Below, piece after piece: positions 1 to 64,000 of a DNA stretch of 64,000 bases (its first letter is position 1; every line of letters starts with the position of its first letter). Source of the DNA: Formosa sp. Hel3_A1_48 (GTDB taxonomy: Bacteria > Bacteroidota > Bacteroidia > Flavobacteriales > Flavobacteriaceae); NCBI RefSeq assembly GCF_001735715.1, contig NZ_CP017259.1, positions 1,795,501-1,859,500 on the forward strand, written 5' to 3'. The position numbers and the translations under genes are program-made. Under the pieces are notes generated by a model that was given only the letters and a program-made list of their open reading frames with translations, was not told the DNA's origin and made no database searches.

Positions 1-2727
1 AAGGTAAGATTCTAAGCGTTTTGATGTCAGATAAATAGCTCTTTGAGCTTCGTCGTTAACGTTTAATCTGGGGTCGTTTTCTACTCTAATAGATGTCTCG
101 GAGCTTAAGTTTCCATAATTTAATACTGCTTTGTATGTTCCTTTTAGAACCCGAGTTCCTGAAGGTTCTTTTTTTGTTTTAGTAGTGGCTTTTGTAGGAT
201 ATTCAACTCCCTTTTCGTCCATGTACCATGTCCAATATTTAACACCATTTTCCTTAGGAACTTTTTGTTTTAAAGTCCGTATAAGTCGTTCTTGATCAAA
301 AATTTGAAGTTTTAGTGTATCCCATTGTACCAAAGTATCTCTTTTTTCTTCAGACTTTGAATTGAAGTAATAAGCAAAACGTGCTCCATAACCCCTATTG
401 GTTCCATGATACAGTGCGTCCCCACCAAAACGACTTCCTGTAGGCTGTTGATAGGCTGCCATGTAAGCTGTTGGAGGCTCAAAAAGGTTTATGTGTTCCT
501 TAGTAGCCTCAGTATTTTTGGCAAATTGTCTTAAAGGTCTTATATCATCCAATATCCAAGCTGCGCGACCAAATGTTCCAATTATCAAATCATCTTCTCT
601 TGGGTGAATCACTAAATCTTTTACTGAAACTGTTGGAAAACCATTAGTCCATTTGGTCCATTCATTTCCTGCATCTATAGAGATATACAGCCCATCATCT
701 GTGCCTAAAAACATCAAATTTGGTTCTTTTTCGTCTTCAATAATGCAAAGCGCGTAACTTTCTGTGTCATCTTTATCTACAATGCGTTTCCATGTTTTAC
801 CATAATTAGTTGTTCGGTAAGCATAGGGCGTGTAATTGAATCTTCTATAGTCATTAGCCACCAATAATGCTTCACCTTTCTTGGTTTTGGATGCTTTGAT
901 TTGGGTAATCCAACTGCCTTTAGGGAGATCTTTAATATTTTTAGTAACTTCAATCCAATCGTTTCCACCATCTCTAGTGTAATGTATACGGCCGTCATCA
1001 GTTCCAATCCAGAGCATATTCTTTTCCACTATTGAGGGCTCTATAACTAGAATTGTGCAATGATTTTCAGCACCTGTGGCATCCATAGTGAGCCCTCCAC
1101 TTTCATGTTGTCTAAGTTTTTTCGGGTCATTTGTTGTTAAATCGGGTGAAATAATACTCCATGTTTCGCCCTTATCAGTTGATTTATGTACAAATTGACT
1201 TCCAAAATACAATGTGCTATTGTCATTTGGGTCAATGTTAATGGCAGCATTCCAGTTGAATCTTAATTTGATGTCAGGGTTGGGGTGGGTTGGTCGAACA
1301 GTATAATTGTTACCTGTTTTCCAGTCGTAGCGACTGACAAACCCTTGCTGACTCATAGACCATCCATAGCGTGAATTGTCAGGGTCTGGAACAACATCAA
1401 AGCCATCTCCAAAGCTGATTTCTTGCCAATAGGAATTACGAATCCCTTGATCGCGCCAAACATAAGCCGGTCCGCGCCAAGAACCGTTGTCTTGCATTCC
1501 ACCATAAACATTGTAAGGAATTTCGTCATCAACACTGATGTGATAAAATTGAGCAACTGGTAAGTTACCAATAAAACGCCAAGTACTGCCTCCATCTTTG
1601 GAGATGTTTAATCCTCCATCATTACCATCAATCATAAAATTTCCATTTTCGGGATGAATCCACCATGCATGATGATCAGGGTGAACCCCGTTAGATACTC
1701 CATAGGCTGGCATCAGTTGTTTGAAACTTTTACCACCATCTTCACTTACATTTACATAGGTGAAGATTGAATAAATTCTATTTTCATTTTTTGGGTCTAC
1801 ATATAAGTCAGCATAATAAAATGGGCGATTACCAATTTCATCCATATTTTCACTAACTTTTTCCCATTTATGCCCCCCATCTATACTTTTGTAAAGTCCA
1901 TTCTTTTTAGCTTCAACCAAAGCATAAACGATTTGAGGCTTATTCGGCGCAATTGCTAAACCAATACGTCCTAAATCTCCTTCAGGCAACCCGTCTTGAG
2001 GATTAATTTTTTTCCAGTTTTCTCCACCATCATAAGTGATATGGATGCCAGATCCTTCTCCACCAGAATTAAAGAACCAGGGTTCTCTCTTGTGTTCCCA
2101 GAGTGCGGCGATTAATTTGTTAGGGTTATTTGGATCCATAACTAAGTCTGCAACTCCAGTTTTATTATTCGCAAATAGTATTTTCTGCCAAGTTTTGCCT
2201 CCATCTGTTGTTTTGAACACGCCTCGTTCAGGATGTTCACCCCATGGTGAGCCGATAGCACCTACATAAACTATGTTAGGATTGATTGGATCAATCAGGA
2301 CACGATGGATATGGCGGGTGTTTTCTAAGCCCACAGACGACCATGTTTTCCCGCCATCTAAACTTTTATAAATACCAAAACCTCCATTCAAGCTATTTCT
2401 AGGATTTCCTTCACCTGTACCAACCCAGATCACATCAGGATTGGATTGCTGCACAGCTACAGCGCCAATAGATGCTGTGATTTCATTGTCAAAAATAGGA
2501 GTCCACTTAATACCTCCTGATGTTGATTTCCATAAACCTCCCGAAGCTGTTCCTGCATAAATTATATCTGGATTTGAAAGCACAACATCAATTGATGTTA
2601 CACGACCAGACATACCGCCAGGACCTATATTTCTAGGATTCATATTTTTGACTAAATCCATGGAAAATTCTTGCGAATAACCAATAATTGACATCAAAAT
2701 AAAAAGTAATTTTAGTGCAGTTTTCAT
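1..2727 (-). CDS. Exported VPS10/sortilin-like BNR-repeat protein (partial, C-terminus beyond left edge)
   Basis: The frame opens at ATG 2727 and stays open for 909 codons until the window edge, so the C-terminus is missing. The first ~19 residues form a signal peptide ending in GYSQ. Many Asp-box (BNR) turns of the form S/T-x-D-G-G-x-T/S-W follow, for example SLDGGKTW, TTDGGKTW, SKDGGSTW, which predict a large beta-propeller as in sortilin/VPS10 proteins. Such proteins are often labelled glycosyl hydrolases, but no catalytic residues are recognisable here and I assign no reaction. The gene starts 3 bases after the stop of the M1 peptidase gene, so the two are probably co-transcribed; a role in extracellular peptide or protein handling is inference. 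Confidence 0.85.
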   Translation of the reverse strand, partial: MKTALKLLFILMSIIGYSQEFSMDLVKNMNPRNIGPGGMSGRVTSIDVVLSNPDIIYAGTASGGLWKSTSGGIKWTPIFDNEITASIGAVAVQQSNPDVIWVGTGEGNPRNSLNGGFGIYKSLDGGKTWSSVGLENTRHIHRVLIDPINPNIVYVGAIGSPWGEHPERGVFKTTDGGKTWQKILFANNKTGVADLVMDPNNPNKLIAALWEHKREPWFFNSGGEGSGIHITYDGGENWKKINPQDGLPEGDLGRIGLAIAPNKPQIVYALVEAKKNGLYKSIDGGHKWEKVSENMDEIGNRPFYYADLYVDPKNENRIYSIFTYVNVSEDGGKSFKQLMPAYGVSNGVHPDHHAWWIHPENGNFMIDGNDGGLNISKDGGSTWRFIGNLPVAQFYHISVDDEIPYNVYGGMQDNGSWRGPAYVWRDQGIRNSYWQEISFGDGFDVVPDPDNSRYGWSMSQQGFVSRYDWKTGNNYTVRPTHPNPDIKLRFNWNAAINIDPNDNSTLYFGSQFVHKSTDKGETWSIISPDLTTNDPKKLRQHESGGLTMDATGAENHCTILVIEPSIVEKNMLWIGTDDGRIHYTRDGGNDWIEVTKNIKDLPKGSWITQIKASKTKKGEALLVANDYRRFNYTPYAYRTTNYGKTWKRIVDKDDTESYALCIIEDEKEPNLMFLGTDDGLYISIDAGNEWTKWTNGFPTVSVKDLVIHPREDDLIIGTFGRAAWILDDIRPLRQFAKNTEATKEHINLFEPPTAYMAAYQQPTGSRFGGDALYHGTNRGYGARFAYYFNSKSEEKRDTLVQWDTLKLQIFDQERLIRTLKQKVPKENGVKYWTWYMDEKGVEYPTKATTKTKKEPSGTRVLKGTYKAVLNYGNLSSETSIRVENDPRLNVNDEAQRAIYLTSKRLESYL

Positions 2728-2730
2728 AAT

Positions 2731-4356
2731 TTATTTTTTCAATATTTTTGTTGTAATATAATAATCCTCGTCAACAGTAATTGTTGATGAATTTATGGCT
2801 TTAGTTTGCCAACTTACAGTGGGGTATAGCCATTGCCATTGCTTATTTGATTCAAATTCTATAGGCATCTCAAATCCTTCAACTACATTGATCCAACGGT
2901 AATGAAGAATGTTTTTATCAATATTATACTCCAGGGTTGGAATACGAATATCCCGTAAATATTGATTAAAAAATGAATGTAAATCCAAATCTATTTCATC
3001 TGACAAAAAAGATTCAATTTGTTGTGTTGTTACCGTTTGATGGTGAAATTTGGCGTTCATTTTTCTTAGAATACCACGCCATTTTTCGTCATTTTTAGTA
3101 AATTGTCTAAGCATGTGAATCATATTTGCTCCTTTGTAATACATATCAGATGATCCCTCCGCATTTACATTGTAGTTTCCAATAATAGGTCGATCATTTC
3201 GAATCCTTTTCCGCGTGCCAATAACGTATTCTGAAGAAGCCTCTTTACCATAGTAATAGTCTAAAAATAAATTTTCAGAATATGCAGTAAAGCCTTCATG
3301 AATCCACATGTCAGCAATGTCTTTATTGGTAATATTATTTGCAAACCACTCGTGTCCTGATTCATGGATTATAATAAAATCAAATTTTAATCCCCAGCCA
3401 GTTCCGGATAAATCTCTTCCCAAGTAGCCATTCTTGTACTGATTACCGTAAGTTATAGAACTTTGGTGTTCCATGCCTAAATACGGAACTTCCACCAATT
3501 TATAGCTGTCTTCATAAAAAGGGTAGGGGCCAAACCAATATTCAAAAGCTTTCATCATTTTTGGGGCATCTAAAAACTGTTTTTTAGCTTTATTTAAATT
3601 GTCTTTTAGAACAAAATAATGCATATCTAAATTCCCTTTCTCACCATTGTATGTTTCAGAAAAATCGACATAATCTCCAATATTTATATTTACCCCGTAA
3701 TTATTAATTGGATTAGATACAAACCATGTGTAAGAGGCTGTTTTTTCATTTTTAGTCACTGCTCTCAATCGTCCATTGCCCACAGCTTTAAGATGTTTTG
3801 GAACAGTAATTTTCATTTGAAGGCTATCCACTTCGTCATACATGTGGTCTTTGTTTGGCCACCAAACACTAGCACCTATCCCTTGGCAAGAAGTGGCTAT
3901 AAAGTCGTTGTCGTTATAGTCTTTTTTCCATGAAAAGCCTCCGTCCCAAGGAGCGTTTATAGCTTCTTTTGGCTGACCATCAAAGTGTAATACGATTTGC
4001 TCTATTTTTTTTCTATTTTGCTTTTTTTCCAGTTGAATAAAATGTGCATTCCCATTCTGATTGATTGAAAGTTCGACCTCATCTTGAACGGCTTTAATGA
4101 GTTTCATTGGGGGTTGTAAGTCGATTTGCATTATATTGTTAGGACTTACAACTTTATAATGAATTGTATTTGTTCCGCGTATGGATTTTACTTTGGGTTG
4201 TACCGTGACATCAAGATCGTAGTAAACCAAATCCCACCAAATGCGCTCTGGAGTGATTGATCCTCTCAGCGTGTCTTGAGCGCTGTACTTTTGTGCCCTA
4301 CTTTGTACATAAGTGTTGAGCAAAAAAAAGAGAATAAATATTTGAGTGCGTCTCAT
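2731..4356 (-). CDS. M1 family zinc metallopeptidase, exported
   Basis: Gluzincin aminopeptidase of the M1 family, 541 aa. An N-terminal signal peptide (about residues 1-21, positively charged MRR then a hydrophobic run) indicates export. The exopeptidase motif GMEH is at about residues 294-297, the zinc site HESGH at 331-335 and the third zinc ligand Glu in WIHEGF at about 354, so the active site is complete. The N-terminal ~220 residues match the beta-sandwich typical of M1 enzymes; the C-terminal helical domain is short, as in many bacteroidetal paralogues. It is the first gene of a pair with the BNR-repeat protein downstream. A TATATTTG element at 4394-4401 could be its -7 box. Confidence 0.93.
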   Translation of the reverse strand: MRRTQIFILFFLLNTYVQSRAQKYSAQDTLRGSITPERIWWDLVYYDLDVTVQPKVKSIRGTNTIHYKVVSPNNIMQIDLQPPMKLIKAVQDEVELSINQNGNAHFIQLEKKQNRKKIEQIVLHFDGQPKEAINAPWDGGFSWKKDYNDNDFIATSCQGIGASVWWPNKDHMYDEVDSLQMKITVPKHLKAVGNGRLRAVTKNEKTASYTWFVSNPINNYGVNINIGDYVDFSETYNGEKGNLDMHYFVLKDNLNKAKKQFLDAPKMMKAFEYWFGPYPFYEDSYKLVEVPYLGMEHQSSITYGNQYKNGYLGRDLSGTGWGLKFDFIIIHESGHEWFANNITNKDIADMWIHEGFTAYSENLFLDYYYGKEASSEYVIGTRKRIRNDRPIIGNYNVNAEGSSDMYYKGANMIHMLRQFTKNDEKWRGILRKMNAKFHHQTVTTQQIESFLSDEIDLDLHSFFNQYLRDIRIPTLEYNIDKNILHYRWINVVEGFEMPIEFESNKQWQWLYPTVSWQTKAINSSTITVDEDYYITTKILKK

Positions 4357-4429
4357 GTGTGTTTACTGTCTATACGTTCAGGTGTAATCCTATCAAATAT
4401 AGTTTTATTTTTCCAATTTCTTACATATA

Positions 4430-4461
4430 GAAAGCGCTTTCACAAGAGTGAAAGCGCTTTC
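4430..4461. terminator. Perfect 14-bp hairpin made of two cre-like palindromes
   Basis: Arms 4430-4443 and 4448-4461 are exact reverse complements around a 4-base loop (AAGA). Each arm also contains the self-palindrome GAAAGCGCTTTC. It lies between the stop of fadE (4488) and the start of the M1 peptidase (4356), so it can end the fad transcript, but no clear U-run follows on either strand. The right arm, 4449-4462, fits the LacI/CcpA-family consensus TGWAANCGNTNWCA at every position, so it may instead be an operator for the M1 gene. Confidence 0.5.
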
Positions 4462-4487
4462 ATCTAACCAACTAAACTGCGCAAGCT

Positions 4488-6284
4488 TTAAAAGCAGTAC
4501 GCATTCTCTTTATTTACCTGTTCTGCAATGCTGTTTCTCAACTCAGCGACGTTAGGGTAATTTGTGTATTTTGTAAATCGTTTTAATCCCATCAGCATCA
4601 TGCGTTGTTCATCGCCTTCAGCAAATGAAATAATTCCACTTTTTGCACTTTTTGAAATAACCTCAACAGCGTTGTACAAATAAAGTTGACTCATTTTGAT
4701 TTGATGTTTTTGTTCCTCAGCACTAGAACGTAAAATATTTTTCTCTGTTCTGAGAATGGCAGATTCAGCCATATAGATTTCAATCAAAATATCGGCTGCG
4801 TGTAACATCAGCTGTTGATGCTCTTCTATCTTGGGGCCAAATTTTTGAATACCTGCTCCAGCGACCATCAAAAATACTTTTTTTAGATTTTTAATTATGG
4901 CTTTTTCTTGAGATAGGGGAGCGCTAAAATCTGGTGTGTCAAAAGAAGGTATTCCCATCAACTCTTCTTGAACTTTCATGGCGGGGCCTAATAAATCAAC
5001 ATGACCTTTCATTGCTTTTTTGATAAGCATTCCAATACAAATCATTCTGTTTATTTCATTAGTTCCTTCATAAATTCTAGCTATTCTTGCATCACGCCAA
5101 GCAGCTTCCATGGGTGTGTCTTCAGAAAAACCCATTCCTCCAAAAATTTGGATACCCTCGTCAGCGCAATTTTGAACATCTTCAGAAACAGCGACTTTGA
5201 GCAATGAACATTCTATAGCATATTCCTCAACTCCTTTTAGCTCTGCCTCTTGATGAGTATTACCTTTTTCAATTCGCAATGCGATTCGGTCCTCTATATC
5301 TTTTGCAGCTCTATAGCTCGCGGATTCTCCAACATAAGTGTTGGTGGTCATTTCAGCTAGCTTATATTTGATTGCTCCAAATTCGGCAATTGGAGTTTTA
5401 AATTGTTTACGTGCATTGGCGTATACTATAGCTTCATTTGTAATTCTTCGCTGAGAATCCAAACAAGCAGCAGCTAATTTAATACGTCCAACATTTAATG
5501 CATTCATTGCTATCTTGAATCCGTTCTGACGTTCTGAAAGCATATTTTCAACCGGAACTTTTGTCTCGTTAAAAAATACTTGGCGTGTTGATGAAGCTCT
5601 TATGCCGAGTTTGTGCTCTTCTTCACCCAAAGTAATACCATTTGAAGCATCGTTTTCCACAATAAATCCTGTAATGTTTTTATCATCTTCTATTCGAGCA
5701 AAAACTATAAATAGATTACAAAACCCAGCATTTGATATCCACATTTTCTGGCCTGTTATACTGTAGTATTTTCCATCTTTAGATAAGGTTGCTGTAGTTT
5801 TTCCTGAATTGGCATCGCTTCCCGCTCCTGGTTCAGTAAGGCAGTAGGCTCCAAACCATTCACCCGAGGCTAATTTTGGCACATATTTTTGTTTTTGTTC
5901 CTCAGTTCCATAAAGGGTGATTGGCATTGTTCCAATTCCTGTGTGTGCACCAAATGCAGTACTAAAAGAACCTGTACCACTTGAAATATATTCACAAACA
6001 AGCATGGTCGATACAAAACCCATATCCAATCCACCATAGGCCTCAGGAACTGCTACACCAAGAAATCCCATTTCACCTGCTTTGCGCATGACTTCTTCAG
6101 TGAGTGCATAATCTTTGGCTTCAAACCGATCGCGATGTGCAATGACTTCACGTTCATTGAATTCTTTTACGGCTTCTTTCATCATGACCTGTTCTTCCGA
6201 AAAATCTTCTGGCGTAAATATACTGTTACAATGACTTTCCTTAACAAGAAATTGTCCTCCTCTTAATAGTTCATGTTTTTCCAT
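4488..6284 (-). CDS. fadE: Acyl-CoA dehydrogenase, long form (FadE-like)
   Basis: FAD enzyme catalysing the first step of fatty-acid beta-oxidation, acyl-CoA to trans-2-enoyl-CoA, with electrons passed to ETF. Visible signatures are CLTEPGAGSDA near residues 148-158, GGMGFSEDTPME near 382-393 and the catalytic-base motif IYEGTNEINR with Glu at about 406. The 598-residue length, with an extra ~170-residue helical C-terminal part, matches the long FadE of Bacillus (YusJ type) rather than the usual ~380-residue enzymes. It is the last gene of marR-fadN-fadA-fadE; the 78-base gap after fadA holds no clear promoter. Start chosen at ATG 6284, which leaves the conserved N-terminal helices intact. 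Confidence 0.9.
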   Translation of the reverse strand: MEKHELLRGGQFLVKESHCNSIFTPEDFSEEQVMMKEAVKEFNEREVIAHRDRFEAKDYALTEEVMRKAGEMGFLGVAVPEAYGGLDMGFVSTMLVCEYISSGTGSFSTAFGAHTGIGTMPITLYGTEEQKQKYVPKLASGEWFGAYCLTEPGAGSDANSGKTTATLSKDGKYYSITGQKMWISNAGFCNLFIVFARIEDDKNITGFIVENDASNGITLGEEEHKLGIRASSTRQVFFNETKVPVENMLSERQNGFKIAMNALNVGRIKLAAACLDSQRRITNEAIVYANARKQFKTPIAEFGAIKYKLAEMTTNTYVGESASYRAAKDIEDRIALRIEKGNTHQEAELKGVEEYAIECSLLKVAVSEDVQNCADEGIQIFGGMGFSEDTPMEAAWRDARIARIYEGTNEINRMICIGMLIKKAMKGHVDLLGPAMKVQEELMGIPSFDTPDFSAPLSQEKAIIKNLKKVFLMVAGAGIQKFGPKIEEHQQLMLHAADILIEIYMAESAILRTEKNILRSSAEEQKHQIKMSQLYLYNAVEVISKSAKSGIISFAEGDEQRMMLMGLKRFTKYTNYPNVAELRNSIAEQVNKENAYCF

Positions 6285-6362
6285 AATTAACTTAATTTGA
6301 GTTTAAAGTACTGCTGTTTAAAATCATTTTTATATTCTGAACTGCTCAATACTTCAATGCTA

Positions 6363-7553
6363 TTATTTTAAAAATTCAAATATTCCACAGGCACCTTGCC
6401 CAGTACCTACACACATTGTAACTGCGCCATATTTTGACAGCATATTTTGCCTTCTCATTTCGTCAAAAAGTTGTACCGATAATTTAGCACCTGTACACCC
6501 TAAAGGATGCCCTAAAGCTATTGCTCCTCCATTAACATTGATGAGTTCTGGATTCAACCCCAACTCCCTTATCACTGCTAATGATTGAGAGGCAAAGGCC
6601 TCGTTGAGTTCAATGAGTTCTAAGTCCTTTTGCATTAATCCAGCTTGTTTTAAGGCTTTTGGTATAGCTTTTACGGGACCAATACCCATTATCCTTGGCT
6701 CTACTCCAGCCACTGAGTAACTGACCAGTCGGGCGATAGGCTCTAAGTTTAATTCTTTTACCAGATCTTCGCTCATAACCATAACAAAAGCTGCTCCATC
6801 ACTCATCTGAGAAGAGTTTCCTGCAGTTACGCTACCTCCTTGAGCAAATACTGCGCGCAATTTAGCTAAAGCTTCTAGACTAGTGCCTTTTCTTGGCCCC
6901 TCATCCTTTGTTACAGTGTACTTCTTACTTGCTCGTTTTCCATTTTGGTCTATATAATTTTGCTCGACCTCTATAGGTACAATTTGATTCTGAAATCGGT
7001 CTTCAGCCTGTGCTTTTAATGCTTTCATGTGAGAATTGAAAGCAAATTCATCTTGATCTTCTCTTGAAATATTAAACTCATTAGCAACTGCTTCGGCTGT
7101 ATTGCCCATTCCCCAGTAATAGTTTTCATGACCAGCGTTGATCGTGTTGTAATTTAGTTCAGGTTTGAACCCCGTCATTGGAACTGAACTCATACTTTCA
7201 GCTCCTCCAGCAATAACACAATTGGCCATTCCAGCTTGAATCTTTGCTGTGGCCATTCCGATGGTTTCAATTCCTGAAGAACAAAATCTATTTACTGTAA
7301 CACCTGGCACATCAACACTATTTAGTCCTATTAGTGATATAAAACGTGCCATATTAAGTCCCTGTGCTCCCTCAGGCATGGCATTTCCAACTATAACATC
7401 ATCGATACGAGAAACGTCTAAGTTTGGTAATTCTTTCATCATGTGCTGAATAGTTTCAGCGCCGAGTTCATCCGCTCTTTTAAAACGAAATAAACCTTTT
7501 GGTGCTTTTCCAACGGCTGTTCTGTATGCTTTTACTATGTATGCTTGTTTCAT
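6363..7553 (-). CDS. fadA: Acetyl-CoA C-acyltransferase (thiolase)
   Basis: Thiolase that cleaves 3-ketoacyl-CoA with CoA to acetyl-CoA and a shortened acyl-CoA, the last step of beta-oxidation. All three catalytic motifs are present in 396 residues: nucleophile Cys in NRFCSSG (about residue 91), GHPLGCTGA with His at about 349, and CVGTGQG with the second Cys at about 381; NEAFASQ is also conserved. Its start lies only 4 bases after the stop of fadN, and fadE follows, giving the same gene order as the Bacillus fadNAE operon. It probably forms a trifunctional unit with FadN; that partnership is inferred from gene order and family knowledge. Confidence 0.94.
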   Translation of the reverse strand: MKQAYIVKAYRTAVGKAPKGLFRFKRADELGAETIQHMMKELPNLDVSRIDDVIVGNAMPEGAQGLNMARFISLIGLNSVDVPGVTVNRFCSSGIETIGMATAKIQAGMANCVIAGGAESMSSVPMTGFKPELNYNTINAGHENYYWGMGNTAEAVANEFNISREDQDEFAFNSHMKALKAQAEDRFQNQIVPIEVEQNYIDQNGKRASKKYTVTKDEGPRKGTSLEALAKLRAVFAQGGSVTAGNSSQMSDGAAFVMVMSEDLVKELNLEPIARLVSYSVAGVEPRIMGIGPVKAIPKALKQAGLMQKDLELIELNEAFASQSLAVIRELGLNPELINVNGGAIALGHPLGCTGAKLSVQLFDEMRRQNMLSKYGAVTMCVGTGQGACGIFEFLK

Positions 7554-7557
7554 TTTA

Positions 7558-9951
7558 TTAGTTTCTAAGGGGTTTACCAGTTTTTAACATGTGCTGTATT
7601 CGTTCCAATGTTTTACGCTCTGTACAAAGGCTTAAAAATGCTTCGCGTTCTATATCTAATAAATATTGCTCACTAACCAAACTCGGCTCAGACAAATCTC
7701 CCCCAGCCATTACATAGGCTAGTTTATTTGCAATTTTTTTATCGTGGGCACTTATATATTTACTTGCTTGCATAGAATCTGTCCCAACTAAAAACATTCC
7801 AAGGGCTTGTTTTCCAAGAACTTTAATATCTTTTCGTTTAACAGGTTTTGTGTAGCCTTGATTAGCAAGAAGTTTTGCTTGTGCCTTTGCTACAGCAATT
7901 TGTTGGGCTTTATTAACCACGACCACATCTTTTCCTTTTTGGAGAATACCCAAATCAAAAGCCTCATAAGCTGATGTTGCTACTTTAGCCATCCCAATTG
8001 TTAGAAAATACTCTTGTAGTATATTGAGTTCTACATCATCTTTACGAAAGGAGTCTGATGCACGCATGGCCATTTCTTTTGAGCCACCCCCACCTGGAAT
8101 CACACCAACTCCAAATTCGACCAAACCAATATAAGTTTCTGCAGCCGCAACCACTTTGTCGGCGTGTAAAGACAACTCACAACCGCCACCCAATGTCATT
8201 CCATGTGGTGCAGCAATTGTTGGGATAGAGGAGTAGCGCATCCGCATCATAGTATCTTGAAAGTATTTGATCGCCATATTAAGCTCATCGTATTCTTGCT
8301 CCACGGCCATCATAAAAATCATACCGATGTTAGCGCCAACTGAAAAATTAGCTCCTTGATTACCAATCACTAAGCCTTCAAAATTCTGTTCTGCTAAATC
8401 TACAGCTTTATTTAGTCCAGCTAAAACATCACCACCTATAGTATTCATTTTTGATCTGAATTCGCAATTCAGGATACCATCACCTAAATCTTCAATAACC
8501 ACTCCAGAATTTTTAAAGACCTCTTTTGATTTTCTAATATTATCTAAAACAATAAATGCATCTTGCCCTGGTATTTCAACTTGTTTGTTATGTTCAATTG
8601 AATAGGCTAGAGTTGCTCCATTTTGGACAGTATAAAAAGAGTTTGATCCTGAATCCAGCATATTAAAAACCCACTGTGCTGGTTTTTGGCCTTCAGCGTT
8701 CATGATTTCAATTCCTTTTTGGACTCCAATGGCATCCCATATTTGAAAAGGACCATGTTCCCATCCAAATCCAGCTTTCATGGCGTTATCTATTTTGTAT
8801 AAATCGTCTGATATTTCAGGAATTCTATTGGATACATAAGCAAACATGGCGGCAAAGTTTTTCCTATAAAAATCACCTGCTTTATCTTTCCCCTTAACTA
8901 AAACACTAAATCGATCTATAACATTATCAATCGTTTTTGTAAGTTCTAGAGTTGGGAATTTCGCAGGTTTTTTATCACGATACTCTAGAGTTTCTAAATC
9001 TAAAACGGTAATTTTTTTACCTTCCTTTTTGTAGAAGCCTTGTCCTGATTTACTACCTAACCAGTTGTTTTTCATCATTTTAGATATAAAATCTGGAAGT
9101 TGGAACAAGTGGTGAGCTTCATCTTTAGGGCAGTTTTCATGTATCCCATTAGCAACGTGAACAAGAGTGTCGAGTCCAACCACATCAACAGTTCTAAAGG
9201 TAGCAGATTTTGGGCGTCCGATTACTGGTCCGGTGAGTTTATCAATTTCTTCTACACTAAGTCCCAACTCCTTGACCTGGTGAAATAAACTTTGTATTCC
9301 AAAAATTCCAATTCTATTTCCAATAAAAGCAGGAGTATCTTTAGCCACAACAGATGTTTTTCCTAGAAACTTTGACCCGTATTCATTTAAAAAAGTTAAA
9401 ACAGAAGAATCCGTTTTGGGTCCAGGAATTATTTCAAAAAGGTTGAGGTATCGTGCAGGATTGAAAAAGTGAGTTCCACAAAAGTGTTCTTGAAAGTCAG
9501 CACTACGCCCTTCGCTCATGAATTTTATTGGAATTCCAGATGTATTTGATGTAATTAAGGTGCCAGGGGTTCGGTGTTTTTCAAGCATTTCAAACACTTG
9601 CTTTTTGATGTCTAGGCGTTCCACTACAACTTCCATGATCCAATCTGCATCTTTGATCTTCGAAATATCATCTTCAGTATTTCCAGTTGTGATGCGTTGT
9701 GCAAATTTTTGACTGTAAATAGGTGAGGGTTTTGATTTTAGTGCAGTTTTCAGAGCATCATTTACTAAACGATTTCTAACGAGTTTATCCTCAAGAGTTA
9801 AACCGAGCGCTTTTTCTTTATCATTCAGTGCATTTGGAATTATATCCAACAATAGGACTTCAACGCCAATGTTTGCAAAATGACATGCAATTCCACTGCC
9901 CATAATACCAGATCCTATGATGGCAATTTTATTAATTCTTCTTTTTTTCAT
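7558..9951 (-). CDS. fadN: 3-hydroxyacyl-CoA dehydrogenase / enoyl-CoA hydratase (FadN-like)
   Basis: Bifunctional beta-oxidation enzyme, 797 aa. The dehydrogenase half comes first: NAD-binding GSGIMGSGIACHF at about residues 13-25, the HFFNPAR segment of the family, and IGNRIG near residue 210. The enoyl-CoA hydratase half lies at about 490-720 with the oxyanion-hole segments around GANIGM and HGMTLGGGCELSLHAD, then GVGVIPGGGGS. This dehydrogenase-then-hydratase order is that of Bacillus FadN (YusL) and the reverse of E. coli FadB. It follows marR by 14 bases and precedes fadA by 4, so all are in one operon. Confidence 0.93.
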   Translation of the reverse strand: MKKRRINKIAIIGSGIMGSGIACHFANIGVEVLLLDIIPNALNDKEKALGLTLEDKLVRNRLVNDALKTALKSKPSPIYSQKFAQRITTGNTEDDISKIKDADWIMEVVVERLDIKKQVFEMLEKHRTPGTLITSNTSGIPIKFMSEGRSADFQEHFCGTHFFNPARYLNLFEIIPGPKTDSSVLTFLNEYGSKFLGKTSVVAKDTPAFIGNRIGIFGIQSLFHQVKELGLSVEEIDKLTGPVIGRPKSATFRTVDVVGLDTLVHVANGIHENCPKDEAHHLFQLPDFISKMMKNNWLGSKSGQGFYKKEGKKITVLDLETLEYRDKKPAKFPTLELTKTIDNVIDRFSVLVKGKDKAGDFYRKNFAAMFAYVSNRIPEISDDLYKIDNAMKAGFGWEHGPFQIWDAIGVQKGIEIMNAEGQKPAQWVFNMLDSGSNSFYTVQNGATLAYSIEHNKQVEIPGQDAFIVLDNIRKSKEVFKNSGVVIEDLGDGILNCEFRSKMNTIGGDVLAGLNKAVDLAEQNFEGLVIGNQGANFSVGANIGMIFMMAVEQEYDELNMAIKYFQDTMMRMRYSSIPTIAAPHGMTLGGGCELSLHADKVVAAAETYIGLVEFGVGVIPGGGGSKEMAMRASDSFRKDDVELNILQEYFLTIGMAKVATSAYEAFDLGILQKGKDVVVVNKAQQIAVAKAQAKLLANQGYTKPVKRKDIKVLGKQALGMFLVGTDSMQASKYISAHDKKIANKLAYVMAGGDLSEPSLVSEQYLLDIEREAFLSLCTERKTLERIQHMLKTGKPLRN

Positions 9952-9965
9952 ATGAGTTTTGGGTA

Positions 9966-10397
9966 TTAAAATATTTTTTTAGTTTGAATCATATCTAATA
10001 TTTTTTCGGAAACATCATAAAATTCATTCAATTTATCACTGCCTATTTCATGTTTTACTTTGTCGTTGAAAGTGAATACGCGTTGGCGGGAACTCTCTCT
10101 CTTCTCTAAGCCTTTGGCTGTTAGATTTATCAACACACCACGGCCATCTTCTGGATTAGGGCGGCGAACAATGAGTTCACGCTCTTCCAGAGTCTTTAAA
10201 ATCCTTGATAGGCTAGTAGCTTCCATTCCCATTTTTGGACCCAATGCTGTTGAGGGTGTTCCTTTAGTAGGGTCGATGCTCAATAACGTAAAAGCGGTTG
10301 TCATAGTAGCTCCAAATTTTGATGCTTCTTCATTGTACATTTTTTGAACTGCTAACCATGTGTTACGCAGTACATAATCGATTGTTTTTTCTTTCAT
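9966..10397 (-). CDS. MarR family transcriptional regulator of the fad operon
   Basis: Winged-helix DNA-binding protein of 143 residues, normal for MarR. The recognition helix region lies around MGMEATSLSRILKTLEERELI and the wing is marked by RPNPEDGRGVLINLTAKG, a standard MarR signature. It heads the operon with fadN, fadA and fadE, so it most likely represses that operon and is released by a fatty acid or acyl-CoA; the ligand is inference. Two identical 16-base repeats with palindromic cores lie 35 and 65 bases upstream of its start codon and are the likely operator. This contrasts with Bacillus, where a TetR-type FadR controls fadNAE. Confidence 0.9.
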   Translation of the reverse strand: MKEKTIDYVLRNTWLAVQKMYNEEASKFGATMTTAFTLLSIDPTKGTPSTALGPKMGMEATSLSRILKTLEERELIVRRPNPEDGRGVLINLTAKGLEKRESSRQRVFTFNDKVKHEIGSDKLNEFYDVSEKILDMIQTKKIF

Positions 10398-10413
10398 ATT
10401 TAATTGGTTGCAT

Positions 10414-10421
10414 CAAATATA
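10414..10421 (-). promoter_or_regulatory. Putative -7 element of the marR-fadNAE operon
   Basis: Read on the minus strand this is TATATTTG, a perfect match to the Bacteroidetes -7 consensus TAnnTTTG, 16 bases before the marR start codon. The -33 region, where TTG would be expected, is occupied by the first operator-like repeat (10432-10447), so bound regulator would block RNA polymerase. Confidence 0.55.
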
Positions 10422-10431
10422 TAAAAATATA

Positions 10432-10447
10432 TTATGCACGCATAGTA
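10432..10447. promoter_or_regulatory. MarR operator candidate, copy 1
   Basis: Sequence TTATGCACGCATAGTA. Its core at 10433-10444 has inverted arms TATGC/GCATA around a two-base spacer, the dimer-binding layout of MarR proteins. An identical 16-base copy lies 30 bases away, about three helical turns, on the same face of the DNA. It overlaps the expected -33 region of the marR promoter. Confidence 0.7.
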
Positions 10448-10461
10448 AATAACAAAAAAAG

Positions 10462-10477
10462 TTATGCACGCATAGTA
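10462..10477. promoter_or_regulatory. MarR operator candidate, copy 2
   Basis: Exact repeat of the 16-base element at 10432-10447, with the palindromic core at 10463-10474. It lies between the stop of the acyl-CoA ligase gene (10516) and the first copy. I saw no further copies upstream of the acyl-CoA ligase gene or elsewhere in the window. Confidence 0.7.
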
Positions 10478-10515
10478 TTATTTAAAAAATAGAGAACTAA
10501 GTAGATGTATTTGTT

Positions 10516-12288
10516 TTAATCAGCGTAAATATTCTGAACAAGGGCGTCGTAGTGTTTTATGATGACGCTTCTTTTCATTTTCATGGTTGGCGTAAGATGT
10601 CCTCCATCAATTGACCAAACATCTGGGGTAAGTTCAAATCTTTTGATTTGTTCCCATTTACCAAATCGTTTATTGCAAGTATCGATTTCTTGTTGAATAC
10701 GCTCTTTAACTAAAGATGATGTTATTATTGATTCTGCATCTTTGTTGATATCGTAGTTTTTTCTTTCAATCCACTCTTGTATGAATTCAAAGTTAAGTTG
10801 TATCAAAGCGGCAGGCATTTTTTGATTTTCACCAATAACCATTACCTGTTCTATGAAATTTGATTCTTTTAGTTCATTTTCAATTAGTGTCGGAATAATG
10901 TATTTACCTCCAGAAGTTTTGAACATTTCTTTTTTACGTCCGGTAATTTTTAAAAAACCGTCCGCATCAATTTCACCTTTATCTCCCGTATGAAAATAAT
11001 CGCCACTCATCACTGAAGCTGTGCGTTCAGGATCTTTATAGTATCCTTTCATTACATTTGGTCCTTTTATCAGAATTTCTCCGTCCTCGGCTATTTTTAC
11101 TTCAACGTTAGATATAGGTTTTCCTACCGTTCCAATTTTGAATAGTTGATTTGCATGCATACCTACACTTACTACAGGAGAGGTTTCGGTGAGCCCGTAT
11201 CCTTCCATAATCATCATTCCAGAGGCGCAAAAGATTCGCGATAGGCGAGGGTGTAATGCCGCACTTCCTGACACCATTGTGTGTAATTTTCCACCAAGAG
11301 CGGCTTGCCATTTACTAAAAATAAGTTTCCTAGCGATTTTAAGTTGAAATTCATACCACCATCCATTAGCCTTATAGGGTACATAGCGTTCTCCTAGTTT
11401 GATAGCCCAGAAAAATAATGATTTTTTGACTCCGCTTAATTCGCTACCTTTTGCATAAATTTTATTAAATACTTTTTCTAATAGTCGTGGAACAACACTC
11501 ATTAGATTAGGCTTAATATCTTGTGCATTTGCACCGATTGTTTCTATACTTTCTGCGAAATATACCGATACACCGGCGTGTTGATAAATGTATATTAGTA
11601 CGCGCTCAAAAATATGACACAAGGGCAAGAAACTCAAGACCCGTGTCGTGCCCTCCATTAGGGGTAATCTTGGTAAGCTGGTTAAAATATTTTGTACAAT
11701 ATTGTGGTGGGTGAGCATAACCCCTTTCGGTTTTCCCGTTGTGCCCGACGTGTAAATAATTGTAGCTAAATCTTCTTCTTGGACTTCGGCTTTTCTTTTT
11801 TCTACATCACTTTGGGTGCTAGTGTCTTTACCCAAATCAAAAAGCTCAGTATAATTTTTGCATTCAATTAATTCATCAAAACTGTATACTTCTTTGAGTT
11901 TGGTATCCGCTTTAACTTTTGCTACTTTATCGTATACTTCTTGATCTGAAACAAAGCAATATGTGGCCTCACTGTGATTGAGTACATATGCGTAATCATC
12001 AGAAGAAATTGTGGGGTAGATTGGGATATTTTGAGCTCCAATCTGTAAAACACCAATATCTACAATACACCATTCGGTGCGGTTCGTTGTAGAGATAACG
12101 GCGATTTTATCGTCTTTTTTTACCCCAAGTTTAAGTAATGCACGACTTAGTGCATTGGCTTTATCTATGTACTCTTGTGTTGATGTTTTAACCCATTCCC
12201 CATTTTTTTTACTGACAAGAGCTGCTGATAAATTGTGCTGTTCTAGTTGATAATAAGGGAAATCGAAAAGACGAGTGATTTTTGTCAT
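10516..12288 (-). CDS. fadD: Long-chain acyl-CoA synthetase (AMP-forming)
   Basis: ATP-dependent ligase that activates fatty acids to acyl-CoA, 590 aa. The AMP-binding loop YTSGTTGKPKGV is at about residues 180-191, followed by the second signature GYGLTETSPV and the TGDKGEID segment with the adenine/ribose-binding Asp; the C-terminal domain carries the GRKKEMFKTSGGKYI region with the catalytic Lys. It belongs to the bacterial FAA1-like long-chain group. It lies directly upstream of, and in the same direction as, marR-fadNAE, separated by the 118-base operator region, so it supplies their substrate though it is probably a separate transcript. The name fadD is by function. Confidence 0.9.
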   Translation of the reverse strand: MTKITRLFDFPYYQLEQHNLSAALVSKKNGEWVKTSTQEYIDKANALSRALLKLGVKKDDKIAVISTTNRTEWCIVDIGVLQIGAQNIPIYPTISSDDYAYVLNHSEATYCFVSDQEVYDKVAKVKADTKLKEVYSFDELIECKNYTELFDLGKDTSTQSDVEKRKAEVQEEDLATIIYTSGTTGKPKGVMLTHHNIVQNILTSLPRLPLMEGTTRVLSFLPLCHIFERVLIYIYQHAGVSVYFAESIETIGANAQDIKPNLMSVVPRLLEKVFNKIYAKGSELSGVKKSLFFWAIKLGERYVPYKANGWWYEFQLKIARKLIFSKWQAALGGKLHTMVSGSAALHPRLSRIFCASGMMIMEGYGLTETSPVVSVGMHANQLFKIGTVGKPISNVEVKIAEDGEILIKGPNVMKGYYKDPERTASVMSGDYFHTGDKGEIDADGFLKITGRKKEMFKTSGGKYIIPTLIENELKESNFIEQVMVIGENQKMPAALIQLNFEFIQEWIERKNYDINKDAESIITSSLVKERIQQEIDTCNKRFGKWEQIKRFELTPDVWSIDGGHLTPTMKMKRSVIIKHYDALVQNIYAD

Positions 12289-12359
12289 TTTTGTTTGCGT
12301 TTGATACTCTGCAAAATAAGTATTTTTAAAAAATTAACAAATTAGAAAACTTAAAATTA

Positions 12360-12375
12360 TGATTTCTATAAATCA
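12360..12375 (-). terminator. Weak hairpin downstream of purL
   Basis: Arms 12360-12365 and 12370-12375 (TGATTT/AAATCA) form a 6-bp AT-rich stem with a 4-base loop just after the purL stop. On the minus strand it is followed by TAATTTTAAG rather than a full U-run, so it would be a poor terminator. Confidence 0.25.
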
Positions 12376-12387
12376 CATCTTCATGTC

Positions 12388-15300
12388 TTAGTGTTTTACT
12401 TCAAAACGCTCAATCCATTTATAGGCATTTGTAAAGGCCTCCAGCCAAGGCGATACTTCGTCCTGTCTATCATTTGGGTAATGCGCCCAATTCCATGGAA
12501 AAGTAGAGCGTTCAATATGCGGCATTGTCACTAAATGTCTCCCCGTAGCATCACACATCATGGCTGTATTAAAATCTGATCCATTGGGGTTGTGAGGATA
12601 TTCATTGTACGCATATTTTCCAACAATATTGTAACGATTTTCGTCATATGGCAATGCAAATTTACCTTCACCATGTGAGATCCACACACCCAAAGTGCTG
12701 CCTTCGAGACTGGATAACATCACAGAATTGTTTTTTTGAATACGTACAGATGTAAATGCACTTTCATGCTTTTTGGAATCATTGTAGGTCATTTTACCAT
12801 GTTGCTCGTGTTCTGGGTTAATTAGATCGAGCTCCATCCACAGTTGACAACCATTGCAAATACCTACAGAAAGCGTATCTTTTCTGTTGAAAAAATCTTG
12901 TAGTGCTTTTTTAGCTTTTGCATTGTACTTAAATGCGCCTGCCCATCCTTTGGCTGAGCCTAAAACATCACTATTACTGAATCCTCCAACCGCACCAATA
13001 AACTGTATATCTTTAAGAGTTTCACGTCCCGATATCAAATCAGTCATATGTACATCTCTAACTTCAAATCCGGCTAGATGCATAGCATTCGCCATTTCAC
13101 GTTCAGAATTACTTCCTTTTTCACGAATGATGGCTGCTTTTGGTCGAGATTTATTTTCATCAAATTGGGGTAACTTTCCAGTAAAATCAGTTGGAAATGT
13201 GTATTTCAGTGCTTGATGTTTATAATTGCTATAACGCGTTTTAGCTAATCCATTGGCGGTTTGTTTTTCATCCAAAAGATAGGACGTTTCATACCAAAAA
13301 TCTCTGTACGTATCAATGGATAAATCGTATTCAGAAGCATAGTTTTTTAATTTCAAAATACCATCGGATATTACATTTCCAATACGGTGGGCACTGATGT
13401 TTTTGCGTTTAAATACATCTTCTACAGATTGATCTTTCGTTTGAATGACCAATCCAGAGTTTTCTGCGAATAAAACTTTGATGGTATCTGTTTCGCCTAA
13501 TGCAGATAAATCAATTTCTGCACCTACATTTTGATCTGCAAAGCACAGCTCTAACAAGGTTGTAATCAATCCTCCAGAAGCGACATCATGCCCGGCTACA
13601 ATTTGTCCGTCTTTAATTAAACTCTGAAGTGTATTGAATACATCTTTAACATAAGATGCGTTTTGTACTTTTGGAGTGTCTTGTCCAATGCTGTTGCGTG
13701 TTTGTGCAAAAGAACTCCCTCCTAATTTAAACTCGTCTTGTGAAATGTTTATGTAATAAATTGGCCCTTGATTCGCTTTGAATAACGGTTCTACAACCTT
13801 AGATATATTATTGCAGTGTGCCGCTGCAGAAATGACTACAGTGCCTGGAGAAAGAACATCACCATCTGGATATTTTTGTTTCATGGAAAGAGAGTCTTTC
13901 CCTGTTGGAACATTTATACCTAAATCAATGGCAAAATCCGAAACCCCTTTGACCGCTTCGTACAAACGTGCATCTTCACCAGGATTTTTGCAAGGCCACA
14001 TCCAATTTGCTGACAAGGAAACACTACTCAATTCTTCTTCCAAAGGTGCCCAAACAATATTGGTCAATGCTTCAGTTATGGCGTTTCTACTCCCAGCATT
14101 AGGATCTATAAGTGCGGCAATGGGTGCATGTCCTATACTCGTTGCCACCCCATGACCGTTTTTGTAGTCCAAAGCCATTACCCCAACATTATTAAGAGGA
14201 AGTTGTAAAGGTCCTACACATTGTTGTTTTGCCACTTTTCCTCCAACACATCTATCTACTTTATTCGTAAGCCAATCTTTGCATGCAACAGCTTCTAATT
14301 TCAAAACATTTTCTAGATACGTTTTGAATAATGATACATCATATTCTGGTGCGCTGTAATTTTTCACAACAGTTTTGTCTTCCAATATGGTTTTTGGGGA
14401 ACTTCCAAACATGTCCTCTAGATTGAAATCCATGGGTTTATTTCCTTTTCTAGCCGATTGGAACACAAAACGATGGTCACAAGTCACTTCTCCTACTGTA
14501 TACATTGGAGCGCGTTCTCGTTCTGAAATTTTTTGAAGTGTTTCAATGTGGTCTTCAGAAATAATTAAGCCCATCCGTTCTTGTGATTCGTTGCCTACCA
14601 ATTCTTTATCAGACAAGGTAGGGTCGCCTACAGGCAAAGCATCCAAATTGATATGTCCTCCAGTGTCTTCTACTAATTCAGAAAGACAGTTTAAGTGTCC
14701 TCCAGCACCATGATCGTGAATGGAAACTATATAATTTTTGTCGCCCTCTACCATGCCGCGAATGGCATTCGCGGCACGCTTTTGCATTTCTGGATTGGAT
14801 CGTTGAACAGCATTAAGCTCGATACCTGATGAAAATGCGCCAGTGTCTGCTGAAGAAACTGCTGCACCACCCATACCAATACGATAATTATCTCCCCCAA
14901 GAATTACAATTTTATCATTTTTTTTAGGAGTGTCTTTAAGTGCTTGTTCGGCTTTACCATAGCCAATACCACCAGCTTGCATAATCACTTTATCAAAGCC
15001 TAAACGATCGGCATCTTCCTGATGTTCAAAAGTCAGGACAGAGCCGCAAATCAGGGGTTGTCCAAATTTATTGCCAAAATCTGAGGCTCCATTAGAGGCT
15101 TTGATAAGAATATCTATCGGCGTTTGGTAGAGCCATTTACGTTCTTTGAATCCATTTTCCCAAGGGCGGTTTTCAAGTAATCTAGAGTATGAGGTCATGT
15201 AAACAGCCGTACCTGCAAGAGGCAAAGATCCTTTTCCTCCAGCCAAACGATCCCGGATTTCTCCACCAGAACCTGTAGCGGCACCATTGAAGGGCTCCAC

Positions 15301-16062
15301 TGTTGTTGGAAAATTGTGCGTTTCTGCTTTAAGAGAAATAACAGATTCAAAATCTTTGGTTGTATAGCTGTCTGGAATGTCAGCGCGTTTGGGTGCAAAT
15401 TGTTCAACAACAGGTCCCTTAATAAATGCTACATTGTCTTTGTAGGCCGATACAATTCCATTAGGGTTTTGCCTGGATGTTTCTTTTATAAGCTTGAATA
15501 AGGAGCTGGATTGTTCCTCTCCATCAATTACAAATGTTCCATTAAAAATTTTGTGGCGGCAGTGTTCGGAATTGACTTGAGAAAACCCAAACACTTCGGA
15601 GTCAGTAAGGGGACGACCTATTTTTTGACTTACGTTTTCCAAGTAATCAACTTCCTCTTCGCTCAGGGAAAGCCCTTCTTGTGCGTTGTAACTGGCGATA
15701 TCGGTAATTTCTAAAATGGGTTCTGGGGTAATGTTGATGTCAAAAGTATTCTGATGGAGTTCCTCAAATTTTTCGAAAATCATAGGGTCAAAGTCGGAAA
15801 AATCATTGCTAACGCTTTTAAATTCTTCAATACGAATGACTCCTGCGATACCCATATTTTGAGTAATTTCTACAGCATTGGTGCTCCATGGGGTAATCAT
15901 GGCAGCACGAGGACCAACAAATGAACATTTGAGGGAGGTTTGTTCTATTTTGGGTTTTTGACCAAAAAGCCATGTGAGTTTGGCTATGGTTTCTGCTGAA
16001 AATTCTTCTGTTGATTGAACGGCAAATACGCTTTGTTTAGCGTCTCCAAAGAAGTGAATCAT
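12388..16062 (-). CDS. purL: Phosphoribosylformylglycinamidine synthase (single-chain PurL)
   Basis: Fourth step of de novo purine synthesis: FGAR plus glutamine and ATP to FGAM. At 1224 aa it is the large single-chain form joining the synthetase and glutaminase parts, unlike the split PurS/PurQ/PurL of Gram-positives. Visible segments include the substrate region SEVFGFSQVNSEHCRHKIFN near residue 160, LKAETHNFPT, and GGEIRDR. The C-terminal class I glutaminase domain (from about residue 960) carries the nucleophile Cys in GICNGCQ and the His in SHGEGKF. No purine riboswitch or neighbouring pur gene is seen; a TAATTTTG -7 match at 16093-16100 could drive it. Confidence 0.96.
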   Translation of the reverse strand: MIHFFGDAKQSVFAVQSTEEFSAETIAKLTWLFGQKPKIEQTSLKCSFVGPRAAMITPWSTNAVEITQNMGIAGVIRIEEFKSVSNDFSDFDPMIFEKFEELHQNTFDINITPEPILEITDIASYNAQEGLSLSEEEVDYLENVSQKIGRPLTDSEVFGFSQVNSEHCRHKIFNGTFVIDGEEQSSSLFKLIKETSRQNPNGIVSAYKDNVAFIKGPVVEQFAPKRADIPDSYTTKDFESVISLKAETHNFPTTVEPFNGAATGSGGEIRDRLAGGKGSLPLAGTAVYMTSYSRLLENRPWENGFKERKWLYQTPIDILIKASNGASDFGNKFGQPLICGSVLTFEHQEDADRLGFDKVIMQAGGIGYGKAEQALKDTPKKNDKIVILGGDNYRIGMGGAAVSSADTGAFSSGIELNAVQRSNPEMQKRAANAIRGMVEGDKNYIVSIHDHGAGGHLNCLSELVEDTGGHINLDALPVGDPTLSDKELVGNESQERMGLIISEDHIETLQKISERERAPMYTVGEVTCDHRFVFQSARKGNKPMDFNLEDMFGSSPKTILEDKTVVKNYSAPEYDVSLFKTYLENVLKLEAVACKDWLTNKVDRCVGGKVAKQQCVGPLQLPLNNVGVMALDYKNGHGVATSIGHAPIAALIDPNAGSRNAITEALTNIVWAPLEEELSSVSLSANWMWPCKNPGEDARLYEAVKGVSDFAIDLGINVPTGKDSLSMKQKYPDGDVLSPGTVVISAAAHCNNISKVVEPLFKANQGPIYYINISQDEFKLGGSSFAQTRNSIGQDTPKVQNASYVKDVFNTLQSLIKDGQIVAGHDVASGGLITTLLELCFADQNVGAEIDLSALGETDTIKVLFAENSGLVIQTKDQSVEDVFKRKNISAHRIGNVISDGILKLKNYASEYDLSIDTYRDFWYETSYLLDEKQTANGLAKTRYSNYKHQALKYTFPTDFTGKLPQFDENKSRPKAAIIREKGSNSEREMANAMHLAGFEVRDVHMTDLISGRETLKDIQFIGAVGGFSNSDVLGSAKGWAGAFKYNAKAKKALQDFFNRKDTLSVGICNGCQLWMELDLINPEHEQHGKMTYNDSKKHESAFTSVRIQKNNSVMLSSLEGSTLGVWISHGEGKFALPYDENRYNIVGKYAYNEYPHNPNGSDFNTAMMCDATGRHLVTMPHIERSTFPWNWAHYPNDRQDEVSPWLEAFTNAYKWIERFEVKH

Positions 16063-16193
16063 GTGGTTGATGTTGTTGATTACGAATCCCTACAAAATTA
16101 ATTTTTTTGTATTGATTTTTAGCACTTTTTTTTGTCGATTTTGAGGGATTATTCACAAGTTTTGAACAGAAAACATCATCTTCAATAAATTCA

Positions 16194-18047
16194 CTAATAT
16201 TTAACTATTTTCCTTGTGTATTGTCCATGTGTATTTTGGAGATTCATGATGTATATTCCACTGCTTAGGGTACTGATGTCCACTGCAGAATGTTGAGAAT
16301 CCACAGTGGTTTTTAAAATGGGTTTTCCCGTAAGATCAAATATTTCTATTTGTGTATGGTTTTGTACGTCTACAAAAAGCAATGCACCATTGACAGGGTT
16401 GGGGTATATTTTTATGTGCTTAGGTTCTATATTTATTGCGCTTAAGGTTTGTGTATGGCTACCGAGGTTGGTGCAAGTGTTTTGTGGATAGCTCGTCCAT
16501 TCATCAGCATTGTAAGCTGTACTTCCATTGGTAATAGTTGCATTACGCACTAGGGTGGTGTTTTCAGCATAAACGGTAGCATCACCACGTGTTCCAAGGA
16601 TATCGATTGGAATATCGTTTTTAAACAGCCCAAGTGCATCATTACCATTAAATTCTGTAATCGCATTGTTAAGGTTGTCAAAAACATTGGTGCACACACT
16701 TGTGCCTCCGTTGGCGACCACAAAAACGTCTTCGTTGGAAATACTGGCATTTGAAGGGAAATTATAGGTATTTGTCCATGTGCTGTTGCCGTTACTGCTT
16801 AATTTAATGCTGTACTCTGATAAATTTACCGTCGCTCCTGTAAAATTGGCAATTTCCAATGCCTTGTTTGCACCACTTCCTTCCATATATTCAGAGAAAA
16901 ACAAATCGAGTGTATTTGTACTCCCCGAAAGGGTAGTAGCACAATCTTCGTTGGAGGGAACAGAACTATTGTTTGCGTTATCTTTAGCGATGATTGTAAA
17001 ACAGTAATTGGTCTCTGGACTTAAACTTGTAACTGACGTTGAGGTTAAACTTGTACTGCTGTTATAACTGTTATTTACATAAATATCGTAGCTACTTACT
17101 CCAATATTGTCTGTGGCAGCTGTCCAGTTCAGACTCACACTTGTGGCTGTAGGGTTACTGGCAACTAAATTAGTGGGCGCACTTGGATTTTGATTGTCTT
17201 GTTGTGGGTTCCAAATCGCTGTAACATAGTAAGGGGTATCAATAAAAGGATTGCGATTACCTTGATGGTCATAAATAGCATTGTTTCGGTCCACCTCTTT
17301 TTGAGAAACAGGGTCTATGCTGTGCCACTCCAAAAGGATATTTAAAAAGGCTGTTTCAAACACTTGATCGCTGCTGCCATTAAACATAGCAAAAGCACTC
17401 CAATTACTGATTTGATTTTGGTAGCGTGTGGCAAAATAAAAATAAATTCGGGCTATATCGCCTTTAAATTCATCAATGGGTTCAAAAACAGTCCCCGAAT
17501 ATCCACTAGAATATCCGGAGTTTAGGTTATCCCCTAATTTTGAACCATTTTGCGTGGGGTTCGAAATTCCATTTTGTGATGCCAAATTATTATCATCGAC
17601 GCGTCCCATCGGAAAACTCCCCCGAAACCCATTCACTCGTCCATCTACAGGCAATAAATTATGAGCATCACCATCCATTGGATTAGCATCATTAAAAACA
17701 GACTTCGGTACAACATGCTCTTTGTTGTAGCAGTCGCCTTCGCCAGTGTAGTTACCACACTCATCGACTTGCGGATTAAAATTGTAAGGATCGGCACCCG
17801 ATGGATTTTCAGAGTAGATATCCAAAATAGTGTTGTCATTTTCGTAATACTGATCTAAATCATTGCTGAGAAAAAAATCATCCATCGCATTATAACCCTG
17901 ATCATTTTGGTTGTTGATGATGTTGTACAACTGCGTTTTTAGAGTATATCCACTCCCAGTTGCAGTGTCATAATACCCATTTGGAATTTGAGCAAAACCA
18001 AAATTAAAACAAAGCGTAATAATAAGAAATGTGTAAATGTTTTTCAT
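16194..18047 (-). CDS. T9SS-exported endonuclease I with Fn3 and lamin-tail domains
   Basis: Multi-domain secreted nuclease, 617 aa. Residues 1-19 are a signal peptide ending in GFAQ. An endonuclease I domain (about 25-270) carries CYNKEHVVPKSVF with the catalytic His and HNLLPVDGRVNGFRGSFPMG. A fibronectin type III domain follows (about 285-370), then a lamin-tail domain (about 378-510, starting LFFSEYMEGSGANKALEI) and a type A T9SS sorting domain (about 540-617, from IYPNPVNG to KIVKY). It likely degrades extracellular DNA, on the cell surface or after release. Its start overlaps the stop of rsmB-like gene by 4 bases (ATGA), so translation is probably coupled to it. Confidence 0.92.
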   Translation of the reverse strand: MKNIYTFLIITLCFNFGFAQIPNGYYDTATGSGYTLKTQLYNIINNQNDQGYNAMDDFFLSNDLDQYYENDNTILDIYSENPSGADPYNFNPQVDECGNYTGEGDCYNKEHVVPKSVFNDANPMDGDAHNLLPVDGRVNGFRGSFPMGRVDDNNLASQNGISNPTQNGSKLGDNLNSGYSSGYSGTVFEPIDEFKGDIARIYFYFATRYQNQISNWSAFAMFNGSSDQVFETAFLNILLEWHSIDPVSQKEVDRNNAIYDHQGNRNPFIDTPYYVTAIWNPQQDNQNPSAPTNLVASNPTATSVSLNWTAATDNIGVSSYDIYVNNSYNSSTSLTSTSVTSLSPETNYCFTIIAKDNANNSSVPSNEDCATTLSGSTNTLDLFFSEYMEGSGANKALEIANFTGATVNLSEYSIKLSSNGNSTWTNTYNFPSNASISNEDVFVVANGGTSVCTNVFDNLNNAITEFNGNDALGLFKNDIPIDILGTRGDATVYAENTTLVRNATITNGSTAYNADEWTSYPQNTCTNLGSHTQTLSAINIEPKHIKIYPNPVNGALLFVDVQNHTQIEIFDLTGKPILKTTVDSQHSAVDISTLSSGIYIMNLQNTHGQYTRKIVKY

Positions 18048-19261
18048 GAAATTGTTTTTTCGAGCAGTGCCATATAAAACCCATCATAACTACTCTTGTG
18101 TGCTAAAATACTCTTATCTTTTAACAATTTAAAATTTTGACCTGCTTCTGAAGTTAAAAACGTTGCAACTTGTTCTTGATTTTCAGACGGCAAAACCGAA
18201 CACGTTGCGTATACCATTTTACCGCCAGGTTTTAGCATTTTGGAGTAATCCTGCAAAATATGTTGTTGTGTTCCTCTGATTTTGTCTAAAAATTCGGGTT
18301 CTAGTTTCCATTTAGAATCAGGATTTCGGCGCAATACACCCAATCCAGAACAAGGTGCGTCAATAAGTAATCGATCGGCTTTTGCTTTGAGTTTTTTTAT
18401 GGGTTTTGTCGATTCTATAACGCGCAAGTCAATATTGTGTGCACCATTCCGTCGTGCGCGAATTTTTAATTTTTTTAATTTACTCTCATAAATATCCATA
18501 GCAATCAATGAGCCCTTGTTTTGCATTAGTGCGGACAGGTGTAAGGTTTTGCCTCCTGCACCAGCACAAGCATCAACAACTTTCATTCCTGGCTGAACAT
18601 CCAGATATTCTGCCACCAACTGAGATGAGGCGTCTTGAACTTCAAACCAACCCATTTTAAAAGCTTCTGTTTTGAATACATTAGCACGTTCGACAAGTTT
18701 CAGTGCTAGGGGATAGCCTTCAATTTCGATGGTTTCAATTTCTTCTGATTGTAATTTTAGCTGAAGGTCCTTTTTTGTTGTCTTGAGAATATTTGTACGC
18801 AGTATGACATCGGCTTGTTCATTTTGTTTTGATAACTCTTTAGACCAAAGACTTTCACCCAATTCTTTTACACCTAATTCGTCTATCCAGTCGGGGATTG
18901 ATTCTTTTATTTTTCGTGTTTTTGATGCCTCGTCGAAACGTCCTTTTATTTTTCGCGTTGGCGTACCTTCAAAATATTTCCAATCAGGTAATTTAATTCC
19001 TTTTAGTGTAGCCCAAACTGCAAATAATCGCCATGCATCATCTCTGCTAAATGGTTCTTTTACTTCAGCAATTTCAGCGTAGAGGCGTTTCCAGCGTACT
19101 ATGTCATAGGTGGTCTCCGCTACAAATCCACGATCACGACTACCCCAACGCTTGTCCCGCTTCAGTAGGGATTGAATCACTTTGTCAGCATAATTTCCGT
19201 CGTTGAAAACTTCTAAAATTCCATCAATAACGGCAAAGCATAAATTTCTGTGTAAACGCAT
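18044..19261 (-). CDS. RsmB/NOP-family RNA (cytosine-5) methyltransferase
   Basis: SAM-dependent rRNA methyltransferase, 405 aa. The SAM-binding motif VVDACAGAGGKTLH, the motif IV segment LLIDAPCSGLGVLRRNPDSKW and the motif VI segment YATCSVLPSENQEQV are present, giving both catalytic cysteines (PCSG and TCSV) of m5C methyltransferases. Upstream in-frame starts to 19366 exist, but ATG 19261 was chosen because MRLHRNLCFAVIDGILEVF is the conserved N-terminus of this bacteroidetal subfamily and a TAACTTTG promoter element lies just before it at 19283-19290. Exact target nucleotide is unknown. The endonuclease gene overlaps its stop. Confidence 0.9.
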   Translation of the reverse strand: MRLHRNLCFAVIDGILEVFNDGNYADKVIQSLLKRDKRWGSRDRGFVAETTYDIVRWKRLYAEIAEVKEPFSRDDAWRLFAVWATLKGIKLPDWKYFEGTPTRKIKGRFDEASKTRKIKESIPDWIDELGVKELGESLWSKELSKQNEQADVILRTNILKTTKKDLQLKLQSEEIETIEIEGYPLALKLVERANVFKTEAFKMGWFEVQDASSQLVAEYLDVQPGMKVVDACAGAGGKTLHLSALMQNKGSLIAMDIYESKLKKLKIRARRNGAHNIDLRVIESTKPIKKLKAKADRLLIDAPCSGLGVLRRNPDSKWKLEPEFLDKIRGTQQHILQDYSKMLKPGGKMVYATCSVLPSENQEQVATFLTSEAGQNFKLLKDKSILAHKSSYDGFYMALLEKTIS

Positions 19262-19282
19262 AAAAGAGGATATTTTCGACTG

Positions 19283-19290
19283 CAAAGTTA
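19283..19290 (-). promoter_or_regulatory. Putative -7 element of the rsmB-like gene
   Basis: Minus-strand TAACTTTG, exact TAnnTTTG match, 21 bases upstream of ATG 19261. It supports that start rather than upstream ones, which lie on the other side of the element. No clear TTG is seen at the -33 spacing. Confidence 0.5.
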
Positions 19291-19355
19291 CATTTAATAA
19301 ATGGTTTGACATTGAAGAATTATGTATATTGGATTTTAATTCCAAACGTTTTGTC

Positions 19356-20381
19356 ATGAACTGCAAGCGCTTACTTTTTGTTTTTTTAATTTTTTGCTTT
19401 TATAACTGTGGAAATACAGTATCAACTGAATCTCTGTATTCTTCTGTTGAAATTGAGTTAATTGTGGAGGATTCTTTATTAAATATCAGAGCATTAGAGT
19501 TGACTAAAGACAAGCTTGTAGCTGTTTCTTCAATTGCCGATGTTTACTCTTTTGATTTAAATTCTGATTCTTTATCAAAAGATAGATTCTATCCCGATAG
19601 CTTGAATGTTCGTGCGCTGGCATTGGTAGCCGATACTGTCTTTACTCTTAGTATAGGAAGTCCTGCTTATTTGTATAAAAATTCAGAACTTGTTTATCAT
19701 GAGACTGATTCTGCTGTATTTTACGACAGCATGGACTTTTGGAATTCAAAAGAGGGCATAGCACTTGGTGATCCAATAGACGGTTGCCTAAGCATTTTAA
19801 TCACAAGAGATGGAGGCAATACATGGCACAAAACCCCATGTGCCAGTCTACCTAAAACTATTAAAGGTGAAGCAGCTTTTGCTGCGAGTGATACTAATAT
19901 TTCTATTGTTGGTAATAATGCTTGGATAGCTAGTGGAGGAGTGGCCAGTCGTGTTTTATTTTCAGATGATAAGGGTCTTTCGTGGGAGGTTTTTGACACG
20001 CCCATTGTACAAGGAACACCCACAACAGGAATATACAGTATCGATTTTTATGATGAACACAATGGGTATGCCATTGGAGGAGATTATACCCAACCCAAAC
20101 TTAATTCAAATACGAAAATAAAGTCAACGGATGGCGGGCGGTCATGGCGTACAGTAAATCAAATCGGTGGACCTGGTTATAGAAGTTGTGTTCAATATGT
20201 TCCAGGTCGTCGAGCTAAAGATTTAGTTGCTGTTGGTTTTGAAGGTATTGACTACAGTGCAAATGGTGGATTGGATTGGATAAAGCTGAGTAAAACAGGC
20301 TTTTATACCATTCGATTTTTGAACGATAGTATTGCCTTTGCTGCCGGAAAGGGCAGACTTGCAAAGTTAATTTTTGATTGA
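19356..20381 (+). CDS. BNR/Ycf48-like beta-propeller lipoprotein
   Basis: Lipoprotein of 341 aa: MNCKRLL, a hydrophobic run and a lipobox ending in YNCG with Cys at about residue 18. The rest has BNR/Asp-box repeats such as TRDGGNTWHK, SDDKGLSWEV, STDGGRSWRT and SANGGLDWIK, each separated by short strands, which fits the Ycf48/Hcf136-like propeller family (often mislabelled oxidoreductase). No catalytic residues are recognised. The frame is open upstream to 19203, but that would run through the divergent rsmB-like gene; ATG 19356 gives the lipoprotein signal. It is divergent from rsmB and convergent with the msbA-like gene. Function unknown. Confidence 0.85.
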   Translation: MNCKRLLFVFLIFCFYNCGNTVSTESLYSSVEIELIVEDSLLNIRALELTKDKLVAVSSIADVYSFDLNSDSLSKDRFYPDSLNVRALALVADTVFTLSIGSPAYLYKNSELVYHETDSAVFYDSMDFWNSKEGIALGDPIDGCLSILITRDGGNTWHKTPCASLPKTIKGEAAFAASDTNISIVGNNAWIASGGVASRVLFSDDKGLSWEVFDTPIVQGTPTTGIYSIDFYDEHNGYAIGGDYTQPKLNSNTKIKSTDGGRSWRTVNQIGGPGYRSCVQYVPGRRAKDLVAVGFEGIDYSANGGLDWIKLSKTGFYTIRFLNDSIAFAAGKGRLAKLIFD

Positions 20382-20395
20382 TTGTGAGTTGTTAG

Positions 20396-22225
20396 TTAGT
20401 CTAAGGACTGCAATAAAACAAGTTTTTGGTACATGCCTTTTCGATCCAAAAGCTCTTGATGCTTGCCTTGTTCTACAATTTGACCTTGTTTCATCACTAT
20501 GATAAGATCAGCATTTTGTATCGTTGAAAGGCGGTGTGCAATAACAATCGATGTTCTATTCTTCATCATATTTTCAAGTGCAACTTGAACTAATTGCTCG
20601 CTTTCGGTATCTAAAGCGGAGGTGGCTTCGTCCAAGACCATAATTGGTGAGTTTTTGAGTACTGCTCTTGCAATACTTAAACGCTGTTTTTGTCCTCCCG
20701 AAAGACTGTTTCCACTATCTCCTATATTTGTATCTATGCCTTCTGGTAATTCCTTTACAAATTCCCAAGCGTTAGCTACTTTTAAAGCATTAATCATTTC
20801 ATCTTCGTTAGCATTTTCGTTACCAATTTTGAGATTGTTTCTTATGCTGTTGTTGAATAATATGGAGTCTTGTGTCACTAATCCAATTTGCGACCTCAGA
20901 GAAGTTTTAGTGATGTTTTTAATATCATTATTATCTATTGTTATCAATCCTTTGTTGACATCATAAAACCGCGTTAGTAGATTAGCAATAGTAGATTTGC
21001 CACTCCCTGATTGACCAACAAGAGCCACGGTTTGTCCTTTGTGTACAGTTAATGAAAAATCCTTTAAAACAAATTCATTGTCGTATTTAAATGACACATT
21101 TTTTAGTTCTATTGAGGATTCAAATGAGGTTAATTCTTTAGCTTTTTTTAAGTCTGGCATAGTGTCGCTTTCTTTCAAAATCTCGAACACGCGGTCTGCA
21201 GCTGCAATACCATTTTTAACTTTGTACGAGGCTTTGCTGATCGCTTTTGCGGGAGTTAATATACCGTAAGCTAAGGCCATAAATCCTATAAATGTAGTGC
21301 CTTCAATTACCTTTTCAATTAGAACGAGCTTTCCACCGTACCACAAAAGGATTGCTATGGTAATGATGCCTAAAAACTCACTTAAAGGGCCCGCTAAATT
21401 ATTTTTTAATCCAATTTTATTAATGAGTCTGAGAATTTTATCCGCAGAACTTAAAAACCGCTTTTTGAATGCATTTTCTGCATTGTAACTTTTAATAATT
21501 TTAAGTCCGCTTAAGGTTTCTTCCACAGTAGATATTAGACGACCGACTTCTTGCTGAGTTTGAAGTGATTGTCGTTTTAGTCGTTTGCCAATACTTGAAA
21601 TTAAAAATCCTGAAATGGGGATAAAAAGTAAAACAAATATTGAAAGTTCCCAACTCATGGTAAACATGACAACCAATGAAAATAAAATAGTGAGAGGTTC
21701 TCTGACGATAAGCTCTAAAATGATAAAAAAGGAGTTTTGCATTTCGCTTATATCGCCTAAGATTCGTGCCATGATGTCGCCCTTTTTTCGCTTGGAATAA
21801 AAACTAATGGGGAGTTCAACAATGTGTTTATACATGTGTTTTCTCAAGTCGGTCAAAACTCCATTTTTTAGATACATGACGTGTTGCATCGATAAATATC
21901 CGAAGAGATTTTTAAGAAAAAATGTAAATATAACAATAGCAACTACTATAAGTAACGCCATTTGTGCATTGCCTTCTTCTAACAAACCAGAAACTTTATA
22001 ATTTAATAAGTTATTGCCATAGTTTTTGATATTTCCAATGCCAGTCCACACAGGAGCTTCACTAACGTTCTGTGTTTTATCAAATAAAACATTAAGCATG
22101 GGAATTAGCGAAACAAAAGCAAGGGTGCTAAAAAAGGCGTACAATAAATTAAAAACAATATTGAGTACAACATGTTTTTTGTAGTCCTTTATGAATGGCA
22201 ATAATTGATTAATGATTTCTTTCAT
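20396..22225 (-). CDS. MsbA-like ABC exporter (fused permease-ATPase)
   Basis: Half-transporter that works as a homodimer in the inner membrane, 609 aa. Six transmembrane helices fill about residues 18-330. The ATPase domain has Walker A GQSGSGKST, Q-loop LVTQDS, signature LSGGQKQR, Walker B IMVLDEATSALD and H-loop IAHRLS, all intact. ATG 22225 was chosen over the one at 22261 because it leaves one base to the stop of the phosphohexomutase and begins with MKEIINQLLPFIKDY, typical of this family. As last gene of DUF4199-GT2-PGM-ABC it may export a lipid or lipid-linked sugar; the cargo is inference. Confidence 0.9.
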   Translation of the reverse strand: MKEIINQLLPFIKDYKKHVVLNIVFNLLYAFFSTLAFVSLIPMLNVLFDKTQNVSEAPVWTGIGNIKNYGNNLLNYKVSGLLEEGNAQMALLIVVAIVIFTFFLKNLFGYLSMQHVMYLKNGVLTDLRKHMYKHIVELPISFYSKRKKGDIMARILGDISEMQNSFFIILELIVREPLTILFSLVVMFTMSWELSIFVLLFIPISGFLISSIGKRLKRQSLQTQQEVGRLISTVEETLSGLKIIKSYNAENAFKKRFLSSADKILRLINKIGLKNNLAGPLSEFLGIITIAILLWYGGKLVLIEKVIEGTTFIGFMALAYGILTPAKAISKASYKVKNGIAAADRVFEILKESDTMPDLKKAKELTSFESSIELKNVSFKYDNEFVLKDFSLTVHKGQTVALVGQSGSGKSTIANLLTRFYDVNKGLITIDNNDIKNITKTSLRSQIGLVTQDSILFNNSIRNNLKIGNENANEDEMINALKVANAWEFVKELPEGIDTNIGDSGNSLSGGQKQRLSIARAVLKNSPIMVLDEATSALDTESEQLVQVALENMMKNRTSIVIAHRLSTIQNADLIIVMKQGQIVEQGKHQELLDRKGMYQKLVLLQSLD

Positions 22226-22226
22226 C

Positions 22227-23957
22227 TTACAGCAGTTCCATCGAATTAATGATGGCGTCAATTTTATCTTCTAATTTTTTGTGAACAGCATCGAAATCTT
22301 TTGAATTTTCTAGAAGTTCGTTTACACTAATATAATATTTTATTTTTGGTTCTGTTCCGCTTGGGCGTAGTGCAATCTTACTGCCGTCTGTTGTTGTGAA
22401 AATAAGAACGTTGGCTTTGGGAACTGCAAGCGTAGTGAGGGTGTTAGTCTCTGTATTTTTTGATGTAGATGCCAAGTAATCATCTATTTGAACTACACCA
22501 AAGCTATTGATGGTTTTTTGGGGATTTTCACGAGCTTGTTGCATAAGTGTTTGAATTTCTTCTGCGCCTTTTTTTCCTTTTTTAGTAATGGAAATAAGAC
22601 GTTCTTTGTAAAACCCATGTGTGTTGTATAGGGCGATCAATTCTTGATAAAAAGAACAGTTGTTTGCTTTTGTTAGAGCAGCAATTTCACAGGCCAGTAG
22701 GGTGGCAGTAACAGCATCTTTGTCGCGTACAAAATCACCTACCATAAATCCAAAACTTTCTTCACCACCACCGATGAAGTCCATTGTAGGGTATTCTTCT
22801 ATCATTTTTGCTATCCATTTGAATCCGGTCAGCCCTATTTTGCATTCTACGCCGTAGTGCTCTGTGAGTTTTGGTAGCATTGGGGTGGAGACAATTGTAG
22901 AGCCCACAAACTGATTCCCATTGATTTTCGCCAAGCCCTTCCATTGCTCCAACAAAAACTTGGTCATTATGACCATGGTTTGGTTTCCATTTAGAAGCGT
23001 TAGTTTTCCCTCTAAATCACGAACCGCTATCCCTAAACGGTCACAGTCAGGATCAGTGCCAATAACGATATCTGCATTGACTTTTTCGGCCAATTTTAAA
23101 GCCATTTCTAGGGCTTCAGGTTCTTCTGGATTTGGAGATTTTACGGTTGGAAAATCGCCATCTGGTGTGGCTTGTTCCTCGACAATATGCACATTGGTGT
23201 ACCCTGCACGTTTTAGTGTTTCTGGAACAGCTGTAATTGATGTACCGTGCAAGGAAGTGAATACGATACTTAAGTTTTTTCTATACTCATCTTTATTTTC
23301 GAGCAATACACCATTTTGCACAGAAGCATTGATGAAAACATCATCAATCTCTTTTCCAATGACGTGAATGAGGTCGTCTTGTGCAGAAAAATTTACTTCG
23401 CTGTACTCTAGATCATTAATGATAGAAATTATTGCTTTGTCGTGTGGTGGTACGAGTTGTCCGCCATCTTCCCAATAGACCTTGTAGCCGTTGTATTCTG
23501 GTGGGTTATGCGAAGCAGTAAGCACGATACCACATTGGCAGTTAAGTTGTTTTACTGCAAATGAAAGTTCGGGTGTTGCTCGCAAATCTTCAAACAAAAA
23601 CACTTCGATACCATTGGCCGAAAAAACATCAGCAACAATTTTGGCAAACGTTTTACTGTTGTGTCTACAGTCATACGCAATGGCAACTTTTAGCTTTTGC
23701 TTGGAATAGTACTTTTTTAAATAATTTGACAACCCTTGAGTATTTCTACCCAAAGTATACTTATTGATGCGGTTAGTACCAACACCCATAATGCCGCGCA
23801 TACCGCCTGTTCCAAAATCAAGATTTTTATAAAATCGATCTTCTAATTCTTCTAGATTGTTTTTTAAACTTTGAATTTCTGAACGTGTATTTTCGTCAAA
23901 TAATTCTGATGACCAGTGGTCAACGTTTTTTGTCACCTGAGGGCTTAATGTTGTCAT
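22227..23957 (-). CDS. Phosphoglucomutase/phosphomannomutase (alpha-D-phosphohexomutase)
   Basis: Interconverts hexose 6-phosphate and hexose 1-phosphate, 576 aa. The four family loops are complete: phosphoserine loop TASHNPPEYNGYK (about residues 143-155), metal loop GTDPDCDRLG, sugar-binding loop GGEESFGF and phosphate-binding loop RPSGTEPKIKYY. The length and the RDKDAV segment fit the PGM2-like group. Glucose or mannose specificity cannot be told. It sits between a GT2 glycosyltransferase and an ABC exporter and may supply the hexose 1-phosphate for the sugar nucleotide used by that transferase. A minus-strand TACATTTG at 23977-23984 suggests an additional internal promoter. Confidence 0.92.
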   Translation of the reverse strand: MTTLSPQVTKNVDHWSSELFDENTRSEIQSLKNNLEELEDRFYKNLDFGTGGMRGIMGVGTNRINKYTLGRNTQGLSNYLKKYYSKQKLKVAIAYDCRHNSKTFAKIVADVFSANGIEVFLFEDLRATPELSFAVKQLNCQCGIVLTASHNPPEYNGYKVYWEDGGQLVPPHDKAIISIINDLEYSEVNFSAQDDLIHVIGKEIDDVFINASVQNGVLLENKDEYRKNLSIVFTSLHGTSITAVPETLKRAGYTNVHIVEEQATPDGDFPTVKSPNPEEPEALEMALKLAEKVNADIVIGTDPDCDRLGIAVRDLEGKLTLLNGNQTMVIMTKFLLEQWKGLAKINGNQFVGSTIVSTPMLPKLTEHYGVECKIGLTGFKWIAKMIEEYPTMDFIGGGEESFGFMVGDFVRDKDAVTATLLACEIAALTKANNCSFYQELIALYNTHGFYKERLISITKKGKKGAEEIQTLMQQARENPQKTINSFGVVQIDDYLASTSKNTETNTLTTLAVPKANVLIFTTTDGSKIALRPSGTEPKIKYYISVNELLENSKDFDAVHKKLEDKIDAIINSMELL

Positions 23958-24013
23958 GCTTTGTGAAAATATTGTGCAAATGTAAATATTTGCTTTCTTT
24001 TAAGTTAGTTTTT

Positions 24014-24961
24014 TTACGGCTTAGTTTGATCTGTAATTCTGTAGCGCTCTTTATTATTTTTATTTTGTAAAACAATTTCTCCTAAGAATCCTGCTACAAA
24101 AAACTGTGTTCCAATAACCATGGTGGTGAGTGCAATAAAAAATTCAGGGCGCTCAGCAATAAGTCTTCCGGTTGGATTGAAGTACAATTTATCTAAACCT
24201 AAATAAAAAGCAAATCCAAAGCCAATAATAAACATTAATACGCCAAGTAGTCCAAAAAAGTGCATGGGGCGCTTGGCAAACCTAGAAACAAACCAAATTG
24301 TAATCAAATCTAAAAATCCATTTATAAATCGTTCCATACCAAATTTTGTTTTTCCATGTTTTCTTGCTTGATGCGCTACGGGTTTTTCAATAATATTCTT
24401 AAAGCCAGCATTGACCGCCAAAACAGGGATATAGCGGTGCATTTCTCCATACACCTCAATGCTCTTTACAACGTCTTTTTTATAGGCTTTTAGCCCACAA
24501 TTGAAATCATGTAGTTTAAGTCCCGAAATTTTTCGAGCAGCCCAATTGAATAGTTTTGAGGGTAAATTTTTCGTAAAATAAGCGTCGTAACGCTTTTTTT
24601 TCCATCCCGAAACGATATCGAGGTTTTCTTCCTTTATAAGCCGAAAAAGCTCTGGAATTTCATCGGGGCTGTCTTGCAAATCAGCATCCATTGTAATGAC
24701 TACATCCCCTTTTGCTTTTTCAAACCCCGCATGAAGCGCTTGAGATTTACCAAAGTTTTTGGCGAAGCAGATTCCTGAAACTGACGGGTTTTTAGTATTT
24801 AATTTTTTGATGATTGACCATGAGTCGTCTCTGCTGCCATCATCTATAAAAATAAGTTCATAAGTCAACCGATTGGATTGCATGACCTGTGCAATCCAAT
24901 CGTGGAGTTCTACCAATGAGTCTTGCTCATCCAAAAGGGGTATAACGACAGAAATATCCAT
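24014..24961 (-). CDS. Family 2 glycosyltransferase, DPM1/GtrB-like, membrane
   Basis: GT-A glycosyltransferase of 315 aa. Residues 1-225 are the catalytic domain: VVIPLLDEQDSL at the N-terminus, IDDGSRDDSW, and the metal-binding DADLQDSPDEIPE. Two transmembrane helices at about 235-257 and 270-295 anchor it, as in GtrB, ArnC and YkcC, which transfer sugar from a nucleotide donor to polyprenyl phosphate. The likely reaction is thus formation of polyprenyl-phospho-sugar in the inner membrane; donor unknown. It follows DUF4199 (33-base gap) and precedes the phosphohexomutase (56 bases), all leftward. Confidence 0.88.
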   Translation of the reverse strand: MDISVVIPLLDEQDSLVELHDWIAQVMQSNRLTYELIFIDDGSRDDSWSIIKKLNTKNPSVSGICFAKNFGKSQALHAGFEKAKGDVVITMDADLQDSPDEIPELFRLIKEENLDIVSGWKKKRYDAYFTKNLPSKLFNWAARKISGLKLHDFNCGLKAYKKDVVKSIEVYGEMHRYIPVLAVNAGFKNIIEKPVAHQARKHGKTKFGMERFINGFLDLITIWFVSRFAKRPMHFFGLLGVLMFIIGFGFAFYLGLDKLYFNPTGRLIAERPEFFIALTTMVIGTQFFVAGFLGEIVLQNKNNKERYRITDQTKP

Positions 24962-24994
24962 ACAATCGACTTACGAACCCCAAAAATAGCGAAA

Positions 24995-25525
24995 TTAAGC
25001 TTCGCTTGTATTTGTTTTTTTAACGATTAGTGCAACAATAAGCCCAACAATGGCATAAAAAGCAAGTCTAAACACATAAGACTGTAATTGCATACCAATT
25101 GAAAAATTATCTTTTTTACTAGCTTCTTCAAGTGCTGTTGTAATAACCTCTTGAGGAGCACCAAAGCGTTCCATTGTAGTTTTGCTTAGAATTAAAATCT
25201 GTTCGTTCAGGTATGTTGCAGCATCTGGGTCAATGACAGCAAAAATGGCAACACTCACTATGGTCCCGATGAATGTCCCGACTGCAATAGTTATAAAGTA
25301 TTGAATAAATGCACCTTTAAAAGAGATGAAGCCCCCTCCGTTCTTTTTAGCTTTGTTTGCTGCTACAACTCCATAAGCGACGACAAGCACAAAAAGTAAA
25401 ATTCCTAGCCACCACTCGATGAATAAGTCTAGATTAACAGCATAAATAAGCACCACAATAAGAGATAATATACCGCCTAAATACAGCCCAAGATTGATTG
25501 AATTTGATTTGTTGGTTGATTCCAT
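24995..25525 (-). CDS. DUF4199 membrane protein
   Basis: Small integral membrane protein of 176 aa in the DUF4199 family, which is confined largely to Bacteroidetes and has no known function. Four hydrophobic segments at about 12-30, 36-54, 70-92 and 148-166, with an amphipathic ~50-residue loop between the third and fourth that carries many charged residues. The segment AAVKKNGG-like ANKAKKNGGGFISFKGAF after helix 2 is typical of the family. In Flavobacteria this gene is commonly found next to a DPM1-like glycosyltransferase, as here. It may be a partner or membrane adaptor for that enzyme; this is inference. Confidence 0.8.
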   Translation of the reverse strand: MESTNKSNSINLGLYLGGILSLIVVLIYAVNLDLFIEWWLGILLFVLVVAYGVVAANKAKKNGGGFISFKGAFIQYFITIAVGTFIGTIVSVAIFAVIDPDAATYLNEQILILSKTTMERFGAPQEVITTALEEASKKDNFSIGMQLQSYVFRLAFYAIVGLIVALIVKKTNTSEA

Positions 25526-25612
25526 AATATTAGATTTATTTGATTTAACTAAATAGACGTATCTTTTAGTGAATTGTTACAATTTTAGGAAAAAAAATAA
25601 ATTAATATTATA

Positions 25613-25642
25613 TTGTAGATTTATAAAAAAACCATAAATTTG
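25613..25642 (+). promoter_or_regulatory. Promoter of rpmE2
   Basis: TTG at 25613-25615, 19 bases, then TAAATTTG at 25635-25642: an exact match to the Bacteroidetes housekeeping promoter. The predicted transcript starts near 25648, about 30 bases before the rpmE2 ATG. Confidence 0.8.
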
Positions 25643-25677
25643 CAACTCGAAAAAAATCGAAATTAAAGCAAAAAGCG

Positions 25678-25929
25678 ATGAAAAAAGATATACATCCTGA
25701 AAATTACAGATTAGTAGCCTTTAAAGACATGTCCAACGATGATGTTTTTTTAACTAAATCTACTGCCGATACAAATGAAACAATGGAAGTTGATGGGGTA
25801 GAGTATCCACTCATCAAGATGGAAATCTCAAGAACATCTCACCCGTACTATACTGGTAAATCTAAACTTGTAGATACTGCTGGACGTATTGATAAATTCA
25901 AAACGAAATACGCTAAATTTAAGAAGTAA
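25678..25929 (+). CDS. rpmE2: 50S ribosomal protein L31, type B
   Basis: Ribosomal protein of the large subunit, at the 50S-30S bridge. The 83-residue protein begins MKKDIHPENYR and has the SRTSHPYYTGK and DTAGRIDKFK segments of type B L31. It has no CxxC zinc-binding cysteines, which defines the C-minus form; in organisms with both forms that type is induced under zinc shortage, but no zinc-regulator (Zur) box is evident upstream, and Flavobacteria commonly carry only this form. Monocistronic, with its own consensus promoter and a strong terminator. Confidence 0.97.
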   Translation: MKKDIHPENYRLVAFKDMSNDDVFLTKSTADTNETMEVDGVEYPLIKMEISRTSHPYYTGKSKLVDTAGRIDKFKTKYAKFKK

Positions 25930-25953
25930 TTTAACGAACCTTATATAATATTT

Positions 25954-25985
25954 AAGCCCTTCAATTAATTGAAGGGCTTTTTTGT
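25954..25985 (+). terminator. Intrinsic terminator of rpmE2
   Basis: Stem arms AAGCCCTTCAATT (25954-25966) and its exact complement (25967-25979), followed by a T-run. The perfect 13-bp palindrome could fold in either transcript but only the rightward one has the U-run. Confidence 0.9.
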
Positions 25986-26007
25986 TATTTTTACAAAAAG
26001 ATTAAAG

Positions 26008-27183
26008 ATGAATTATATTCTGTTTGATGGCCCTTTTAGAAACGCGCTCTTGCCGTTTACTTACACCAGACCAGTTGCAGACATCCGTGTAGGGATCTTG
26101 ACTATTCGTGAGAAATGGGAAATGGTCTTGGGCAGTACCACCACAACTATAACAGAGGATTACCTTGTATCCAAATTCCCTATGGTTGAAATGGAAGAAA
26201 ATACGCTAATCAATGCATCTTATACTCCGAACGAGGATTTAGTGGAAATGATTCAAAATTTGAAACCAAATCAGGTGATTTATGATGGTGAGGTTATTGT
26301 AGCATTTAGGGCCACAGAAACACAGAGTGAAATTGATTTTGATACTTTTGAGCCACTATTTTGTCCTAAATCGACTATATCTGTAAAAAACGCATGGTCT
26401 ATATTTCAATTGAATGGTGCAGCCATTGAAGCCGATTTTCAGTTGATTACAAAAGACAGAAACTCTGAACCAATTCCAAAAAAGACAATCGCTTTTAATT
26501 CAGCGCAAATTTTTATTGAAGAAGGTGCAAAATTGCCTTATTGTATTTTAAATGCCACAAATGGCCCTATTTACATAGGTAAGGATTCAGAAATCATGGA
26601 AGGAAGTATGATACGGGGTCCATTTGCGCTTTGTGAACATTCAACACTTAAAATGGGTTCAAAAATTTATGGACCAACAACTATTGGGCCTCATTCTAAG
26701 GTTGGTGGTGAGGTCAATAATTCTGTTTTGTTTGGGTATTCGAACAAGGCACACGATGGGTTTTTGGGAAATTCTGTTATTGGTGAATGGTGCAATTTGG
26801 GTGCGGACACCAATACATCTAACTTAAAAAATAATTATGCCGAGGTACGTTTGTGGAACTACGACTCTGAAAATTTCGCAAAAACAGGACTTCAGTTTTG
26901 TGGACTCATGATGGGCGACCATAGCAAATGTGGTATTAACACCATGTTCAACACAGGAACTGTGGTTGGGGTAAGCGCCAATGTATTTGGTAGTGGATTT
27001 CCAAGAAATTTCATTCCGAGTTTCAGCTGGGGTGGGCATAGTGGATTGACTACGTATTTGCCCTCAAAAGCATTTGAAGTTGCTAAAGTGGTGATGCAAA
27101 GAAGGGGTGAGGAATTTACGGAACATGATACTGCAATTCTTACAAAGGTTTTTGAGCTTTCTGAAGCTTACCGCAGATCTTAA
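26008..27183 (+). CDS. GlmU-like protein (alternative bacteroidetal GlmU family)
   Basis: Protein of 391 aa with an N-terminal nucleotidyltransferase-like part and a C-terminal left-handed beta-helix. The N-terminus (NYILFDGPFRNALLPFTYTRP) matches the Bacteroidetes-specific alternative GlmU family, proposed to make UDP-GlcNAc; it lacks the usual GxGTRM nucleotide loop of classical GlmU. Hexapeptide-repeat turns begin about residue 180 (GPIYIGKDSEI, GPFALCEHST, GPTTIGPHSKVGGE, NSVIGEWCNLGADTNTSNLKNNY), the last resembling the GlmU acetyltransferase site. ATG 26008 gives the conserved N-terminus; frames upstream run into the rpmE2 terminator. It ends inside the stop codon of the convergent gene. 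Confidence 0.85.
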   Translation: MNYILFDGPFRNALLPFTYTRPVADIRVGILTIREKWEMVLGSTTTTITEDYLVSKFPMVEMEENTLINASYTPNEDLVEMIQNLKPNQVIYDGEVIVAFRATETQSEIDFDTFEPLFCPKSTISVKNAWSIFQLNGAAIEADFQLITKDRNSEPIPKKTIAFNSAQIFIEEGAKLPYCILNATNGPIYIGKDSEIMEGSMIRGPFALCEHSTLKMGSKIYGPTTIGPHSKVGGEVNNSVLFGYSNKAHDGFLGNSVIGEWCNLGADTNTSNLKNNYAEVRLWNYDSENFAKTGLQFCGLMMGDHSKCGINTMFNTGTVVGVSANVFGSGFPRNFIPSFSWGGHSGLTTYLPSKAFEVAKVVMQRRGEEFTEHDTAILTKVFELSEAYRRS

Positions 27184-28796
27184 TTCTTTCGTACTTTTTT
27201 CAATTCTAATAAATTTGTTGGGTTGATACCTAATCCCGATACGTTTTTTTGAGTAAAACGCAATACTTCGTCATAAAACAATACTACAACCGAGGCATCA
27301 TCAATTATCATTTGATCCATTTTCTTGTATAATTCTAAACGTTTTTTATTATCTGATACTGATAAGGACTGCTTGTAAAGCTGATCATAAATGTCATTCT
27401 TGAAATGTGTATAATTTGGTCCGTTTGGCGCATAATTTTCACTATAAAATAAGGATAAATAGTTCTCAGCATCGGGGTAATCAGCGACCCAACTGGCTCT
27501 AAAAAAGTCCAACTTCCCATTAGCTTTTGCGGTTTTTAGTGCAGAAGCCGGCATAACTTCAATTGAAACATTCAAACCTATGTCCAATAATGCCCTTTGA
27601 ATAAATTCACAAAACTGAAGATAATTTTCATTGGTTGTGATAGTCAAACTTGGTTTTTGGTTTTTACTCCGATTAATGTATTCTTGAACAAGTGCTTTTG
27701 CCTTAGTAGGGTTGTAAGAATATCCAATAGAATCATTGAATCCGGGAAGCCCTTTTGGGATGAACCCCCCAAGAGCTGGGATGCCAATCCCATTTCTAAG
27801 GTATAGGATCATTTTTTCTCGGTTAAAGCCATAATTAATGGCTTGTCTGATAAGTACACTTTCTATTTCAGATGAACTCGACTCCATAAAAAAGCCTAAA
27901 TATTCTGTATTTAGATATGGGCTTCTTAGCAAATCAATTTGTTTCGAATATTTGGAATTCAACTTGCCATTTGGGTTCAATATATCATCTTTATAAGAAG
28001 CATCTAGCCCAGATATAAAATCTAAACTACCTTGAATAAATTGAAGATATTCACTTTGTTTATCAGGTAAAAAAGTGATAGCGATTGCTTCCAGGTGCGG
28101 TAGTTTTTCCCCATTTGAATCTACTTCAAAATAGTGTGCATTTTTGCGAAAGACCAATTTATTATTTTCAGACCAATGTTTGAATTTAAATGGCCCAGTC
28201 CCAATTGGATTAGCTCTGAAAGACATACCATAAAAATCTACAATTTCTTTGGGCACTACACTAAAATATTTCATACTCAACATCCCTAAAAATGCAGGGA
28301 ATGGATGCTTTAATTCTATTTCAAAAGTACTTTGGTTAAGAGCCTTAAATTCTTTTACAACACCCATTGCCCATGCACCGGGTGAGGCGAGATTAGGATT
28401 TTTTAATCTTTGAAAACTGTAAACAAAGTCCTCTGCTGTTACAGCTCTTGTTTCTCCAGCGCCAAATTGTTTGTGTCGATGATACAATACATCTTTTCTG
28501 AGTTCAAATGTATAACGTATTCCATCGTCGGAGATGTCCCATGTTGAAGCGATACAAGGCTTGATATTCATATTGTCATCCATTTGTACCAATCCGTTGA
28601 AAAGTTGGTGAACAGCCCAAATATCCGCATTATCTTTTGCGAAAGCGGGGTCTAACCCACTGATGTTTTTGTGTTCGTTATAGCGAAAAACATCATTAGT
28701 TCTAATGTTGTTGTCTGCACAACTAGACACAACCACATATAAGAAGAATAAAGCTTTTATCTTGTATTTAAAGAATTTAGAACTGCACTTTGTCAT
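27180..28796 (-). CDS. Peptide/nickel-type ABC transporter substrate-binding lipoprotein (orphan)
   Basis: Solute-binding protein of the SBP_bac_5 (OppA/DppA) family, 538 aa. The N-terminus has a basic region, a hydrophobic stretch and a lipobox VSSC, with Cys at about residue 27. Conserved segments include the family opening LDPAFAKDNADIWAVHQLFNGLV, the RKDVLYH strand, and the C-terminal DFFRASWVADYPDAENYLSLFYS. It should bind oligopeptides in the periplasm. No permease or ATPase gene is in the window, so its transporter is encoded elsewhere or it serves another function such as sensing or peptidoglycan peptide recycling. Its stop codon is nested with that of the GlmU-like gene. Confidence 0.88.
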   Translation of the reverse strand: MTKCSSKFFKYKIKALFFLYVVVSSCADNNIRTNDVFRYNEHKNISGLDPAFAKDNADIWAVHQLFNGLVQMDDNMNIKPCIASTWDISDDGIRYTFELRKDVLYHRHKQFGAGETRAVTAEDFVYSFQRLKNPNLASPGAWAMGVVKEFKALNQSTFEIELKHPFPAFLGMLSMKYFSVVPKEIVDFYGMSFRANPIGTGPFKFKHWSENNKLVFRKNAHYFEVDSNGEKLPHLEAIAITFLPDKQSEYLQFIQGSLDFISGLDASYKDDILNPNGKLNSKYSKQIDLLRSPYLNTEYLGFFMESSSSEIESVLIRQAINYGFNREKMILYLRNGIGIPALGGFIPKGLPGFNDSIGYSYNPTKAKALVQEYINRSKNQKPSLTITTNENYLQFCEFIQRALLDIGLNVSIEVMPASALKTAKANGKLDFFRASWVADYPDAENYLSLFYSENYAPNGPNYTHFKNDIYDQLYKQSLSVSDNKKRLELYKKMDQMIIDDASVVVLFYDEVLRFTQKNVSGLGINPTNLLELKKVRKN

Positions 28797-28819
28797 TCAG
28801 CTTGTTAATTGTAAATTTG
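28790..28819 (+). promoter_or_regulatory. Promoter of mtaB
   Basis: TTG at 28790-28792, 19 bases, TAAATTTG at 28812-28819. It overlaps the start codon of the divergent peptide-binding lipoprotein gene and lies 22 bases before the mtaB ATG. Confidence 0.75.
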
Positions 28820-28841
28820 TTCACTTTGTAAATGTACAAGA

Positions 28842-30176
28842 ATGAACGGAAGAAAAAAAGTTGCATTTTATACACTTGGCTGTAAATTAAATTTTTCAGA
28901 AACTTCCACTATTGCACGTAGTTTTGAGCATGAAGAATTTGACCGAGTTGACTTTTCTCAACCTGCCGATGTTTATGTTATAAATACTTGTTCAGTTACA
29001 GAAAACGCTGATAAGCGGTTCAAGACCATAGTCAAACAAGCCCAAAAATCAAATTCTGAAGCCTTTATTATAGCCATAGGATGTTATGCTCAACTTCAAC
29101 CCAATGCGCTAGCTGCTATTGATGGTGTCGATTTAGTGCTTGGGGCAACTGAAAAATTTAAAATTACAGATTACCTAAACGATTTAACAAAAAAACAGCT
29201 TGGTGCTGTACATTCATGTGCAATCGAAGATGCTGATTTTTACGTTGGTAGTTATTCTTTTGGAGATCGTACACGTGCTTTTCTAAAAGTTCAAGACGGA
29301 TGTGATTATAAATGTACTTATTGTACAATTCCATTAGCACGTGGTATTTCACGTAGCGATACCCTCCAAAATGTTTTAAATAATGCCCGTGAAATTACTC
29401 AAAAAGGTATTAAAGAAATCGTTTTAACAGGGGTTAATATTGGCGATTATGGAAAAGGTGAATTTGGCAATAAAAAACACGAGCATACATTTTTTGAGCT
29501 AGTGCAGGCATTAAGTAAAGTTGAAGGCTTAGAACGTGTTCGCATTTCTTCAATAGAGCCAAACCTTTTAAAAAATGAAACCATTGATTTTGTAGCGCAA
29601 AGTGATAATTTTGTACCTCATTTTCATATACCGCTTCAAAGTGGTAGCAATCAATTACTCAAACTCATGCGCCGACGCTACATGAAAGAATTATATGTTG
29701 ATAGGGTAGAGCATATAAAATCAAAAATGCCAAATGCTTGTATAGGAGTTGATGTCATTGTGGGTTTTCCTGGAGAAACAGATGATTTGTTTTTAGAAAC
29801 TTATGAGTTTTTAAATGCTTTGGATATATCATACCTTCATGTTTTCTCATACTCAGAGCGGCCAAATACTGTAGCTGCGCAGATGGACCATAAAGTTCCA
29901 AAAGAAGTACGCACTAAGCGCAGCAAAATGTTACGAGGTCTTTCGTCTAAAAAGCGTAGAGCTTTCTATGAATTACAACTTGGTTCTGTGCAAACTGTTT
30001 TATTTGAGGGGGAAAATAAAGAAGGATATATTCACGGGTTTACTCCAAATTACGTAAAGGTAAAAACGCCTTGGAATCCAAACTTAGTCAATACAACCCA
30101 TGAAGTTTCACTCAAACAAATAGATGAGGATGGATTGGTTCGTTTTGAATTTATTTCTAAGGAAATAACTCTTTAG
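28842..30176 (+). CDS. mtaB: tRNA t6A37 methylthiotransferase MtaB
   Basis: Radical-SAM enzyme that converts t6A at position 37 of tRNAs to ms2t6A, 444 aa. The N-terminal MTTase domain has the three cluster cysteines in LGCKLNF, NTCSVT and IGCYAQ. The radical-SAM motif is CDYKCTYCTIPLARG (about residues 154-168), giving the second 4Fe-4S cluster. The signature GCKLN rather than GCQMN separates MtaB from MiaB. A C-terminal TRAM-like segment follows. It has its own promoter and its stop codon is nested with that of the convergent GNAT gene. Confidence 0.93.
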   Translation: MNGRKKVAFYTLGCKLNFSETSTIARSFEHEEFDRVDFSQPADVYVINTCSVTENADKRFKTIVKQAQKSNSEAFIIAIGCYAQLQPNALAAIDGVDLVLGATEKFKITDYLNDLTKKQLGAVHSCAIEDADFYVGSYSFGDRTRAFLKVQDGCDYKCTYCTIPLARGISRSDTLQNVLNNAREITQKGIKEIVLTGVNIGDYGKGEFGNKKHEHTFFELVQALSKVEGLERVRISSIEPNLLKNETIDFVAQSDNFVPHFHIPLQSGSNQLLKLMRRRYMKELYVDRVEHIKSKMPNACIGVDVIVGFPGETDDLFLETYEFLNALDISYLHVFSYSERPNTVAAQMDHKVPKEVRTKRSKMLRGLSSKKRRAFYELQLGSVQTVLFEGENKEGYIHGFTPNYVKVKTPWNPNLVNTTHEVSLKQIDEDGLVRFEFISKEITL

Positions 30177-30469
30177 ATGCGAATCCCCACAGGGAGCATT
30201 TTTTTGTAGCGTCTATTTCTTTTGATAAATTTTGCAATGGGAGGGCTAGTTGGAACGACGCTGATATTTTTTTCATTAATATCTTCTAAAACCACTTTTA
30301 AAAAATCTTCAACAAATGACTCAGAAGCGATGGCTTGTGGAATATTGAGTTTGGTTAGGAAAATTTTACGTTCTTGTTGTGCGTATTCAATGGTAGCCAT
30401 TTCTGAACCAATTTTCACTTCGTATTGGCGCAAAAAAGGATTGTCAACTAGATCTGAAGCTAAAAGCAT
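30173..30469 (-). CDS. Small GNAT-like protein lacking the acetyl-CoA loop
   Basis: 98-residue protein resembling the short YjdJ-type GNAT family: a QYEVKIGSEMATIEY strand pair, KIFLTKLNIP, then a helix and the closing VVPTSPPIAKFIKRNRRYKKML. In functional members the turn after the LT-x-x-x-P strand carries a G-x-G-x-G/A pyrophosphate loop; here that place reads AIASESFVEDFLK with no glycine, so CoA binding is doubtful. Start ATG 30469 fits the homologous N-terminus; the ATG at 30514 would add 15 unrelated residues. A TATTTTTG -7 match lies at 30504-30511. Possibly a non-catalytic GNAT relative. Confidence 0.7.
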   Translation of the reverse strand: MLLASDLVDNPFLRQYEVKIGSEMATIEYAQQERKIFLTKLNIPQAIASESFVEDFLKVVLEDINEKNISVVPTSPPIAKFIKRNRRYKKMLPVGIRI

Positions 30470-30636
30470 TATAGAATAATTTAAATTCTGGGAATATACA
30501 TTGCAAAAATACAAAAAAAACCGCTCTTGATTTTAATTTTAACATTTTTTAGATAAATAGAGTGTATATTTCTTATGCTAGATTTTTATTATAACGATGT
30601 TTTATTTACTTTAGAAATCCAAATATCTCTCAGTTC

Positions 30637-31566
30637 ATGAATTTTTTTAAAAAACCATTATTTTATTTTTTTTCTCTCTTAGTTGCGGTGAGTCTATCTT
30701 TAGCTTTTTCAAGTGATGATATCCTTAAACGCTCCAATCTTATTTTTGATTATAATGTTTACGCTTTACCCATTCCAGAAAATCTTAATTTTTCAGAAGA
30801 GCCACTTCCTTTATATTTACCTGATATTAGAGAACGTATGGATCGTGAATTACTTGTAAATACCTATTGGCAGTCCAATAGCTTATTGCTTTTTAAGCGT
30901 GCCCACAAGTATTTTCCTATTATAGAGCCTATTCTTGAGCAGTATGGTATACCTGAAGATTTTAAATACTTGGCCGTTATCGAAAGTGGATTACAAAATG
31001 TAACATCTCCTGCAGGAGCAAAGGGGTTTTGGCAAATAATGAAATCGACGGGTAAAGAATATGGTATGGAAATCAATAGTAATGTTGATGAACGCTACCA
31101 TTTAAAATTATCAACCCATCTTGCTTGTCAATATCTTTTAAAGGCCAAAGAAAAACTTGGCTCATGGACTCTAGCTGCTGCTTCTTATAATGCTGGAATC
31201 AGTGGAATTGCGTCGGAGTTGAACCGTCAGTCAGTTTCAGACTATTATGATTTGTTACTTGGAGAAGAAACTGGGCGATATCTTTTTAGAATCGTTGCTT
31301 TAAAGGAAATTATGACCCACCCCAAAAAATATGGATTCAATTTTGAAGACAAAGACTTGTATGCTTATGCACCCACTTATGAAGTAGAAGTTGATACTGC
31401 GGTGTCAGATTTTGTTGAATTTGCTAAGAATTTTGGTTTGAATTATAAGCAGTTGAAACTTCACAACCCTTGGCTTAGAGACGATTTTTTAAATAATAAG
31501 TCTAAAAAAAAATACCTAATAGAGCTTCCCAAAAAAGACTACTATACATTAGATAAATTAGACTAA
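30637..31566 (+). CDS. Lytic murein transglycosylase, MltD-like
   Basis: Cleaves the MurNAc-GlcNAc bond of peptidoglycan non-hydrolytically. 309 aa with an N-terminal signal or anchor segment (about residues 8-24) and a family 1 SLT domain at about 95-215: LAVIESGL with the catalytic Glu near residue 113, SPAGAKGFWQIM, and WTLAAASYNAG. The C-terminal ~80 residues hold a region like that preceding LysM in MltD (FGLNYKQLKLHNPWLRDD), and a LysM-like remnant may end the protein. It is monocistronic and acts in the periplasm or outer membrane. Confidence 0.9.
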   Translation: MNFFKKPLFYFFSLLVAVSLSLAFSSDDILKRSNLIFDYNVYALPIPENLNFSEEPLPLYLPDIRERMDRELLVNTYWQSNSLLLFKRAHKYFPIIEPILEQYGIPEDFKYLAVIESGLQNVTSPAGAKGFWQIMKSTGKEYGMEINSNVDERYHLKLSTHLACQYLLKAKEKLGSWTLAAASYNAGISGIASELNRQSVSDYYDLLLGEETGRYLFRIVALKEIMTHPKKYGFNFEDKDLYAYAPTYEVEVDTAVSDFVEFAKNFGLNYKQLKLHNPWLRDDFLNNKSKKKYLIELPKKDYYTLDKLD

Positions 31567-31573
31567 TTAAAGG

Positions 31574-32137
31574 TTAACGTCTTCTTCCACCGCGCGCTTG
31601 GCCGTAATGCTGGTTAGGGATAGACGCTTTTTTCATTTGCTGCTTCATCATTCTTATTTGTTCTGAGAGCATATCTCTTTTATCTAGAGCTTGCGCTTCT
31701 TTCAATAATCGTTGTGCTTCTTGCTTTCGTCTTTTGGTAAATGCTATCCCAGCTAAATTTAGTTTTGCCATTGCCATGTCATGGTCCATTGACAACCCTA
31801 AAGCCACTGCGTTCTTAAAATATTTCTCTGCAGCGGTCATGTTGCTTTGAGAAACCATAATCCCTTTTAAAAAGTTGTAGTAGCCTTGCTGTTTTTGTGT
31901 AAGTGCAGACTTAGGGTTTTTAATTCGGTTCAACCAACGTTCAGTTCCTGGAAAATCTTGTTTTCTCAGCTTTAAAAAAGCCAATAAAATTAGTTCATTT
32001 TTATAATACAAAAACAAAAAAGTAAGGCCAATAAGAATAAACATAATGCCGTTACCAATTTGGGATTCGGTAAATTGAAAGACAGCATAGGCTAACGATA
32101 TAACGAATAGTACGATTTTTATATTTTTATGAAACAT
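31574..32137 (-). CDS. Membrane protein with TPR-like helices
   Basis: 187-residue protein with two N-terminal transmembrane helices (about residues 6-22 and 28-46) and a cytoplasmic helical region with tetratricopeptide-like pairs: GYYNFLKGIMVSQSNMTAAEKYFKNA and MAKLNLAGIAFTKRRKQEAQRLLKEA. The C-terminus is basic and ends GGRRR. ATG 32137 was selected because the upstream in-frame codons up to 32260 cover the rpmH promoter. Found widely in Flavobacteriaceae near rpmH/carB-type genes as far as I recall; no function is known. It is divergent from rpmH. Confidence 0.75.
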   Translation of the reverse strand: MFHKNIKIVLFVISLAYAVFQFTESQIGNGIMFILIGLTFLFLYYKNELILLAFLKLRKQDFPGTERWLNRIKNPKSALTQKQQGYYNFLKGIMVSQSNMTAAEKYFKNAVALGLSMDHDMAMAKLNLAGIAFTKRRKQEAQRLLKEAQALDKRDMLSEQIRMMKQQMKKASIPNQHYGQARGGRRR

Positions 32138-32204
32138 ATTTTTTTGGTTTTTAAAGGAGTACAAATGTAGTAAAAAACAAAATAAAAATATTTTAAAATT
32201 GCGT

Positions 32205-32234
32205 TTGTCATAGTAAAAAGTCTTTGTATATTTG
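32205..32234 (+). promoter_or_regulatory. Promoter of rpmH
   Basis: TTG at 32205-32207, 19 bases, TATATTTG at 32227-32234, an exact Bacteroidetes consensus. The predicted leader to the rpmH ATG (32309) is about 68 bases. Confidence 0.8.
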
Positions 32235-32308
32235 CACGGCGCTTTTTCAAGAGCACTCAAAAATTGTAGAATTCATAAACCGACATCGGTTTAACAAGAT
32301 AAATTAAA

Positions 32309-32467
32309 ATGAAAAGAACATTTCAACCATCTAAGAGAAAGAGAAAAAACAAGCACGGCTTCAGAGACAGAATGGCTTCTGCTAATGGTAGAAAAGTGCT
32401 TTCTAGAAGAAGAGCTAAAGGAAGAAAGAAACTAAGCGTTTCATCTGAAATTCGTCATAAAAAATAA
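32309..32467 (+). CDS. rpmH: 50S ribosomal protein L34
   Basis: Short basic ribosomal protein of 52 residues, beginning [18 protein letters not shown] and containing the family signature [20 protein letters not shown]. It is a structural component of the large subunit near the exit tunnel. Easily overlooked because of its length. It has its own consensus promoter and terminator; unlike the usual bacterial rpmH-rnpA operon, no rnpA (RNase P protein) follows, the next gene being carB. Confidence 0.97.
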
Positions 32468-32492
32468 TGATTAACAATTGTTAATATATTAT

Positions 32493-32523
32493 AAGGTGTT
32501 ACTAGTCGTAACGCCTTTTTTTG
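32493..32523 (+). terminator. Intrinsic terminator of rpmH
   Basis: Arms AAGGTGTTAC (32493-32502) and GTAACGCCTT (32508-32517) pair with one G-U wobble around a 5-base loop and are followed by a run of T. Confidence 0.88.
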
Positions 32524-32579
32524 TATTCAAACGTTGTTTATTTTTGAATTAAATTAATATCTATCCAACACTAATAAAA

Positions 32580-35432
32580 ATGCCAAAACGAAAAGATTTA
32601 AAATCCATCCTCATTATCGGTTCAGGGCCGATCATTATCGGACAAGCATGCGAATTTGATTATTCAGGGTCGCAAGCCCTACGTTCACTTCGTGAAGATG
32701 GAATTGAAACTGTTCTTATCAACTCCAATCCCGCAACTATCATGACAGACCCATCAATGGCTGATCATGTGTATTTGTTGCCTCTAAATACAAAATCAAT
32801 CATCAAAATTTTGAAAGAACACCCGCAAATTGATGCTGTTTTACCAACTATGGGTGGTCAAACCGCGCTTAACTTGTGTATAGAAGCTGACGAAAAAGGC
32901 ATTTGGGAAGATTTTGGTGTAGAAATCATTGGTGTAGATATAGATGCTATTAACATCACCGAAGATAGAGAACAATTTCGCGAGTTAATGCTAAAAATTG
33001 GGGTTCCAATGGCACCTCAAGCTACGGCAAACTCTTACCTTAAGGGTAAAGAAATAGCACAAGAATTTGGTTTTCCATTAGTTATTCGCGCTTCTTTTAC
33101 ACTTGGAGGTGCTGGTGCTTCAATTGTTTATAAAGAAGAAGATTTTGATGAATTACTAAAACGCGGCTTAGAAATCTCGCCTATCCATGAGGTGATGATT
33201 GATAAAGCCATGATGGGTTGGAAGGAATACGAATTGGAGTTATTAAGAGATGATAATGACAATGTTGTTATCATTTGTTCGATTGAGAATATGGATCCAA
33301 TGGGGATTCATACAGGAGACTCCATCACGGTTGCTCCAGCAATGACTTTAAGCGACACCACTTATCAAAAAATGCGTGATATGGCCATTCACATGATGCG
33401 AAGTATTGGCGATTTTGCAGGGGGTTGTAACGTTCAGTTTGCTGTTAGTCCAGATGAAAAAGAAGATATCATTGCCATAGAAATTAATCCTCGTGTTTCA
33501 CGATCTTCAGCACTAGCCAGTAAAGCTACGGGATATCCTATTGCAAAAATAGCAGCAAAACTTGCTATTGGTTATTCTTTGGATGAGCTCCAAAATCAAA
33601 TTACAAAATCAACTTCGGCATTATTTGAGCCGACTCTAGATTATGTCATTGTAAAAATACCACGTTGGAATTTTGATAAATTTGAAGGAAGTGATCGTGA
33701 ATTAGGTCTTCAAATGAAAGCTGTAGGTGAAGTGATGGGAATTGGACGTTCTTTTCAAGAAGCATTACACAAGGCAACCCAATCCTTAGAAATTAAACGC
33801 AATGGATTAGGCGCAGATGGCAAGGGCTACTCCAACTACGATCAAATTATTAGCAAACTGAAACATGCGAGTTGGGATCGTGTATTTGTGATTTATGATG
33901 CCATACAAATTGGGATTCCTCTTTCTCGGATTCATGAAATTACTAAAATCGATATGTGGTTTTTGAAACAATATGAAGAATTGTATTTCCTCGAAAAGGA
34001 AGTTTCAACATATTCCATAGAAACAATCACAAAAGAACTCTTGCTAGAGGCCAAACAAAAAGGATACGGAGATCGACAAATTGCCCATATGTTGAGCTGT
34101 TTGGAAAGCCAAGTGTACAACAAGCGTAAAGATTTTAATATCAACAGAGTTTACAAGTTGGTAGACACTTGTGCTGCAGAATTTGAGGCAAAAACACCTT
34201 ATTATTATTCCACCTTTGAAAGCCAAATGACCACTAAAGAAGGACATACAGTTACAGAAAATGAAAGTGTTGTTACTGACAAAAAGAAAGTCATTGTTCT
34301 TGGTTCTGGACCTAATCGAATTGGACAGGGGATCGAATTTGATTACTGTTGTGTACATGGTGTTTTAGCGGCTGCCGAGTGCGGGTACGAAACCATCATG
34401 ATTAACTGTAACCCTGAAACTGTATCTACAGATTTTGATACGGCAGACAAACTATATTTTGAACCTGTTTTTTGGGAGCATATATATGATATTATACAGC
34501 ACGAAAAGCCTGAGGGCGTCATTGTTCAATTAGGCGGGCAAACGGCACTGAAGTTGGCTGAAAAACTGGATCGATATGGAATAAAGGTTATCGGAACGAG
34601 TTATCAGTCTTTAGATTTGGCCGAGGACCGGGGCTCTTTTTCTACACTTCTAAAAGAAAACAATATCCCTTATCCAGAATTTGATACAGCCGAAACCGCG
34701 GATCAAGCGCTTAAAGTTGCGGATAAATTAAATTTTCCAATACTAGTGAGACCTTCATATGTATTGGGTGGTCAAGGCATGAAAATCGTAATTAATAAGC
34801 AAGAGCTTGAAGATCATGTGATCGATTTACTCCGTAAAATCCCAAATAATAAACTGCTTTTAGATCATTATTTAGATGGCGCCATTGAAGCAGAAGCCGA
34901 TGCGATTTGCGATGGAGAAAATGTATACATCATCGGTATTATGGAGCACATAGAACCTTGTGGAATCCATTCTGGGGATAGTAATGCAACACTTCCACCA
35001 TTCAATTTAGGGGATTTAGTGATGCAACAAATTAAAGATCATACCAAGAAAATTGCACTCGCTTTAAATACTGTTGGTCTAATCAACATCCAATTTGCTG
35101 TTAAAAATGATAAAGTATATATCATTGAAGCCAATCCAAGAGCATCTAGAACAGTACCTTTTATTGCAAAAGCATACGGAGAACCTTATGTGAATTATGC
35201 CACTAAAGTGATGCTAGGCGATAAAAAAGTTACTGATTTTGACTTTAAACCACATTTAGATGGCTATGCAATTAAGCAACCAGTGTTTTCATTCAATAAG
35301 TTTCCAAATGTGAATAAACAATTGGGACCAGAAATGAAAAGTACTGGAGAAAGCATTTTATTTATAGATAGTCTAAAAGACGATGAGTTCTATGATTTGT
35401 ATGCTCGACGTAAAATGTATTTGAGTAAATAA
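32580..35432 (+). CDS. carB: Carbamoyl-phosphate synthase large subunit, short form
   Basis: Makes carbamoyl phosphate from bicarbonate, ammonia (from CarA) and two ATP for pyrimidine and arginine synthesis. Two ATP-grasp halves are visible, beginning LIIGSGPIIIGQACEFDYSG near residue 10 and VLGSGPNRIGQGIEFDYC near residue 572. At 950 aa it ends just after the second ATP-grasp half (SLKDDEFYDLYARRKMYLSK), so the ~130-residue C-terminal MGS domain that binds UMP and ornithine in E. coli (1073 aa) is absent or reduced to a stub; this short form is usual for Flavobacteria. carA is not adjacent. A TATTTTTG -7 match is at 32539-32546. Confidence 0.95.
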   Translation: MPKRKDLKSILIIGSGPIIIGQACEFDYSGSQALRSLREDGIETVLINSNPATIMTDPSMADHVYLLPLNTKSIIKILKEHPQIDAVLPTMGGQTALNLCIEADEKGIWEDFGVEIIGVDIDAINITEDREQFRELMLKIGVPMAPQATANSYLKGKEIAQEFGFPLVIRASFTLGGAGASIVYKEEDFDELLKRGLEISPIHEVMIDKAMMGWKEYELELLRDDNDNVVIICSIENMDPMGIHTGDSITVAPAMTLSDTTYQKMRDMAIHMMRSIGDFAGGCNVQFAVSPDEKEDIIAIEINPRVSRSSALASKATGYPIAKIAAKLAIGYSLDELQNQITKSTSALFEPTLDYVIVKIPRWNFDKFEGSDRELGLQMKAVGEVMGIGRSFQEALHKATQSLEIKRNGLGADGKGYSNYDQIISKLKHASWDRVFVIYDAIQIGIPLSRIHEITKIDMWFLKQYEELYFLEKEVSTYSIETITKELLLEAKQKGYGDRQIAHMLSCLESQVYNKRKDFNINRVYKLVDTCAAEFEAKTPYYYSTFESQMTTKEGHTVTENESVVTDKKKVIVLGSGPNRIGQGIEFDYCCVHGVLAAAECGYETIMINCNPETVSTDFDTADKLYFEPVFWEHIYDIIQHEKPEGVIVQLGGQTALKLAEKLDRYGIKVIGTSYQSLDLAEDRGSFSTLLKENNIPYPEFDTAETADQALKVADKLNFPILVRPSYVLGGQGMKIVINKQELEDHVIDLLRKIPNNKLLLDHYLDGAIEAEADAICDGENVYIIGIMEHIEPCGIHSGDSNATLPPFNLGDLVMQQIKDHTKKIALALNTVGLINIQFAVKNDKVYIIEANPRASRTVPFIAKAYGEPYVNYATKVMLGDKKVTDFDFKPHLDGYAIKQPVFSFNKFPNVNKQLGPEMKSTGESILFIDSLKDDEFYDLYARRKMYLSK

Positions 35433-35433
35433 C

Positions 35434-35468
35434 AAAAAAAAAGGCGGCGTTTTAGTCGCCTTTTTTTA
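35434..35468. terminator. Bidirectional terminator between carB and yceI-like gene
   Basis: A-run, GGCGGC, short loop, GTCGCC, T-run: the stem (35436-35448 with 35455-35467, one G-U pair) is flanked by A on the left and T on the right, so it can stop transcription from both convergent genes. The yceI-like stop codon (35452-35454) lies inside the loop/stem. Confidence 0.88.
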
Positions 35469-35991
35469 TGAGTTGAAAATCGAAAGAAATAGTTACTGTA
35501 TCACTGACTTTGTTGCGAACAATTTTTGGAATTTCTATTGCAAAATCATCAGCACTTACATCAAAAGTACCGTTGAATTTCATGGTATTGTCTTCTTTAA
35601 TTATATGAGTTTCAACAGAGATAGATGTACTCTTCCCATGCATTTCTAAGCGCCCCGAAAGGATATGTTTTTTATCTAAATTTTGAACATCAAAATTCAA
35701 TAATTGCCCTTTAAAAATTGCTTTGGGATAACGATTGCTTTCGATATAACTTTCATTAAAATGCTCTTCCATAAGTGCATTTTTAAAACGAAATCCTTTG
35801 ACTAAAGCCAAAGCCGCAAAAGTTCCATCAGTCGTGTTTAGTATCGCCGTAACATTTTCATTTGTAGCCTTAACTTCTTCAAAAGCAGGCATAGAGGCTT
35901 CAAAAGTGAGTGTTCCAGAACGAGTCCAATATTTTTCTTGACTGTTTGCAAGACTGGTACAACAAATAAAAAATAGAACTACATATTTCAT
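35452..35991 (-). CDS. YceI family exported lipid-binding protein
   Basis: 179-residue protein with a signal peptide (residues 1-17, ending LANSQ) and a lipocalin-like YceI barrel. Family features seen are SGTLTFEASMP at the start, FRFKNALMEEHFNESYIESNRYPKAIFKG in the middle and the closing VRNKVSDTVTISFDFQLIK. YceI proteins bind polyisoprenoids or amphiphilic lipids in the periplasm. It overlaps the upstream cytochrome c gene by 4 bases (ATGA), so the two are translationally coupled and presumably work together, suggesting a redox or quinone/isoprenoid link; that is inference. Confidence 0.9.
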   Translation of the reverse strand: MKYVVLFFICCTSLANSQEKYWTRSGTLTFEASMPAFEEVKATNENVTAILNTTDGTFAALALVKGFRFKNALMEEHFNESYIESNRYPKAIFKGQLLNFDVQNLDKKHILSGRLEMHGKSTSISVETHIIKEDNTMKFNGTFDVSADDFAIEIPKIVRNKVSDTVTISFDFQLIKKGD

Positions 35992-36353
35992 TCTAAATAG
36001 CCTTCATTCATCCATTGTTCTACCAAATCAATACTGACTTGTGGCAATCTCGAACCATACTTTGGCATAAATCCAGATTCACCGGGTTGACGATTCATAC
36101 GATCCAAGGCATCTGTATTTTCAAAAACATTTTTCACCTGACTGTAATTTGTCATCGGTACAGATGCACCACCTACAGCAGGGTTGGAGTGACAAGCAAC
36201 ACAATTCGCATCTATAATCGGTTTAATGTGTTCAGTATAGGTAATGTTTTCTGTTAGCGGTGTTTGTTCAATAAGATCACTTTCGCTGCTATTCTCACAA
36301 CTAGTACCTAAAATAAGCGAAATCAAAATAAATAAAAAGTTTATGTTTTTCAT
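35988..36353 (-). CDS. Single-haem c-type cytochrome lipoprotein
   Basis: 121 residues: signal peptide with lipobox GTSC (Cys 19), then a single haem-attachment motif CVACH at 51-55 and a likely distal Met ligand at about residue 96 in GFMPKYGSRLP. The C-terminal helix IDLVEQWMNEGYLE is typical of small class I-like cytochromes. It should carry electrons at the periplasmic face of a membrane. It is co-transcribed with the YceI gene and divergent from the OB-fold/ankyrin/DOMON/DUF5777 series. Confidence 0.9.
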   Translation of the reverse strand: MKNINFLFILISLILGTSCENSSESDLIEQTPLTENITYTEHIKPIIDANCVACHSNPAVGGASVPMTNYSQVKNVFENTDALDRMNRQPGESGFMPKYGSRLPQVSIDLVEQWMNEGYLE

Positions 36354-36449
36354 TGTTGTATTAGGTTACTTTTAATTAAATAATTTAACTAATTTATGTC
36401 ATTTCTGAACAATTCCTACTATCTTAACAAAGATTTAATTTTTATTTTT

Positions 36450-36833
36450 ATGAATAAGAAATATGGTATTATTGTTCTAATTGTACTGCTATTGGGGGTT
36501 TTAGCTTATTTTTATACACAAAAGCCTCATCGAGATATTGGTGCTGAAAAGGTAGAATTTCGTTTATCGTCGGATACATTATTGGATCAATTTATTTCTG
36601 ATGAAGACGCAGCATCCTCAAAATTTTTGGATAAAACAATAGTGATTTTTGGAAGCGTTACAGAAATTAATAAGAACTTTTTAACACTTGATGATAAAAT
36701 TTACTGTAAATTTGATGTAGTAATACCAAAAAAAAATACAAATTCTTCAATTGCAATAAAGGGGCGTTGCATTGGATTTGACTCATTATTACAACAAATT
36801 AAATTGGATCAATGTTTGATTTTAGAACCATAA
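36450..36833 (+). CDS. OB-fold (tRNA_anti-like) membrane-anchored protein
   Basis: 127 residues with one N-terminal transmembrane or signal segment (about residues 5-22) and a C-terminal OB-fold of the tRNA_anti-like type found in Bacteroidetes: KTIVIFGSVTEINKNFLTLDDKIYCKFD. The family has no known function; nucleic-acid binding should not be assumed for an extracytoplasmic copy. ATG 36450 is preferred over 36396 because it gives a charged n-region MNKK directly before the hydrophobic segment. It overlaps the ankyrin gene (TAATG arrangement at 36831-36835), so it heads an operon. Confidence 0.75.
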   Translation: MNKKYGIIVLIVLLLGVLAYFYTQKPHRDIGAEKVEFRLSSDTLLDQFISDEDAASSKFLDKTIVIFGSVTEINKNFLTLDDKIYCKFDVVIPKKNTNSSIAIKGRCIGFDSLLQQIKLDQCLILEP

Positions 36834-37333
36834 TGCTATTGTTGTTTTTGTCACAAAATCTTTGTGGTCAAAATGATATTTTTGAGTTGGCTCGTCGTGG
36901 ATCTGTTCAAGAAGTTAAAGCAGTTGTAAAAGAAACACCAAACGTGTTGAATGCTAAAGATCAGCGCGGAAGTACGCCACTTGTTTTGGCCTGTTACTAC
37001 AACAATATTGAAGTGGTAAGCTATTTGATTCCAAAGGTGGAAGATATCAATGGCAGTACCAAAGACGGTTCGCCATTGATGGCCTCGGCCGTTAAAGGTT
37101 ATAATGCTATTTCTAAACTATTAATAGCTGCTGGAGCAGATGTCAATTTACAAGACGCCAATAAAACTACAGCATTGCATTATGCCGTAATGTTTAAGAA
37201 CTATGATTTAGTACTGATGCTTCTTGAAGCAGGTGCCAACCCTAATCACAAAAATAACGTTGGGCAGTCGCCCAAGGATTACGTAATTGTCCAAAATGAT
37301 GAGCGTATGCATAAAATCTTTAAAATTAAATAA
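36812..37333 (+). CDS. Exported ankyrin-repeat protein
   Basis: 173 residues with a signal peptide (about 1-19) and four or five ankyrin repeats: ARRGSVQEVKAVVKETP, RGSTPLVLACYYNNIEVVSYLI, DGSPLMASAVKGYNAISKLLIAAGADVN and TTALHYAVMFKNYDLVLMLLEAGANPN. These mediate protein binding in the periplasm. Start ATG 36812 keeps an arginine before the hydrophobic core; ATG 36833, which overlaps the previous stop as TAATG, is a possible alternative. Periplasmic ankyrin proteins in other bacteria are tied to redox enzymes such as catalase; here it lies in an envelope redox-type cluster. Confidence 0.85.
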   Translation: MFDFRTIMLLLFLSQNLCGQNDIFELARRGSVQEVKAVVKETPNVLNAKDQRGSTPLVLACYYNNIEVVSYLIPKVEDINGSTKDGSPLMASAVKGYNAISKLLIAAGADVNLQDANKTTALHYAVMFKNYDLVLMLLEAGANPNHKNNVGQSPKDYVIVQNDERMHKIFKIK

Positions 37334-37340
37334 ATAGCTT

Positions 37341-38105
37341 ATGAAAAAAATTACACTATTATTACTTGTTTTTACATTTTTTATTTCTCAAGCGCAAAGT
37401 ACCACTACAGGTGAAATCACACTTACACCTGGCTTCACAGTACAGTTTGATGTTGATGGCCCAAATGATACGGTAACTATGACAATGGTTGGTCCTTCAA
37501 ATGTTTGGTTGGGGGTTGCAATAAATTCTACCCTCCCTGGTATGGGAAATTTAGGTGATGATGTAATTATCTTTTCAAATTCTGGTTTAAAAGATTACCA
37601 TATGGCAGGCGGTAATGGTGACCCCAATGAAGATACTAATCACTGGAATTTAATTGATGAGGATTACTCAATTCCTGGAGTTATTACTTTGGTTGCCACG
37701 AGGGTACTTGACACATCTGAGTCAACCGACTATGTTTTTTCAACTTCAACTGGGACTATTCCATTTCTCTGGGCAAAAGGAAATAATTCATTAAACTTAG
37801 GCTGGCATGGAGGCGCCAATCGAGGTGGAGCTCAGGGGACTTTTGTATTAAGTTCTCCATATTTTACAATGGAAAAATTTGAAATTTACCCCAACCCAAC
37901 AGTCGATGAGCTTAATTTTGAATTTCCTGACAATGTACAATCTGCCAACGTTCAGGTTTATAATATTTTAGGGAATCAAATCACGCAGACCCAATTGAAA
38001 AGAACAGTTCCAAAACTCGATACAAATGCATGGGCATCAGGGATGTATGTAGTGCAAATTATTACAGAAGATGCCGTTCAAACCAAGCGCATCATAAAAC
38101 AATAA
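37341..38105 (+). CDS. DOMON-domain protein with T9SS sorting signal
   Basis: 254 residues. Signal peptide 1-18 (ending SQAQ), then a DOMON-like beta-sandwich at about 20-175, with NVWLGVAINSTLPGMGNLGDDVIIF, YHMAGGNGDPNEDTNHW and NLGWHGGANRGG; DOMON domains of this kind bind haem b or sugar, and the Met and His residues in these loops could be axial ligands. A type A T9SS domain follows at about 183-254 (IYPNPTVDELNFEFPD to KRIIKQ), so the protein is exported across the outer membrane. Neighbours are ankyrin, DUF5777 and, divergently, cytochrome c and YceI genes. A surface electron-transfer role is inferred. Confidence 0.85.
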   Translation: MKKITLLLLVFTFFISQAQSTTTGEITLTPGFTVQFDVDGPNDTVTMTMVGPSNVWLGVAINSTLPGMGNLGDDVIIFSNSGLKDYHMAGGNGDPNEDTNHWNLIDEDYSIPGVITLVATRVLDTSESTDYVFSTSTGTIPFLWAKGNNSLNLGWHGGANRGGAQGTFVLSSPYFTMEKFEIYPNPTVDELNFEFPDNVQSANVQVYNILGNQITQTQLKRTVPKLDTNAWASGMYVVQIITEDAVQTKRIIKQ

Positions 38106-38111
38106 TTTTTT

Positions 38112-38960
38112 ATGAAATTTAAAATTCTCATTATTTTCTTATGCTTTACTTGTTTTGGTTTTGCACAAGACGATTTATTGAGTGAAATAGATGTTGAAAG
38201 TGAATCATCAACAACAGTAAGTTCTGTTTTTAAAGGGTTAAAAATTATAAACTTTGAGTCTACTAAACTTGTAGGTAAAGGCGGGTTTTATTTTGTGGTA
38301 TCCCACCGTTTTGGGAGTGTAAAAAATGGATTTGAAAATCTTTTTGGTCTTGATGAAGCCGTAACCCATCTCAATTTCATCTATGGGCTTACAGAGGGTA
38401 TTAATGTAAGCGCATCACGAAGCTCAAATCAAAAGATTTATGAATTGGCTTCAAAGTTTAGAATTATTAAACAATCTGAGCGCTTTCCGTTTTCAGTAGT
38501 AGGTTATACTTCAGTTTTAGCCAACACTGCATTGAGCACAGATAACTTACCAAAACTTGAATTCAAACACCGTTTGAGTTATGTTGCACAGCTACTGATA
38601 TCTAGAAAAGTAAACAACAAATTATCACTACAATTCACACCAACATTTTTTCATGACAATTATGTGGTCAACGATCTTCAAGACAATTCACAATACGGAT
38701 TAATATTTGGTGGGCGTTACAAGATTGGAAAACGCTGGTCTTTCAATTTGGAGTATGGTGCTCATCTTAACCGCGCCAAAAATTCGCTCTATAACAACCC
38801 TTTATCCTTAGGGTTTGATCTTGAAACTGGCGGTCATGTATTTCAATTACACTTTACAAATTCTCAATTCATGAATGCGAATGGCGTAATGGGAAACAGT
38901 ACTGGCGATTGGTCTGAAGGTGATTTCTACTTTGGCTTTAACATAAGCCGTTCGTTTTAG
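38112..38960 (+). CDS. DUF5777 beta-barrel outer-membrane protein
   Basis: 282 residues: signal peptide 1-18 (ending GFAQ) and a chain of alternating amphipathic strands to a C-terminal FYFGFNISRSF, ending in aromatic Phe as in outer-membrane barrels. It fits the DUF5777 family, found in Bacteroidetes with no known function; family features include VSHRFGSVKNGFENLFGLDEA and NINVSASRSSNQKIYELASKF-like strands. It follows the DOMON gene after 6 bases and so belongs to the same operon. It may form the outer-membrane part of this envelope system. Confidence 0.83.
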   Translation: MKFKILIIFLCFTCFGFAQDDLLSEIDVESESSTTVSSVFKGLKIINFESTKLVGKGGFYFVVSHRFGSVKNGFENLFGLDEAVTHLNFIYGLTEGINVSASRSSNQKIYELASKFRIIKQSERFPFSVVGYTSVLANTALSTDNLPKLEFKHRLSYVAQLLISRKVNNKLSLQFTPTFFHDNYVVNDLQDNSQYGLIFGGRYKIGKRWSFNLEYGAHLNRAKNSLYNNPLSLGFDLETGGHVFQLHFTNSQFMNANGVMGNSTGDWSEGDFYFGFNISRSF

Positions 38961-38962
38961 GC

Positions 38963-39460
38963 TTATTTTGCTTCCTGCAGATATTTCTTTTGAACAAAAT
39001 TAAACCCAATTATCAGTGCTCCGGAATAGAATAAATCACCCAGTAAAGCATTTCTAAAGAAAGGCAAGGCCAATGTATAACACTCCGCTAACCCAGTCCA
39101 AGTCTTTGGGTATCCCAACAGCCAAACTCCAAAGTTTGTAATGATAAAAAAGCTAACGCTACTTAATAGAATAGCCGAAAAGCTTGCTTTTTTCGATTGT
39201 GTTCCGATAAAACTCACTACCACAAAAGCAAAATAAACAAAAACAGTGATGCTCGAAAATCCTAGGAATAGATCAGATATTGCCATTACAGTCAAGGGTA
39301 GTGCATAGGCCATTACTTTATTGGAAAGGTATAGTCCTCCGAAAAGCGCTATGGCGGTAATCGGAGTGAAGTTTGGAAGATGAGGAACAAGCCTAGTGAG
39401 TACGGCTATTACCATGAAAAGAAGGATAACAATTGTTTTGTTGGCGGTTAAATTTTTCAT
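38963..39460 (-). CDS. DUF6580 putative membrane transport protein
   Basis: 165-residue hydrophobic protein with about five transmembrane helices. FTPITAIALFGGLYLSNK and the short LPLTVMAISDLFLG segment are typical of DUF6580, a family thought to resemble ECF transporter S components. In many Bacteroidetes it neighbours cobalamin uptake genes; here the 48-base upstream gap is too short for a cobalamin riboswitch and no such gene is present, so the substrate is unknown. It ends 2 bases from the convergent DUF5777 gene. Confidence 0.8.
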   Translation of the reverse strand: MKNLTANKTIVILLFMVIAVLTRLVPHLPNFTPITAIALFGGLYLSNKVMAYALPLTVMAISDLFLGFSSITVFVYFAFVVVSFIGTQSKKASFSAILLSSVSFFIITNFGVWLLGYPKTWTGLAECYTLALPFFRNALLGDLFYSGALIIGFNFVQKKYLQEAK

Positions 39461-39508
39461 TCAAAAAAGATTATTTTTCGTTGGCGTTAAAAATACTTAA
39501 TTTAAAAT

Positions 39509-40945
39509 TTAGTCTGCTATCATTAGAACATCTTTAGCATCTAATTTATCTGCAACGCCTAAGCTCTTTGAGCTATTTTGTTCAATTGCGAAACGACCAG
39601 ACCCCTCTATTGCTAATAGAGCCGCTTGTAATAAGGGTTCCGATACGTCGCCTAAAACTCCGTAATTTGATGCTTTTTCTTTAAACTCGATGTCAGGGAT
39701 CAAGCCTGATGAAGGTACTACAGTATTGTTTTTATTTACGGTAATTGCTATCAATGGCAGTAGCGCATAAGTGTGGCTGGGATTGACATTGGTTCTACTT
39801 AGATTTGATGAGTCATATATGATTTGCGAGGCTTGTGATTTTCCAACAGTAGTATCTCCTATTTGAACAACATCTATGTATGCTTTTAAGCTGTTGATAA
39901 TCATTTCGCTAGAAGAAGCGGAGGCTCTACTGGTTAATACATAAACTTTGTTTAGATTCAAACTATTGATGTTTGTGCCATTATTCAGAGTGGATGTAAA
40001 AAGATAGTCGTAATTATTGGTTTGTAGAGCTTCGTTGTATTGCAATGTCGCAAAAACTTGATTGTTGAAATCTCCAGTAATCATACTGCCTAAGGCTGCA
40101 GCTGTTGCCACACTGCCCCCAGGATTATAGCGAAGGTCAAGAACAAGATGGTCGATATTTTGAGCTTTAAATACGCCAAAGGCCTGATTGAGTTCCGTGT
40201 CAAACTCGTTAACAAATCCATTGTACATTAAATAACCCACTTTATCGTCTTCCAAATTAATTATTTTTGTGCTGTATACAGGGTTTTCGGTATAAACAGA
40301 TTTTGTCAATGTTATGGCTTCTGAATTATCATTTATGATGTCATCTGAGCTATCAGCCGTGTTGTTATCGTCATAATTAGCCAGATTTAAAGTATAACTA
40401 TCTCCACTCAAAAGCGATCTATAATTATCCACGGTCAAGCCAGTACCGTTAATTTTATTAAAAACCTGTCCTCTAGTGAGCGAGGTCTGACTGGCGTTGC
40501 TGTTGGGTAGGACAAGGCGTACAACACCAAACACATTGATTGAACTGCCAGGAACATAATAAAAGTTGAATTCAGCACCAGTTTTCTCGGCAACCCCACT
40601 AAGGGACTGTTCCAATGTAAAATAATTGCTAGTAATGATACTGAATCGATCTACACTTTCTCTATCATAGATTAAGTCCTCAAATAAGAGTTCAGGAGAC
40701 CCGTAATTTGTTAAATACTCTTGATAGTCTGAATTTGAACTAAACCGATCGTTTGCAAGATCTGGAATATTTGAGTTGTACAAGTATACAGCATTCATAG
40801 CTTTCCACACAAAGTCTTTAACATTCCTTGTGCTTGTTATGTTATCATCATTATCTTCAAAACAACTGAATGAAAATCCAATTAAAGTGATTAAGGCTAA
40901 ATATTTTATTTTTTTATTGATAGATGTATTTTTATTGTTTTTCAT
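39509..40945 (-). CDS. S41 family (C-terminal processing-like) peptidase lipoprotein
   Basis: 478 residues. A lipoprotein signal ends in SFSC at about residue 28. An N-terminal helical S41 domain is followed by a PDZ-like region (about 115-205) with GVVRLVLPNSNA and RGQVFNKINGTGLT, then the catalytic tail-specific protease domain: LDLRYNPGG, and nucleophile Ser in SRASASSSEM (about residue 345) with the general-base Lys in TVGKSQAS. ATG 40945 gives a basic n-region before the lipobox; ATG 40981 would add 12 residues. It likely degrades proteins at the envelope. Divergent from the ECF sigma gene. Confidence 0.9.
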   Translation of the reverse strand: MKNNKNTSINKKIKYLALITLIGFSFSCFEDNDDNITSTRNVKDFVWKAMNAVYLYNSNIPDLANDRFSSNSDYQEYLTNYGSPELLFEDLIYDRESVDRFSIITSNYFTLEQSLSGVAEKTGAEFNFYYVPGSSINVFGVVRLVLPNSNASQTSLTRGQVFNKINGTGLTVDNYRSLLSGDSYTLNLANYDDNNTADSSDDIINDNSEAITLTKSVYTENPVYSTKIINLEDDKVGYLMYNGFVNEFDTELNQAFGVFKAQNIDHLVLDLRYNPGGSVATAAALGSMITGDFNNQVFATLQYNEALQTNNYDYLFTSTLNNGTNINSLNLNKVYVLTSRASASSSEMIINSLKAYIDVVQIGDTTVGKSQASQIIYDSSNLSRTNVNPSHTYALLPLIAITVNKNNTVVPSSGLIPDIEFKEKASNYGVLGDVSEPLLQAALLAIEGSGRFAIEQNSSKSLGVADKLDAKDVLMIAD

Positions 40946-41027
40946 TTTTATAAATGCTATTATTAGAGACTGAACGATCAATATTTATACCACAATTTAC
41001 GTTAAAAAATAATAAAATTTAAAAAAA

Positions 41028-41035
41028 TAGTTTTG
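41028..41035 (+). promoter_or_regulatory. Putative -7 element of the ECF sigma operon
   Basis: TAGTTTTG, exact TAnnTTTG match 54 bases before the sigma factor ATG. No TTG lies at the proper distance upstream. An additional self-activated ECF promoter may exist but could not be recognised. Confidence 0.4.
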
Positions 41036-41089
41036 ATCTTGTAACAAATACCAAAACTACTCGTCTTGAAAATAACACGATCAGACAAT

Positions 41090-41605
41090 ATGAGTGAAAG
41101 CGAATACATAGCATTAGTTGATCCTTTCAAAACCAAATTGTTTCGGTTTGCTAAACGTTTTTTAGTTTCTATTGAAGAAGCAGAAGATGCTACTCAGGAC
41201 GTTCTTTTAAAATTATGGAAAATGCGGGATCGTTTGGGTCAATATAAAAGTCTAGAAGCTTTTGCAATGACCATTACCAAAAATCACTGCCTAGACCGAT
41301 TAAAGTCGAAGCAAGCGCAGAATTTAAAAATCACACACAATAATCACAAAGACCACAGATATGAGCTGCAAAAAGATATTGAGGTTAGCGATAGTATAAG
41401 ATTAATTGAAAAATTTATAACAACTCTGCCTGTTCAACAACAGTTGATTGTTCAGCTTAGGGATATTGAACAATATGAGTTTAAAGAAATTTCTGAAGTA
41501 TTAGAAATGAATGAAACAGCTATACGAGTGGCGCTTTCTAGAGCCAGAAAAACATTAAAAGAAAAATTGATAAAAGCACATAAGCATGGAATTACAAGCA
41601 ATTGA
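41090..41605 (+). CDS. ECF-type RNA polymerase sigma factor
   Basis: 171-residue sigma-70 family factor. Region 2 is visible as FRFAKRFLVSIEEAEDATQDVLLKLW followed by AFAMTITKNHCLDRLKSK (-10 recognition), and region 4 as LPVQQQLIVQLRDIEQYEFKEISEVLEMNETAIRVALSRARKTLKEKL (-35 recognition HTH), here quoted by its residues at about 118-164. ATG 41090 was chosen over the TTG at 41066. The next gene overlaps it by 20 bases and encodes a one-span membrane protein, the usual anti-sigma arrangement, followed by two DUF4252 genes. It probably responds to an envelope signal. Confidence 0.92.
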   Translation: MSESEYIALVDPFKTKLFRFAKRFLVSIEEAEDATQDVLLKLWKMRDRLGQYKSLEAFAMTITKNHCLDRLKSKQAQNLKITHNNHKDHRYELQKDIEVSDSIRLIEKFITTLPVQQQLIVQLRDIEQYEFKEISEVLEMNETAIRVALSRARKTLKEKLIKAHKHGITSN

Positions 41606-42074
41606 AGCGCTTTTAAAGAAATATGAGTTAGGAGAAACCTCTATGGCAGAGGAGACTCAATTAGCTTTATTTTTCAAATCGAGTTCAGTGCCCGAACATT
41701 TGGAGCATTACCGCTCGCTTTTTGATTATTTCTATAATTCAAGACAACAACAATACACAACAAAACTAAATTTTAAATCAACTTATTTTGAATTTAAGCG
41801 TTTATCTGTTGCCGCTTCAGTTATAATTTTATTAGGTTTAATTCTTAATTACAATTTAGAGTTGAAAAACAAACAATATTCAGAGGAAGAGCTTTTTGTT
41901 TATGATCAAACCAAAACAGCATTAGAAATGTTGTCAACGAATTTCAACAAAGGGACTTTACAGCTTAAGTCCTTAGAAATTTTATCTAAAACCCTTCAAA
42001 AAGGCGAGGAGAACATCTCCTTTTTAAATACATTTAATACAACAACCCGTAAAATATTTAAAATAAATAAGTAA
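41586..42074 (+). CDS. Membrane protein, likely anti-sigma factor
   Basis: 162 residues with a cytoplasmic N-terminal helical part (MELQAIEALLKKYELGETSMAEE, a hallmark opening of bacteroidetal anti-sigma-like proteins), one transmembrane helix at about 76-93 (SVAASVIILLGLILN) and a periplasmic C-terminal domain. It overlaps the sigma factor gene by 20 bases. No zinc-binding HxxxCxxC motif of the ZAS type is present. By position and topology it should hold the sigma factor at the membrane until a signal arrives; direct homology to a named anti-sigma family is not certain. Confidence 0.75.
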   Translation: MELQAIEALLKKYELGETSMAEETQLALFFKSSSVPEHLEHYRSLFDYFYNSRQQQYTTKLNFKSTYFEFKRLSVAASVIILLGLILNYNLELKNKQYSEEELFVYDQTKTALEMLSTNFNKGTLQLKSLEILSKTLQKGEENISFLNTFNTTTRKIFKINK

Positions 42075-42084
42075 ATTTAATATT

Positions 42085-42648
42085 ATGAAGAATATAATAA
42101 TCATTTTAATTTTTGCCATTGCTCCAATTGGATTTGCACAAAGTCTTTTTGAAAAATACGAAGACATGGATAATGTTTCTTCAGTAGTAGTCAATCAAAA
42201 AATGTTTGGTATGCTTGCTGAAATGCAAATTAAAACCAATGATCCTGAAGCTGACACTTTTTTAGAACAAGTTAAAACACTAAAAAATTTAACGGTCTAC
42301 ACTACTGATGATTTAACAGTTTCCAAAGCTATTATTTTAGATGTAGACCGCTATATAAAATCTTCTTCACTTGAAGAGCTCATGCGTATAAAGGATGGTG
42401 ATAAAAACATTAAGTTCTATGTTCAATCAGGCAGAGATGACAATCATGTCTCAGAACTTCTTATGCTTGTCAATGGTTTGACAAAAGCTTCGGATGCTAG
42501 AGATATTAAACTGGGTGGAGAGAAACGAATTGTTGAAACTATATTGCTTTCACTTACTGGAGACATTGATTTGCGTAATGTATCTAAATTGACAACTCAA
42601 CTTAACGTGCCAGGTGGAGAGCAACTTAAAAAGGCTTCTAAAAAATAA
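42085..42648 (+). CDS. DUF4252 exported protein
   Basis: 187 residues: signal peptide 1-18 (ending GFAQ) and a DUF4252 domain, identified from SLFEKYEDMDNVSSVVVNQKMFGML, the LKNLTVYTTDD strand and LMRIKDGDKNIKFYVQ. DUF4252 proteins are common in Flavobacteria next to ECF sigma/anti-sigma pairs and have no known function. It starts 10 bases after the anti-sigma-like gene, so it is part of this regulatory operon. It may be an effector or sensor in the envelope. Confidence 0.85.
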   Translation: MKNIIIILIFAIAPIGFAQSLFEKYEDMDNVSSVVVNQKMFGMLAEMQIKTNDPEADTFLEQVKTLKNLTVYTTDDLTVSKAIILDVDRYIKSSSLEELMRIKDGDKNIKFYVQSGRDDNHVSELLMLVNGLTKASDARDIKLGGEKRIVETILLSLTGDIDLRNVSKLTTQLNVPGGEQLKKASKK

Positions 42649-42651
42649 ACT

Positions 42652-43191
42652 ATGCGTTCATTTGTTCTTGGTCTGGGTGTTTTTATTTCAGTCTTTTTTT
42701 TCGGTTGTAATTCTCAGCCTAGTTTACAAACCTATTTTGTAGATCATCAAGAATCTCCCAATTTTATATCAATGGATGTTCCAATTTCCTTTTTGGGCGC
42801 AAAAGATGTTAAAATGACTGATAGACAACGTCAAGCTGTTAATTCTATTGATAAATTGAATATGCTTGGCTACAGTTTAAGGTCTGGCGATAACGATTCA
42901 TATAACAAAGAAGTTAATGAAATTAAAGACATACTAAATGATAAACGCTACAATGAACTGTTGCGTCTTGGTAATTTGAATGATGGTCGTGTAAAAATTT
43001 GTTACGTAGGAGATGATGAAGTTATTGATGAACTAATTGTTTTTGGGAGATCCAACAAGTATGGATTTGCAGTAATTCGTGTCCTAGGTGACGATATGGA
43101 AGTGTCTAAAATAATGGAATTAGGACCAATAATAAGCCAATTAAACACCGAAGATATTAATGTCGAAGGGTTTATGGACTTTATGCTCTAA
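42652..43191 (+). CDS. DUF4252 lipoprotein
   Basis: 179 residues with a lipobox FFGC (Cys at about 19) and a domain resembling the preceding DUF4252 protein: VDHQESPNFISMDVPISFL, LRLGNLNDGRVKICYVGDDEVIDELIVFG. It starts 3 bases after that gene. The pair looks like an old tandem duplication, one soluble and one lipid-anchored, controlled by the ECF sigma factor. Function unknown. Confidence 0.82.
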   Translation: MRSFVLGLGVFISVFFFGCNSQPSLQTYFVDHQESPNFISMDVPISFLGAKDVKMTDRQRQAVNSIDKLNMLGYSLRSGDNDSYNKEVNEIKDILNDKRYNELLRLGNLNDGRVKICYVGDDEVIDELIVFGRSNKYGFAVIRVLGDDMEVSKIMELGPIISQLNTEDINVEGFMDFML

Positions 43192-43235
43192 TCCATTCAC
43201 TGATTTATAAAACAGATACTTTAGCAGTAAATCTT

Positions 43236-44579
43236 TTATATCCCTGTGTAATTGGATGGGGTAATTTTCTTCATTTCGTCTTTAATTGCATCACTTACTT
43301 TAAGGGCATCAATAAACTCTGCAATAGAGTTTTGAGTTATAGCAGTATTGGTTCGCGTTAACCCTTTCAAGGCCTCGTAGGCATTTGGATAACCTTCACG
43401 TCTTAATATCGTTTGAACAGCTTCAGCCACTACAGCCCAGTTTTGTTCTAAATCAGTAGCAATTTTTTGCTCATTTAGAAGTAATTTATTCAAACCCTTA
43501 AGTGTGGATTTAAAAGCGATAATGGTGTGTGCAAAAGGCATTCCAACATTACGCAAAACGGTGCTGTCGGTTAAATCTCTTTGCAGTCTGGATGTTGGTA
43601 ATTTTGCGGCAAGATGCTCAAATAGCGCATTAGCTATTCCAAGATTTCCTTCACTATTTTCAAAATCAATAGGATTTACCTTATGTGGCATGGCTGAGCT
43701 ACCAACTTCTCCCTTTTTAATTTTTTGTTTAAAATAATCCATCGAAATATAGGTCCAAAAGTCACGATTCATGTCGATGATAATAGTGTTTATGCGTTTC
43801 ATCGCATCAAACAGCGCTGCAGCATGGTCGTAATGCTCAATTTGTGTTGTTGGGAATGAATGGTGCAGCCCCAATTCATTATTGACAAAGTTTGATCCGA
43901 ACGATTTCCAATTAATTTTAGGATACGCAACATGATGAGCATTATAGTTTCCTGTTGCACCACCAAATTTGGCAGCATTGGGAATACGCTTTAAAACCTT
44001 AAGTTGTTCTTCTATTCGAACTTTGAAAACTTCAATCTCTTTGCCCAATCGAGTAGGTGAAGCTGGTTGTCCATGAGTTCGGGCCAATAAGGGGACGGAT
44101 TTCCATTCCTCAATAAAACCGCCTAAAGTATCTACAAGAAGATTCAATTCTGGGAGATAAATATGCTTTATGGCGTCTTTAATGCTTAACGGAACCGCTG
44201 TATTGTTTATGTCTTGAGAAGTCAAACCAAAATGTATGAACTCTTTGTGTAAGCTTAGACCTAAGGCATCAAATTTTTCTTTGATGAAATATTCTACGGC
44301 TTTTACATCGTGGTTGGTCACACGCTCAATTTCTTTTATGGCTTTAGCATCTTCAGAAGAGAATCTTTCATAAATAGCACGCAAATCAGCAAACAAATCA
44401 GTATTGAAATCTTTTAATTGTGGGAGAGGAATAGCACATAAAGCGATAAAGTACTCGATTTCCACAAGAACGCGGTATTTTATAAGTGCTTCTTCTGAAA
44501 AATAAGCAGCAAGTTCATTAGTTTTGGATCGGTATCGTCCATCGATAGGAGAAATAGCGTTGAGTGGTGTAAGCGGCAT
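43236..44579 (-). CDS. purB: Adenylosuccinate lyase
   Basis: Purine enzyme that removes fumarate from SAICAR and adenylosuccinate; 447 aa homotetramer. The fumarase/aspartase-superfamily signature GSSAMPHKVNPIDFENSEGN is at about residues 290-309, with the catalytic Ser in the flexible loop, and LTSQDINNTA and RTHGQPA carry the other conserved residues. ATG 44579 (MPLTPLNAISPIDGRY) is the conserved N-terminus; the codon at 44588 adds only three residues. A matching promoter lies just upstream. purL, acting earlier in the same pathway, is 28 kb away. Confidence 0.96.
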   Translation of the reverse strand: MPLTPLNAISPIDGRYRSKTNELAAYFSEEALIKYRVLVEIEYFIALCAIPLPQLKDFNTDLFADLRAIYERFSSEDAKAIKEIERVTNHDVKAVEYFIKEKFDALGLSLHKEFIHFGLTSQDINNTAVPLSIKDAIKHIYLPELNLLVDTLGGFIEEWKSVPLLARTHGQPASPTRLGKEIEVFKVRIEEQLKVLKRIPNAAKFGGATGNYNAHHVAYPKINWKSFGSNFVNNELGLHHSFPTTQIEHYDHAAALFDAMKRINTIIIDMNRDFWTYISMDYFKQKIKKGEVGSSAMPHKVNPIDFENSEGNLGIANALFEHLAAKLPTSRLQRDLTDSTVLRNVGMPFAHTIIAFKSTLKGLNKLLLNEQKIATDLEQNWAVVAEAVQTILRREGYPNAYEALKGLTRTNTAITQNSIAEFIDALKVSDAIKDEMKKITPSNYTGI

Positions 44580-44598
44580 AAGATGCAATTTAAAAAGG

Positions 44599-44630
44599 CA
44601 AAGATATCACTTTTCGTTCTAAGAATTCAA
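44599..44630 (-). promoter_or_regulatory. Promoter of purB
   Basis: On the minus strand TTG (44630-44628), 21 bases, TATCTTTG (44606-44599), consistent with the Bacteroidetes consensus and 19 bases upstream of the purB start. Confidence 0.7.
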
Positions 44631-44671
44631 TTTGTTTGATAGATGATGGGATTAATTCCTATTTTTGAGGA

Positions 44672-45913
44672 ATGATTTCAAAATCGCCTGTTGTATTTTT
44701 CATAGGATTTGTATTTCCCGAGCCTAAATCATCTGCCGCTGGGAGACGTATTATTCAATTGATAAACTTTTTCAAGACTCAGGGGTTTACTGTTGTGTTT
44801 GGCTCTGCTGCAAATCGTTCTGAGCATTCATTCGACCTAAAATCTATTGGAGTTGTAGAAGAGCAGCTCTTTCTAAACAGTAACTGTTTTGATGATTTTA
44901 TATTAAAATTGAACCCAAACATAGTTGTGTTTGATCGTTTTATGACCGAGGAACAATTCGGTTGGCGGGTAGCGGATTTTTGTCCAAAGGCCATTCGTAT
45001 TTTAGATACTGAAGACCTTCATTTTTTACGGAAAGCAAGAAAAGATAATAAAAATGGATCGACTGTTTTTTCCAAAGAATACTTAAAAACGGATACCGCT
45101 AAGAGAGAATTAGCTAGTATATATCGCTCCGATCTCTCATTAATTATTTCTGAAATTGAAATGGATATTTTAATAAAACAATTAAATATTCCCCCCGATT
45201 TATTAATTTATATTCCTTTTCTTTTGGATAATCATTCGATTCCAGATCAATTAAATTCACCTAAATTCAGTAAGCGTAATGATTTCGTTTTTGTTGGAAA
45301 TTTCTTGCATCCTCCTAATGCTGATGCCGTATTGTTTTTAAAAACAAATATTTGGCCTCATATTCACAAAAAATTACCTCAAGCATCTCTCCACATTTAT
45401 GGTGCTTACCCCAAGCAAAAACATTTAAATCTTCAGAGCAAGAGGAATAACTTTTTTGTTCATGGCCATGTTGATGATATTGATTATGTTCTCTCATCGT
45501 CAAAGGTTTTGTTAGCACCCCTTCAATTTGGCGCTGGTCTTAAAGGTAAGGTTGTTGATGCCTTACGAAATGGAACTCCTTGTGTTCTGTCCTCAATTGC
45601 AGCAGAGGGAATTTTTGGAACAGATTCACCTAACGGCTATGTAATTGATGATGAACGTCTTTTTGTTGAATACTCTATTGAACTTTATACGAACAAAACT
45701 CTTTGGGAAACCAGTCATTATAATGGCTTTGAAATTCTTGAAAAACGTTTCGGTTGTGCTAAATTCTATTCTAGCATGTTGTTCAAAATACGAGAAATAC
45801 AAACGCATTTGGAGGAACATAGACTAAAAAATCTAACAGGAATGCTGTTACAACACCACGGCATACAAAGCACGAAATATTTTTCTAAATGGATAGAAGC
45901 TAAAAATAATTAG
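44672..45913 (+). CDS. Family 4 (GT-B) glycosyltransferase
   Basis: 413-residue glycosyltransferase of the GT4 type. The N-terminal Rossmann half starts VVFFIGFVFPEPKSSAAGRRI, a nucleotide-sugar superfamily opening with substrate-binding SSAAGRR, and the C-terminal half holds FVGNFLHPPNADAVLFL, LHIYGAYPK and VLLAPLQFGAGLKGKVVDAL with the E/D-x7-E-like donor region around LSSIAAEGIF. It is soluble, with no transmembrane segment, and alone between purB and the pappalysin gene, so its product (exopolysaccharide, glycoprotein or O-antigen) cannot be said. Confidence 0.85.
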   Translation: MISKSPVVFFIGFVFPEPKSSAAGRRIIQLINFFKTQGFTVVFGSAANRSEHSFDLKSIGVVEEQLFLNSNCFDDFILKLNPNIVVFDRFMTEEQFGWRVADFCPKAIRILDTEDLHFLRKARKDNKNGSTVFSKEYLKTDTAKRELASIYRSDLSLIISEIEMDILIKQLNIPPDLLIYIPFLLDNHSIPDQLNSPKFSKRNDFVFVGNFLHPPNADAVLFLKTNIWPHIHKKLPQASLHIYGAYPKQKHLNLQSKRNNFFVHGHVDDIDYVLSSSKVLLAPLQFGAGLKGKVVDALRNGTPCVLSSIAAEGIFGTDSPNGYVIDDERLFVEYSIELYTNKTLWETSHYNGFEILEKRFGCAKFYSSMLFKIREIQTHLEEHRLKNLTGMLLQHHGIQSTKYFSKWIEAKNN

Positions 45914-46067
45914 CTCAGAGCACTTTAGGCGTTATAGATCAGTTGATATTCTGAAGTTTAATTTGGTTAAGCAGCCATTGTTGACACAGTTAGTGATTTT
46001 TTAGTATCAATTTTATATAATAAATTATATTTTAATATATTTGATGAGATCCCAAATTTATATAAAA

Positions 46068-47387
46068 ATGAAACTTTTTAATTTCAAAGCTATTTTGTTG
46101 GCTTTATTACTTACTTCAATTTTGTCATTCTCTCAATCAAATTCTATAAATCAAACTTTATTTGGTCATCAACTCACCGATGCAAATATTGAATTTATCG
46201 ATCATTCAGGTGTAATTCGCTGTGGTAGTGTGGAATATGAACAATACTTAAAGGCATTACATCCAAAGCGGGCTACAAAGGAAGATTTTGAATCATGGAT
46301 AGCGCCAAAAATTCAAGAATTTAAAGCGCGAAGATCCAATTCTATTTCTGCTCTAACAACAATTCCAGTGATTTACCACATTCTAACTGATGGTGCAGGA
46401 TCTGAAAATCTTTCAGTTTCAGCTATTCAGGCACAAAATGACCAATTAAATTTAGATTTTAGTAATAATTCGGGTAGCTCATATTCAGTTGCTGTTGATA
46501 CAGAGGTGCGTTTTATTTTGGCAAATAAGAATGCGCAAGGTGTGGCTCTTGCCAATCCTGGAGTTAATAGGATCACTGATTACGGTGAAGGTCCGTTTTC
46601 GGATTTAGATCTGCAAAATTCAATAAAACCCGAAACCCAATGGGACCCTACGATTTATTTAAATATCTGGTTAGCCAAATTAGAGGACGGTCTATTAGGT
46701 TATGCTCAATTTCCATCTAATTCAAATTTGCCAGGCTTGGACACTGACGAAGGAGCAGCAAATACAGACGGGGTAGTTGTTTTAGCTTCTAGCGTTGGCT
46801 CGTTAGTAAACCCAAATTCATTAGGGGATGTATATGGATCTGGAAGAACCTTAACGCATGAAGTTGGACATTGGCTAGGTCTTCGTCACATATGGGGCGA
46901 TACTGCTAACTGTACTAATGATGACTTTTGTGCAGATACTCCAGACGCTTCAGATTTTAATTCTGGATGTCCCGTAACAGATAGTTGTCCTGATAGTTTA
47001 GGAAATGATATGGTCGAAAACTACATGGATTATACAATTGATTCTTGTATGGATACTTTCACTGCTGATCAAAAAGCAAGAATACAAACGGTCTTGGCAA
47101 ACTCACCCAGGCGCATTGAATTAGGAGCTGGAGATTACTTTTTGGACACTCAAGTTTTTCTTTACCCTAATCCAGTTACAGACTTGCTTAGGATTAACTT
47201 AGTTGGTTTTAGTAGTTTTCCTGAAAATTATACTGTTTATAATATGCTGGGTCGAGTCTTATTCGAGCAACCTATTAAAACAACAAATGATTTAATTGTA
47301 AATACCTCCGATTTAAGCAAAGGAGTTTATTTTATTAAAATCACAGCAAACAAGAATTCAACATCTCTACCTTTTATAAAGAATTGA
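46068..47387 (+). CDS. Pappalysin-like M43 metalloprotease with T9SS domain
   Basis: 439 residues. Signal peptide about 1-23 (ending LSFSQ). The metzincin zinc motif HEVGHWLGLRH lies at about 272-282, the Met-turn in ENYMDYTIDSCMDTFT at about 327-342, and two disulphide pairs are likely (CTNDDFC and CPVTDSC). This is the M43 cytophagalysin family. A C-terminal T9SS domain (about 368-439) begins VFLYPNPVTDLLRINLVG, but it ends SLPFIKN instead of the usual basic K-x-I-x-K end. ATG 46068 gives the signal peptide. Secreted protein-degrading enzyme. Confidence 0.92.
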   Translation: MKLFNFKAILLALLLTSILSFSQSNSINQTLFGHQLTDANIEFIDHSGVIRCGSVEYEQYLKALHPKRATKEDFESWIAPKIQEFKARRSNSISALTTIPVIYHILTDGAGSENLSVSAIQAQNDQLNLDFSNNSGSSYSVAVDTEVRFILANKNAQGVALANPGVNRITDYGEGPFSDLDLQNSIKPETQWDPTIYLNIWLAKLEDGLLGYAQFPSNSNLPGLDTDEGAANTDGVVVLASSVGSLVNPNSLGDVYGSGRTLTHEVGHWLGLRHIWGDTANCTNDDFCADTPDASDFNSGCPVTDSCPDSLGNDMVENYMDYTIDSCMDTFTADQKARIQTVLANSPRRIELGAGDYFLDTQVFLYPNPVTDLLRINLVGFSSFPENYTVYNMLGRVLFEQPIKTTNDLIVNTSDLSKGVYFIKITANKNSTSLPFIKN

Positions 47388-47482
47388 CTTTAGAAATATG
47401 TAAATAAATAGAGGTGTTCAACAGCGCAATTATTACATAGTAATTTATGAATTTATGTTTAAAATATACATTATAACAAAAT

Positions 47483-47887
47483 TTAGCGCATTAGCTTTGT
47501 GGCAATCCACGCCATTGGAATGTATGCTACTGCAAGATCAAAAATGGAAAACCAAAGGGGACTAGGGACTTGTGTCACCATGGAAACGCCTCCATAGAGA
47601 AATACAAGCGCAACGATGTAGCCTACTTTTGTTTTTTTACTTTTTGAAATTTTAATAGCCATTACCGCTCCGGCTAAGGTTCCTAGTGCATGTGCTAAAA
47701 AAGGGAACAAAAAATGAATGGGTTTGTACAGGCCAATGTTGGCCTTAACACTATCAACATTAGTCACATCTACACCTGTTGGGGGCGTCACAATGTAACT
47801 ACTCAGAAAAATTACAGCAAAATTTATAATTGCACCAATAAAAATACCAAGTAATACGGCCAAACCATTTCTTAGAAAAGGATTCAT
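47483..47887 (-). CDS. Four-helix membrane protein, unknown
   Basis: 134-residue hydrophobic protein. Helices at about 5-30, 58-76, 86-104 and 110-130; a short polar loop VTPPTGVDVTNVDSVKANIGLYKP separates the first two. It resembles flavobacterial hypothetical membrane proteins that I cannot place in a named family. It lies next to the small GlsB-like gene, in the same direction, separated by 97 bases. Function unknown. Confidence 0.6.
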   Translation of the reverse strand: MNPFLRNGLAVLLGIFIGAIINFAVIFLSSYIVTPPTGVDVTNVDSVKANIGLYKPIHFLFPFLAHALGTLAGAVMAIKISKSKKTKVGYIVALVFLYGGVSMVTQVPSPLWFSIFDLAVAYIPMAWIATKLMR

Positions 47888-47984
47888 AGAGTTTTAGTTT
47901 TAATCAAAGTTAAAAAAAATACTTATGCCTTTTTGGTTTACTTCAAGTAAATTGAATCGCTATAAATGAAAAAGTTGATGGTTT

Positions 47985-48236
47985 TTAAGTTCTCTTTTTG
48001 AAAATCAGATTTAAGAGAAACAAAATTATAAGTGCCCCAACAGCACCAGTCAATACTGCTCCTATCCAGCCAGAACCAAGACTGATTCCTAGTTTTTCCA
48101 AAGACCATCCACCTACGAAGCTACCAATAATTCCAACGACGATATTGCCGAAGAGACCAAGACTGCTTCCTCTAAAAATTGTACTTCCAAGCCATCCCGC
48201 GATTGCTCCAATAATAATTGTGCTAATAATTTCCAT
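47985..48236 (-). CDS. GlsB/YeaQ/YmgE family small stress membrane protein
   Basis: 83-residue glycine-rich protein with three transmembrane helices. The family pattern is clear: IIGAIAGWLGSTIFRGSSLGLFGNIVVGIIGSFVGGW followed by GAVGALIILFLLNLIFK. GlsB/YeaQ proteins are transglycosylase-associated by name only and are stress-inducible in several bacteria; role unknown. A promoter-like TTG-17-TATATTTG lies about 120 bases upstream. Confidence 0.88.
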   Translation of the reverse strand: MEIISTIIIGAIAGWLGSTIFRGSSLGLFGNIVVGIIGSFVGGWSLEKLGISLGSGWIGAVLTGAVGALIILFLLNLIFKKRT

Positions 48237-48355
48237 ATATTTTAATTTACAGTTAATAAATCATCAATACTAGCCACAAAAAAATAAAAAAGTGAAATCA
48301 CATAAGTGTGAAGTGTTTGGTTTTTGTTCATGATTGGGGGCAAGCATTAACAACT

Positions 48356-48383
48356 CAAATATATAAAATTTTTATTAAGTCAA
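48356..48383 (-). promoter_or_regulatory. Promoter candidate of the GlsB-like gene
   Basis: Minus strand TTG (48383-48381), 17 bases, TATATTTG (48363-48356). The leader of about 110 bases to the start codon shows no obvious fold. Confidence 0.45.
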
Positions 48384-48401
48384 AATTATAAAATAAAATC
48401 T

Positions 48402-49169
48402 TTAACGATCGCGGCTTAGGATTTTGTATTCCTCATAGCATTCGCTTATGGCATCAAGGATTTGAAGGTCATTGGCCGTTTTTATGAAGTCATCTGAATA
48501 ATTACATTCACTAATCAATAGATCCAAATCAACTTTATCAACTTGTAGAAGAGCAGTAAGCATTTCACGGTCAAAGCGAGAAGCTAAAATACTACGAATT
48601 TCGTCCTGTTTTTTCATCTTCCGCAATTTTTTCATCTCTCTCGGTTTTTTGCCAAATATATTATAAAGGAAATCAGCAGGGTTGAAAATTGCCCCTAACA
48701 CTTTAGTTACCATAGACGGGGACCTAGGGCTAGACTCATAGCCCGTATTTAGACCAGAAATGCTGTAACGAATATTTTTTTGTATTGGAACTTGCTTTAT
48801 ATCTACTTCTAGATATCCTGTAAGTTTTAATTTGTTCACCACTACTTCTTCGAGAGTTAATGCCAACTCAGTAAGTTCTATGGTAGTTTCATTTCCAAAG
48901 TTGACCCAATCGTTGGTAACTCTCACTTTAATGGATTTGAACCCCAAAAATGAGAGATGGAGGGTGTCATTTACTTTTGCGCGTATTTCAAATTCGCCTT
49001 TTATATTGGTAGTGGTCCCGTAAACTTGATTGAGGTTTACTATATTGACGTTTTCCATGGGTTCCTCATCAGCTCCATTTACAATTTTCCCCTTGACCGT
49101 AGAACCATCCTGACCAAACCCAAATTGAAATGTGGTTAAAATGAATAAAATAATCAAGTTATGCTTCAT
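48402..49169 (-). CDS. Exported protein with carboxypeptidase-regulatory-like domain
   Basis: 255 residues: signal peptide about 1-19 (ending GFGQ), then a CarboxypepD_reg-like beta-sandwich at about 25-100 (GKIVNGADEEPMENVNIVNL, GTTTNIKGEFEIRAKVNDTLHLSFLGFKS), as in the plug-side domain of TonB receptors and SusC, but no receptor barrel follows. The C-terminal half is charged and helical (KKPREMKKLRKMKKQDEIRS). Such proteins are frequent in Flavobacteria and their role is unknown. It follows deaD in the same direction after 83 bases. Confidence 0.8.
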   Translation of the reverse strand: MKHNLIILFILTTFQFGFGQDGSTVKGKIVNGADEEPMENVNIVNLNQVYGTTTNIKGEFEIRAKVNDTLHLSFLGFKSIKVRVTNDWVNFGNETTIELTELALTLEEVVVNKLKLTGYLEVDIKQVPIQKNIRYSISGLNTGYESSPRSPSMVTKVLGAIFNPADFLYNIFGKKPREMKKLRKMKKQDEIRSILASRFDREMLTALLQVDKVDLDLLISECNYSDDFIKTANDLQILDAISECYEEYKILSRDR

Positions 49170-49252
49170 AAGAAAATTTCATCATAAAAGTAATAAACTC
49201 AATATACATAGCAAATAGCAGACCCTGTTTTGTTTTAAAATTAACAAATTGA

Positions 49253-51046
49253 TTATTTCCTACGGTTTCTTCTAGGGCGAGAGGAGCTATTGCCTTGCGG
49301 TTTAAAATCAGATGATCTTCGTGGTGAGCGACCTCCATTGTCTCGACTACGTTCTTTACGTCGACCGTTTCCATCTGATCTAAAACTATCTTTTCTTCTG
49401 GATCGGCCACCTTTTTGGTTTCCAAAACGACGGTTTCCACGCCGTTCTTTTTTCTCCGTAATTTCAACATTTATGTAACGACCATTTTGTTTGAAATCTG
49501 AGAAAAACTCCAAGACTTTAGGCATATTGACTGTTTCCGTATTGAAAAAAGAAAAACTGTCTTTTACGTCAACTTTAAATACATCGTCTTGACCAAGTTG
49601 AAGAGCATCTCGCAAAAAATCTTTCATGCTCATCCAATCGTAACCGTCTTTTTTCCCGATATTTATAAAGAATCGAGCTGATTGATCATCTTGGTTTTTT
49701 TCTAAAAACGAATCCTTCCCACTCGGTGAGTTTAAGTTTTTTGCTTTCTTATAATAATTGAAGAATCGAGTGAATTCTACGGAAAAAAACTTTTTAATCA
49801 ATTCTTCTTTACTACTTTCCTCAAACAATAAATTAATTTCCTCTAAATAGGGGTCAATTTCATGGTTGATTTCTGTGTCGTGAATTTTATGCGCTAAAGC
49901 TTTAAGTTGAACTTCACAAATTTCCATTCCATCTGGAATGTCTTTTTTGACAAATCCTTTTTGGATTATTTTTTCAATTGTTTTGATTTTACGTTGTTCA
50001 CTTTTGGTGATAATTACCATAGATACACCAGTCTTTCCGGCGCGACCCGTACGGCCACTTCTGTGTGTATAGGTTTCAATTTCGTCGGGCAATTGGTAAT
50101 TTATCACATGTGTAATATCATCAACATCTATTCCTCGAGCAGCAACGTCCGTAGCGACAAGCATTTGAATTTGTTTATTTCTGAAGGACTTCATTACTAT
50201 GTCTCTTTGATTTTGACTTAAATCTCCGTGAAGTGCCCCTGCGCTGTATCCATCCTCAATTAACTTCTCTGCAACTTTTTGGGTATCCCTTTTGGTACGG
50301 CAAAAAATAACAGAAAAAATATTTGGATGTGCATCAGCGAGTCTTTTTAGAGCAGCATACCGATCTCTTGATCCAACCAAATAAAATTCGTGGGATACGT
50401 TTTTACTACCAGTATTTTTACTTCCAACAGTAATTTCGTTAGGAGCTACCATAAATTTCTTCGCAATAATCGATACTTCTTTTGGCATTGTTGCTGAAAA
50501 CAGCCAAGTTGATTTTTCCTGTGGGGTATGCGAAAGAATAGACTTGATATCTTCAAAAAAGCCCATATTAAGCATTTCATCCGCTTCATCTAAAACAGCA
50601 TAGTCAATTTTAGAAATATCGACCAATCTACGACTGATCATGTCTTTCATTCGACCAGGGGTAGCTACAATTATTTGAGCACCTCTTTTTACATTTTTTG
50701 CTTGTTCAGTTATGCTTGCCCCTCCATAAATTGCAGTTACATTCAATCCTTTACAATACTTTCCGTACAGTTTTATCTCATTGGTAATTTGCAAACACAA
50801 TTCTCTTGTAGGAGATAAAATCAACCCTTGTGTTGTTCTGCTGTTTACATCTATCTTTTGTAGCATGGGAAAACCAAATGCCGCTGTTTTTCCCGTCCCA
50901 GTTTGCGCCAGGGCGACTAAATCATTTTCTTCAGATAAAAGTGTTGGAATTGCTTTTTGTTGAACTTCACTTGGAGTTTCGAAACCAAGGTCTTTAATGG
51001 CTTGAAGTAAATGATCTTCAAGTCCCAGTTGTTGGAATGTATTCAT
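49253..51046 (-). CDS. deaD: DEAD-box RNA helicase (DeaD/CsdA-like)
   Basis: ATP-dependent RNA helicase, 597 aa. Motifs in order: Q-motif, AQTGTGKT (I), PTRELCLQ (Ia), VLDEADEMLNMGF (II), FSATMP (III), and HRSGRTGRAG (VI). A DbpA-type RNA-binding domain occupies about 455-535 (ARFFINIGKKDGYDWMSMKDFL). The last ~65 residues are a disordered tail rich in Arg, Gly and Ser (RRSG/RR repeats), as in cold-shock helicases. It probably unwinds structured mRNA and helps ribosome assembly in the cold. A strongly folded 5' leader and a TACCTTTG -7 element precede it, suggesting post-transcriptional or cold regulation. Confidence 0.93.
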   Translation of the reverse strand: MNTFQQLGLEDHLLQAIKDLGFETPSEVQQKAIPTLLSEENDLVALAQTGTGKTAAFGFPMLQKIDVNSRTTQGLILSPTRELCLQITNEIKLYGKYCKGLNVTAIYGGASITEQAKNVKRGAQIIVATPGRMKDMISRRLVDISKIDYAVLDEADEMLNMGFFEDIKSILSHTPQEKSTWLFSATMPKEVSIIAKKFMVAPNEITVGSKNTGSKNVSHEFYLVGSRDRYAALKRLADAHPNIFSVIFCRTKRDTQKVAEKLIEDGYSAGALHGDLSQNQRDIVMKSFRNKQIQMLVATDVAARGIDVDDITHVINYQLPDEIETYTHRSGRTGRAGKTGVSMVIITKSEQRKIKTIEKIIQKGFVKKDIPDGMEICEVQLKALAHKIHDTEINHEIDPYLEEINLLFEESSKEELIKKFFSVEFTRFFNYYKKAKNLNSPSGKDSFLEKNQDDQSARFFINIGKKDGYDWMSMKDFLRDALQLGQDDVFKVDVKDSFSFFNTETVNMPKVLEFFSDFKQNGRYINVEITEKKERRGNRRFGNQKGGRSRRKDSFRSDGNGRRKERSRDNGGRSPRRSSDFKPQGNSSSRPRRNRRK

Positions 51047-51073
51047 TCGTATGTCTATTCGATATGCATTTTG

Positions 51074-51142
51074 GTGTTACCTCAGAAGCGTATCGAACAG
51101 TTTTTTACCATACTTCTTGTAACACATCCTCACCCTGAGGAT
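51074..51142 (-). promoter_or_regulatory. Structured two-hairpin 5' leader of deaD
   Basis: On the minus strand two hairpins abut. The first (51142-51126) has perfect 7-bp arms ATCCTCA/TGAGGAT with a 3-base loop. The next (51125-51074) has 7-bp closing arms GTGTTAC/GTAACAC, an inner AGAAG/CTTCT stem (51117-51113 with 51088-51084) and a further short TAT/ATA pairing. The TAnnTTTG element at 51156-51149 would place the transcript start within a few bases of the first hairpin. It ends 27 bases before the ATG. No Rfam family could be checked. Confidence 0.65.
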
Positions 51143-51148
51143 TTGCGG

Positions 51149-51156
51149 CAAAGGTA
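51149..51156 (-). promoter_or_regulatory. Putative -7 element of deaD
   Basis: Minus-strand TACCTTTG, exact TAnnTTTG match, 6 bases upstream of the first leader hairpin. No clear TTG at the -33 position. Confidence 0.5.
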
Positions 51157-51171
51157 CGTTAAATAATTAAG

Positions 51172-51753
51172 TTAGTTGTGTTTGTTGAAAAATGCGATTA
51201 ATTTTGCTATTGCAATTCCTCTGTGGCCAATTTCATTCTTTTCTTTAAGAGTCAACTCAGCAAAAGTTTTATCTTTTACCGTTGGCTTAAAAATTGGATC
51301 GTATCCAAATCCGCCCGATCCTTTTGCAGTGCGTGTGATTTCTCCTTTACATATTCCCTCAAATTGAATCAATTCTCCTTTATAATGAAGTGCTATGACT
51401 GTTTTAAATTGAGCAGATCGGTTTGCAGTTTTATCTAAACTCAATAGGAGTTTTTCAATATTTTTTTTTGAATTTTTTTCAGGCCCAGCATAGCGTGCAG
51501 AATGAACACCAGGGGCACCATTTAAAGCCATAACCTCCAAACCAGTGTCATCTGCAAAACAATCTTTATTGTACTTCATTTTGATATAGTTTGCTTTTTG
51601 AATGGCATTGCCTTCAATTGTGTTTTGGGTTTCAGGAATGTCTTCATAACATCCAATGTCTTTCAAGCTAATTAGTTTTATTTCGTCTGGTAGTTGGGCT
51701 TGGACTTCTTTAAGTTTGTTTTGGTTGTTCGTAGCGAATATAATTTGAATCAT
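51172..51753 (-). CDS. rdgB: Non-canonical purine NTP pyrophosphatase RdgB/HAM1
   Basis: Hydrolyses dITP, ITP and XTP to monophosphates, keeping inosine and xanthosine out of nucleic acids; 193 aa. Seen: FATNNQNKLKEVQAQL near the N-terminus (substrate-binding lysine), ADDTGLEVMALNGAPGVHSARYAG with the catalytic acid near residue 68, and GGFGYDPIFKP and GHRGIAIAKL in the C-terminal half. It follows rlmH by 2 bases, so they are one operon; the deaD promoter lies just past its stop. Confidence 0.95.
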   Translation of the reverse strand: MIQIIFATNNQNKLKEVQAQLPDEIKLISLKDIGCYEDIPETQNTIEGNAIQKANYIKMKYNKDCFADDTGLEVMALNGAPGVHSARYAGPEKNSKKNIEKLLLSLDKTANRSAQFKTVIALHYKGELIQFEGICKGEITRTAKGSGGFGYDPIFKPTVKDKTFAELTLKEKNEIGHRGIAIAKLIAFFNKHN

Positions 51754-51755
51754 AA

Positions 51756-52229
51756 TTATTGATGGTGATAGGGTTCGTTTTTAAGAATTGTAAATCCTCT
51801 GTAAATCTGCTCGAGGACAAATAAACGTACCATTTGATGTGAAAAGGTCATTTTAGAAAGTGAAATCTTTCCAACTGCTTTTTTGTGCAGTTCCTCGGAA
51901 AATCCATATGGCCCTCCGATGACAAAAACCAGTTGTTTGATTCCAGAATTCATTTGTTTTTGTAAAAATTTTGAAAATTCGACGGACTTGTATGATACAC
52001 CATATTCGTCGAATAAAAATAATCGGTCTGTACTAGATATTTTATTTAAAATTAATGCAGCCTCTTTATCTTTTTGAATATCTTTTGAGAGGTTTTTTCT
52101 GTTTTTCAAGTCTGGAATTACTTCTAGCGAAAAAGAAATATAGTGCTTAAGCCTCGCTTCATATTTTTGAATCAACTCACGCAATGCTTTTTCATCTGTT
52201 TTTCCAATTGAAATGAGTTTAATTTTCAT
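51756..52229 (-). CDS. rlmH: 23S rRNA pseudouridine-1915 N3-methyltransferase
   Basis: SPOUT-family methyltransferase that modifies pseudouridine 1915 in 23S rRNA helix 69; 157 aa, the usual length. Conserved segments are LFLFDEYGVSYKSVEFS, FVIGGPYGFSEELHKKA (trefoil-knot SAM site) and the C-terminal SLSKMTFSHQMVRLFVLEQIYRGFTILKNEPYHH, all complete. First gene of the rlmH-rdgB pair. A TAACTTTG sequence sits only 5 bases before its ATG and was judged too close to be a normal promoter. Confidence 0.96.
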   Translation of the reverse strand: MKIKLISIGKTDEKALRELIQKYEARLKHYISFSLEVIPDLKNRKNLSKDIQKDKEAALILNKISSTDRLFLFDEYGVSYKSVEFSKFLQKQMNSGIKQLVFVIGGPYGFSEELHKKAVGKISLSKMTFSHQMVRLFVLEQIYRGFTILKNEPYHHQ

Positions 52230-52311
52230 AGGACAAAGTTAATCATAAATTAAATGACTTTTCTTTAATTTAATAGTTCAAATTCTTAATTTAGCTATAA
52301 ACTATATTACA

Positions 52312-53172
52312 ATGATTACTCAAGAGGCCTTTCGCGATGAAATAGAAATTATCATCGCTAATGCAGTTCGAGAAGATGTCGGTCCGGGCGACCATAGCTC
52401 ATTAGCCTGTATTCCTGAAAATGCATTTGGTAAAGCTAAGCTTTTAGTTAAGGGCAAGGGGGTGTTGGCTGGTGTGGAATTTGCACGACTAGTTTTCAAA
52501 TACATCGATCCTAGATTGCGCATGACCGTTCTAATGCAGGATGGCACTACTGTAAAATTCGGCGATGTTGCCTTTGAAGTTCAAGGACCACAACAATCTA
52601 TTCTTAAAGCCGAAAGAATTGTTCTCAATGCCATGCAACGAATGAGCGCAATAGCTACAAAAACAGATTATTTTGTTCAAATGCTTAAAGGAACAAGCAC
52701 AAAAATATTAGATACTAGAAAAACAACACCGGGTATTCGAGCACTTGAGAAATGGGCAGTAACAATTGGAGGTGGTGTGAATCACCGTTTTGCATTATAC
52801 GATGTCATTATGCTTAAAGATAACCACATTGATTTTGCAGGTGGTGTAACAGAAGCTTTAAAGCTTACTTCCGAATATATTAAACACCATCAGTTAGATT
52901 TAAAAATTATTGTTGAAGCAAGGGACTTAGATGAGATCAAAGCTATATTGCAGCATGGTGGAGCTGACCGTATTTTAATTGATAATTTCAACATTCAAGA
53001 AACTAAAGAGGCTGTTGCTTTAATTGGCGATCTTTGTCAAACAGAATCTTCTGGGGGTATTGATGAAGTTACTTTACGTCACTATGCAGAGTGTGGTGTC
53101 GATTACATATCGTCTGGTGCCCTAACGCATTCGGTTTACAACATGGACCTTAGCTTAAAGGCTGTAGAATGA
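52312..53172 (+). CDS. nadC: Nicotinate-nucleotide pyrophosphorylase (quinolinate phosphoribosyltransferase)
   Basis: Converts quinolinate and PRPP to nicotinate mononucleotide in NAD synthesis; 286 aa. The family fold is shown by GPGDHSSLACIPE near the start, NAMQRMSAIAT, DTRKTTPGIRALEKWAVTIGGGVNHRFAL with the PRPP-binding Lys and Arg residues, and ILIDNFNIQETKEAV at the end, followed by DYISSGALTHS. The next gene starts inside its stop codon region (4-base overlap), and priA follows, making a three-gene operon with no metabolic link. Confidence 0.95.
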   Translation: MITQEAFRDEIEIIIANAVREDVGPGDHSSLACIPENAFGKAKLLVKGKGVLAGVEFARLVFKYIDPRLRMTVLMQDGTTVKFGDVAFEVQGPQQSILKAERIVLNAMQRMSAIATKTDYFVQMLKGTSTKILDTRKTTPGIRALEKWAVTIGGGVNHRFALYDVIMLKDNHIDFAGGVTEALKLTSEYIKHHQLDLKIIVEARDLDEIKAILQHGGADRILIDNFNIQETKEAVALIGDLCQTESSGGIDEVTLRHYAECGVDYISSGALTHSVYNMDLSLKAVE

Positions 53173-54107
53173 GTGCGCCAATTGAACAAAAATTAGATAA
53201 AATCCCCATAATTCGCTGGGTTATTCGCCTCTTGAAGACCTTAAAATTACCAGGTTTGGAAGGGCTTACTGTCTATGATCTTTTAGAGATGTATGTTTTG
53301 GGTTTAATTAATGGTGCTGTTTCAATACGTGCCAGTGCCGTGGCCTTTAGTTTTTTTATGGCTCTTTTTCCATTTTTGCTTTTTATTATTATTCTCATCC
53401 CGTATATTCCCTTTGAAGGATTCCAATCTGATTTTTTAAATTTCTTAGACACATCTCTCCCCCCCAACACATCAGAGTTTTTTAATCAAAATATTTTTGA
53501 GAATATCAATAAAAATAGAGGAGGAGGACTTATTTCATCTGTCTTTTTGATTTCTATGTTTCTCATGTCTAATGGAGTAAATGCTGTTTTTTCTAGTTTT
53601 GAAAACTCTTACCATCAACAGCTCAATCGTAATTTTTTCAACCAATATATTTACGCTTTCGGAGTTTCCATAATATTAGTTTTCTTATTGATTATGACCA
53701 TTGTGGGGGTTGGTTTTTCTGAGATATATTTGATTCACCCACTTTATAATTCGCTGGATTTAGGACAAACCTCAAGTGAATTGTTCTGGGTTGATACTTC
53801 AAAGTTTTTATTTTTTGTCGTAATGATTTATTTCACTTTTGCTGTTCTTTATTTTTTTGGCACTAAAGACGGAAAGCAATCCCGATTTTTTTCTGTAGGG
53901 GCGTTATTTACAACACTTTTAGTAATATTGAATTCTTATTTATTTGGATTCTATATCGAAAACTTTTCAAATTACAATCAACTCTATGGTTCTATTGGCG
54001 GCCTTTTGATCTTGCTTTTTTATCTCTGGCTCAATGCTATTATTCTTTTGCTCGGTTTTGAGCTCAACGCATCTTTGCAACGTTTGAAACAAAAATGCAA
54101 CAACTAA
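53169..54107 (+). CDS. YihY/BrkB family membrane protein
   Basis: 312 residues with six predicted transmembrane helices (about 45-70, 85-105, 130-155, 170-190, 220-245, 265-290). The family pattern is visible as IRASAVAFSFFMALFPFLLFIIILIPYIPFEG and the closing LLILLFYLWLNAIILLLGFELNASL. It was once called RNase BN in error; a role in virulence or transport is unproven. Its start overlaps nadC by 4 bases and its end overlaps priA by 13, so the three are coupled. Confidence 0.9.
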   Translation: MSAPIEQKLDKIPIIRWVIRLLKTLKLPGLEGLTVYDLLEMYVLGLINGAVSIRASAVAFSFFMALFPFLLFIIILIPYIPFEGFQSDFLNFLDTSLPPNTSEFFNQNIFENINKNRGGGLISSVFLISMFLMSNGVNAVFSSFENSYHQQLNRNFFNQYIYAFGVSIILVFLLIMTIVGVGFSEIYLIHPLYNSLDLGQTSSELFWVDTSKFLFFVVMIYFTFAVLYFFGTKDGKQSRFFSVGALFTTLLVILNSYLFGFYIENFSNYNQLYGSIGGLLILLFYLWLNAIILLLGFELNASLQRLKQKCNN

Positions 54108-56563
54108 GTCACAATTTTTACATTGATGTTATTTTACCGTTACCATTGGAGCGAAATTTTTCCTACGCCGTCACGCAAGCTGAATTTGAGTTTATCCAAC
54201 CAGGTATTCGTGTGGCAGTCCCCTTTGGTAAAAGCAAAGTGTACACTGCTTTAGTACTCAAGTGTCATCGTAATACTCCTACCGCTTACGAGGTTAAATC
54301 TATCCACAGTATTTTGGATGAGACAGCTGTTGTGCATTCGGTTCAGTTGCGCCATTGGTTATGGATTTCAGAATACTACATGTGCACCCTAGGGGAAGTT
54401 TTGAGCGCTGCACTACCCAATGCCTTGCTGTTGCAAAGCGAGTCTGTTATTTCTGTACATCCTCATGCTAAGTTCGATGAATGTAATTTATCAGATGATC
54501 AATATTTAATTATTGAAGCACTCGAACAAGAACCAAGACTAAGGGTTGACGCGGTGCAAGCTATTTTGGGTAAAAAACAAATATTCCAAGTACTTAAACC
54601 CCTTATTGAGGCAAACATTATCACAACAAATCAAGAGCTTGTTCATAAATACAAACCCAAACTTCTTCGCAGTGTTTCGCTTGATGTTAAATTTAAAGGG
54701 GAGAAAGGCTTGGAAGAATTATTAAACCAACTTTACCGCTCAAAGAAGTTAAAGGAAATTATACTTGCATATTTTTCGTTAAGCAAAGATTCAGAGTTAG
54801 TTTCAGTTTCAGACTTAAAAAAAATGAGTAATGCATCCTCTGCTCAAATTAAATCATTAATTGATAAATTTATTTTTGAAGAACACTTTATCGAGGTTGA
54901 TCGTTTAAAATTGGATGGATTTGCAATTGAAAAATCAATCACTCTAAGTCCTGAACAGACTGAAGCTTTGGCAAACATTAAAACAGTATTTGAGCATAAA
55001 GAAGCTTGCCTTTTACATGGAGTAACTTCATCAGGAAAAACAGAGATTTATGTAAAGATGATAGAAGAAGTTCTGAAAGAGGGTCAACAGGCTCTTTTTC
55101 TAGTGCCTGAAATCGCTTTAACTTCTCAATTGGTATTAAGGTTAAAGCATTATTTTGGTGATCAAATCGACGTTTATCACTCAAGATTTAGTCCAAACGA
55201 GCGTGTTGAGATTTGGAATCGTGTTTTGAAAAATTCTGAAAATTCAAGAGTCGTAATAGGTGCACGCTCTTCTTTATTTTTGCCGTTCTCCAACTTAGGT
55301 CTATTAATAGTTGATGAGGAACATGAGCCGTCTTACAAACAATTTGATCCTGCGCCTCGATACCACGCACGTGATGCGGCTATTGTATTAGCTAAGCTGC
55401 ACGGCGCAAAGACAATTTTAGGCTCAGCAACGCCCAGTATTGAAAGCTATTTCAATGCAAAAAAGCATAACAAATATGGCTATGTATCTTTAACTAAGCG
55501 TTATAATGATGTAGTTCTTCCTGATATTGAATTAGTTGATTTAAAGGACAAGTACAAGCGCAAACGGATGAAAGGACATTTTAGTGATCGACTTATATCT
55601 GAAATTGAACAATCTCTTAGCGAAAGCCAACAAATCATTTTATTTCAAAACAGAAGGGGTTATGCGCCTATTCTTTCTTGTAATACATGCGGTCATACAC
55701 CAGAATGCCCTAATTGTGATGTGAGTTTGACCTACCATCAACATGCCAATCAACTACGCTGTCATTATTGTAGCTATGGAACTGTAGTTAAAAACGAATG
55801 TGGTGCATGTAATAGCGTAGACTTGGATACTAAAGGTTTTGGTACCGAACAAATCCAAGAAGAAACATTAGCTCTATTTCCTGATGCTAAAGTTGCACGA
55901 ATGGATTTGGATACAACTCGTGGTAAATACAGTTATGACCGTATTATTCAAAAGTTTGAACGAAAAGAAATAGATATCCTTGTGGGGACCCAAATGCTAA
56001 CTAAAGGCTTGGACTTTCGAGATGTTAAATTGGTTGGCGTTCTCAATGCTGATCATCTTATAAATTTTCCAGATTTTAGAGCACACGAACGCTGTTACCA
56101 GCTTTTACAACAAGTTTCTGGACGAGCTGGCCGCACTAAAACTAGAGGTAAGGTGATTATTCAATCCTACAACCCAGACCATAATATACTACAACAAGTA
56201 TCGAGTAACCAGTACGTAAAAATGTTTGAGGAGCAGACTTATCAAAGACGTATTTATAAGTACCCGCCTTATTTTCGCTTAATCAAGATAACATTAAAGC
56301 ACAGAGATTATAATAGGGTTAATGAAGGTGCAACTTGGTTAGCAACAGCTCTTAGCCAAGTTTTTGGTCCTTATGTTTTAGGGCCTGAATTTCCACCTGT
56401 ATCTAGGATTAGAAATTTATACCACAAAAATATACTAGTGAAAATTCCTGAAGATCAGTCTTTACAAAAGACTAAGGATGTAATACATCGGGTGAAAAAT
56501 AGTTTTTTAAGCACTAAGCTTTTTCGGCCTGTACGTGTGGTAATAAATGTAGATAATTACTGA
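54095..56563 (+). CDS. priA: Primosomal replication restart helicase PriA
   Basis: Restarts stalled replication forks and loads the replicative helicase; 822 aa. N-terminal DNA-binding domain begins IDVILPLPLERNFSYAV. Helicase motifs are LHGVTSSGKTEIY (Walker A), VDEEHEPSYKQFDPAPRYHARD (motif II with family-specific continuation) and SATPS. The zinc-binding region has eight cysteines in pairs: CNTCGHTPECPNCD, CHYCS and CGACN. C-terminal helicase part ends QVSGRAGRTKTRGKVIIQS. The start overlaps yihY by 13 bases; the stop is one base from the convergent LytTR gene. Confidence 0.97.
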   Translation: MQQLSHNFYIDVILPLPLERNFSYAVTQAEFEFIQPGIRVAVPFGKSKVYTALVLKCHRNTPTAYEVKSIHSILDETAVVHSVQLRHWLWISEYYMCTLGEVLSAALPNALLLQSESVISVHPHAKFDECNLSDDQYLIIEALEQEPRLRVDAVQAILGKKQIFQVLKPLIEANIITTNQELVHKYKPKLLRSVSLDVKFKGEKGLEELLNQLYRSKKLKEIILAYFSLSKDSELVSVSDLKKMSNASSAQIKSLIDKFIFEEHFIEVDRLKLDGFAIEKSITLSPEQTEALANIKTVFEHKEACLLHGVTSSGKTEIYVKMIEEVLKEGQQALFLVPEIALTSQLVLRLKHYFGDQIDVYHSRFSPNERVEIWNRVLKNSENSRVVIGARSSLFLPFSNLGLLIVDEEHEPSYKQFDPAPRYHARDAAIVLAKLHGAKTILGSATPSIESYFNAKKHNKYGYVSLTKRYNDVVLPDIELVDLKDKYKRKRMKGHFSDRLISEIEQSLSESQQIILFQNRRGYAPILSCNTCGHTPECPNCDVSLTYHQHANQLRCHYCSYGTVVKNECGACNSVDLDTKGFGTEQIQEETLALFPDAKVARMDLDTTRGKYSYDRIIQKFERKEIDILVGTQMLTKGLDFRDVKLVGVLNADHLINFPDFRAHERCYQLLQQVSGRAGRTKTRGKVIIQSYNPDHNILQQVSSNQYVKMFEEQTYQRRIYKYPPYFRLIKITLKHRDYNRVNEGATWLATALSQVFGPYVLGPEFPPVSRIRNLYHKNILVKIPEDQSLQKTKDVIHRVKNSFLSTKLFRPVRVVINVDNY

Positions 56564-56564
56564 T

Positions 56565-57284
56565 TTAGTTTGGTGATGAAGCTATTTGAAGCGCTTCTGT
56601 TAGCGATGTTTTTTTATTTCTACTCAGTGGAATTCGAGAATTCTCAATTTCAACAAACTTACTGTTGTAGCGTTCTACCTTTTTGAGGTTAATAATATAA
56701 GATTTATGAATTCTCAAAAACTTGTTGGAAGGCAGCTCACTTTCAAACGCTTTCATCGTAGATAAAATGACATAGCTTCCACTATTAGTGATTAGTTTTA
56801 CGTAATCTCCTAGTGCTTCAATCCACTTTATATCTTTGGTGTAAACTTTTCTCTTTTTTAGATTACTTTTTATAAATATATGCTGTGTATCTTTATCTTT
56901 TTCGAGGTTTGTGTGCGCGCTTGACTCAAGTACCTTGTCTATGGCATTTTGAAATAGGGTTTCATTAAGAGGTTTTGCCAAAAAATCCACAACATTGTAT
57001 CTGTAGGACTTAAAGGCATGGGCTGTATTTTTTGTGGTAATTATAGTTTTCGGTATTTTTCTGCCTGTTGTTTTAATCAGGTCTAAAAATTCAAAACCAT
57101 TAAGATTAGGTGTATCTATTTCAAGGAAAATTAGATCAGTTTTATTTTCTTCGAGAAACTTTAGAGCGTCGGTGCATGATCCAAATTCATTAGTAAAGCG
57201 CAATGCGTCATGACTATTAATTTTTGAAATTGTATTAATGCGTTGAAGCGCATGTGGATCAATTACAATACAGTTAATTTTCAT
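56565..57284 (-). CDS. LytTR-type response regulator with degenerate receiver
   Basis: 239 residues: an N-terminal receiver (about 1-120) and a C-terminal LytTR DNA-binding domain (about 140-236; FIKSNLKKRKVYTKDIKWIEALGDYVKLI, then FLRIHKSYIINLKKVERYN). The receiver phosphoacceptor position, normally FLD, reads FLEIDTPNLNGFEF with Glu at 55, and the first acidic pair reads VIDP, so one pocket acid is missing; the Lys of AKP and the Thr of ITT are kept. It may be permanently active or signal by another means. No histidine kinase is adjacent. It has a consensus promoter at 57320-57351. Confidence 0.9.
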   Translation of the reverse strand: MKINCIVIDPHALQRINTISKINSHDALRFTNEFGSCTDALKFLEENKTDLIFLEIDTPNLNGFEFLDLIKTTGRKIPKTIITTKNTAHAFKSYRYNVVDFLAKPLNETLFQNAIDKVLESSAHTNLEKDKDTQHIFIKSNLKKRKVYTKDIKWIEALGDYVKLITNSGSYVILSTMKAFESELPSNKFLRIHKSYIINLKKVERYNSKFVEIENSRIPLSRNKKTSLTEALQIASSPN

Positions 57285-57319
57285 AGCAGTAAAGGTTAAT
57301 TGTTGATTGGTTTATACAG

Positions 57320-57351
57320 CAAACTTAAATATAAAACTCGACAAAAACCAA
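57320..57351 (-). promoter_or_regulatory. Promoter of the LytTR gene
   Basis: Minus strand TTG (57351-57349), 21 bases, TAAGTTTG (57327-57320), 35 bases before the start codon. Confidence 0.6.
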
Positions 57352-57404
57352 TAATCATCGTTAAAAGGTGAAGATTAAATAATAAAAAAAGGTGTTGATT
57401 AAAG

Positions 57405-57435
57405 TTGTTTAAACCATATTTAATAATTATTTTTG
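57405..57435 (+). promoter_or_regulatory. Promoter of rpsF-rpsR-rplI
   Basis: TTG at 57405-57407, 20 bases, TATTTTTG at 57428-57435; the transcript would start near 57441, leaving a leader of under 20 bases to the rpsF ATG. Confidence 0.65.
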
Positions 57436-57458
57436 CAGCCATTTTAAAATTATAATAT

Positions 57459-57797
57459 ATGAATCATTACGAAACTGTTTTCATCTTAAATCCCGTTTTA
57501 TCTGATGAACAGATAAAGGAAACAGTAAAGAAATACGAAGATTTACTCGTTTCTAAAGGAGCTAAGATGGTATCAAAAGAAGATTGGGGGCTGAAAAAAT
57601 TAGCCTACCCAATCCAAAACAAAAAAAGTGGATTTTACCACTTGTTTGAATTTACTGCACCTGGTGAGGCTGTTGGTCCACTTGAAGTTGAGTTTAGACG
57701 TGACGAGCGTTTCATGCGCTACCTAACGGTCAAACTTGACAAGCACGCCATTTCATGGGCACAGAGAAGAAGAGATAAACTTAAAGAAAAAGCGTAA
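57459..57797 (+). CDS. rpsF: 30S ribosomal protein S6
   Basis: 112-residue protein of the small subunit, partner of S18 in the platform. The ferredoxin-like fold is shown by [22 protein letters not shown] at the start and the conserved [12 protein letters not shown]-type segment [25 protein letters not shown], then [16 protein letters not shown]. First gene of the rpsF-rpsR-rplI operon, the usual bacterial arrangement, with rpsR starting 3 bases after its stop. Confidence 0.97.
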
Positions 57798-57799
57798 TT

Positions 57800-58093
57800 A
57801 TGTCTATAGAACAACAAGCAAAAGGCAAAAAAGGTGGTGAAATCAGGTATTTAACACCCCTCAACATCGAGACTAACAAGGCAAAGAAATATTGTCGTTT
57901 TAAGAAATCAGGAATCAAATACATAGATTACAAAGACCCTGATTTTCTACTGAAATTTGTCAATGAGCAAGGTAAACTTTTACCAAGACGCCTTACAGGA
58001 ACATCACTTAAATACCAACGAAAAGTTGCCACTGCAGTAAAAAGAGCCAGACATTTGGCCCTTATGCCGTATGTAGCAGATTTATTGAAATAA
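57800..58093 (+). CDS. rpsR: 30S ribosomal protein S18
   Basis: 97-residue protein that binds S6 and 16S rRNA. The conserved core is [61 protein letters not shown]. The N-terminal extension of about 20 residues ([20 protein letters not shown]) is normal for Bacteroidetes. It carries a single Cys in the region where some S18 proteins have a zinc cluster, so it is the zinc-free form. rplI starts 15 bases later. Confidence 0.96.
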
Positions 58094-58107
58094 AAACGAT
58101 CATAATT

Positions 58108-58560
58108 ATGGAACTAATATTAAAACAAGATGTAGAGGGACTAGGGTTCAAGGATGATGTTGTAACGGTTAAAAATGGTTATGGTAGAAATTTTTTAATT
58201 CCTGGTGGAAAGGCCATTCTGGCAACGACTTCAGCAAAAAAAGTACTAGCTGAAAACTTGAAACAACGTGCTTTTAAAGATAAGAAAATCATTGAAGATG
58301 CTCAGAAAATCGCTGAATCTTTAAAAGCTTTAGAGGTGAAAATTTCAGCAAAAGTAGGTTCTGGAGATAAGTTATTTGGCTCTGTCAACAACAGTAATGT
58401 ATCGCAAGCTTTAGAAACTGCAGGCCACGCAATAGACAAGAAATTTATTTCTGTTACAGGTGGAAATGTAAAGCGCCTTGGCAAATATGAAGCCAAAGTT
58501 CGTTTACATCGCGATGTACATGTAGAACTACCTTTTGAAATTGTAGCTGAAAAAGCGTAA
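58108..58560 (+). CDS. rplI: 50S ribosomal protein L9
   Basis: 150-residue two-domain protein of the L1 stalk base: N-terminal rRNA-binding domain with MELILKQDVEGLGFKDDVVTVKNGYGRNFLIPGGKA (signature GYGRNFLIP), a long linker helix (LAENLKQRAFKDKKIIEDAQKIAESL) and a C-terminal domain ending VELPFEIVAEKA. Last gene of the rpsF operon, followed by a strong terminator. Confidence 0.97.
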   Translation: MELILKQDVEGLGFKDDVVTVKNGYGRNFLIPGGKAILATTSAKKVLAENLKQRAFKDKKIIEDAQKIAESLKALEVKISAKVGSGDKLFGSVNNSNVSQALETAGHAIDKKFISVTGGNVKRLGKYEAKVRLHRDVHVELPFEIVAEKA

Positions 58561-58582
58561 ACCAATTTAAGTTTAAAATTTG

Positions 58583-58614
58583 AAAGGTCTGTTTTATCAA
58601 CAGGCCTTTTTTGT
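58583..58614 (+). terminator. Intrinsic terminator of the rpsF-rpsR-rplI operon
   Basis: Stem AAAGGTCTG (58583-58591) and CAGGCCTTT (58601-58609) with one G-U pair, loop mostly A/T, then T-run at 58609-58612. Confidence 0.88.
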
Positions 58615-58628
58615 TAATCAAATTTCAA

Positions 58629-59099
58629 ATGAAATACAGAAGACTATCTAAAGAACAATTTGAGGAACTTCATCTAGAGTTTATTAATTTTTTGGCTACA
58701 CAGTCCATCACGGCAGAAGAATGGAAAAAGATAAAAGCCGAGCAGCCAAAAGTTGCTGAGGAGGAAATGGATATTTTTAGCGATCTTGTTTGGGAGGGTG
58801 TTTTAGGAAAAGTTAAATACTTAGAGAATATAGCGCCTCAACACCTTTATTTATTTCAAATCAAAGCAAGTACAATTGCATTGATTGGTTTGAAAATAAA
58901 TTCACCATCTGTAGATTTAACAACTAGAGAAGGATTCTCATGGTTACGTGAACATTTGATGGATGATTCGGTTGAGCTTTTTGATGCTGAAAAAGAAATA
59001 GAAGGAGAAAAAAATAAAAATATTTTTGAATTGATTGAAAAAGGTGCTTTGATCACCAAAGGAGAATTGTTTAAGTATTTTAATCAACTCATTGGATAG
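58629..59099 (+). CDS. DUF6495 family protein
   Basis: 156-residue soluble protein of the bacteroidetal family DUF6495: MKYRRLSKEQFEELHLEFINFLATQSITAEEW at the start, EEEMDIFSDLVWEGVLGKVKYLE in the middle, and ELIEKGALITKGELFKYFNQLI at the end. It has no signal peptide or transmembrane segment and is rich in acidic residues. It lies between the S6-S18-L9 operon and hisS in Flavobacteria regularly. ATG 58629 was chosen because the upstream in-frame codons lie in the terminator. Function unknown; the position next to ribosomal genes hints at translation. Confidence 0.85.
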   Translation: MKYRRLSKEQFEELHLEFINFLATQSITAEEWKKIKAEQPKVAEEEMDIFSDLVWEGVLGKVKYLENIAPQHLYLFQIKASTIALIGLKINSPSVDLTTREGFSWLREHLMDDSVELFDAEKEIEGEKNKNIFELIEKGALITKGELFKYFNQLIG

Positions 59100-59138
59100 C
59101 ATTTTAAAAAATTAGATATTTGTTAAATATCAAAACAA

Positions 59139-60521
59139 ATGGCAACAAAACCAAGAATAGCAAAGGGAACTAGAGATTTTAATTCGCAGCAGATTGCTCA
59201 ACGCGAATACATCTTTAGCACCATAAAGTCAAACTTTAAGGCCTTTGGTTTTGCACCCATAGAAACCCCAAGTTTTGAATTGTCTGAAACCCTTTTGGGT
59301 AAATATGGGGATGAAGGTGACCGTCTAATTTTTAAGATTTTAAATTCTGGCGATAAGGTTAAAAAAGCCGATTTAAAAGCATTAGAAGAAGGACAATTAG
59401 CACGTTTTTCAAATTCGCTTTCTGAAAAAGCATTACGTTATGATTTGACAGTGCCTTTTGCGCGCTATGTTGCACAATATCAAAACGACATCACTTTTCC
59501 TTTTAAGCGTTATCAAATTCAACCCGTTTGGCGTGCCGATCGACCACAAAAAGGACGTTTTCAAGAATTTTACCAATGCGATGCAGATGCTGTAGGTTCA
59601 GACTCACTTTGGCAAGAAGTAGAATTTATTCAACTTTATGATGCCGTCTTTACGGATCTAAAATTAGAAGGTGTTACGATTAAAATTAATAATAGAAAAA
59701 TTTTGGCTGCCATTGCAGAACGTATTGGTGCACAAGATAAACTCATTGATTTTACGGTCGCATTGGATAAGTTAGATAAAATTGGCGCAGAAAAGGTTAA
59801 AGAAGAAATGCTTCTCAAAGGCATACCGTCTGAAGGGATACAAACTTTAGAGCCCTTGTTTAATATGGTGGGTAATTTTGATTCTCAACTGAACGCTTTA
59901 AAACTAATATTAGGATCTTCTGAAGTTGGTACTGAAGGCATTTCAGAACTCGAATTTATTTCAAATACAATCAATAGTTTAGGACTGAAGACAGCAACTC
60001 TTAAGTTAGATGTGACCTTAGCACGTGGACTCAACTATTATACTGGCGCTATTTTTGAAGTTTCTGCACCAGCTGGTGTAGCTATGGGCTCAATTGGCGG
60101 CGGCGGTCGTTATGATGACTTAACCAGTATTTTTGGTCTTAAAGGAGTTAGTGGGGTGGGAATTAGCTTTGGCTTGGATAGAATCGCTATGGTTTTAGAA
60201 GAATTAAACCTATTTCCTGAAAACAGTAATCAGGCTGTTCAGGTTTTGTTTGCTAATTTTGGTAGTGATGAAAGTTTATATAGCTACAAAGCTATTCAAT
60301 CTTTGCGTTCAAATGGCATTATTGCTGAATTGTATCCTGAAGCCTCAAAATTGAAAAAACAAATCACATATGCCAACAAACGCAATATTCCATTTGTTGT
60401 TTTGGTAGGGGATGAAGAGATGTTTTCTAAAAGATTTACGGTAAAAGATATGAAATCGGGTTCCCAGGAATCTTTAAATTTTCAGGAACTTTTAGCTTGT
60501 CTAAAAACAAACACTCAATAA
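59139..60521 (+). CDS. hisS: Histidyl-tRNA synthetase
   Basis: Charges tRNA-His with histidine; class IIa, 460 aa. Motif 1 is near SFELSETLLGKYGDEGDRLIFK; motif 2 is FKRYQIQPVWRADRPQKGRFQEFYQCD, with ATP-binding Arg; motif 3 GGGRYDDLTSIFG with GISFGLDRI. A histidine-specific segment LARGLNYYTGAIFE is present. The C-terminal anticodon-binding domain follows (about 365-455). Usual length for the family is 420-450. Downstream, after 4 bases, is the HTH gene of the accessory patch on the other strand. Confidence 0.97.
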   Translation: MATKPRIAKGTRDFNSQQIAQREYIFSTIKSNFKAFGFAPIETPSFELSETLLGKYGDEGDRLIFKILNSGDKVKKADLKALEEGQLARFSNSLSEKALRYDLTVPFARYVAQYQNDITFPFKRYQIQPVWRADRPQKGRFQEFYQCDADAVGSDSLWQEVEFIQLYDAVFTDLKLEGVTIKINNRKILAAIAERIGAQDKLIDFTVALDKLDKIGAEKVKEEMLLKGIPSEGIQTLEPLFNMVGNFDSQLNALKLILGSSEVGTEGISELEFISNTINSLGLKTATLKLDVTLARGLNYYTGAIFEVSAPAGVAMGSIGGGGRYDDLTSIFGLKGVSGVGISFGLDRIAMVLEELNLFPENSNQAVQVLFANFGSDESLYSYKAIQSLRSNGIIAELYPEASKLKKQITYANKRNIPFVVLVGDEEMFSKRFTVKDMKSGSQESLNFQELLACLKTNTQ

Positions 60522-60525
60522 GGTA

Positions 60526-60882
60526 TTATTCTATTGCATTATAAAAAGATTTAAGCTCTTTTTCTAATTTTTTTATTTTTATTTCCAATTCTAGTATATG
60601 GTTTTTTAAACAAGCAATATCCTTGGCTATTTTATTTGTTGTACTATTGTCAACTTCAATATTGTTTAGCATTTCTCCCAGTCCTGTAAGGAGCCATTTG
60701 TAATCAATTTCGGGACATGCATCACATATTTTTTTAGCTAAGTTAGGGGATATTCCGTTTCTCCCGCTTTTTATCTGGTAAAAAACGGTACCATTACTAA
60801 AGCCAAGTTCCTTTGCAAATGTGTTTGTTTTCTTACGCAAATAAAATAATACATCCTGAATTCTATCGTAGTCACTGATCAT
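60526..60882 (-). CDS. Phage-repressor-type HTH regulator with coiled coil
   Basis: 118 residues: an N-terminal XRE-like HTH (about 8-65; KTNTFAKELGFSNGTVFYQIKSG) and the motif DYKWLLTGLGEML, characteristic of phage-type regulators in Bacteroidetes, followed by an amphipathic coiled coil (about 80-115; LKNHILELEIKIKKLEKEL) that should dimerise it. The second HTH gene at 61321-61611 is a shorter relative. It is divergent from the small membrane protein at 61024; the upstream gap contains two direct repeats of ATTAAAATGT. No target is known. Confidence 0.8.
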   Translation of the reverse strand: MISDYDRIQDVLFYLRKKTNTFAKELGFSNGTVFYQIKSGRNGISPNLAKKICDACPEIDYKWLLTGLGEMLNNIEVDNSTTNKIAKDIACLKNHILELEIKIKKLEKELKSFYNAIE

Positions 60883-60911
60883 TCTAAAACTAATATTTTA
60901 AATATTTTTGC

Positions 60912-60941
60912 ATTAAAATGTATTATTTTGAATTAAAATGT
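60912..60941. promoter_or_regulatory. Two direct repeats upstream of the HTH gene
   Basis: ATTAAAATGT occurs at 60912-60921 and 60932-60941, 20 bases (about two helical turns) apart, 30-60 bases upstream of the HTH start codon. Possible autoregulatory operator; the surroundings are very AT-rich, so chance is not excluded. Confidence 0.35.
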
Positions 60942-61023
60942 TATAATTTTATATTATAATATATTGCAAAAACATAAATCCAAATTACTAAGAATTTTAT
61001 GAATTTGCAAAAAATAATGTTTG

Positions 61024-61260
61024 ATGAACTATGAAAAAATAAAAAGTTTGTTGTATTCTAATGGAACAAAATTAATCCTAATTGGATTTATAAATTTAGT
61101 TTTATTGATTATAACATCAATACACTGTCTTATCTCTCATTCAAATGAAAAATTACCTTATTCTTATTTCGTTTGGATAGTTATTACTTTAATAATTTTG
61201 GCTCTTGGTGGAATACTAATTTGTCTCTCGACCTTAAAAGTTAATAATCAGGACGAATAG
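61024..61260 (+). CDS. Small two-span membrane protein, unknown
   Basis: 78 residues with two transmembrane helices, about 15-36 (GTKLILIGFINLVLLIITS) and 46-70 (YFVWIVITLIILALGGILIC), joined by a short His/Ser/Asn loop; both ends are polar. ATG 61024 was taken; the TTG at 61021 is in frame but unnecessary. It lies divergent from one HTH gene and convergent with the other. The size, hydrophobicity and regulator context would fit a toxin or immunity-type protein, but no homology is recognised. Confidence 0.5.
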   Translation: MNYEKIKSLLYSNGTKLILIGFINLVLLIITSIHCLISHSNEKLPYSYFVWIVITLIILALGGILICLSTLKVNNQDE

Positions 61261-61320
61261 AATTAATTTGAATTGAAGCTATGATTCATTTCACTATAAG
61301 CTAAATTTTGAAATTAAAGC

Positions 61321-61611
61321 TTAAGAACCGCTTTGAGTTCCATTTTTTTTGTCAAGCAGAGCATTGATTTCAAATTTAATTTGTTGGATCAACTTGTAGT
61401 TGCTATTATTTTGTTCGCCTGCAACAAGCCAACAAATAGAATATTGGGGATAGCGGTTTTTTATTTTTTCGAGAATAATGTGTGATATTCCACTTTCCTT
61501 GCGAAGAATAGTAGAAATTGTATTGTTGCCAACACCTATTTCTTTCTCAAATCTGGATATAGAAATGTCTTGCTCATTTATAATAATTCGTAATCTCTTA
61601 AATATATCCAC
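61321..61611 (-). CDS. HTH regulator, paralogue of the 60526-60882 protein
   Basis: 96 residues: HTH of the XRE-like kind at about 8-55 (SISRFEKEIGVGNNTISTILRKESG) and YSICWLVAGEQNN, which aligns with DYKWLLTGLGEML of the first HTH protein. It lacks the long coiled coil and ends in a short polar tail. It is divergent from the hypothetical gene at 61760 and convergent with the small membrane gene. The two HTH genes thus look like the regulators of two parallel modules. Confidence 0.75.
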   Translation of the reverse strand: MDIFKRLRIIINEQDISISRFEKEIGVGNNTISTILRKESGISHIILEKIKNRYPQYSICWLVAGEQNNSNYKLIQQIKFEINALLDKKNGTQSGS

Positions 61612-61759
61612 TTAACACTCTAATTCTAGCAATTTATATTTAATATTTATTCTTTTTTGAGAAATTATTTAATTATAAGTGAGAAATATATTATAATTCT
61701 ATTGTTTTTTTCAATTATTTACACAAACTATTATAGTTTTACATTTTATTATTCAAGTA

Positions 61760-62146
61760 ATGACCTATATTAATAATCCAGTTAAAGCGTTTAGTATCTA
61801 TACCAACCATTCATTAAGTGATAAAGAGTTTACTACAATTAAGATTTTTTGTGAGGCTTATCTCACTAAGTTTGTTGGGACCTACGACCTATTTTGCAAA
61901 ATCAATTCATTTGTTAACTACAAGAATGCAGCTAAAGACAATTATTTTGCACCAGACAGTCAATTATTGGATTTAGAACTGCTACTTAACATGGGTGGAG
62001 TAACGAGTCCTGAGCATATCTCAATCTTTGAAGAAATTGCATTTGATTTACTAGATTTACCTGGATTTGCTCGTGTGCGCGCACAAACAATTCATGCGGC
62101 TTGGATTAAAAAATCTCTAGAGATGTATGCTGATCAAAATTCTTAA
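61760..62146 (+). CDS. Hypothetical protein, 128 aa
   Basis: Soluble acidic protein of 128 residues, no signal peptide, no transmembrane segment and no recognised motif. Predicted helical for most of its length, with segments LSDKEFTTIKIFCEAYLTKFVGTYDL and ISIFEEIAFDLLDLPGFARVRAQTIHAAWIKKSLEM. It lies next to, and divergent from, the second HTH gene across a 148-base AT-rich gap. Function unknown; it may be controlled by that HTH protein. Confidence 0.6.
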   Translation: MTYINNPVKAFSIYTNHSLSDKEFTTIKIFCEAYLTKFVGTYDLFCKINSFVNYKNAAKDNYFAPDSQLLDLELLLNMGGVTSPEHISIFEEIAFDLLDLPGFARVRAQTIHAAWIKKSLEMYADQNS

Positions 62147-62249
62147 ATTTTTGGGTGGACTCAAGATTAAAAAGCATGCTGAAAGTTTTTTTTATTAATT
62201 CTAATAGCTTAATTACATTATTTACTCCAATTTATTAATTAGCATTACA

Positions 62250-62280
62250 AATAAAAAAAACCCTTGTAAATCAAGGGTTT
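62250..62280 (-). terminator. Terminator downstream of tRNA-Met
   Basis: On the minus strand stem AAACCCTTG/CAAGGGTTT (arms 62280-62272 and 62266-62258) with a 5-base loop and then an eight-base U-run (62260-62253). It ends 5 bases after the 3' end of the tRNA. Confidence 0.9.
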
Positions 62281-62285
62281 GAAAG

Positions 62286-62359
62286 TAGCGTGGGGGAGAT
62301 TTGAACTCCCGACCTCCGGGTTATGAATCCGACGCTCTAACCAACTGAGCTACCACGCC
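62286..62359 (-). tRNA. tRNA-Met (CAT), elongator-type
   Basis: 74-nt cloverleaf on the minus strand. Acceptor arms GGCGTGG and CCACGCT, D-stem GCTC/GAGC with loop AGTTGGTTA, anticodon stem TCGGA/CCCGG with loop TTCATAA (anticodon CAT), variable loop AGGTC and T-arm GGGAG-TTCAAAT-CTCCC. Discriminator base A73; no CCA encoded. The acceptor ends in a G1-U72 wobble and the anticodon stem has an A31-C39 mismatch. The normal initiator-type C1-A72 mismatch and the 3 G-C anticodon-stem pairs are absent, so this is the elongator or possibly an Ile2-like tRNA after lysidine modification; the Met elongator is more likely. Confidence 0.95.
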
Positions 62360-62373
62360 ATAAATGATGGCTG

Positions 62374-62404
62374 CAAATATAGAAACAAAATAGTGGGGTA
62401 TCAA
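62374..62404 (-). promoter_or_regulatory. Promoter of tRNA-Met
   Basis: Minus strand TTG (62404-62402), 20 bases, TATATTTG (62381-62374); transcript start near 62368, nine bases before the mature 5' end. Confidence 0.75.
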
Positions 62405-62485
62405 AAAAATACTCTGTAAAAAATATTTTTTTTTCTTTTAAAACTAACAAATTAATGTATATATTGGAAATCTAATTATACAACC

Positions 62486-62872
62486 ATGAGTGCCAAAGTA
62501 AAATTCGAAATTGAATTTCCTATACAAGCTTCACCGCAATTACTATACAATTATATTTCAACCCCATCTGGACTTTCAGAATGGTTTGCCGATAATGTAA
62601 ACTCAAGAGGCGAGTTGTTTACCTTTATTTGGGACGACTCTGAAGAACAAGCCAAGCTCATTACAAAAAAAAGCCCTGAACGAATCAAGTTCAAATGGCT
62701 TGAAAATGATGATGAAAGCTGTTATTTTGAGCTTCGTATACAAGTTGATGGCATAACTAAAGACGTTTCCTTGATCGTTACTGATTTTTCTGACGATGAT
62801 GAGGAAGAGGAAGCCAAAATGCTTTGGGAAAATCAAATTTCTAGCTTAAAGCAGGTTTTGGGGTCACGTTAA
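62486..62872 (+). CDS. START-like (AHSA1-type) domain protein
   Basis: 128-residue soluble helix-grip protein: MSAKVKFEIEFPIQASPQLLYNYISTPSGLSEWFADNV, IKFKWLENDDESCYFELRI and an acidic run DFSDDDEEEEAK before the last helix MLWENQISSLKQVLGSR. This is the START-like family of Flavobacteria, related to AHA1-N/SRPBCC proteins that bind a hydrophobic ligand or, in AHA1, Hsp90; role unknown. It precedes the class IV aminotransferase by 42 bases and this pairing is common in the group. Confidence 0.85.
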   Translation: MSAKVKFEIEFPIQASPQLLYNYISTPSGLSEWFADNVNSRGELFTFIWDDSEEQAKLITKKSPERIKFKWLENDDESCYFELRIQVDGITKDVSLIVTDFSDDDEEEEAKMLWENQISSLKQVLGSR

Positions 62873-62914
62873 GCAAAAGCTTATTTTAGCGTATATTTGC
62901 ATTTCTATTTTTGA

Positions 62915-63766
62915 ATGTTTATGGTCAATATCAACGGAACACTCTATCAAGATTTTGAAGCTAATATACCCACCAACAACAGGGGACTTGCCTATGGTGA
63001 CTCTGTTTTTGAAACTATCAAATTTAACAACAATAAGCCTGTTTTTTGGGAGGCTCATTATTTTAGATTAATGGCCTCAATGCGCATATTGCGCATGGAG
63101 ATTCCAATGCATTTTACGCCAGAGTTTTTGGAAAATGAAATAGTAAATTTGGTTCAATCGTTTCCTAACAACGCTATTTCCTATAGGGTCAAAATCACTG
63201 TTTACAGAGATTCAGATGGCTTTTACACACCAGCATCCAACAATGTTTCATATATTATTTCGGCACAAGAACTTAGTTCTGATCTCTATGAAATAAACAA
63301 AGGACATTATGAAATTGAACTTTTTAAGGATTATTTAATCTCACCAAATCTGCTATCGACATTGAAAACAAATAACAAAGCGGTGAATGTAGTCGGTAGT
63401 ATTTTTGCCAAAGAAAATAATTACAATAATTGTTTGTTACTTAACACCGATAAAAGCATTATAGAAGCTCTTAATGGTAATATTTTTCTAATTAAAGGGA
63501 ATACTGTGAAAACACCACCATTGGTAGATGGATGTTTAAAGGGAATTGTGCGTGAAAAATTGATTGAAATTATCACTAAATCTCCAGATTTTGAATTAAG
63601 TGAATCGTCTATTTCACCTTTTGAACTCCAAAAGGCTGATGAGTTATTTATTACAAACGTAATTCAGGGAATAGTACCCATTACAAAATTCAGAAAAAAA
63701 GAATTTAGCGCTGATATCTGTTCAAAACTCTTGGTTCTATTAAATACAAAACTTCGTCTGGATTAG
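62915..63766 (+). CDS. Class IV (branched-chain-like) aminotransferase
   Basis: PLP-dependent fold-type IV enzyme, 283 aa. NNRGLAYGDSVFETIKF near residue 21 is the family opening; the PLP-binding Lys is in LLSTLKTNNKAVNVV (about residue 152); IIEALNGNIFLIKGNTVKTPPLVDGCLKGIVR carries the phosphate-binding and G-x-x-R residues. It could be IlvE, a D-amino-acid transaminase or an aminodeoxychorismate lyase (PabC) and the sequence does not decide. Start ATG 62915; ATG 62921 is also possible. A TATATTTG -7 element is at 62892-62899. Its TAG stop is nested with the yqgE stop. Confidence 0.85.
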   Translation: MFMVNINGTLYQDFEANIPTNNRGLAYGDSVFETIKFNNNKPVFWEAHYFRLMASMRILRMEIPMHFTPEFLENEIVNLVQSFPNNAISYRVKITVYRDSDGFYTPASNNVSYIISAQELSSDLYEINKGHYEIELFKDYLISPNLLSTLKTNNKAVNVVGSIFAKENNYNNCLLLNTDKSIIEALNGNIFLIKGNTVKTPPLVDGCLKGIVREKLIEIITKSPDFELSESSISPFELQKADELFITNVIQGIVPITKFRKKEFSADICSKLLVLLNTKLRLD

Positions 63767-64000
63767 TTATGCGATGGGTGTTCGGGTGCATTAGACCAAA
63801 TACTGTATTCTCCGCCAAGGGCTAACATTTTATTTTTCCAAAAGGCAGTATCTACAACTTTGATAATATTATTACGGTGTGTATTTTCAGAAAGAATCCA
63901 TGTATTTCCTTTCAATTCTGAATTCAATTGATTAGCCTCCCAACCAGAGTATCCTAAGAAAAATCGAATATCATTCTCATTTATTTTTTCTTCGGCAACA
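63763..64000 (-). CDS. YqgE/AlgH family protein (partial, N-terminus beyond right edge)
   Basis: 79 C-terminal codons up to the window edge. The translation contains RFFLGYSGWEANQL, the conserved core of YqgE (AlgH family), then a conserved Trp-rich W-I-L segment and ends WSNAPEHPSHN. The family adopts a two-lobed fold; function unproven, with roles proposed in transcription and phosphate or alginate control. It shares 4 bases with the convergent aminotransferase gene. Confidence 0.85.
   Translation of the reverse strand, partial: VAEEKINENDIRFFLGYSGWEANQLNSELKGNTWILSENTHRNNIIKVVDTAFWKNKMLALGGEYSIWSNAPEHPSHN

Follow-up and report, generated by a model that had tools for sequence, protein, structure and literature searches.

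A DUF5777 barrel gene cluster of Formosa sp. Hel3_A1_48 represents a Bacteroidota module that may transfer electrons at the outer membrane

The window analyzed here, a 64,000-nucleotide stretch of the Formosa sp. Hel3_A1_48 genome, contains six adjacent genes (positions 35452 to 38960) that raise two questions: do they belong together, and what might they do? The original prediction read them as a divergent cluster whose exported or membrane-anchored products could form an electron-transfer or lipid-handling chain. All six ORFs are open at the positions predicted (Table 1), and our ORF check agrees with the adjacency and overlaps described, which amount to 4 bases between the cytochrome and YceI ORFs and 22 bases between the OB-fold and ankyrin ORFs. 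The cluster does diverge, with YceI and the cytochrome on one arm and the other four genes on the opposite arm, although the intervening gap measures 96 bases, rather than 97, with the OB-fold start listed; a longer in-frame ATG is possible for this gene. No exact TAnnTTTG box was found around the gap, and one-mismatch boxes (8 in 170 bases versus 4.2 expected for the window) were uninformative. Since there was no exact box and near matches occurred at about the expected frequency, the promoters of both arms are only presumed to lie there. Export signals of the six proteins were assessed by eye, without a predictor.

Table 1. Features of the DUF5777 cluster in the window
Feature	Coordinates	Strand	Details
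YceI-family periplasmic lipocalin, DUF5777-associated group	35452..35991	-	179 aa; PF04264; signal peptide by eye
Monohaem cytochrome c lipoprotein	35988..36353	-	121 aa; lipobox Cys19; C51-VA-C54-H55; Met96 candidate axial ligand
Divergent intergenic region, presumed promoters of both arms	36354..36449	.	96 bases; sequence
Membrane-anchored OB-fold protein	36450..36833	+	tRNA_anti-like PF12869; alternative start 36396
Exported ankyrin-repeat protein, paired with DOMON	36812..37333	+	Ank_2 match
DOMON domain + T9SS C-terminal sorting domain	37341..38105	+	254 aa; PF03351, PF18962
DUF5777 outer-membrane beta-barrel, 12 predicted strands	38112..38960	+	282 aa; PF19089

The barrel protein (283.7 bits to PF19089) served as the anchor for a comparative survey, and about 4 in 10 of the Bacteroidota genomes sampled (98/247) carry this family, with 126 matches in all. 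Neighbourhoods were taken for 117 of these matches plus the window, leaving out the seven weakest and one at a contig edge; two of the resulting 118 stretches (L036 and L050) yielded no anchor ORF on ORF calling and were dropped, giving a phylum sample of 116 loci. A second set comprised 80 named flavobacterial loci. Within four genes of DUF5777, a monohaem cytochrome c lipoprotein was found in 94/116 phylum-sample and 76/80 named loci, and a YceI gene was found in 96 of the 116. Counted by slot, the near positions held 104 YceI and 104 cytochrome genes per 908 slots, whereas the far control (offsets 5 to 8 from the barrel) held 4 YceI genes and 1 cytochrome gene per 791; the window's own YceI, at offset 5, is one of those four. 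The check proposed with the original prediction was for co-occurrence of the six families across many Bacteroidetes genomes, and by this near/far comparison the cytochrome, YceI, and DUF5777 are linked far beyond chance. This core linkage is seen within the family to which the window belongs and as far out as phylum-level relatives, in varying gene orders and strands. That the genes are chance neighbours, or are linked through the shared ancestry of a few genomes, is exceedingly improbable given this breadth, and the offset control leads us to reject a chance neighbourhood of the core genes. Nothing favors such an explanation for the core; what it has in its favor is that the ankyrin and DOMON sample is small and that support for the OB-fold and ankyrin genes is narrower.

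Judged from these neighbourhoods, the core of the module is the cytochrome, YceI, and DUF5777, and the six genes of the window are one local version of this module, which is widespread in Bacteroidota. The idea that the genes belong together is supported, but the six do not form one fixed set. The OB-fold gene was present in 26/116 phylum-sample loci versus 71/80 named loci, while the ankyrin and DOMON genes, an optional pair by the same comparison, occurred in 6/116 phylum-sample and 13/80 named loci, the 13 named loci being identical for both. Four named loci repeat the gene layout of the window, as does a fifth in which no cytochrome was called. Flavobacterium aquaticum and F. cheniae also carry the cluster.

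The window cytochrome falls under every Pfam cut-off (best score, 20.7 bits) yet has a CVACH motif, preceded by an LGTSC lipobox, and it combines CxxCH with a downstream Met as class I cytochromes c do. Conservation across the family (n = 105) is nearly complete at C19 (104), C51 (103), C54 (105), H55 (105), M96 (102), and W114 (105), and the family profile matches cytochrome c6 structures (E = 4e-7). We infer that the protein is a c6-like cytochrome with His/Met ligation. It carries a single haem motif, as does each of 31 aligned rows inspected by eye. In 10 of the 116 loci, a Rieske protein was found, nine times without a cytochrome, so that 93 loci have a cytochrome without a Rieske protein, 9 have the reverse, and 1 has both, against 8.1 expected (P = 6e-7 if loci are independent, an assumption of all our Fisher and hypergeometric values that related genomes do not satisfy). 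Cupredoxin genes were present in 4 further phylum-sample loci, one of which also has a cytochrome. One Rieske protein (L089) and one cupredoxin (L072) among these carriers were checked with Pfam, and the others were assigned via similarity clusters or a profile. On a DUF5777 tree of 115 rows (one row shorter than 240 aa omitted; quick method with SH-aLRT support only), the Rieske label changes at least 5 times. Given this exclusion and these repeated changes, unrelated electron carriers appear to fill one slot, and electrons are therefore the likely common currency.

Taken together, the neighbourhoods show an association between DUF5777 and a small redox carrier that spans Bacteroidota and usually includes a YceI of the barrel's own group. 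Our main reading, to which we attach slightly less than even confidence, is that the cluster encodes an outer-membrane module for electron transfer that is fed by quinol; the recurrent swaps between cytochrome c and Rieske or blue-copper proteins lend this half of the original prediction strong, albeit indirect, support. YceI would carry a reduced isoprenoid quinone (menaquinol) across the periplasm, and the lipoprotein carrier would accept electrons and dock at DUF5777. In loci that have a T9SS-exported DOMON protein (haem b) or cupredoxin, such as the one in the window, this protein could take the chain on to the cell surface.

The YceI of the window (48.5 bits; cut-off, 23.7) gave no PDB match with its sequence alone, but the profile of its family picked up E. 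coli YceI (1y0g; E = 2.5e-11). In a tree that took every second cluster YceI, it falls in the cluster group, which a 99/96 branch separates from 35 non-cluster YceI proteins, 30 of these being the best scorers of the search, so that divergent non-cluster YceI is under-sampled. The cluster YceI is, on this tree, a group separate from other YceI. From the three YceI copies of the host genome, the tree includes the window's own (twice, as WIN and L003) and L002, which sits on a long branch on the non-cluster side; the window rows are labelled "other" only on account of the five-gene distance between this YceI and DUF5777. L101_Y6, a second YceI copy beside a cluster, groups with other YceI, and L092_Y2 forms a long branch on the cluster side. 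PMC9113575 reports that YceI lipocalins hold ubiquinone-8 or octaprenyl lipids, and because of such reports of isoprenoid lipids and quinones, the lipid-handling half of the original prediction retains a place.

BcnA/LcoA of Burkholderia likewise combines a YceI with a redox partner, and PMC9113575 describes raised membrane lipid peroxidation in bcnA or lcoA mutants. The cluster could accordingly be an outer-envelope shield in which YceI-held quinol would quench lipid peroxyl radicals, the cytochrome or Rieske protein would re-reduce the quinol in place of cytochrome b561, and DUF5777 would anchor the set in the outer membrane. This main rival, which we consider possible but somewhat unlikely, would explain why most loci outside the flavobacterial set lack a surface partner. 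Against it, none of the eight proteins scanned in the window is a cytochrome b561, and the cluster YceI separates from other YceI; it also leaves the T9SS-exported blue-copper or DOMON partners unexplained. It is further weakened by 17 loci that keep the cytochrome and barrel without YceI (the four-gene rule gives 18, the extra one being the window). Eight of these 17 belong to an NrfD/EB_dh subtype: in one DUF5777 clade of 8 loci, EB_dh was found in 5, NrfD with a 4Fe-4S protein in 6, and both in 3, usually together with a further cytochrome. Under the electron-transfer reading, the NrfD/4Fe-4S membrane module may replace the work of YceI there. Also in line with that reading, a single NrfD match occurs in the host genome, with two cytochrome matches no more than 5 kb away, and we take this to be a probable alternative complex III locus.

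The structure model of the DUF5777 protein (pLDDT, 88.9) is a 12-strand outer-membrane barrel that resembles KdgM (Z, 18.2; 166 residues; 2.1 A), FapF (Z, 18.5; 211 residues; 3.6 A), the COG4313 channel (Z, 17.4), LpxR (Z, 15.4), and OMPLA (Z, about 12); no sequence match to a solved structure in the PDB was found at E values up to 1. Its conserved motifs are HRFG and ETGGHxFQ, and two histidines are near invariant (H65 and H242, each in 115/116). The original prediction called for structural models of this protein and the DOMON protein to look for haem sites, and the folds of both could be modelled. By hydropathy, the parity of His65 and His242 turns the pair towards the lipid; neither is an obvious ligand for a cofactor in the lumen, and a bis-His haem in the barrel lumen was rejected. 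This orientation counts against the electron-transfer reading and would suit lipid or isoprenoid transport, in which YceI ferries lipid to DUF5777 and the haem proteins modify the lipid by redox chemistry rather than serving respiration. The YceI fold and the likeness of the model to hydrophobic-compound and lipid-active barrels (COG4313 channel, LpxR, and OMPLA) point the same way. Since YceI is missing from the 17 cytochrome-keeping loci and unrelated electron carriers have been swapped repeatedly, we rate lipid transport as quite unlikely.

Among the optional partners, the OB-fold protein (33.3 bits to PF12869) belongs to a family with 43 matches in the 247 genomes, 26 of which are no more than 5 kb from a match to DUF5777 (hand count). 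The haem chaperone CcmE has a haem-binding His near its C terminus; in 25 aligned rows, no conserved His was found in the OB domain or C terminus, and we rejected a CcmE-like role. As part of an electron-transfer module, this membrane-anchored protein might assist assembly or docking in the periplasm. The ankyrin protein (Ank_2, 78.7 bits) is proposed to serve DOMON, for example in haem loading, because the two occur together; the idea of ankyrin as a haem-trafficking helper comes from a Campylobacter ankyrin protein. The DOMON match is modest (35.5 bits; cut-off, 32.7), and its model resembles 4zel (dopamine beta-hydroxylase DOMON; Z, 14.7) and 4qi3 (cellobiose dehydrogenase cytochrome domain; Z, 11.6). 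Met and His are the haem ligand pair of the latter domain, and Met68 and His156, invariant in 13/13 rows, are candidate haem-b ligands. The T9SS tail (Por_Secre_tail, 53.2 bits; TIGR04183, 59.3 bits versus a cut-off of 23), whose model resembles 8glk_D (Z, 12.8), places the protein among type A cargo.

T9SS-tailed redox-type partners occur in 22/80 named loci, where the second slot is often such a DOMON (haem-b type) or blue-copper protein; tailed cupredoxins account for 12/80, by a profile built from 11 proteins of these loci. T9SS partners are enriched near the barrel in the flavobacterial set only; the phylum sample showed no such enrichment (13/685 near slots versus 15/791 far), which counts against the electron-transfer reading. 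All six proteins do appear to be envelope proteins, as predicted, but since the enrichment is limited to the flavobacterial set, the layout from periplasm to surface is not general. The tailed cupredoxins could instead indicate cell-surface metal handling (copper or iron oxidation or homeostasis), with cupredoxin and DOMON as metal-redox proteins. Short CxxC, heavy-metal-associated-like proteins directly 3' of DUF5777 in seven named loci (by eye) and a putative metal-efflux adaptor cluster near three mapped loci would fit this explanation. Metal genes are nevertheless minority neighbours, and the core of cytochrome, YceI, and barrel has no metal-binding signature besides haem, making metal handling very unlikely.

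The electron-transfer reading faces further objections. A single haem cannot by itself bridge the outer membrane, and a 12-strand barrel of the KdgM type is probably too narrow to hold a cytochrome inside, unlike MtrB. In addition, 10/116 loci have no carrier within four genes of the barrel (three of them, L052, L122, and L147, on cut contigs), and in five of the seven genomes with DOMON matches, these lie away from DUF5777. A more specific form, which we think unlikely, is a Bacteroidota-wide conduit of a new kind in which single-centre carriers replace multihaem wires. The YceI lipocalin would bring menaquinol to the outer membrane, and a lipoprotein carrier (cytochrome c, Rieske, or blue-copper protein), whose N terminus is acidic and resembles an export signal, would take the electron and may itself flip to the surface. 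DUF5777 would dock the carrier through conserved His and Arg residues on its lipid-facing side, and haem-b or copper proteins exported by the T9SS would pass electrons outside.

DUF5777 is named in no paper of the literature searched, and no description of a DUF5777, cytochrome, and YceI cluster was found in the titles and abstracts searched. Nor was a tie to the cluster found in the available text of transcriptome papers on Flavobacterium psychrophilum (PMC9723704) and Riemerella iron limitation (PMC5429918) or of the Bizionia MliR paper (PMC9478572). If the electron-transfer reading is true, common environmental bacteria not usually deemed electrogenic would carry in their envelope a pathway dedicated to electrons, and a YceI lipocalin would be a periplasmic quinol carrier. 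If the anti-peroxidation reading is true, the cluster would be a Bacteroidota variant of the protection described for a system with cytochrome b561. In either case, DUF5777 would gain a function and the separate YceI group an explanation.

Several known systems share parts of this arrangement. In LcoA-BcnA-PsrA of Burkholderia cenocepacia (PMC9113575), an envelope YceI lipocalin is likewise genetically tied to a redox protein, and a quinone is the suspected YceI ligand. The partner there is a membrane cytochrome b561, whereas the YceI here, itself in a separate group, goes with an outer-membrane barrel and with either a cytochrome c lipoprotein or a Rieske protein, T9SS-exported redox proteins being optional. 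Pcc/Mtr conduits similarly couple an outer-membrane barrel gene to c-type cytochrome genes, and part of the DUF5777 loci have a presumed surface redox protein as well. In contrast to the multihaem cytochromes and large porin of Pcc/Mtr, the cytochromes of the DUF5777 module have a single haem motif each and its barrel has 12 strands, and the window cytochrome is not a multihaem periplasmic cytochrome of the Mtr/Pcc type; the portion of the Pcc survey available (PMC4245776) lists Ignavibacterium and does not contain the word Bacteroidetes. The window DOMON shares its fold with the cellobiose dehydrogenase cytochrome domain and dopamine beta-hydroxylase DOMON and has the invariant Met and His, but it differs in its low identity to them (13 to 14%), its T9SS tail, and its haem, which is a prediction here. 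Finally, the 12-strand barrels KdgM/NanC and FapF match the fold of the DUF5777 model, from which DUF5777 is set apart by its own motifs and its linkage to redox genes.

The six ORFs of the window cluster matched their description in the original prediction, and the family names assigned to their products were upheld by Pfam, although the cytochrome was recovered only below the Pfam cut-offs. The two arms diverge from a 96-base gap. One encodes a cytochrome c lipoprotein and YceI, whose genes overlap by 4 bases, and the other encodes four proteins: an OB-fold protein anchored in the membrane, an ankyrin protein that is exported, a T9SS-tailed DOMON protein, and DUF5777. The host genome is a single contig of 2.0 Mb, and the closest named relatives at the locus are Flavobacteriaceae, including a Formosa assembly (DUF5777 identity, 72%). 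Judging from its sequence, the OB protein could form a periplasmic disulfide between two partly conserved cysteines.

Window features with coordinates
Feature	Position (nt)	Remarks
carB (950 aa)	32580-35432	Beside or near the module; likewise in loci L120, L121, and L127
OB-fold protein	36450-36833	Family alignment A6; two partly conserved Cys (VFC.F and KLDQC)
Sigma/anti-sigma pair and exported proteins	41066-43191	~2 kb downstream of the cluster; by eye, a likely ECF sigma gene, then a likely anti-sigma gene, then two small exported-protein genes

DUF5777 was present in 98 of 247 sampled Bacteroidota genomes and absent from all 14 well-known control genomes. Neighborhoods were taken for 117 of 126 DUF5777 matches, and 116 loci, the window among them, were analyzed using YceI and cytochrome profiles grown from the window proteins. 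YceI lay within four genes of DUF5777 in 96 of these loci and the cytochrome in 94. Within four genes we counted 104 YceI and 104 cytochrome genes, versus 4 and 1, respectively, at offsets five to eight (Fisher P < 1e-24, if loci are independent). The named set, consisting of the best 80 of at least 590 flavobacterial loci, gave the same picture, with YceI within six genes of DUF5777 in 80/80 loci and the cytochrome in 76/80. Gene order and strand varied across loci (with C, Y, D, o, a, and M for cytochrome, YceI, DUF5777, OB-fold, ankyrin, and DOMON: C-Y-D, D-C-Y, o-D-C-Y-a-M, o-M-D-C-Y, and divergent forms); the exact window layout recurred in four named loci (L183, L194, L198, and L206) and also in L210, but the cytochrome was not called there. 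Linkage that persists while gene order changes speaks more for function than a frozen order does, and the DUF5777 cluster is a conserved module. carB was found near the module in 26 matches of the named set, spanning many flavobacteria, and its recurrence there and in the window points to an old, conserved chromosomal place.

The slot for a small electron carrier proved exchangeable. Features of the cytochrome family are a lipobox Cys (104/105), a CxxCH or CxxxxCH heme motif, Met (102/105) followed by Pro (104/105), and an invariant Trp; structures of cytochrome c6 are matched by the family profile. A Rieske [2Fe-2S] protein occurred without the cytochrome in 9/116 loci and with it in 1, whereas ~8 joint occurrences were expected, and given the well-supported branches of the DUF5777 tree, the Rieske label must have been gained or lost at least five times. 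Four further loci carry a cupredoxin, one of them alongside a cytochrome; the Pfam run covered one Rieske protein and one carrier-slot cupredoxin. No carrier was recognized within four genes of the barrel in 10/116 loci, three of which are on cut contigs. Since the property common to cytochrome, Rieske protein, and cupredoxin is one-electron transfer, this exchange is our strongest functional evidence.

The cytochrome lipoprotein is possibly surface exposed, given that the eight positions after its lipobox Cys average 2.7 acidic residues (62 cytochromes of the named set with a recognizable lipobox, often ending EDDL or ESDL), versus 1.4 in a comparison set of 144 other lipoprotein-like ORFs from those loci. 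According to PMC5080379, Bacteroidetes surface lipoproteins carry a polar residue and then acidic ones after the Cys, with SDDFE as the Flavobacterium johnsoniae consensus, although the cytochrome acidic residues lie slightly farther from the Cys.

DUF5777 was modeled as a 12-strand barrel (pLDDT, 88.9) resembling KdgM (Z, 18.2; 166 residues; 2.1 Å) and FapF (Z, 18.5; 211 residues; 3.6 Å). Conservation reaches 115/116 sequences for both His65 and His242; these residues, like Arg103 and Arg280, would face lipid according to hydropathy parity, a coordinate-free estimate. The DOMON model (pLDDT, 79; 13 sequences) is similar to the dopamine beta-hydroxylase DOMON domain (Z, 14.7) and to the cellobiose dehydrogenase cytochrome domain (Z, 11.6), and Met68 and His156 are invariant (13/13).

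In 36/80 named loci, a T9SS-tailed protein was encoded at most three genes away from the barrel (46/468 near slots versus 4/547 far slots). It was of a redox type in 22 loci (cupredoxin in 12, DOMON in 8, and CxxCH bearing in 2); a further cupredoxin had no tail called, and PF00127 was confirmed in L120 and L129; the other 24 such proteins were of other kinds. In contrast, the phylum sample showed no T9SS enrichment (13/685 near versus 15/791 far), with a T9SS-tailed redox-type partner in 7/116 loci, which makes the surface part an add-on. In the phylum, DOMON was uncommon, occurring in at least 7/247 genomes (two at DUF5777 loci and five elsewhere), a lower bound since the window's own copy escaped the six-frame search. 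Ankyrin and DOMON occupy the same 13/80 named loci and adjoin in 6/6 DOMON loci of the phylum sample.

Several neighboring genes were recorded as well. By eye, short CxxC proteins that resemble heavy-metal-associated (copper chaperone-like) domains follow DUF5777 in L176, L177, L179, L181, L182, L185, and L201, several with a second OB-YceI-DUF5777 set next. Genes resembling CusB-type efflux adaptors lie near the module in L083, L044, and L119. An anti-sigma/outer-membrane fusion-like gene, usually behind an ECF sigma factor, lies close to the barrel in 14 loci, preceding it in 12 (L037, L059, L069, L078, L080, L085, L087, L094, L098, L124, L135, and L150) and following it in L072 and L099. 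A Crp/Fnr-type-looking gene upstream of the cluster in L038, L040, L136, L106, and, by eye, L229 is a putative regulator, hinting at oxygen or redox control. In Bizionia argentinensis, a cytochrome c and a Rieske gene with adjacent tags (BZARG_RS03000/RS03005) are reported to be strongly reduced in a mutant of an iron regulator (PMC9478572) and may be part of such a module.

A second subtype comprises one well-supported DUF5777 clade of eight loci plus L045. Five loci encode an ethylbenzene-dehydrogenase-type protein (EB_dh, a heme-b family), six encode NrfD with a 4Fe-4S protein, and three encode both (Pfam run on one example of each); a second cytochrome is usually present. YceI was not labeled within five genes of these barrels, and one L088 protein is YceI-like by eye. 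NrfD/4Fe-4S proteins commonly draw electrons from menaquinol, which suggests by analogy that YceI in the other subtype may also bring quinol electrons. A 90-row tree was split by a 99/96 branch: the cluster YceI, ranging from the family of the window to relatives at the phylum level, fell together, opposite 35 non-cluster YceI and an additional copy, L101_Y6. The cluster YceI thus seems to have traveled with the barrel, although divergent non-cluster YceI are undersampled, 30 such rows being the best scorers of a Pfam search.

Our best, still tentative, reading is quinol-fed electron transfer: YceI would carry quinol electrons to the outer membrane, or NrfD would supply them, and they would be handed to a lipoprotein carrier that docks on DUF5777; some flavobacteria would pass them further, to exported DOMON or cupredoxin. 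A BcnA/LcoA-like defense against lipid peroxyl radicals is the main rival and the less likely reading; BcnA/LcoA (PMC9113575) is the only described system we came across in which YceI is tied to a redox protein. What separates the two readings is the purpose that the electrons finally serve, and both could be partly true. The module's protein families are already known; DUF5777 was not named in the literature searched, and the gene combination was not found described in the titles and abstracts that our searches listed. Compared with known systems, we class the module with envelope redox modules linked to YceI or to a barrel; that it is a new type of outer-membrane conduit is less likely.
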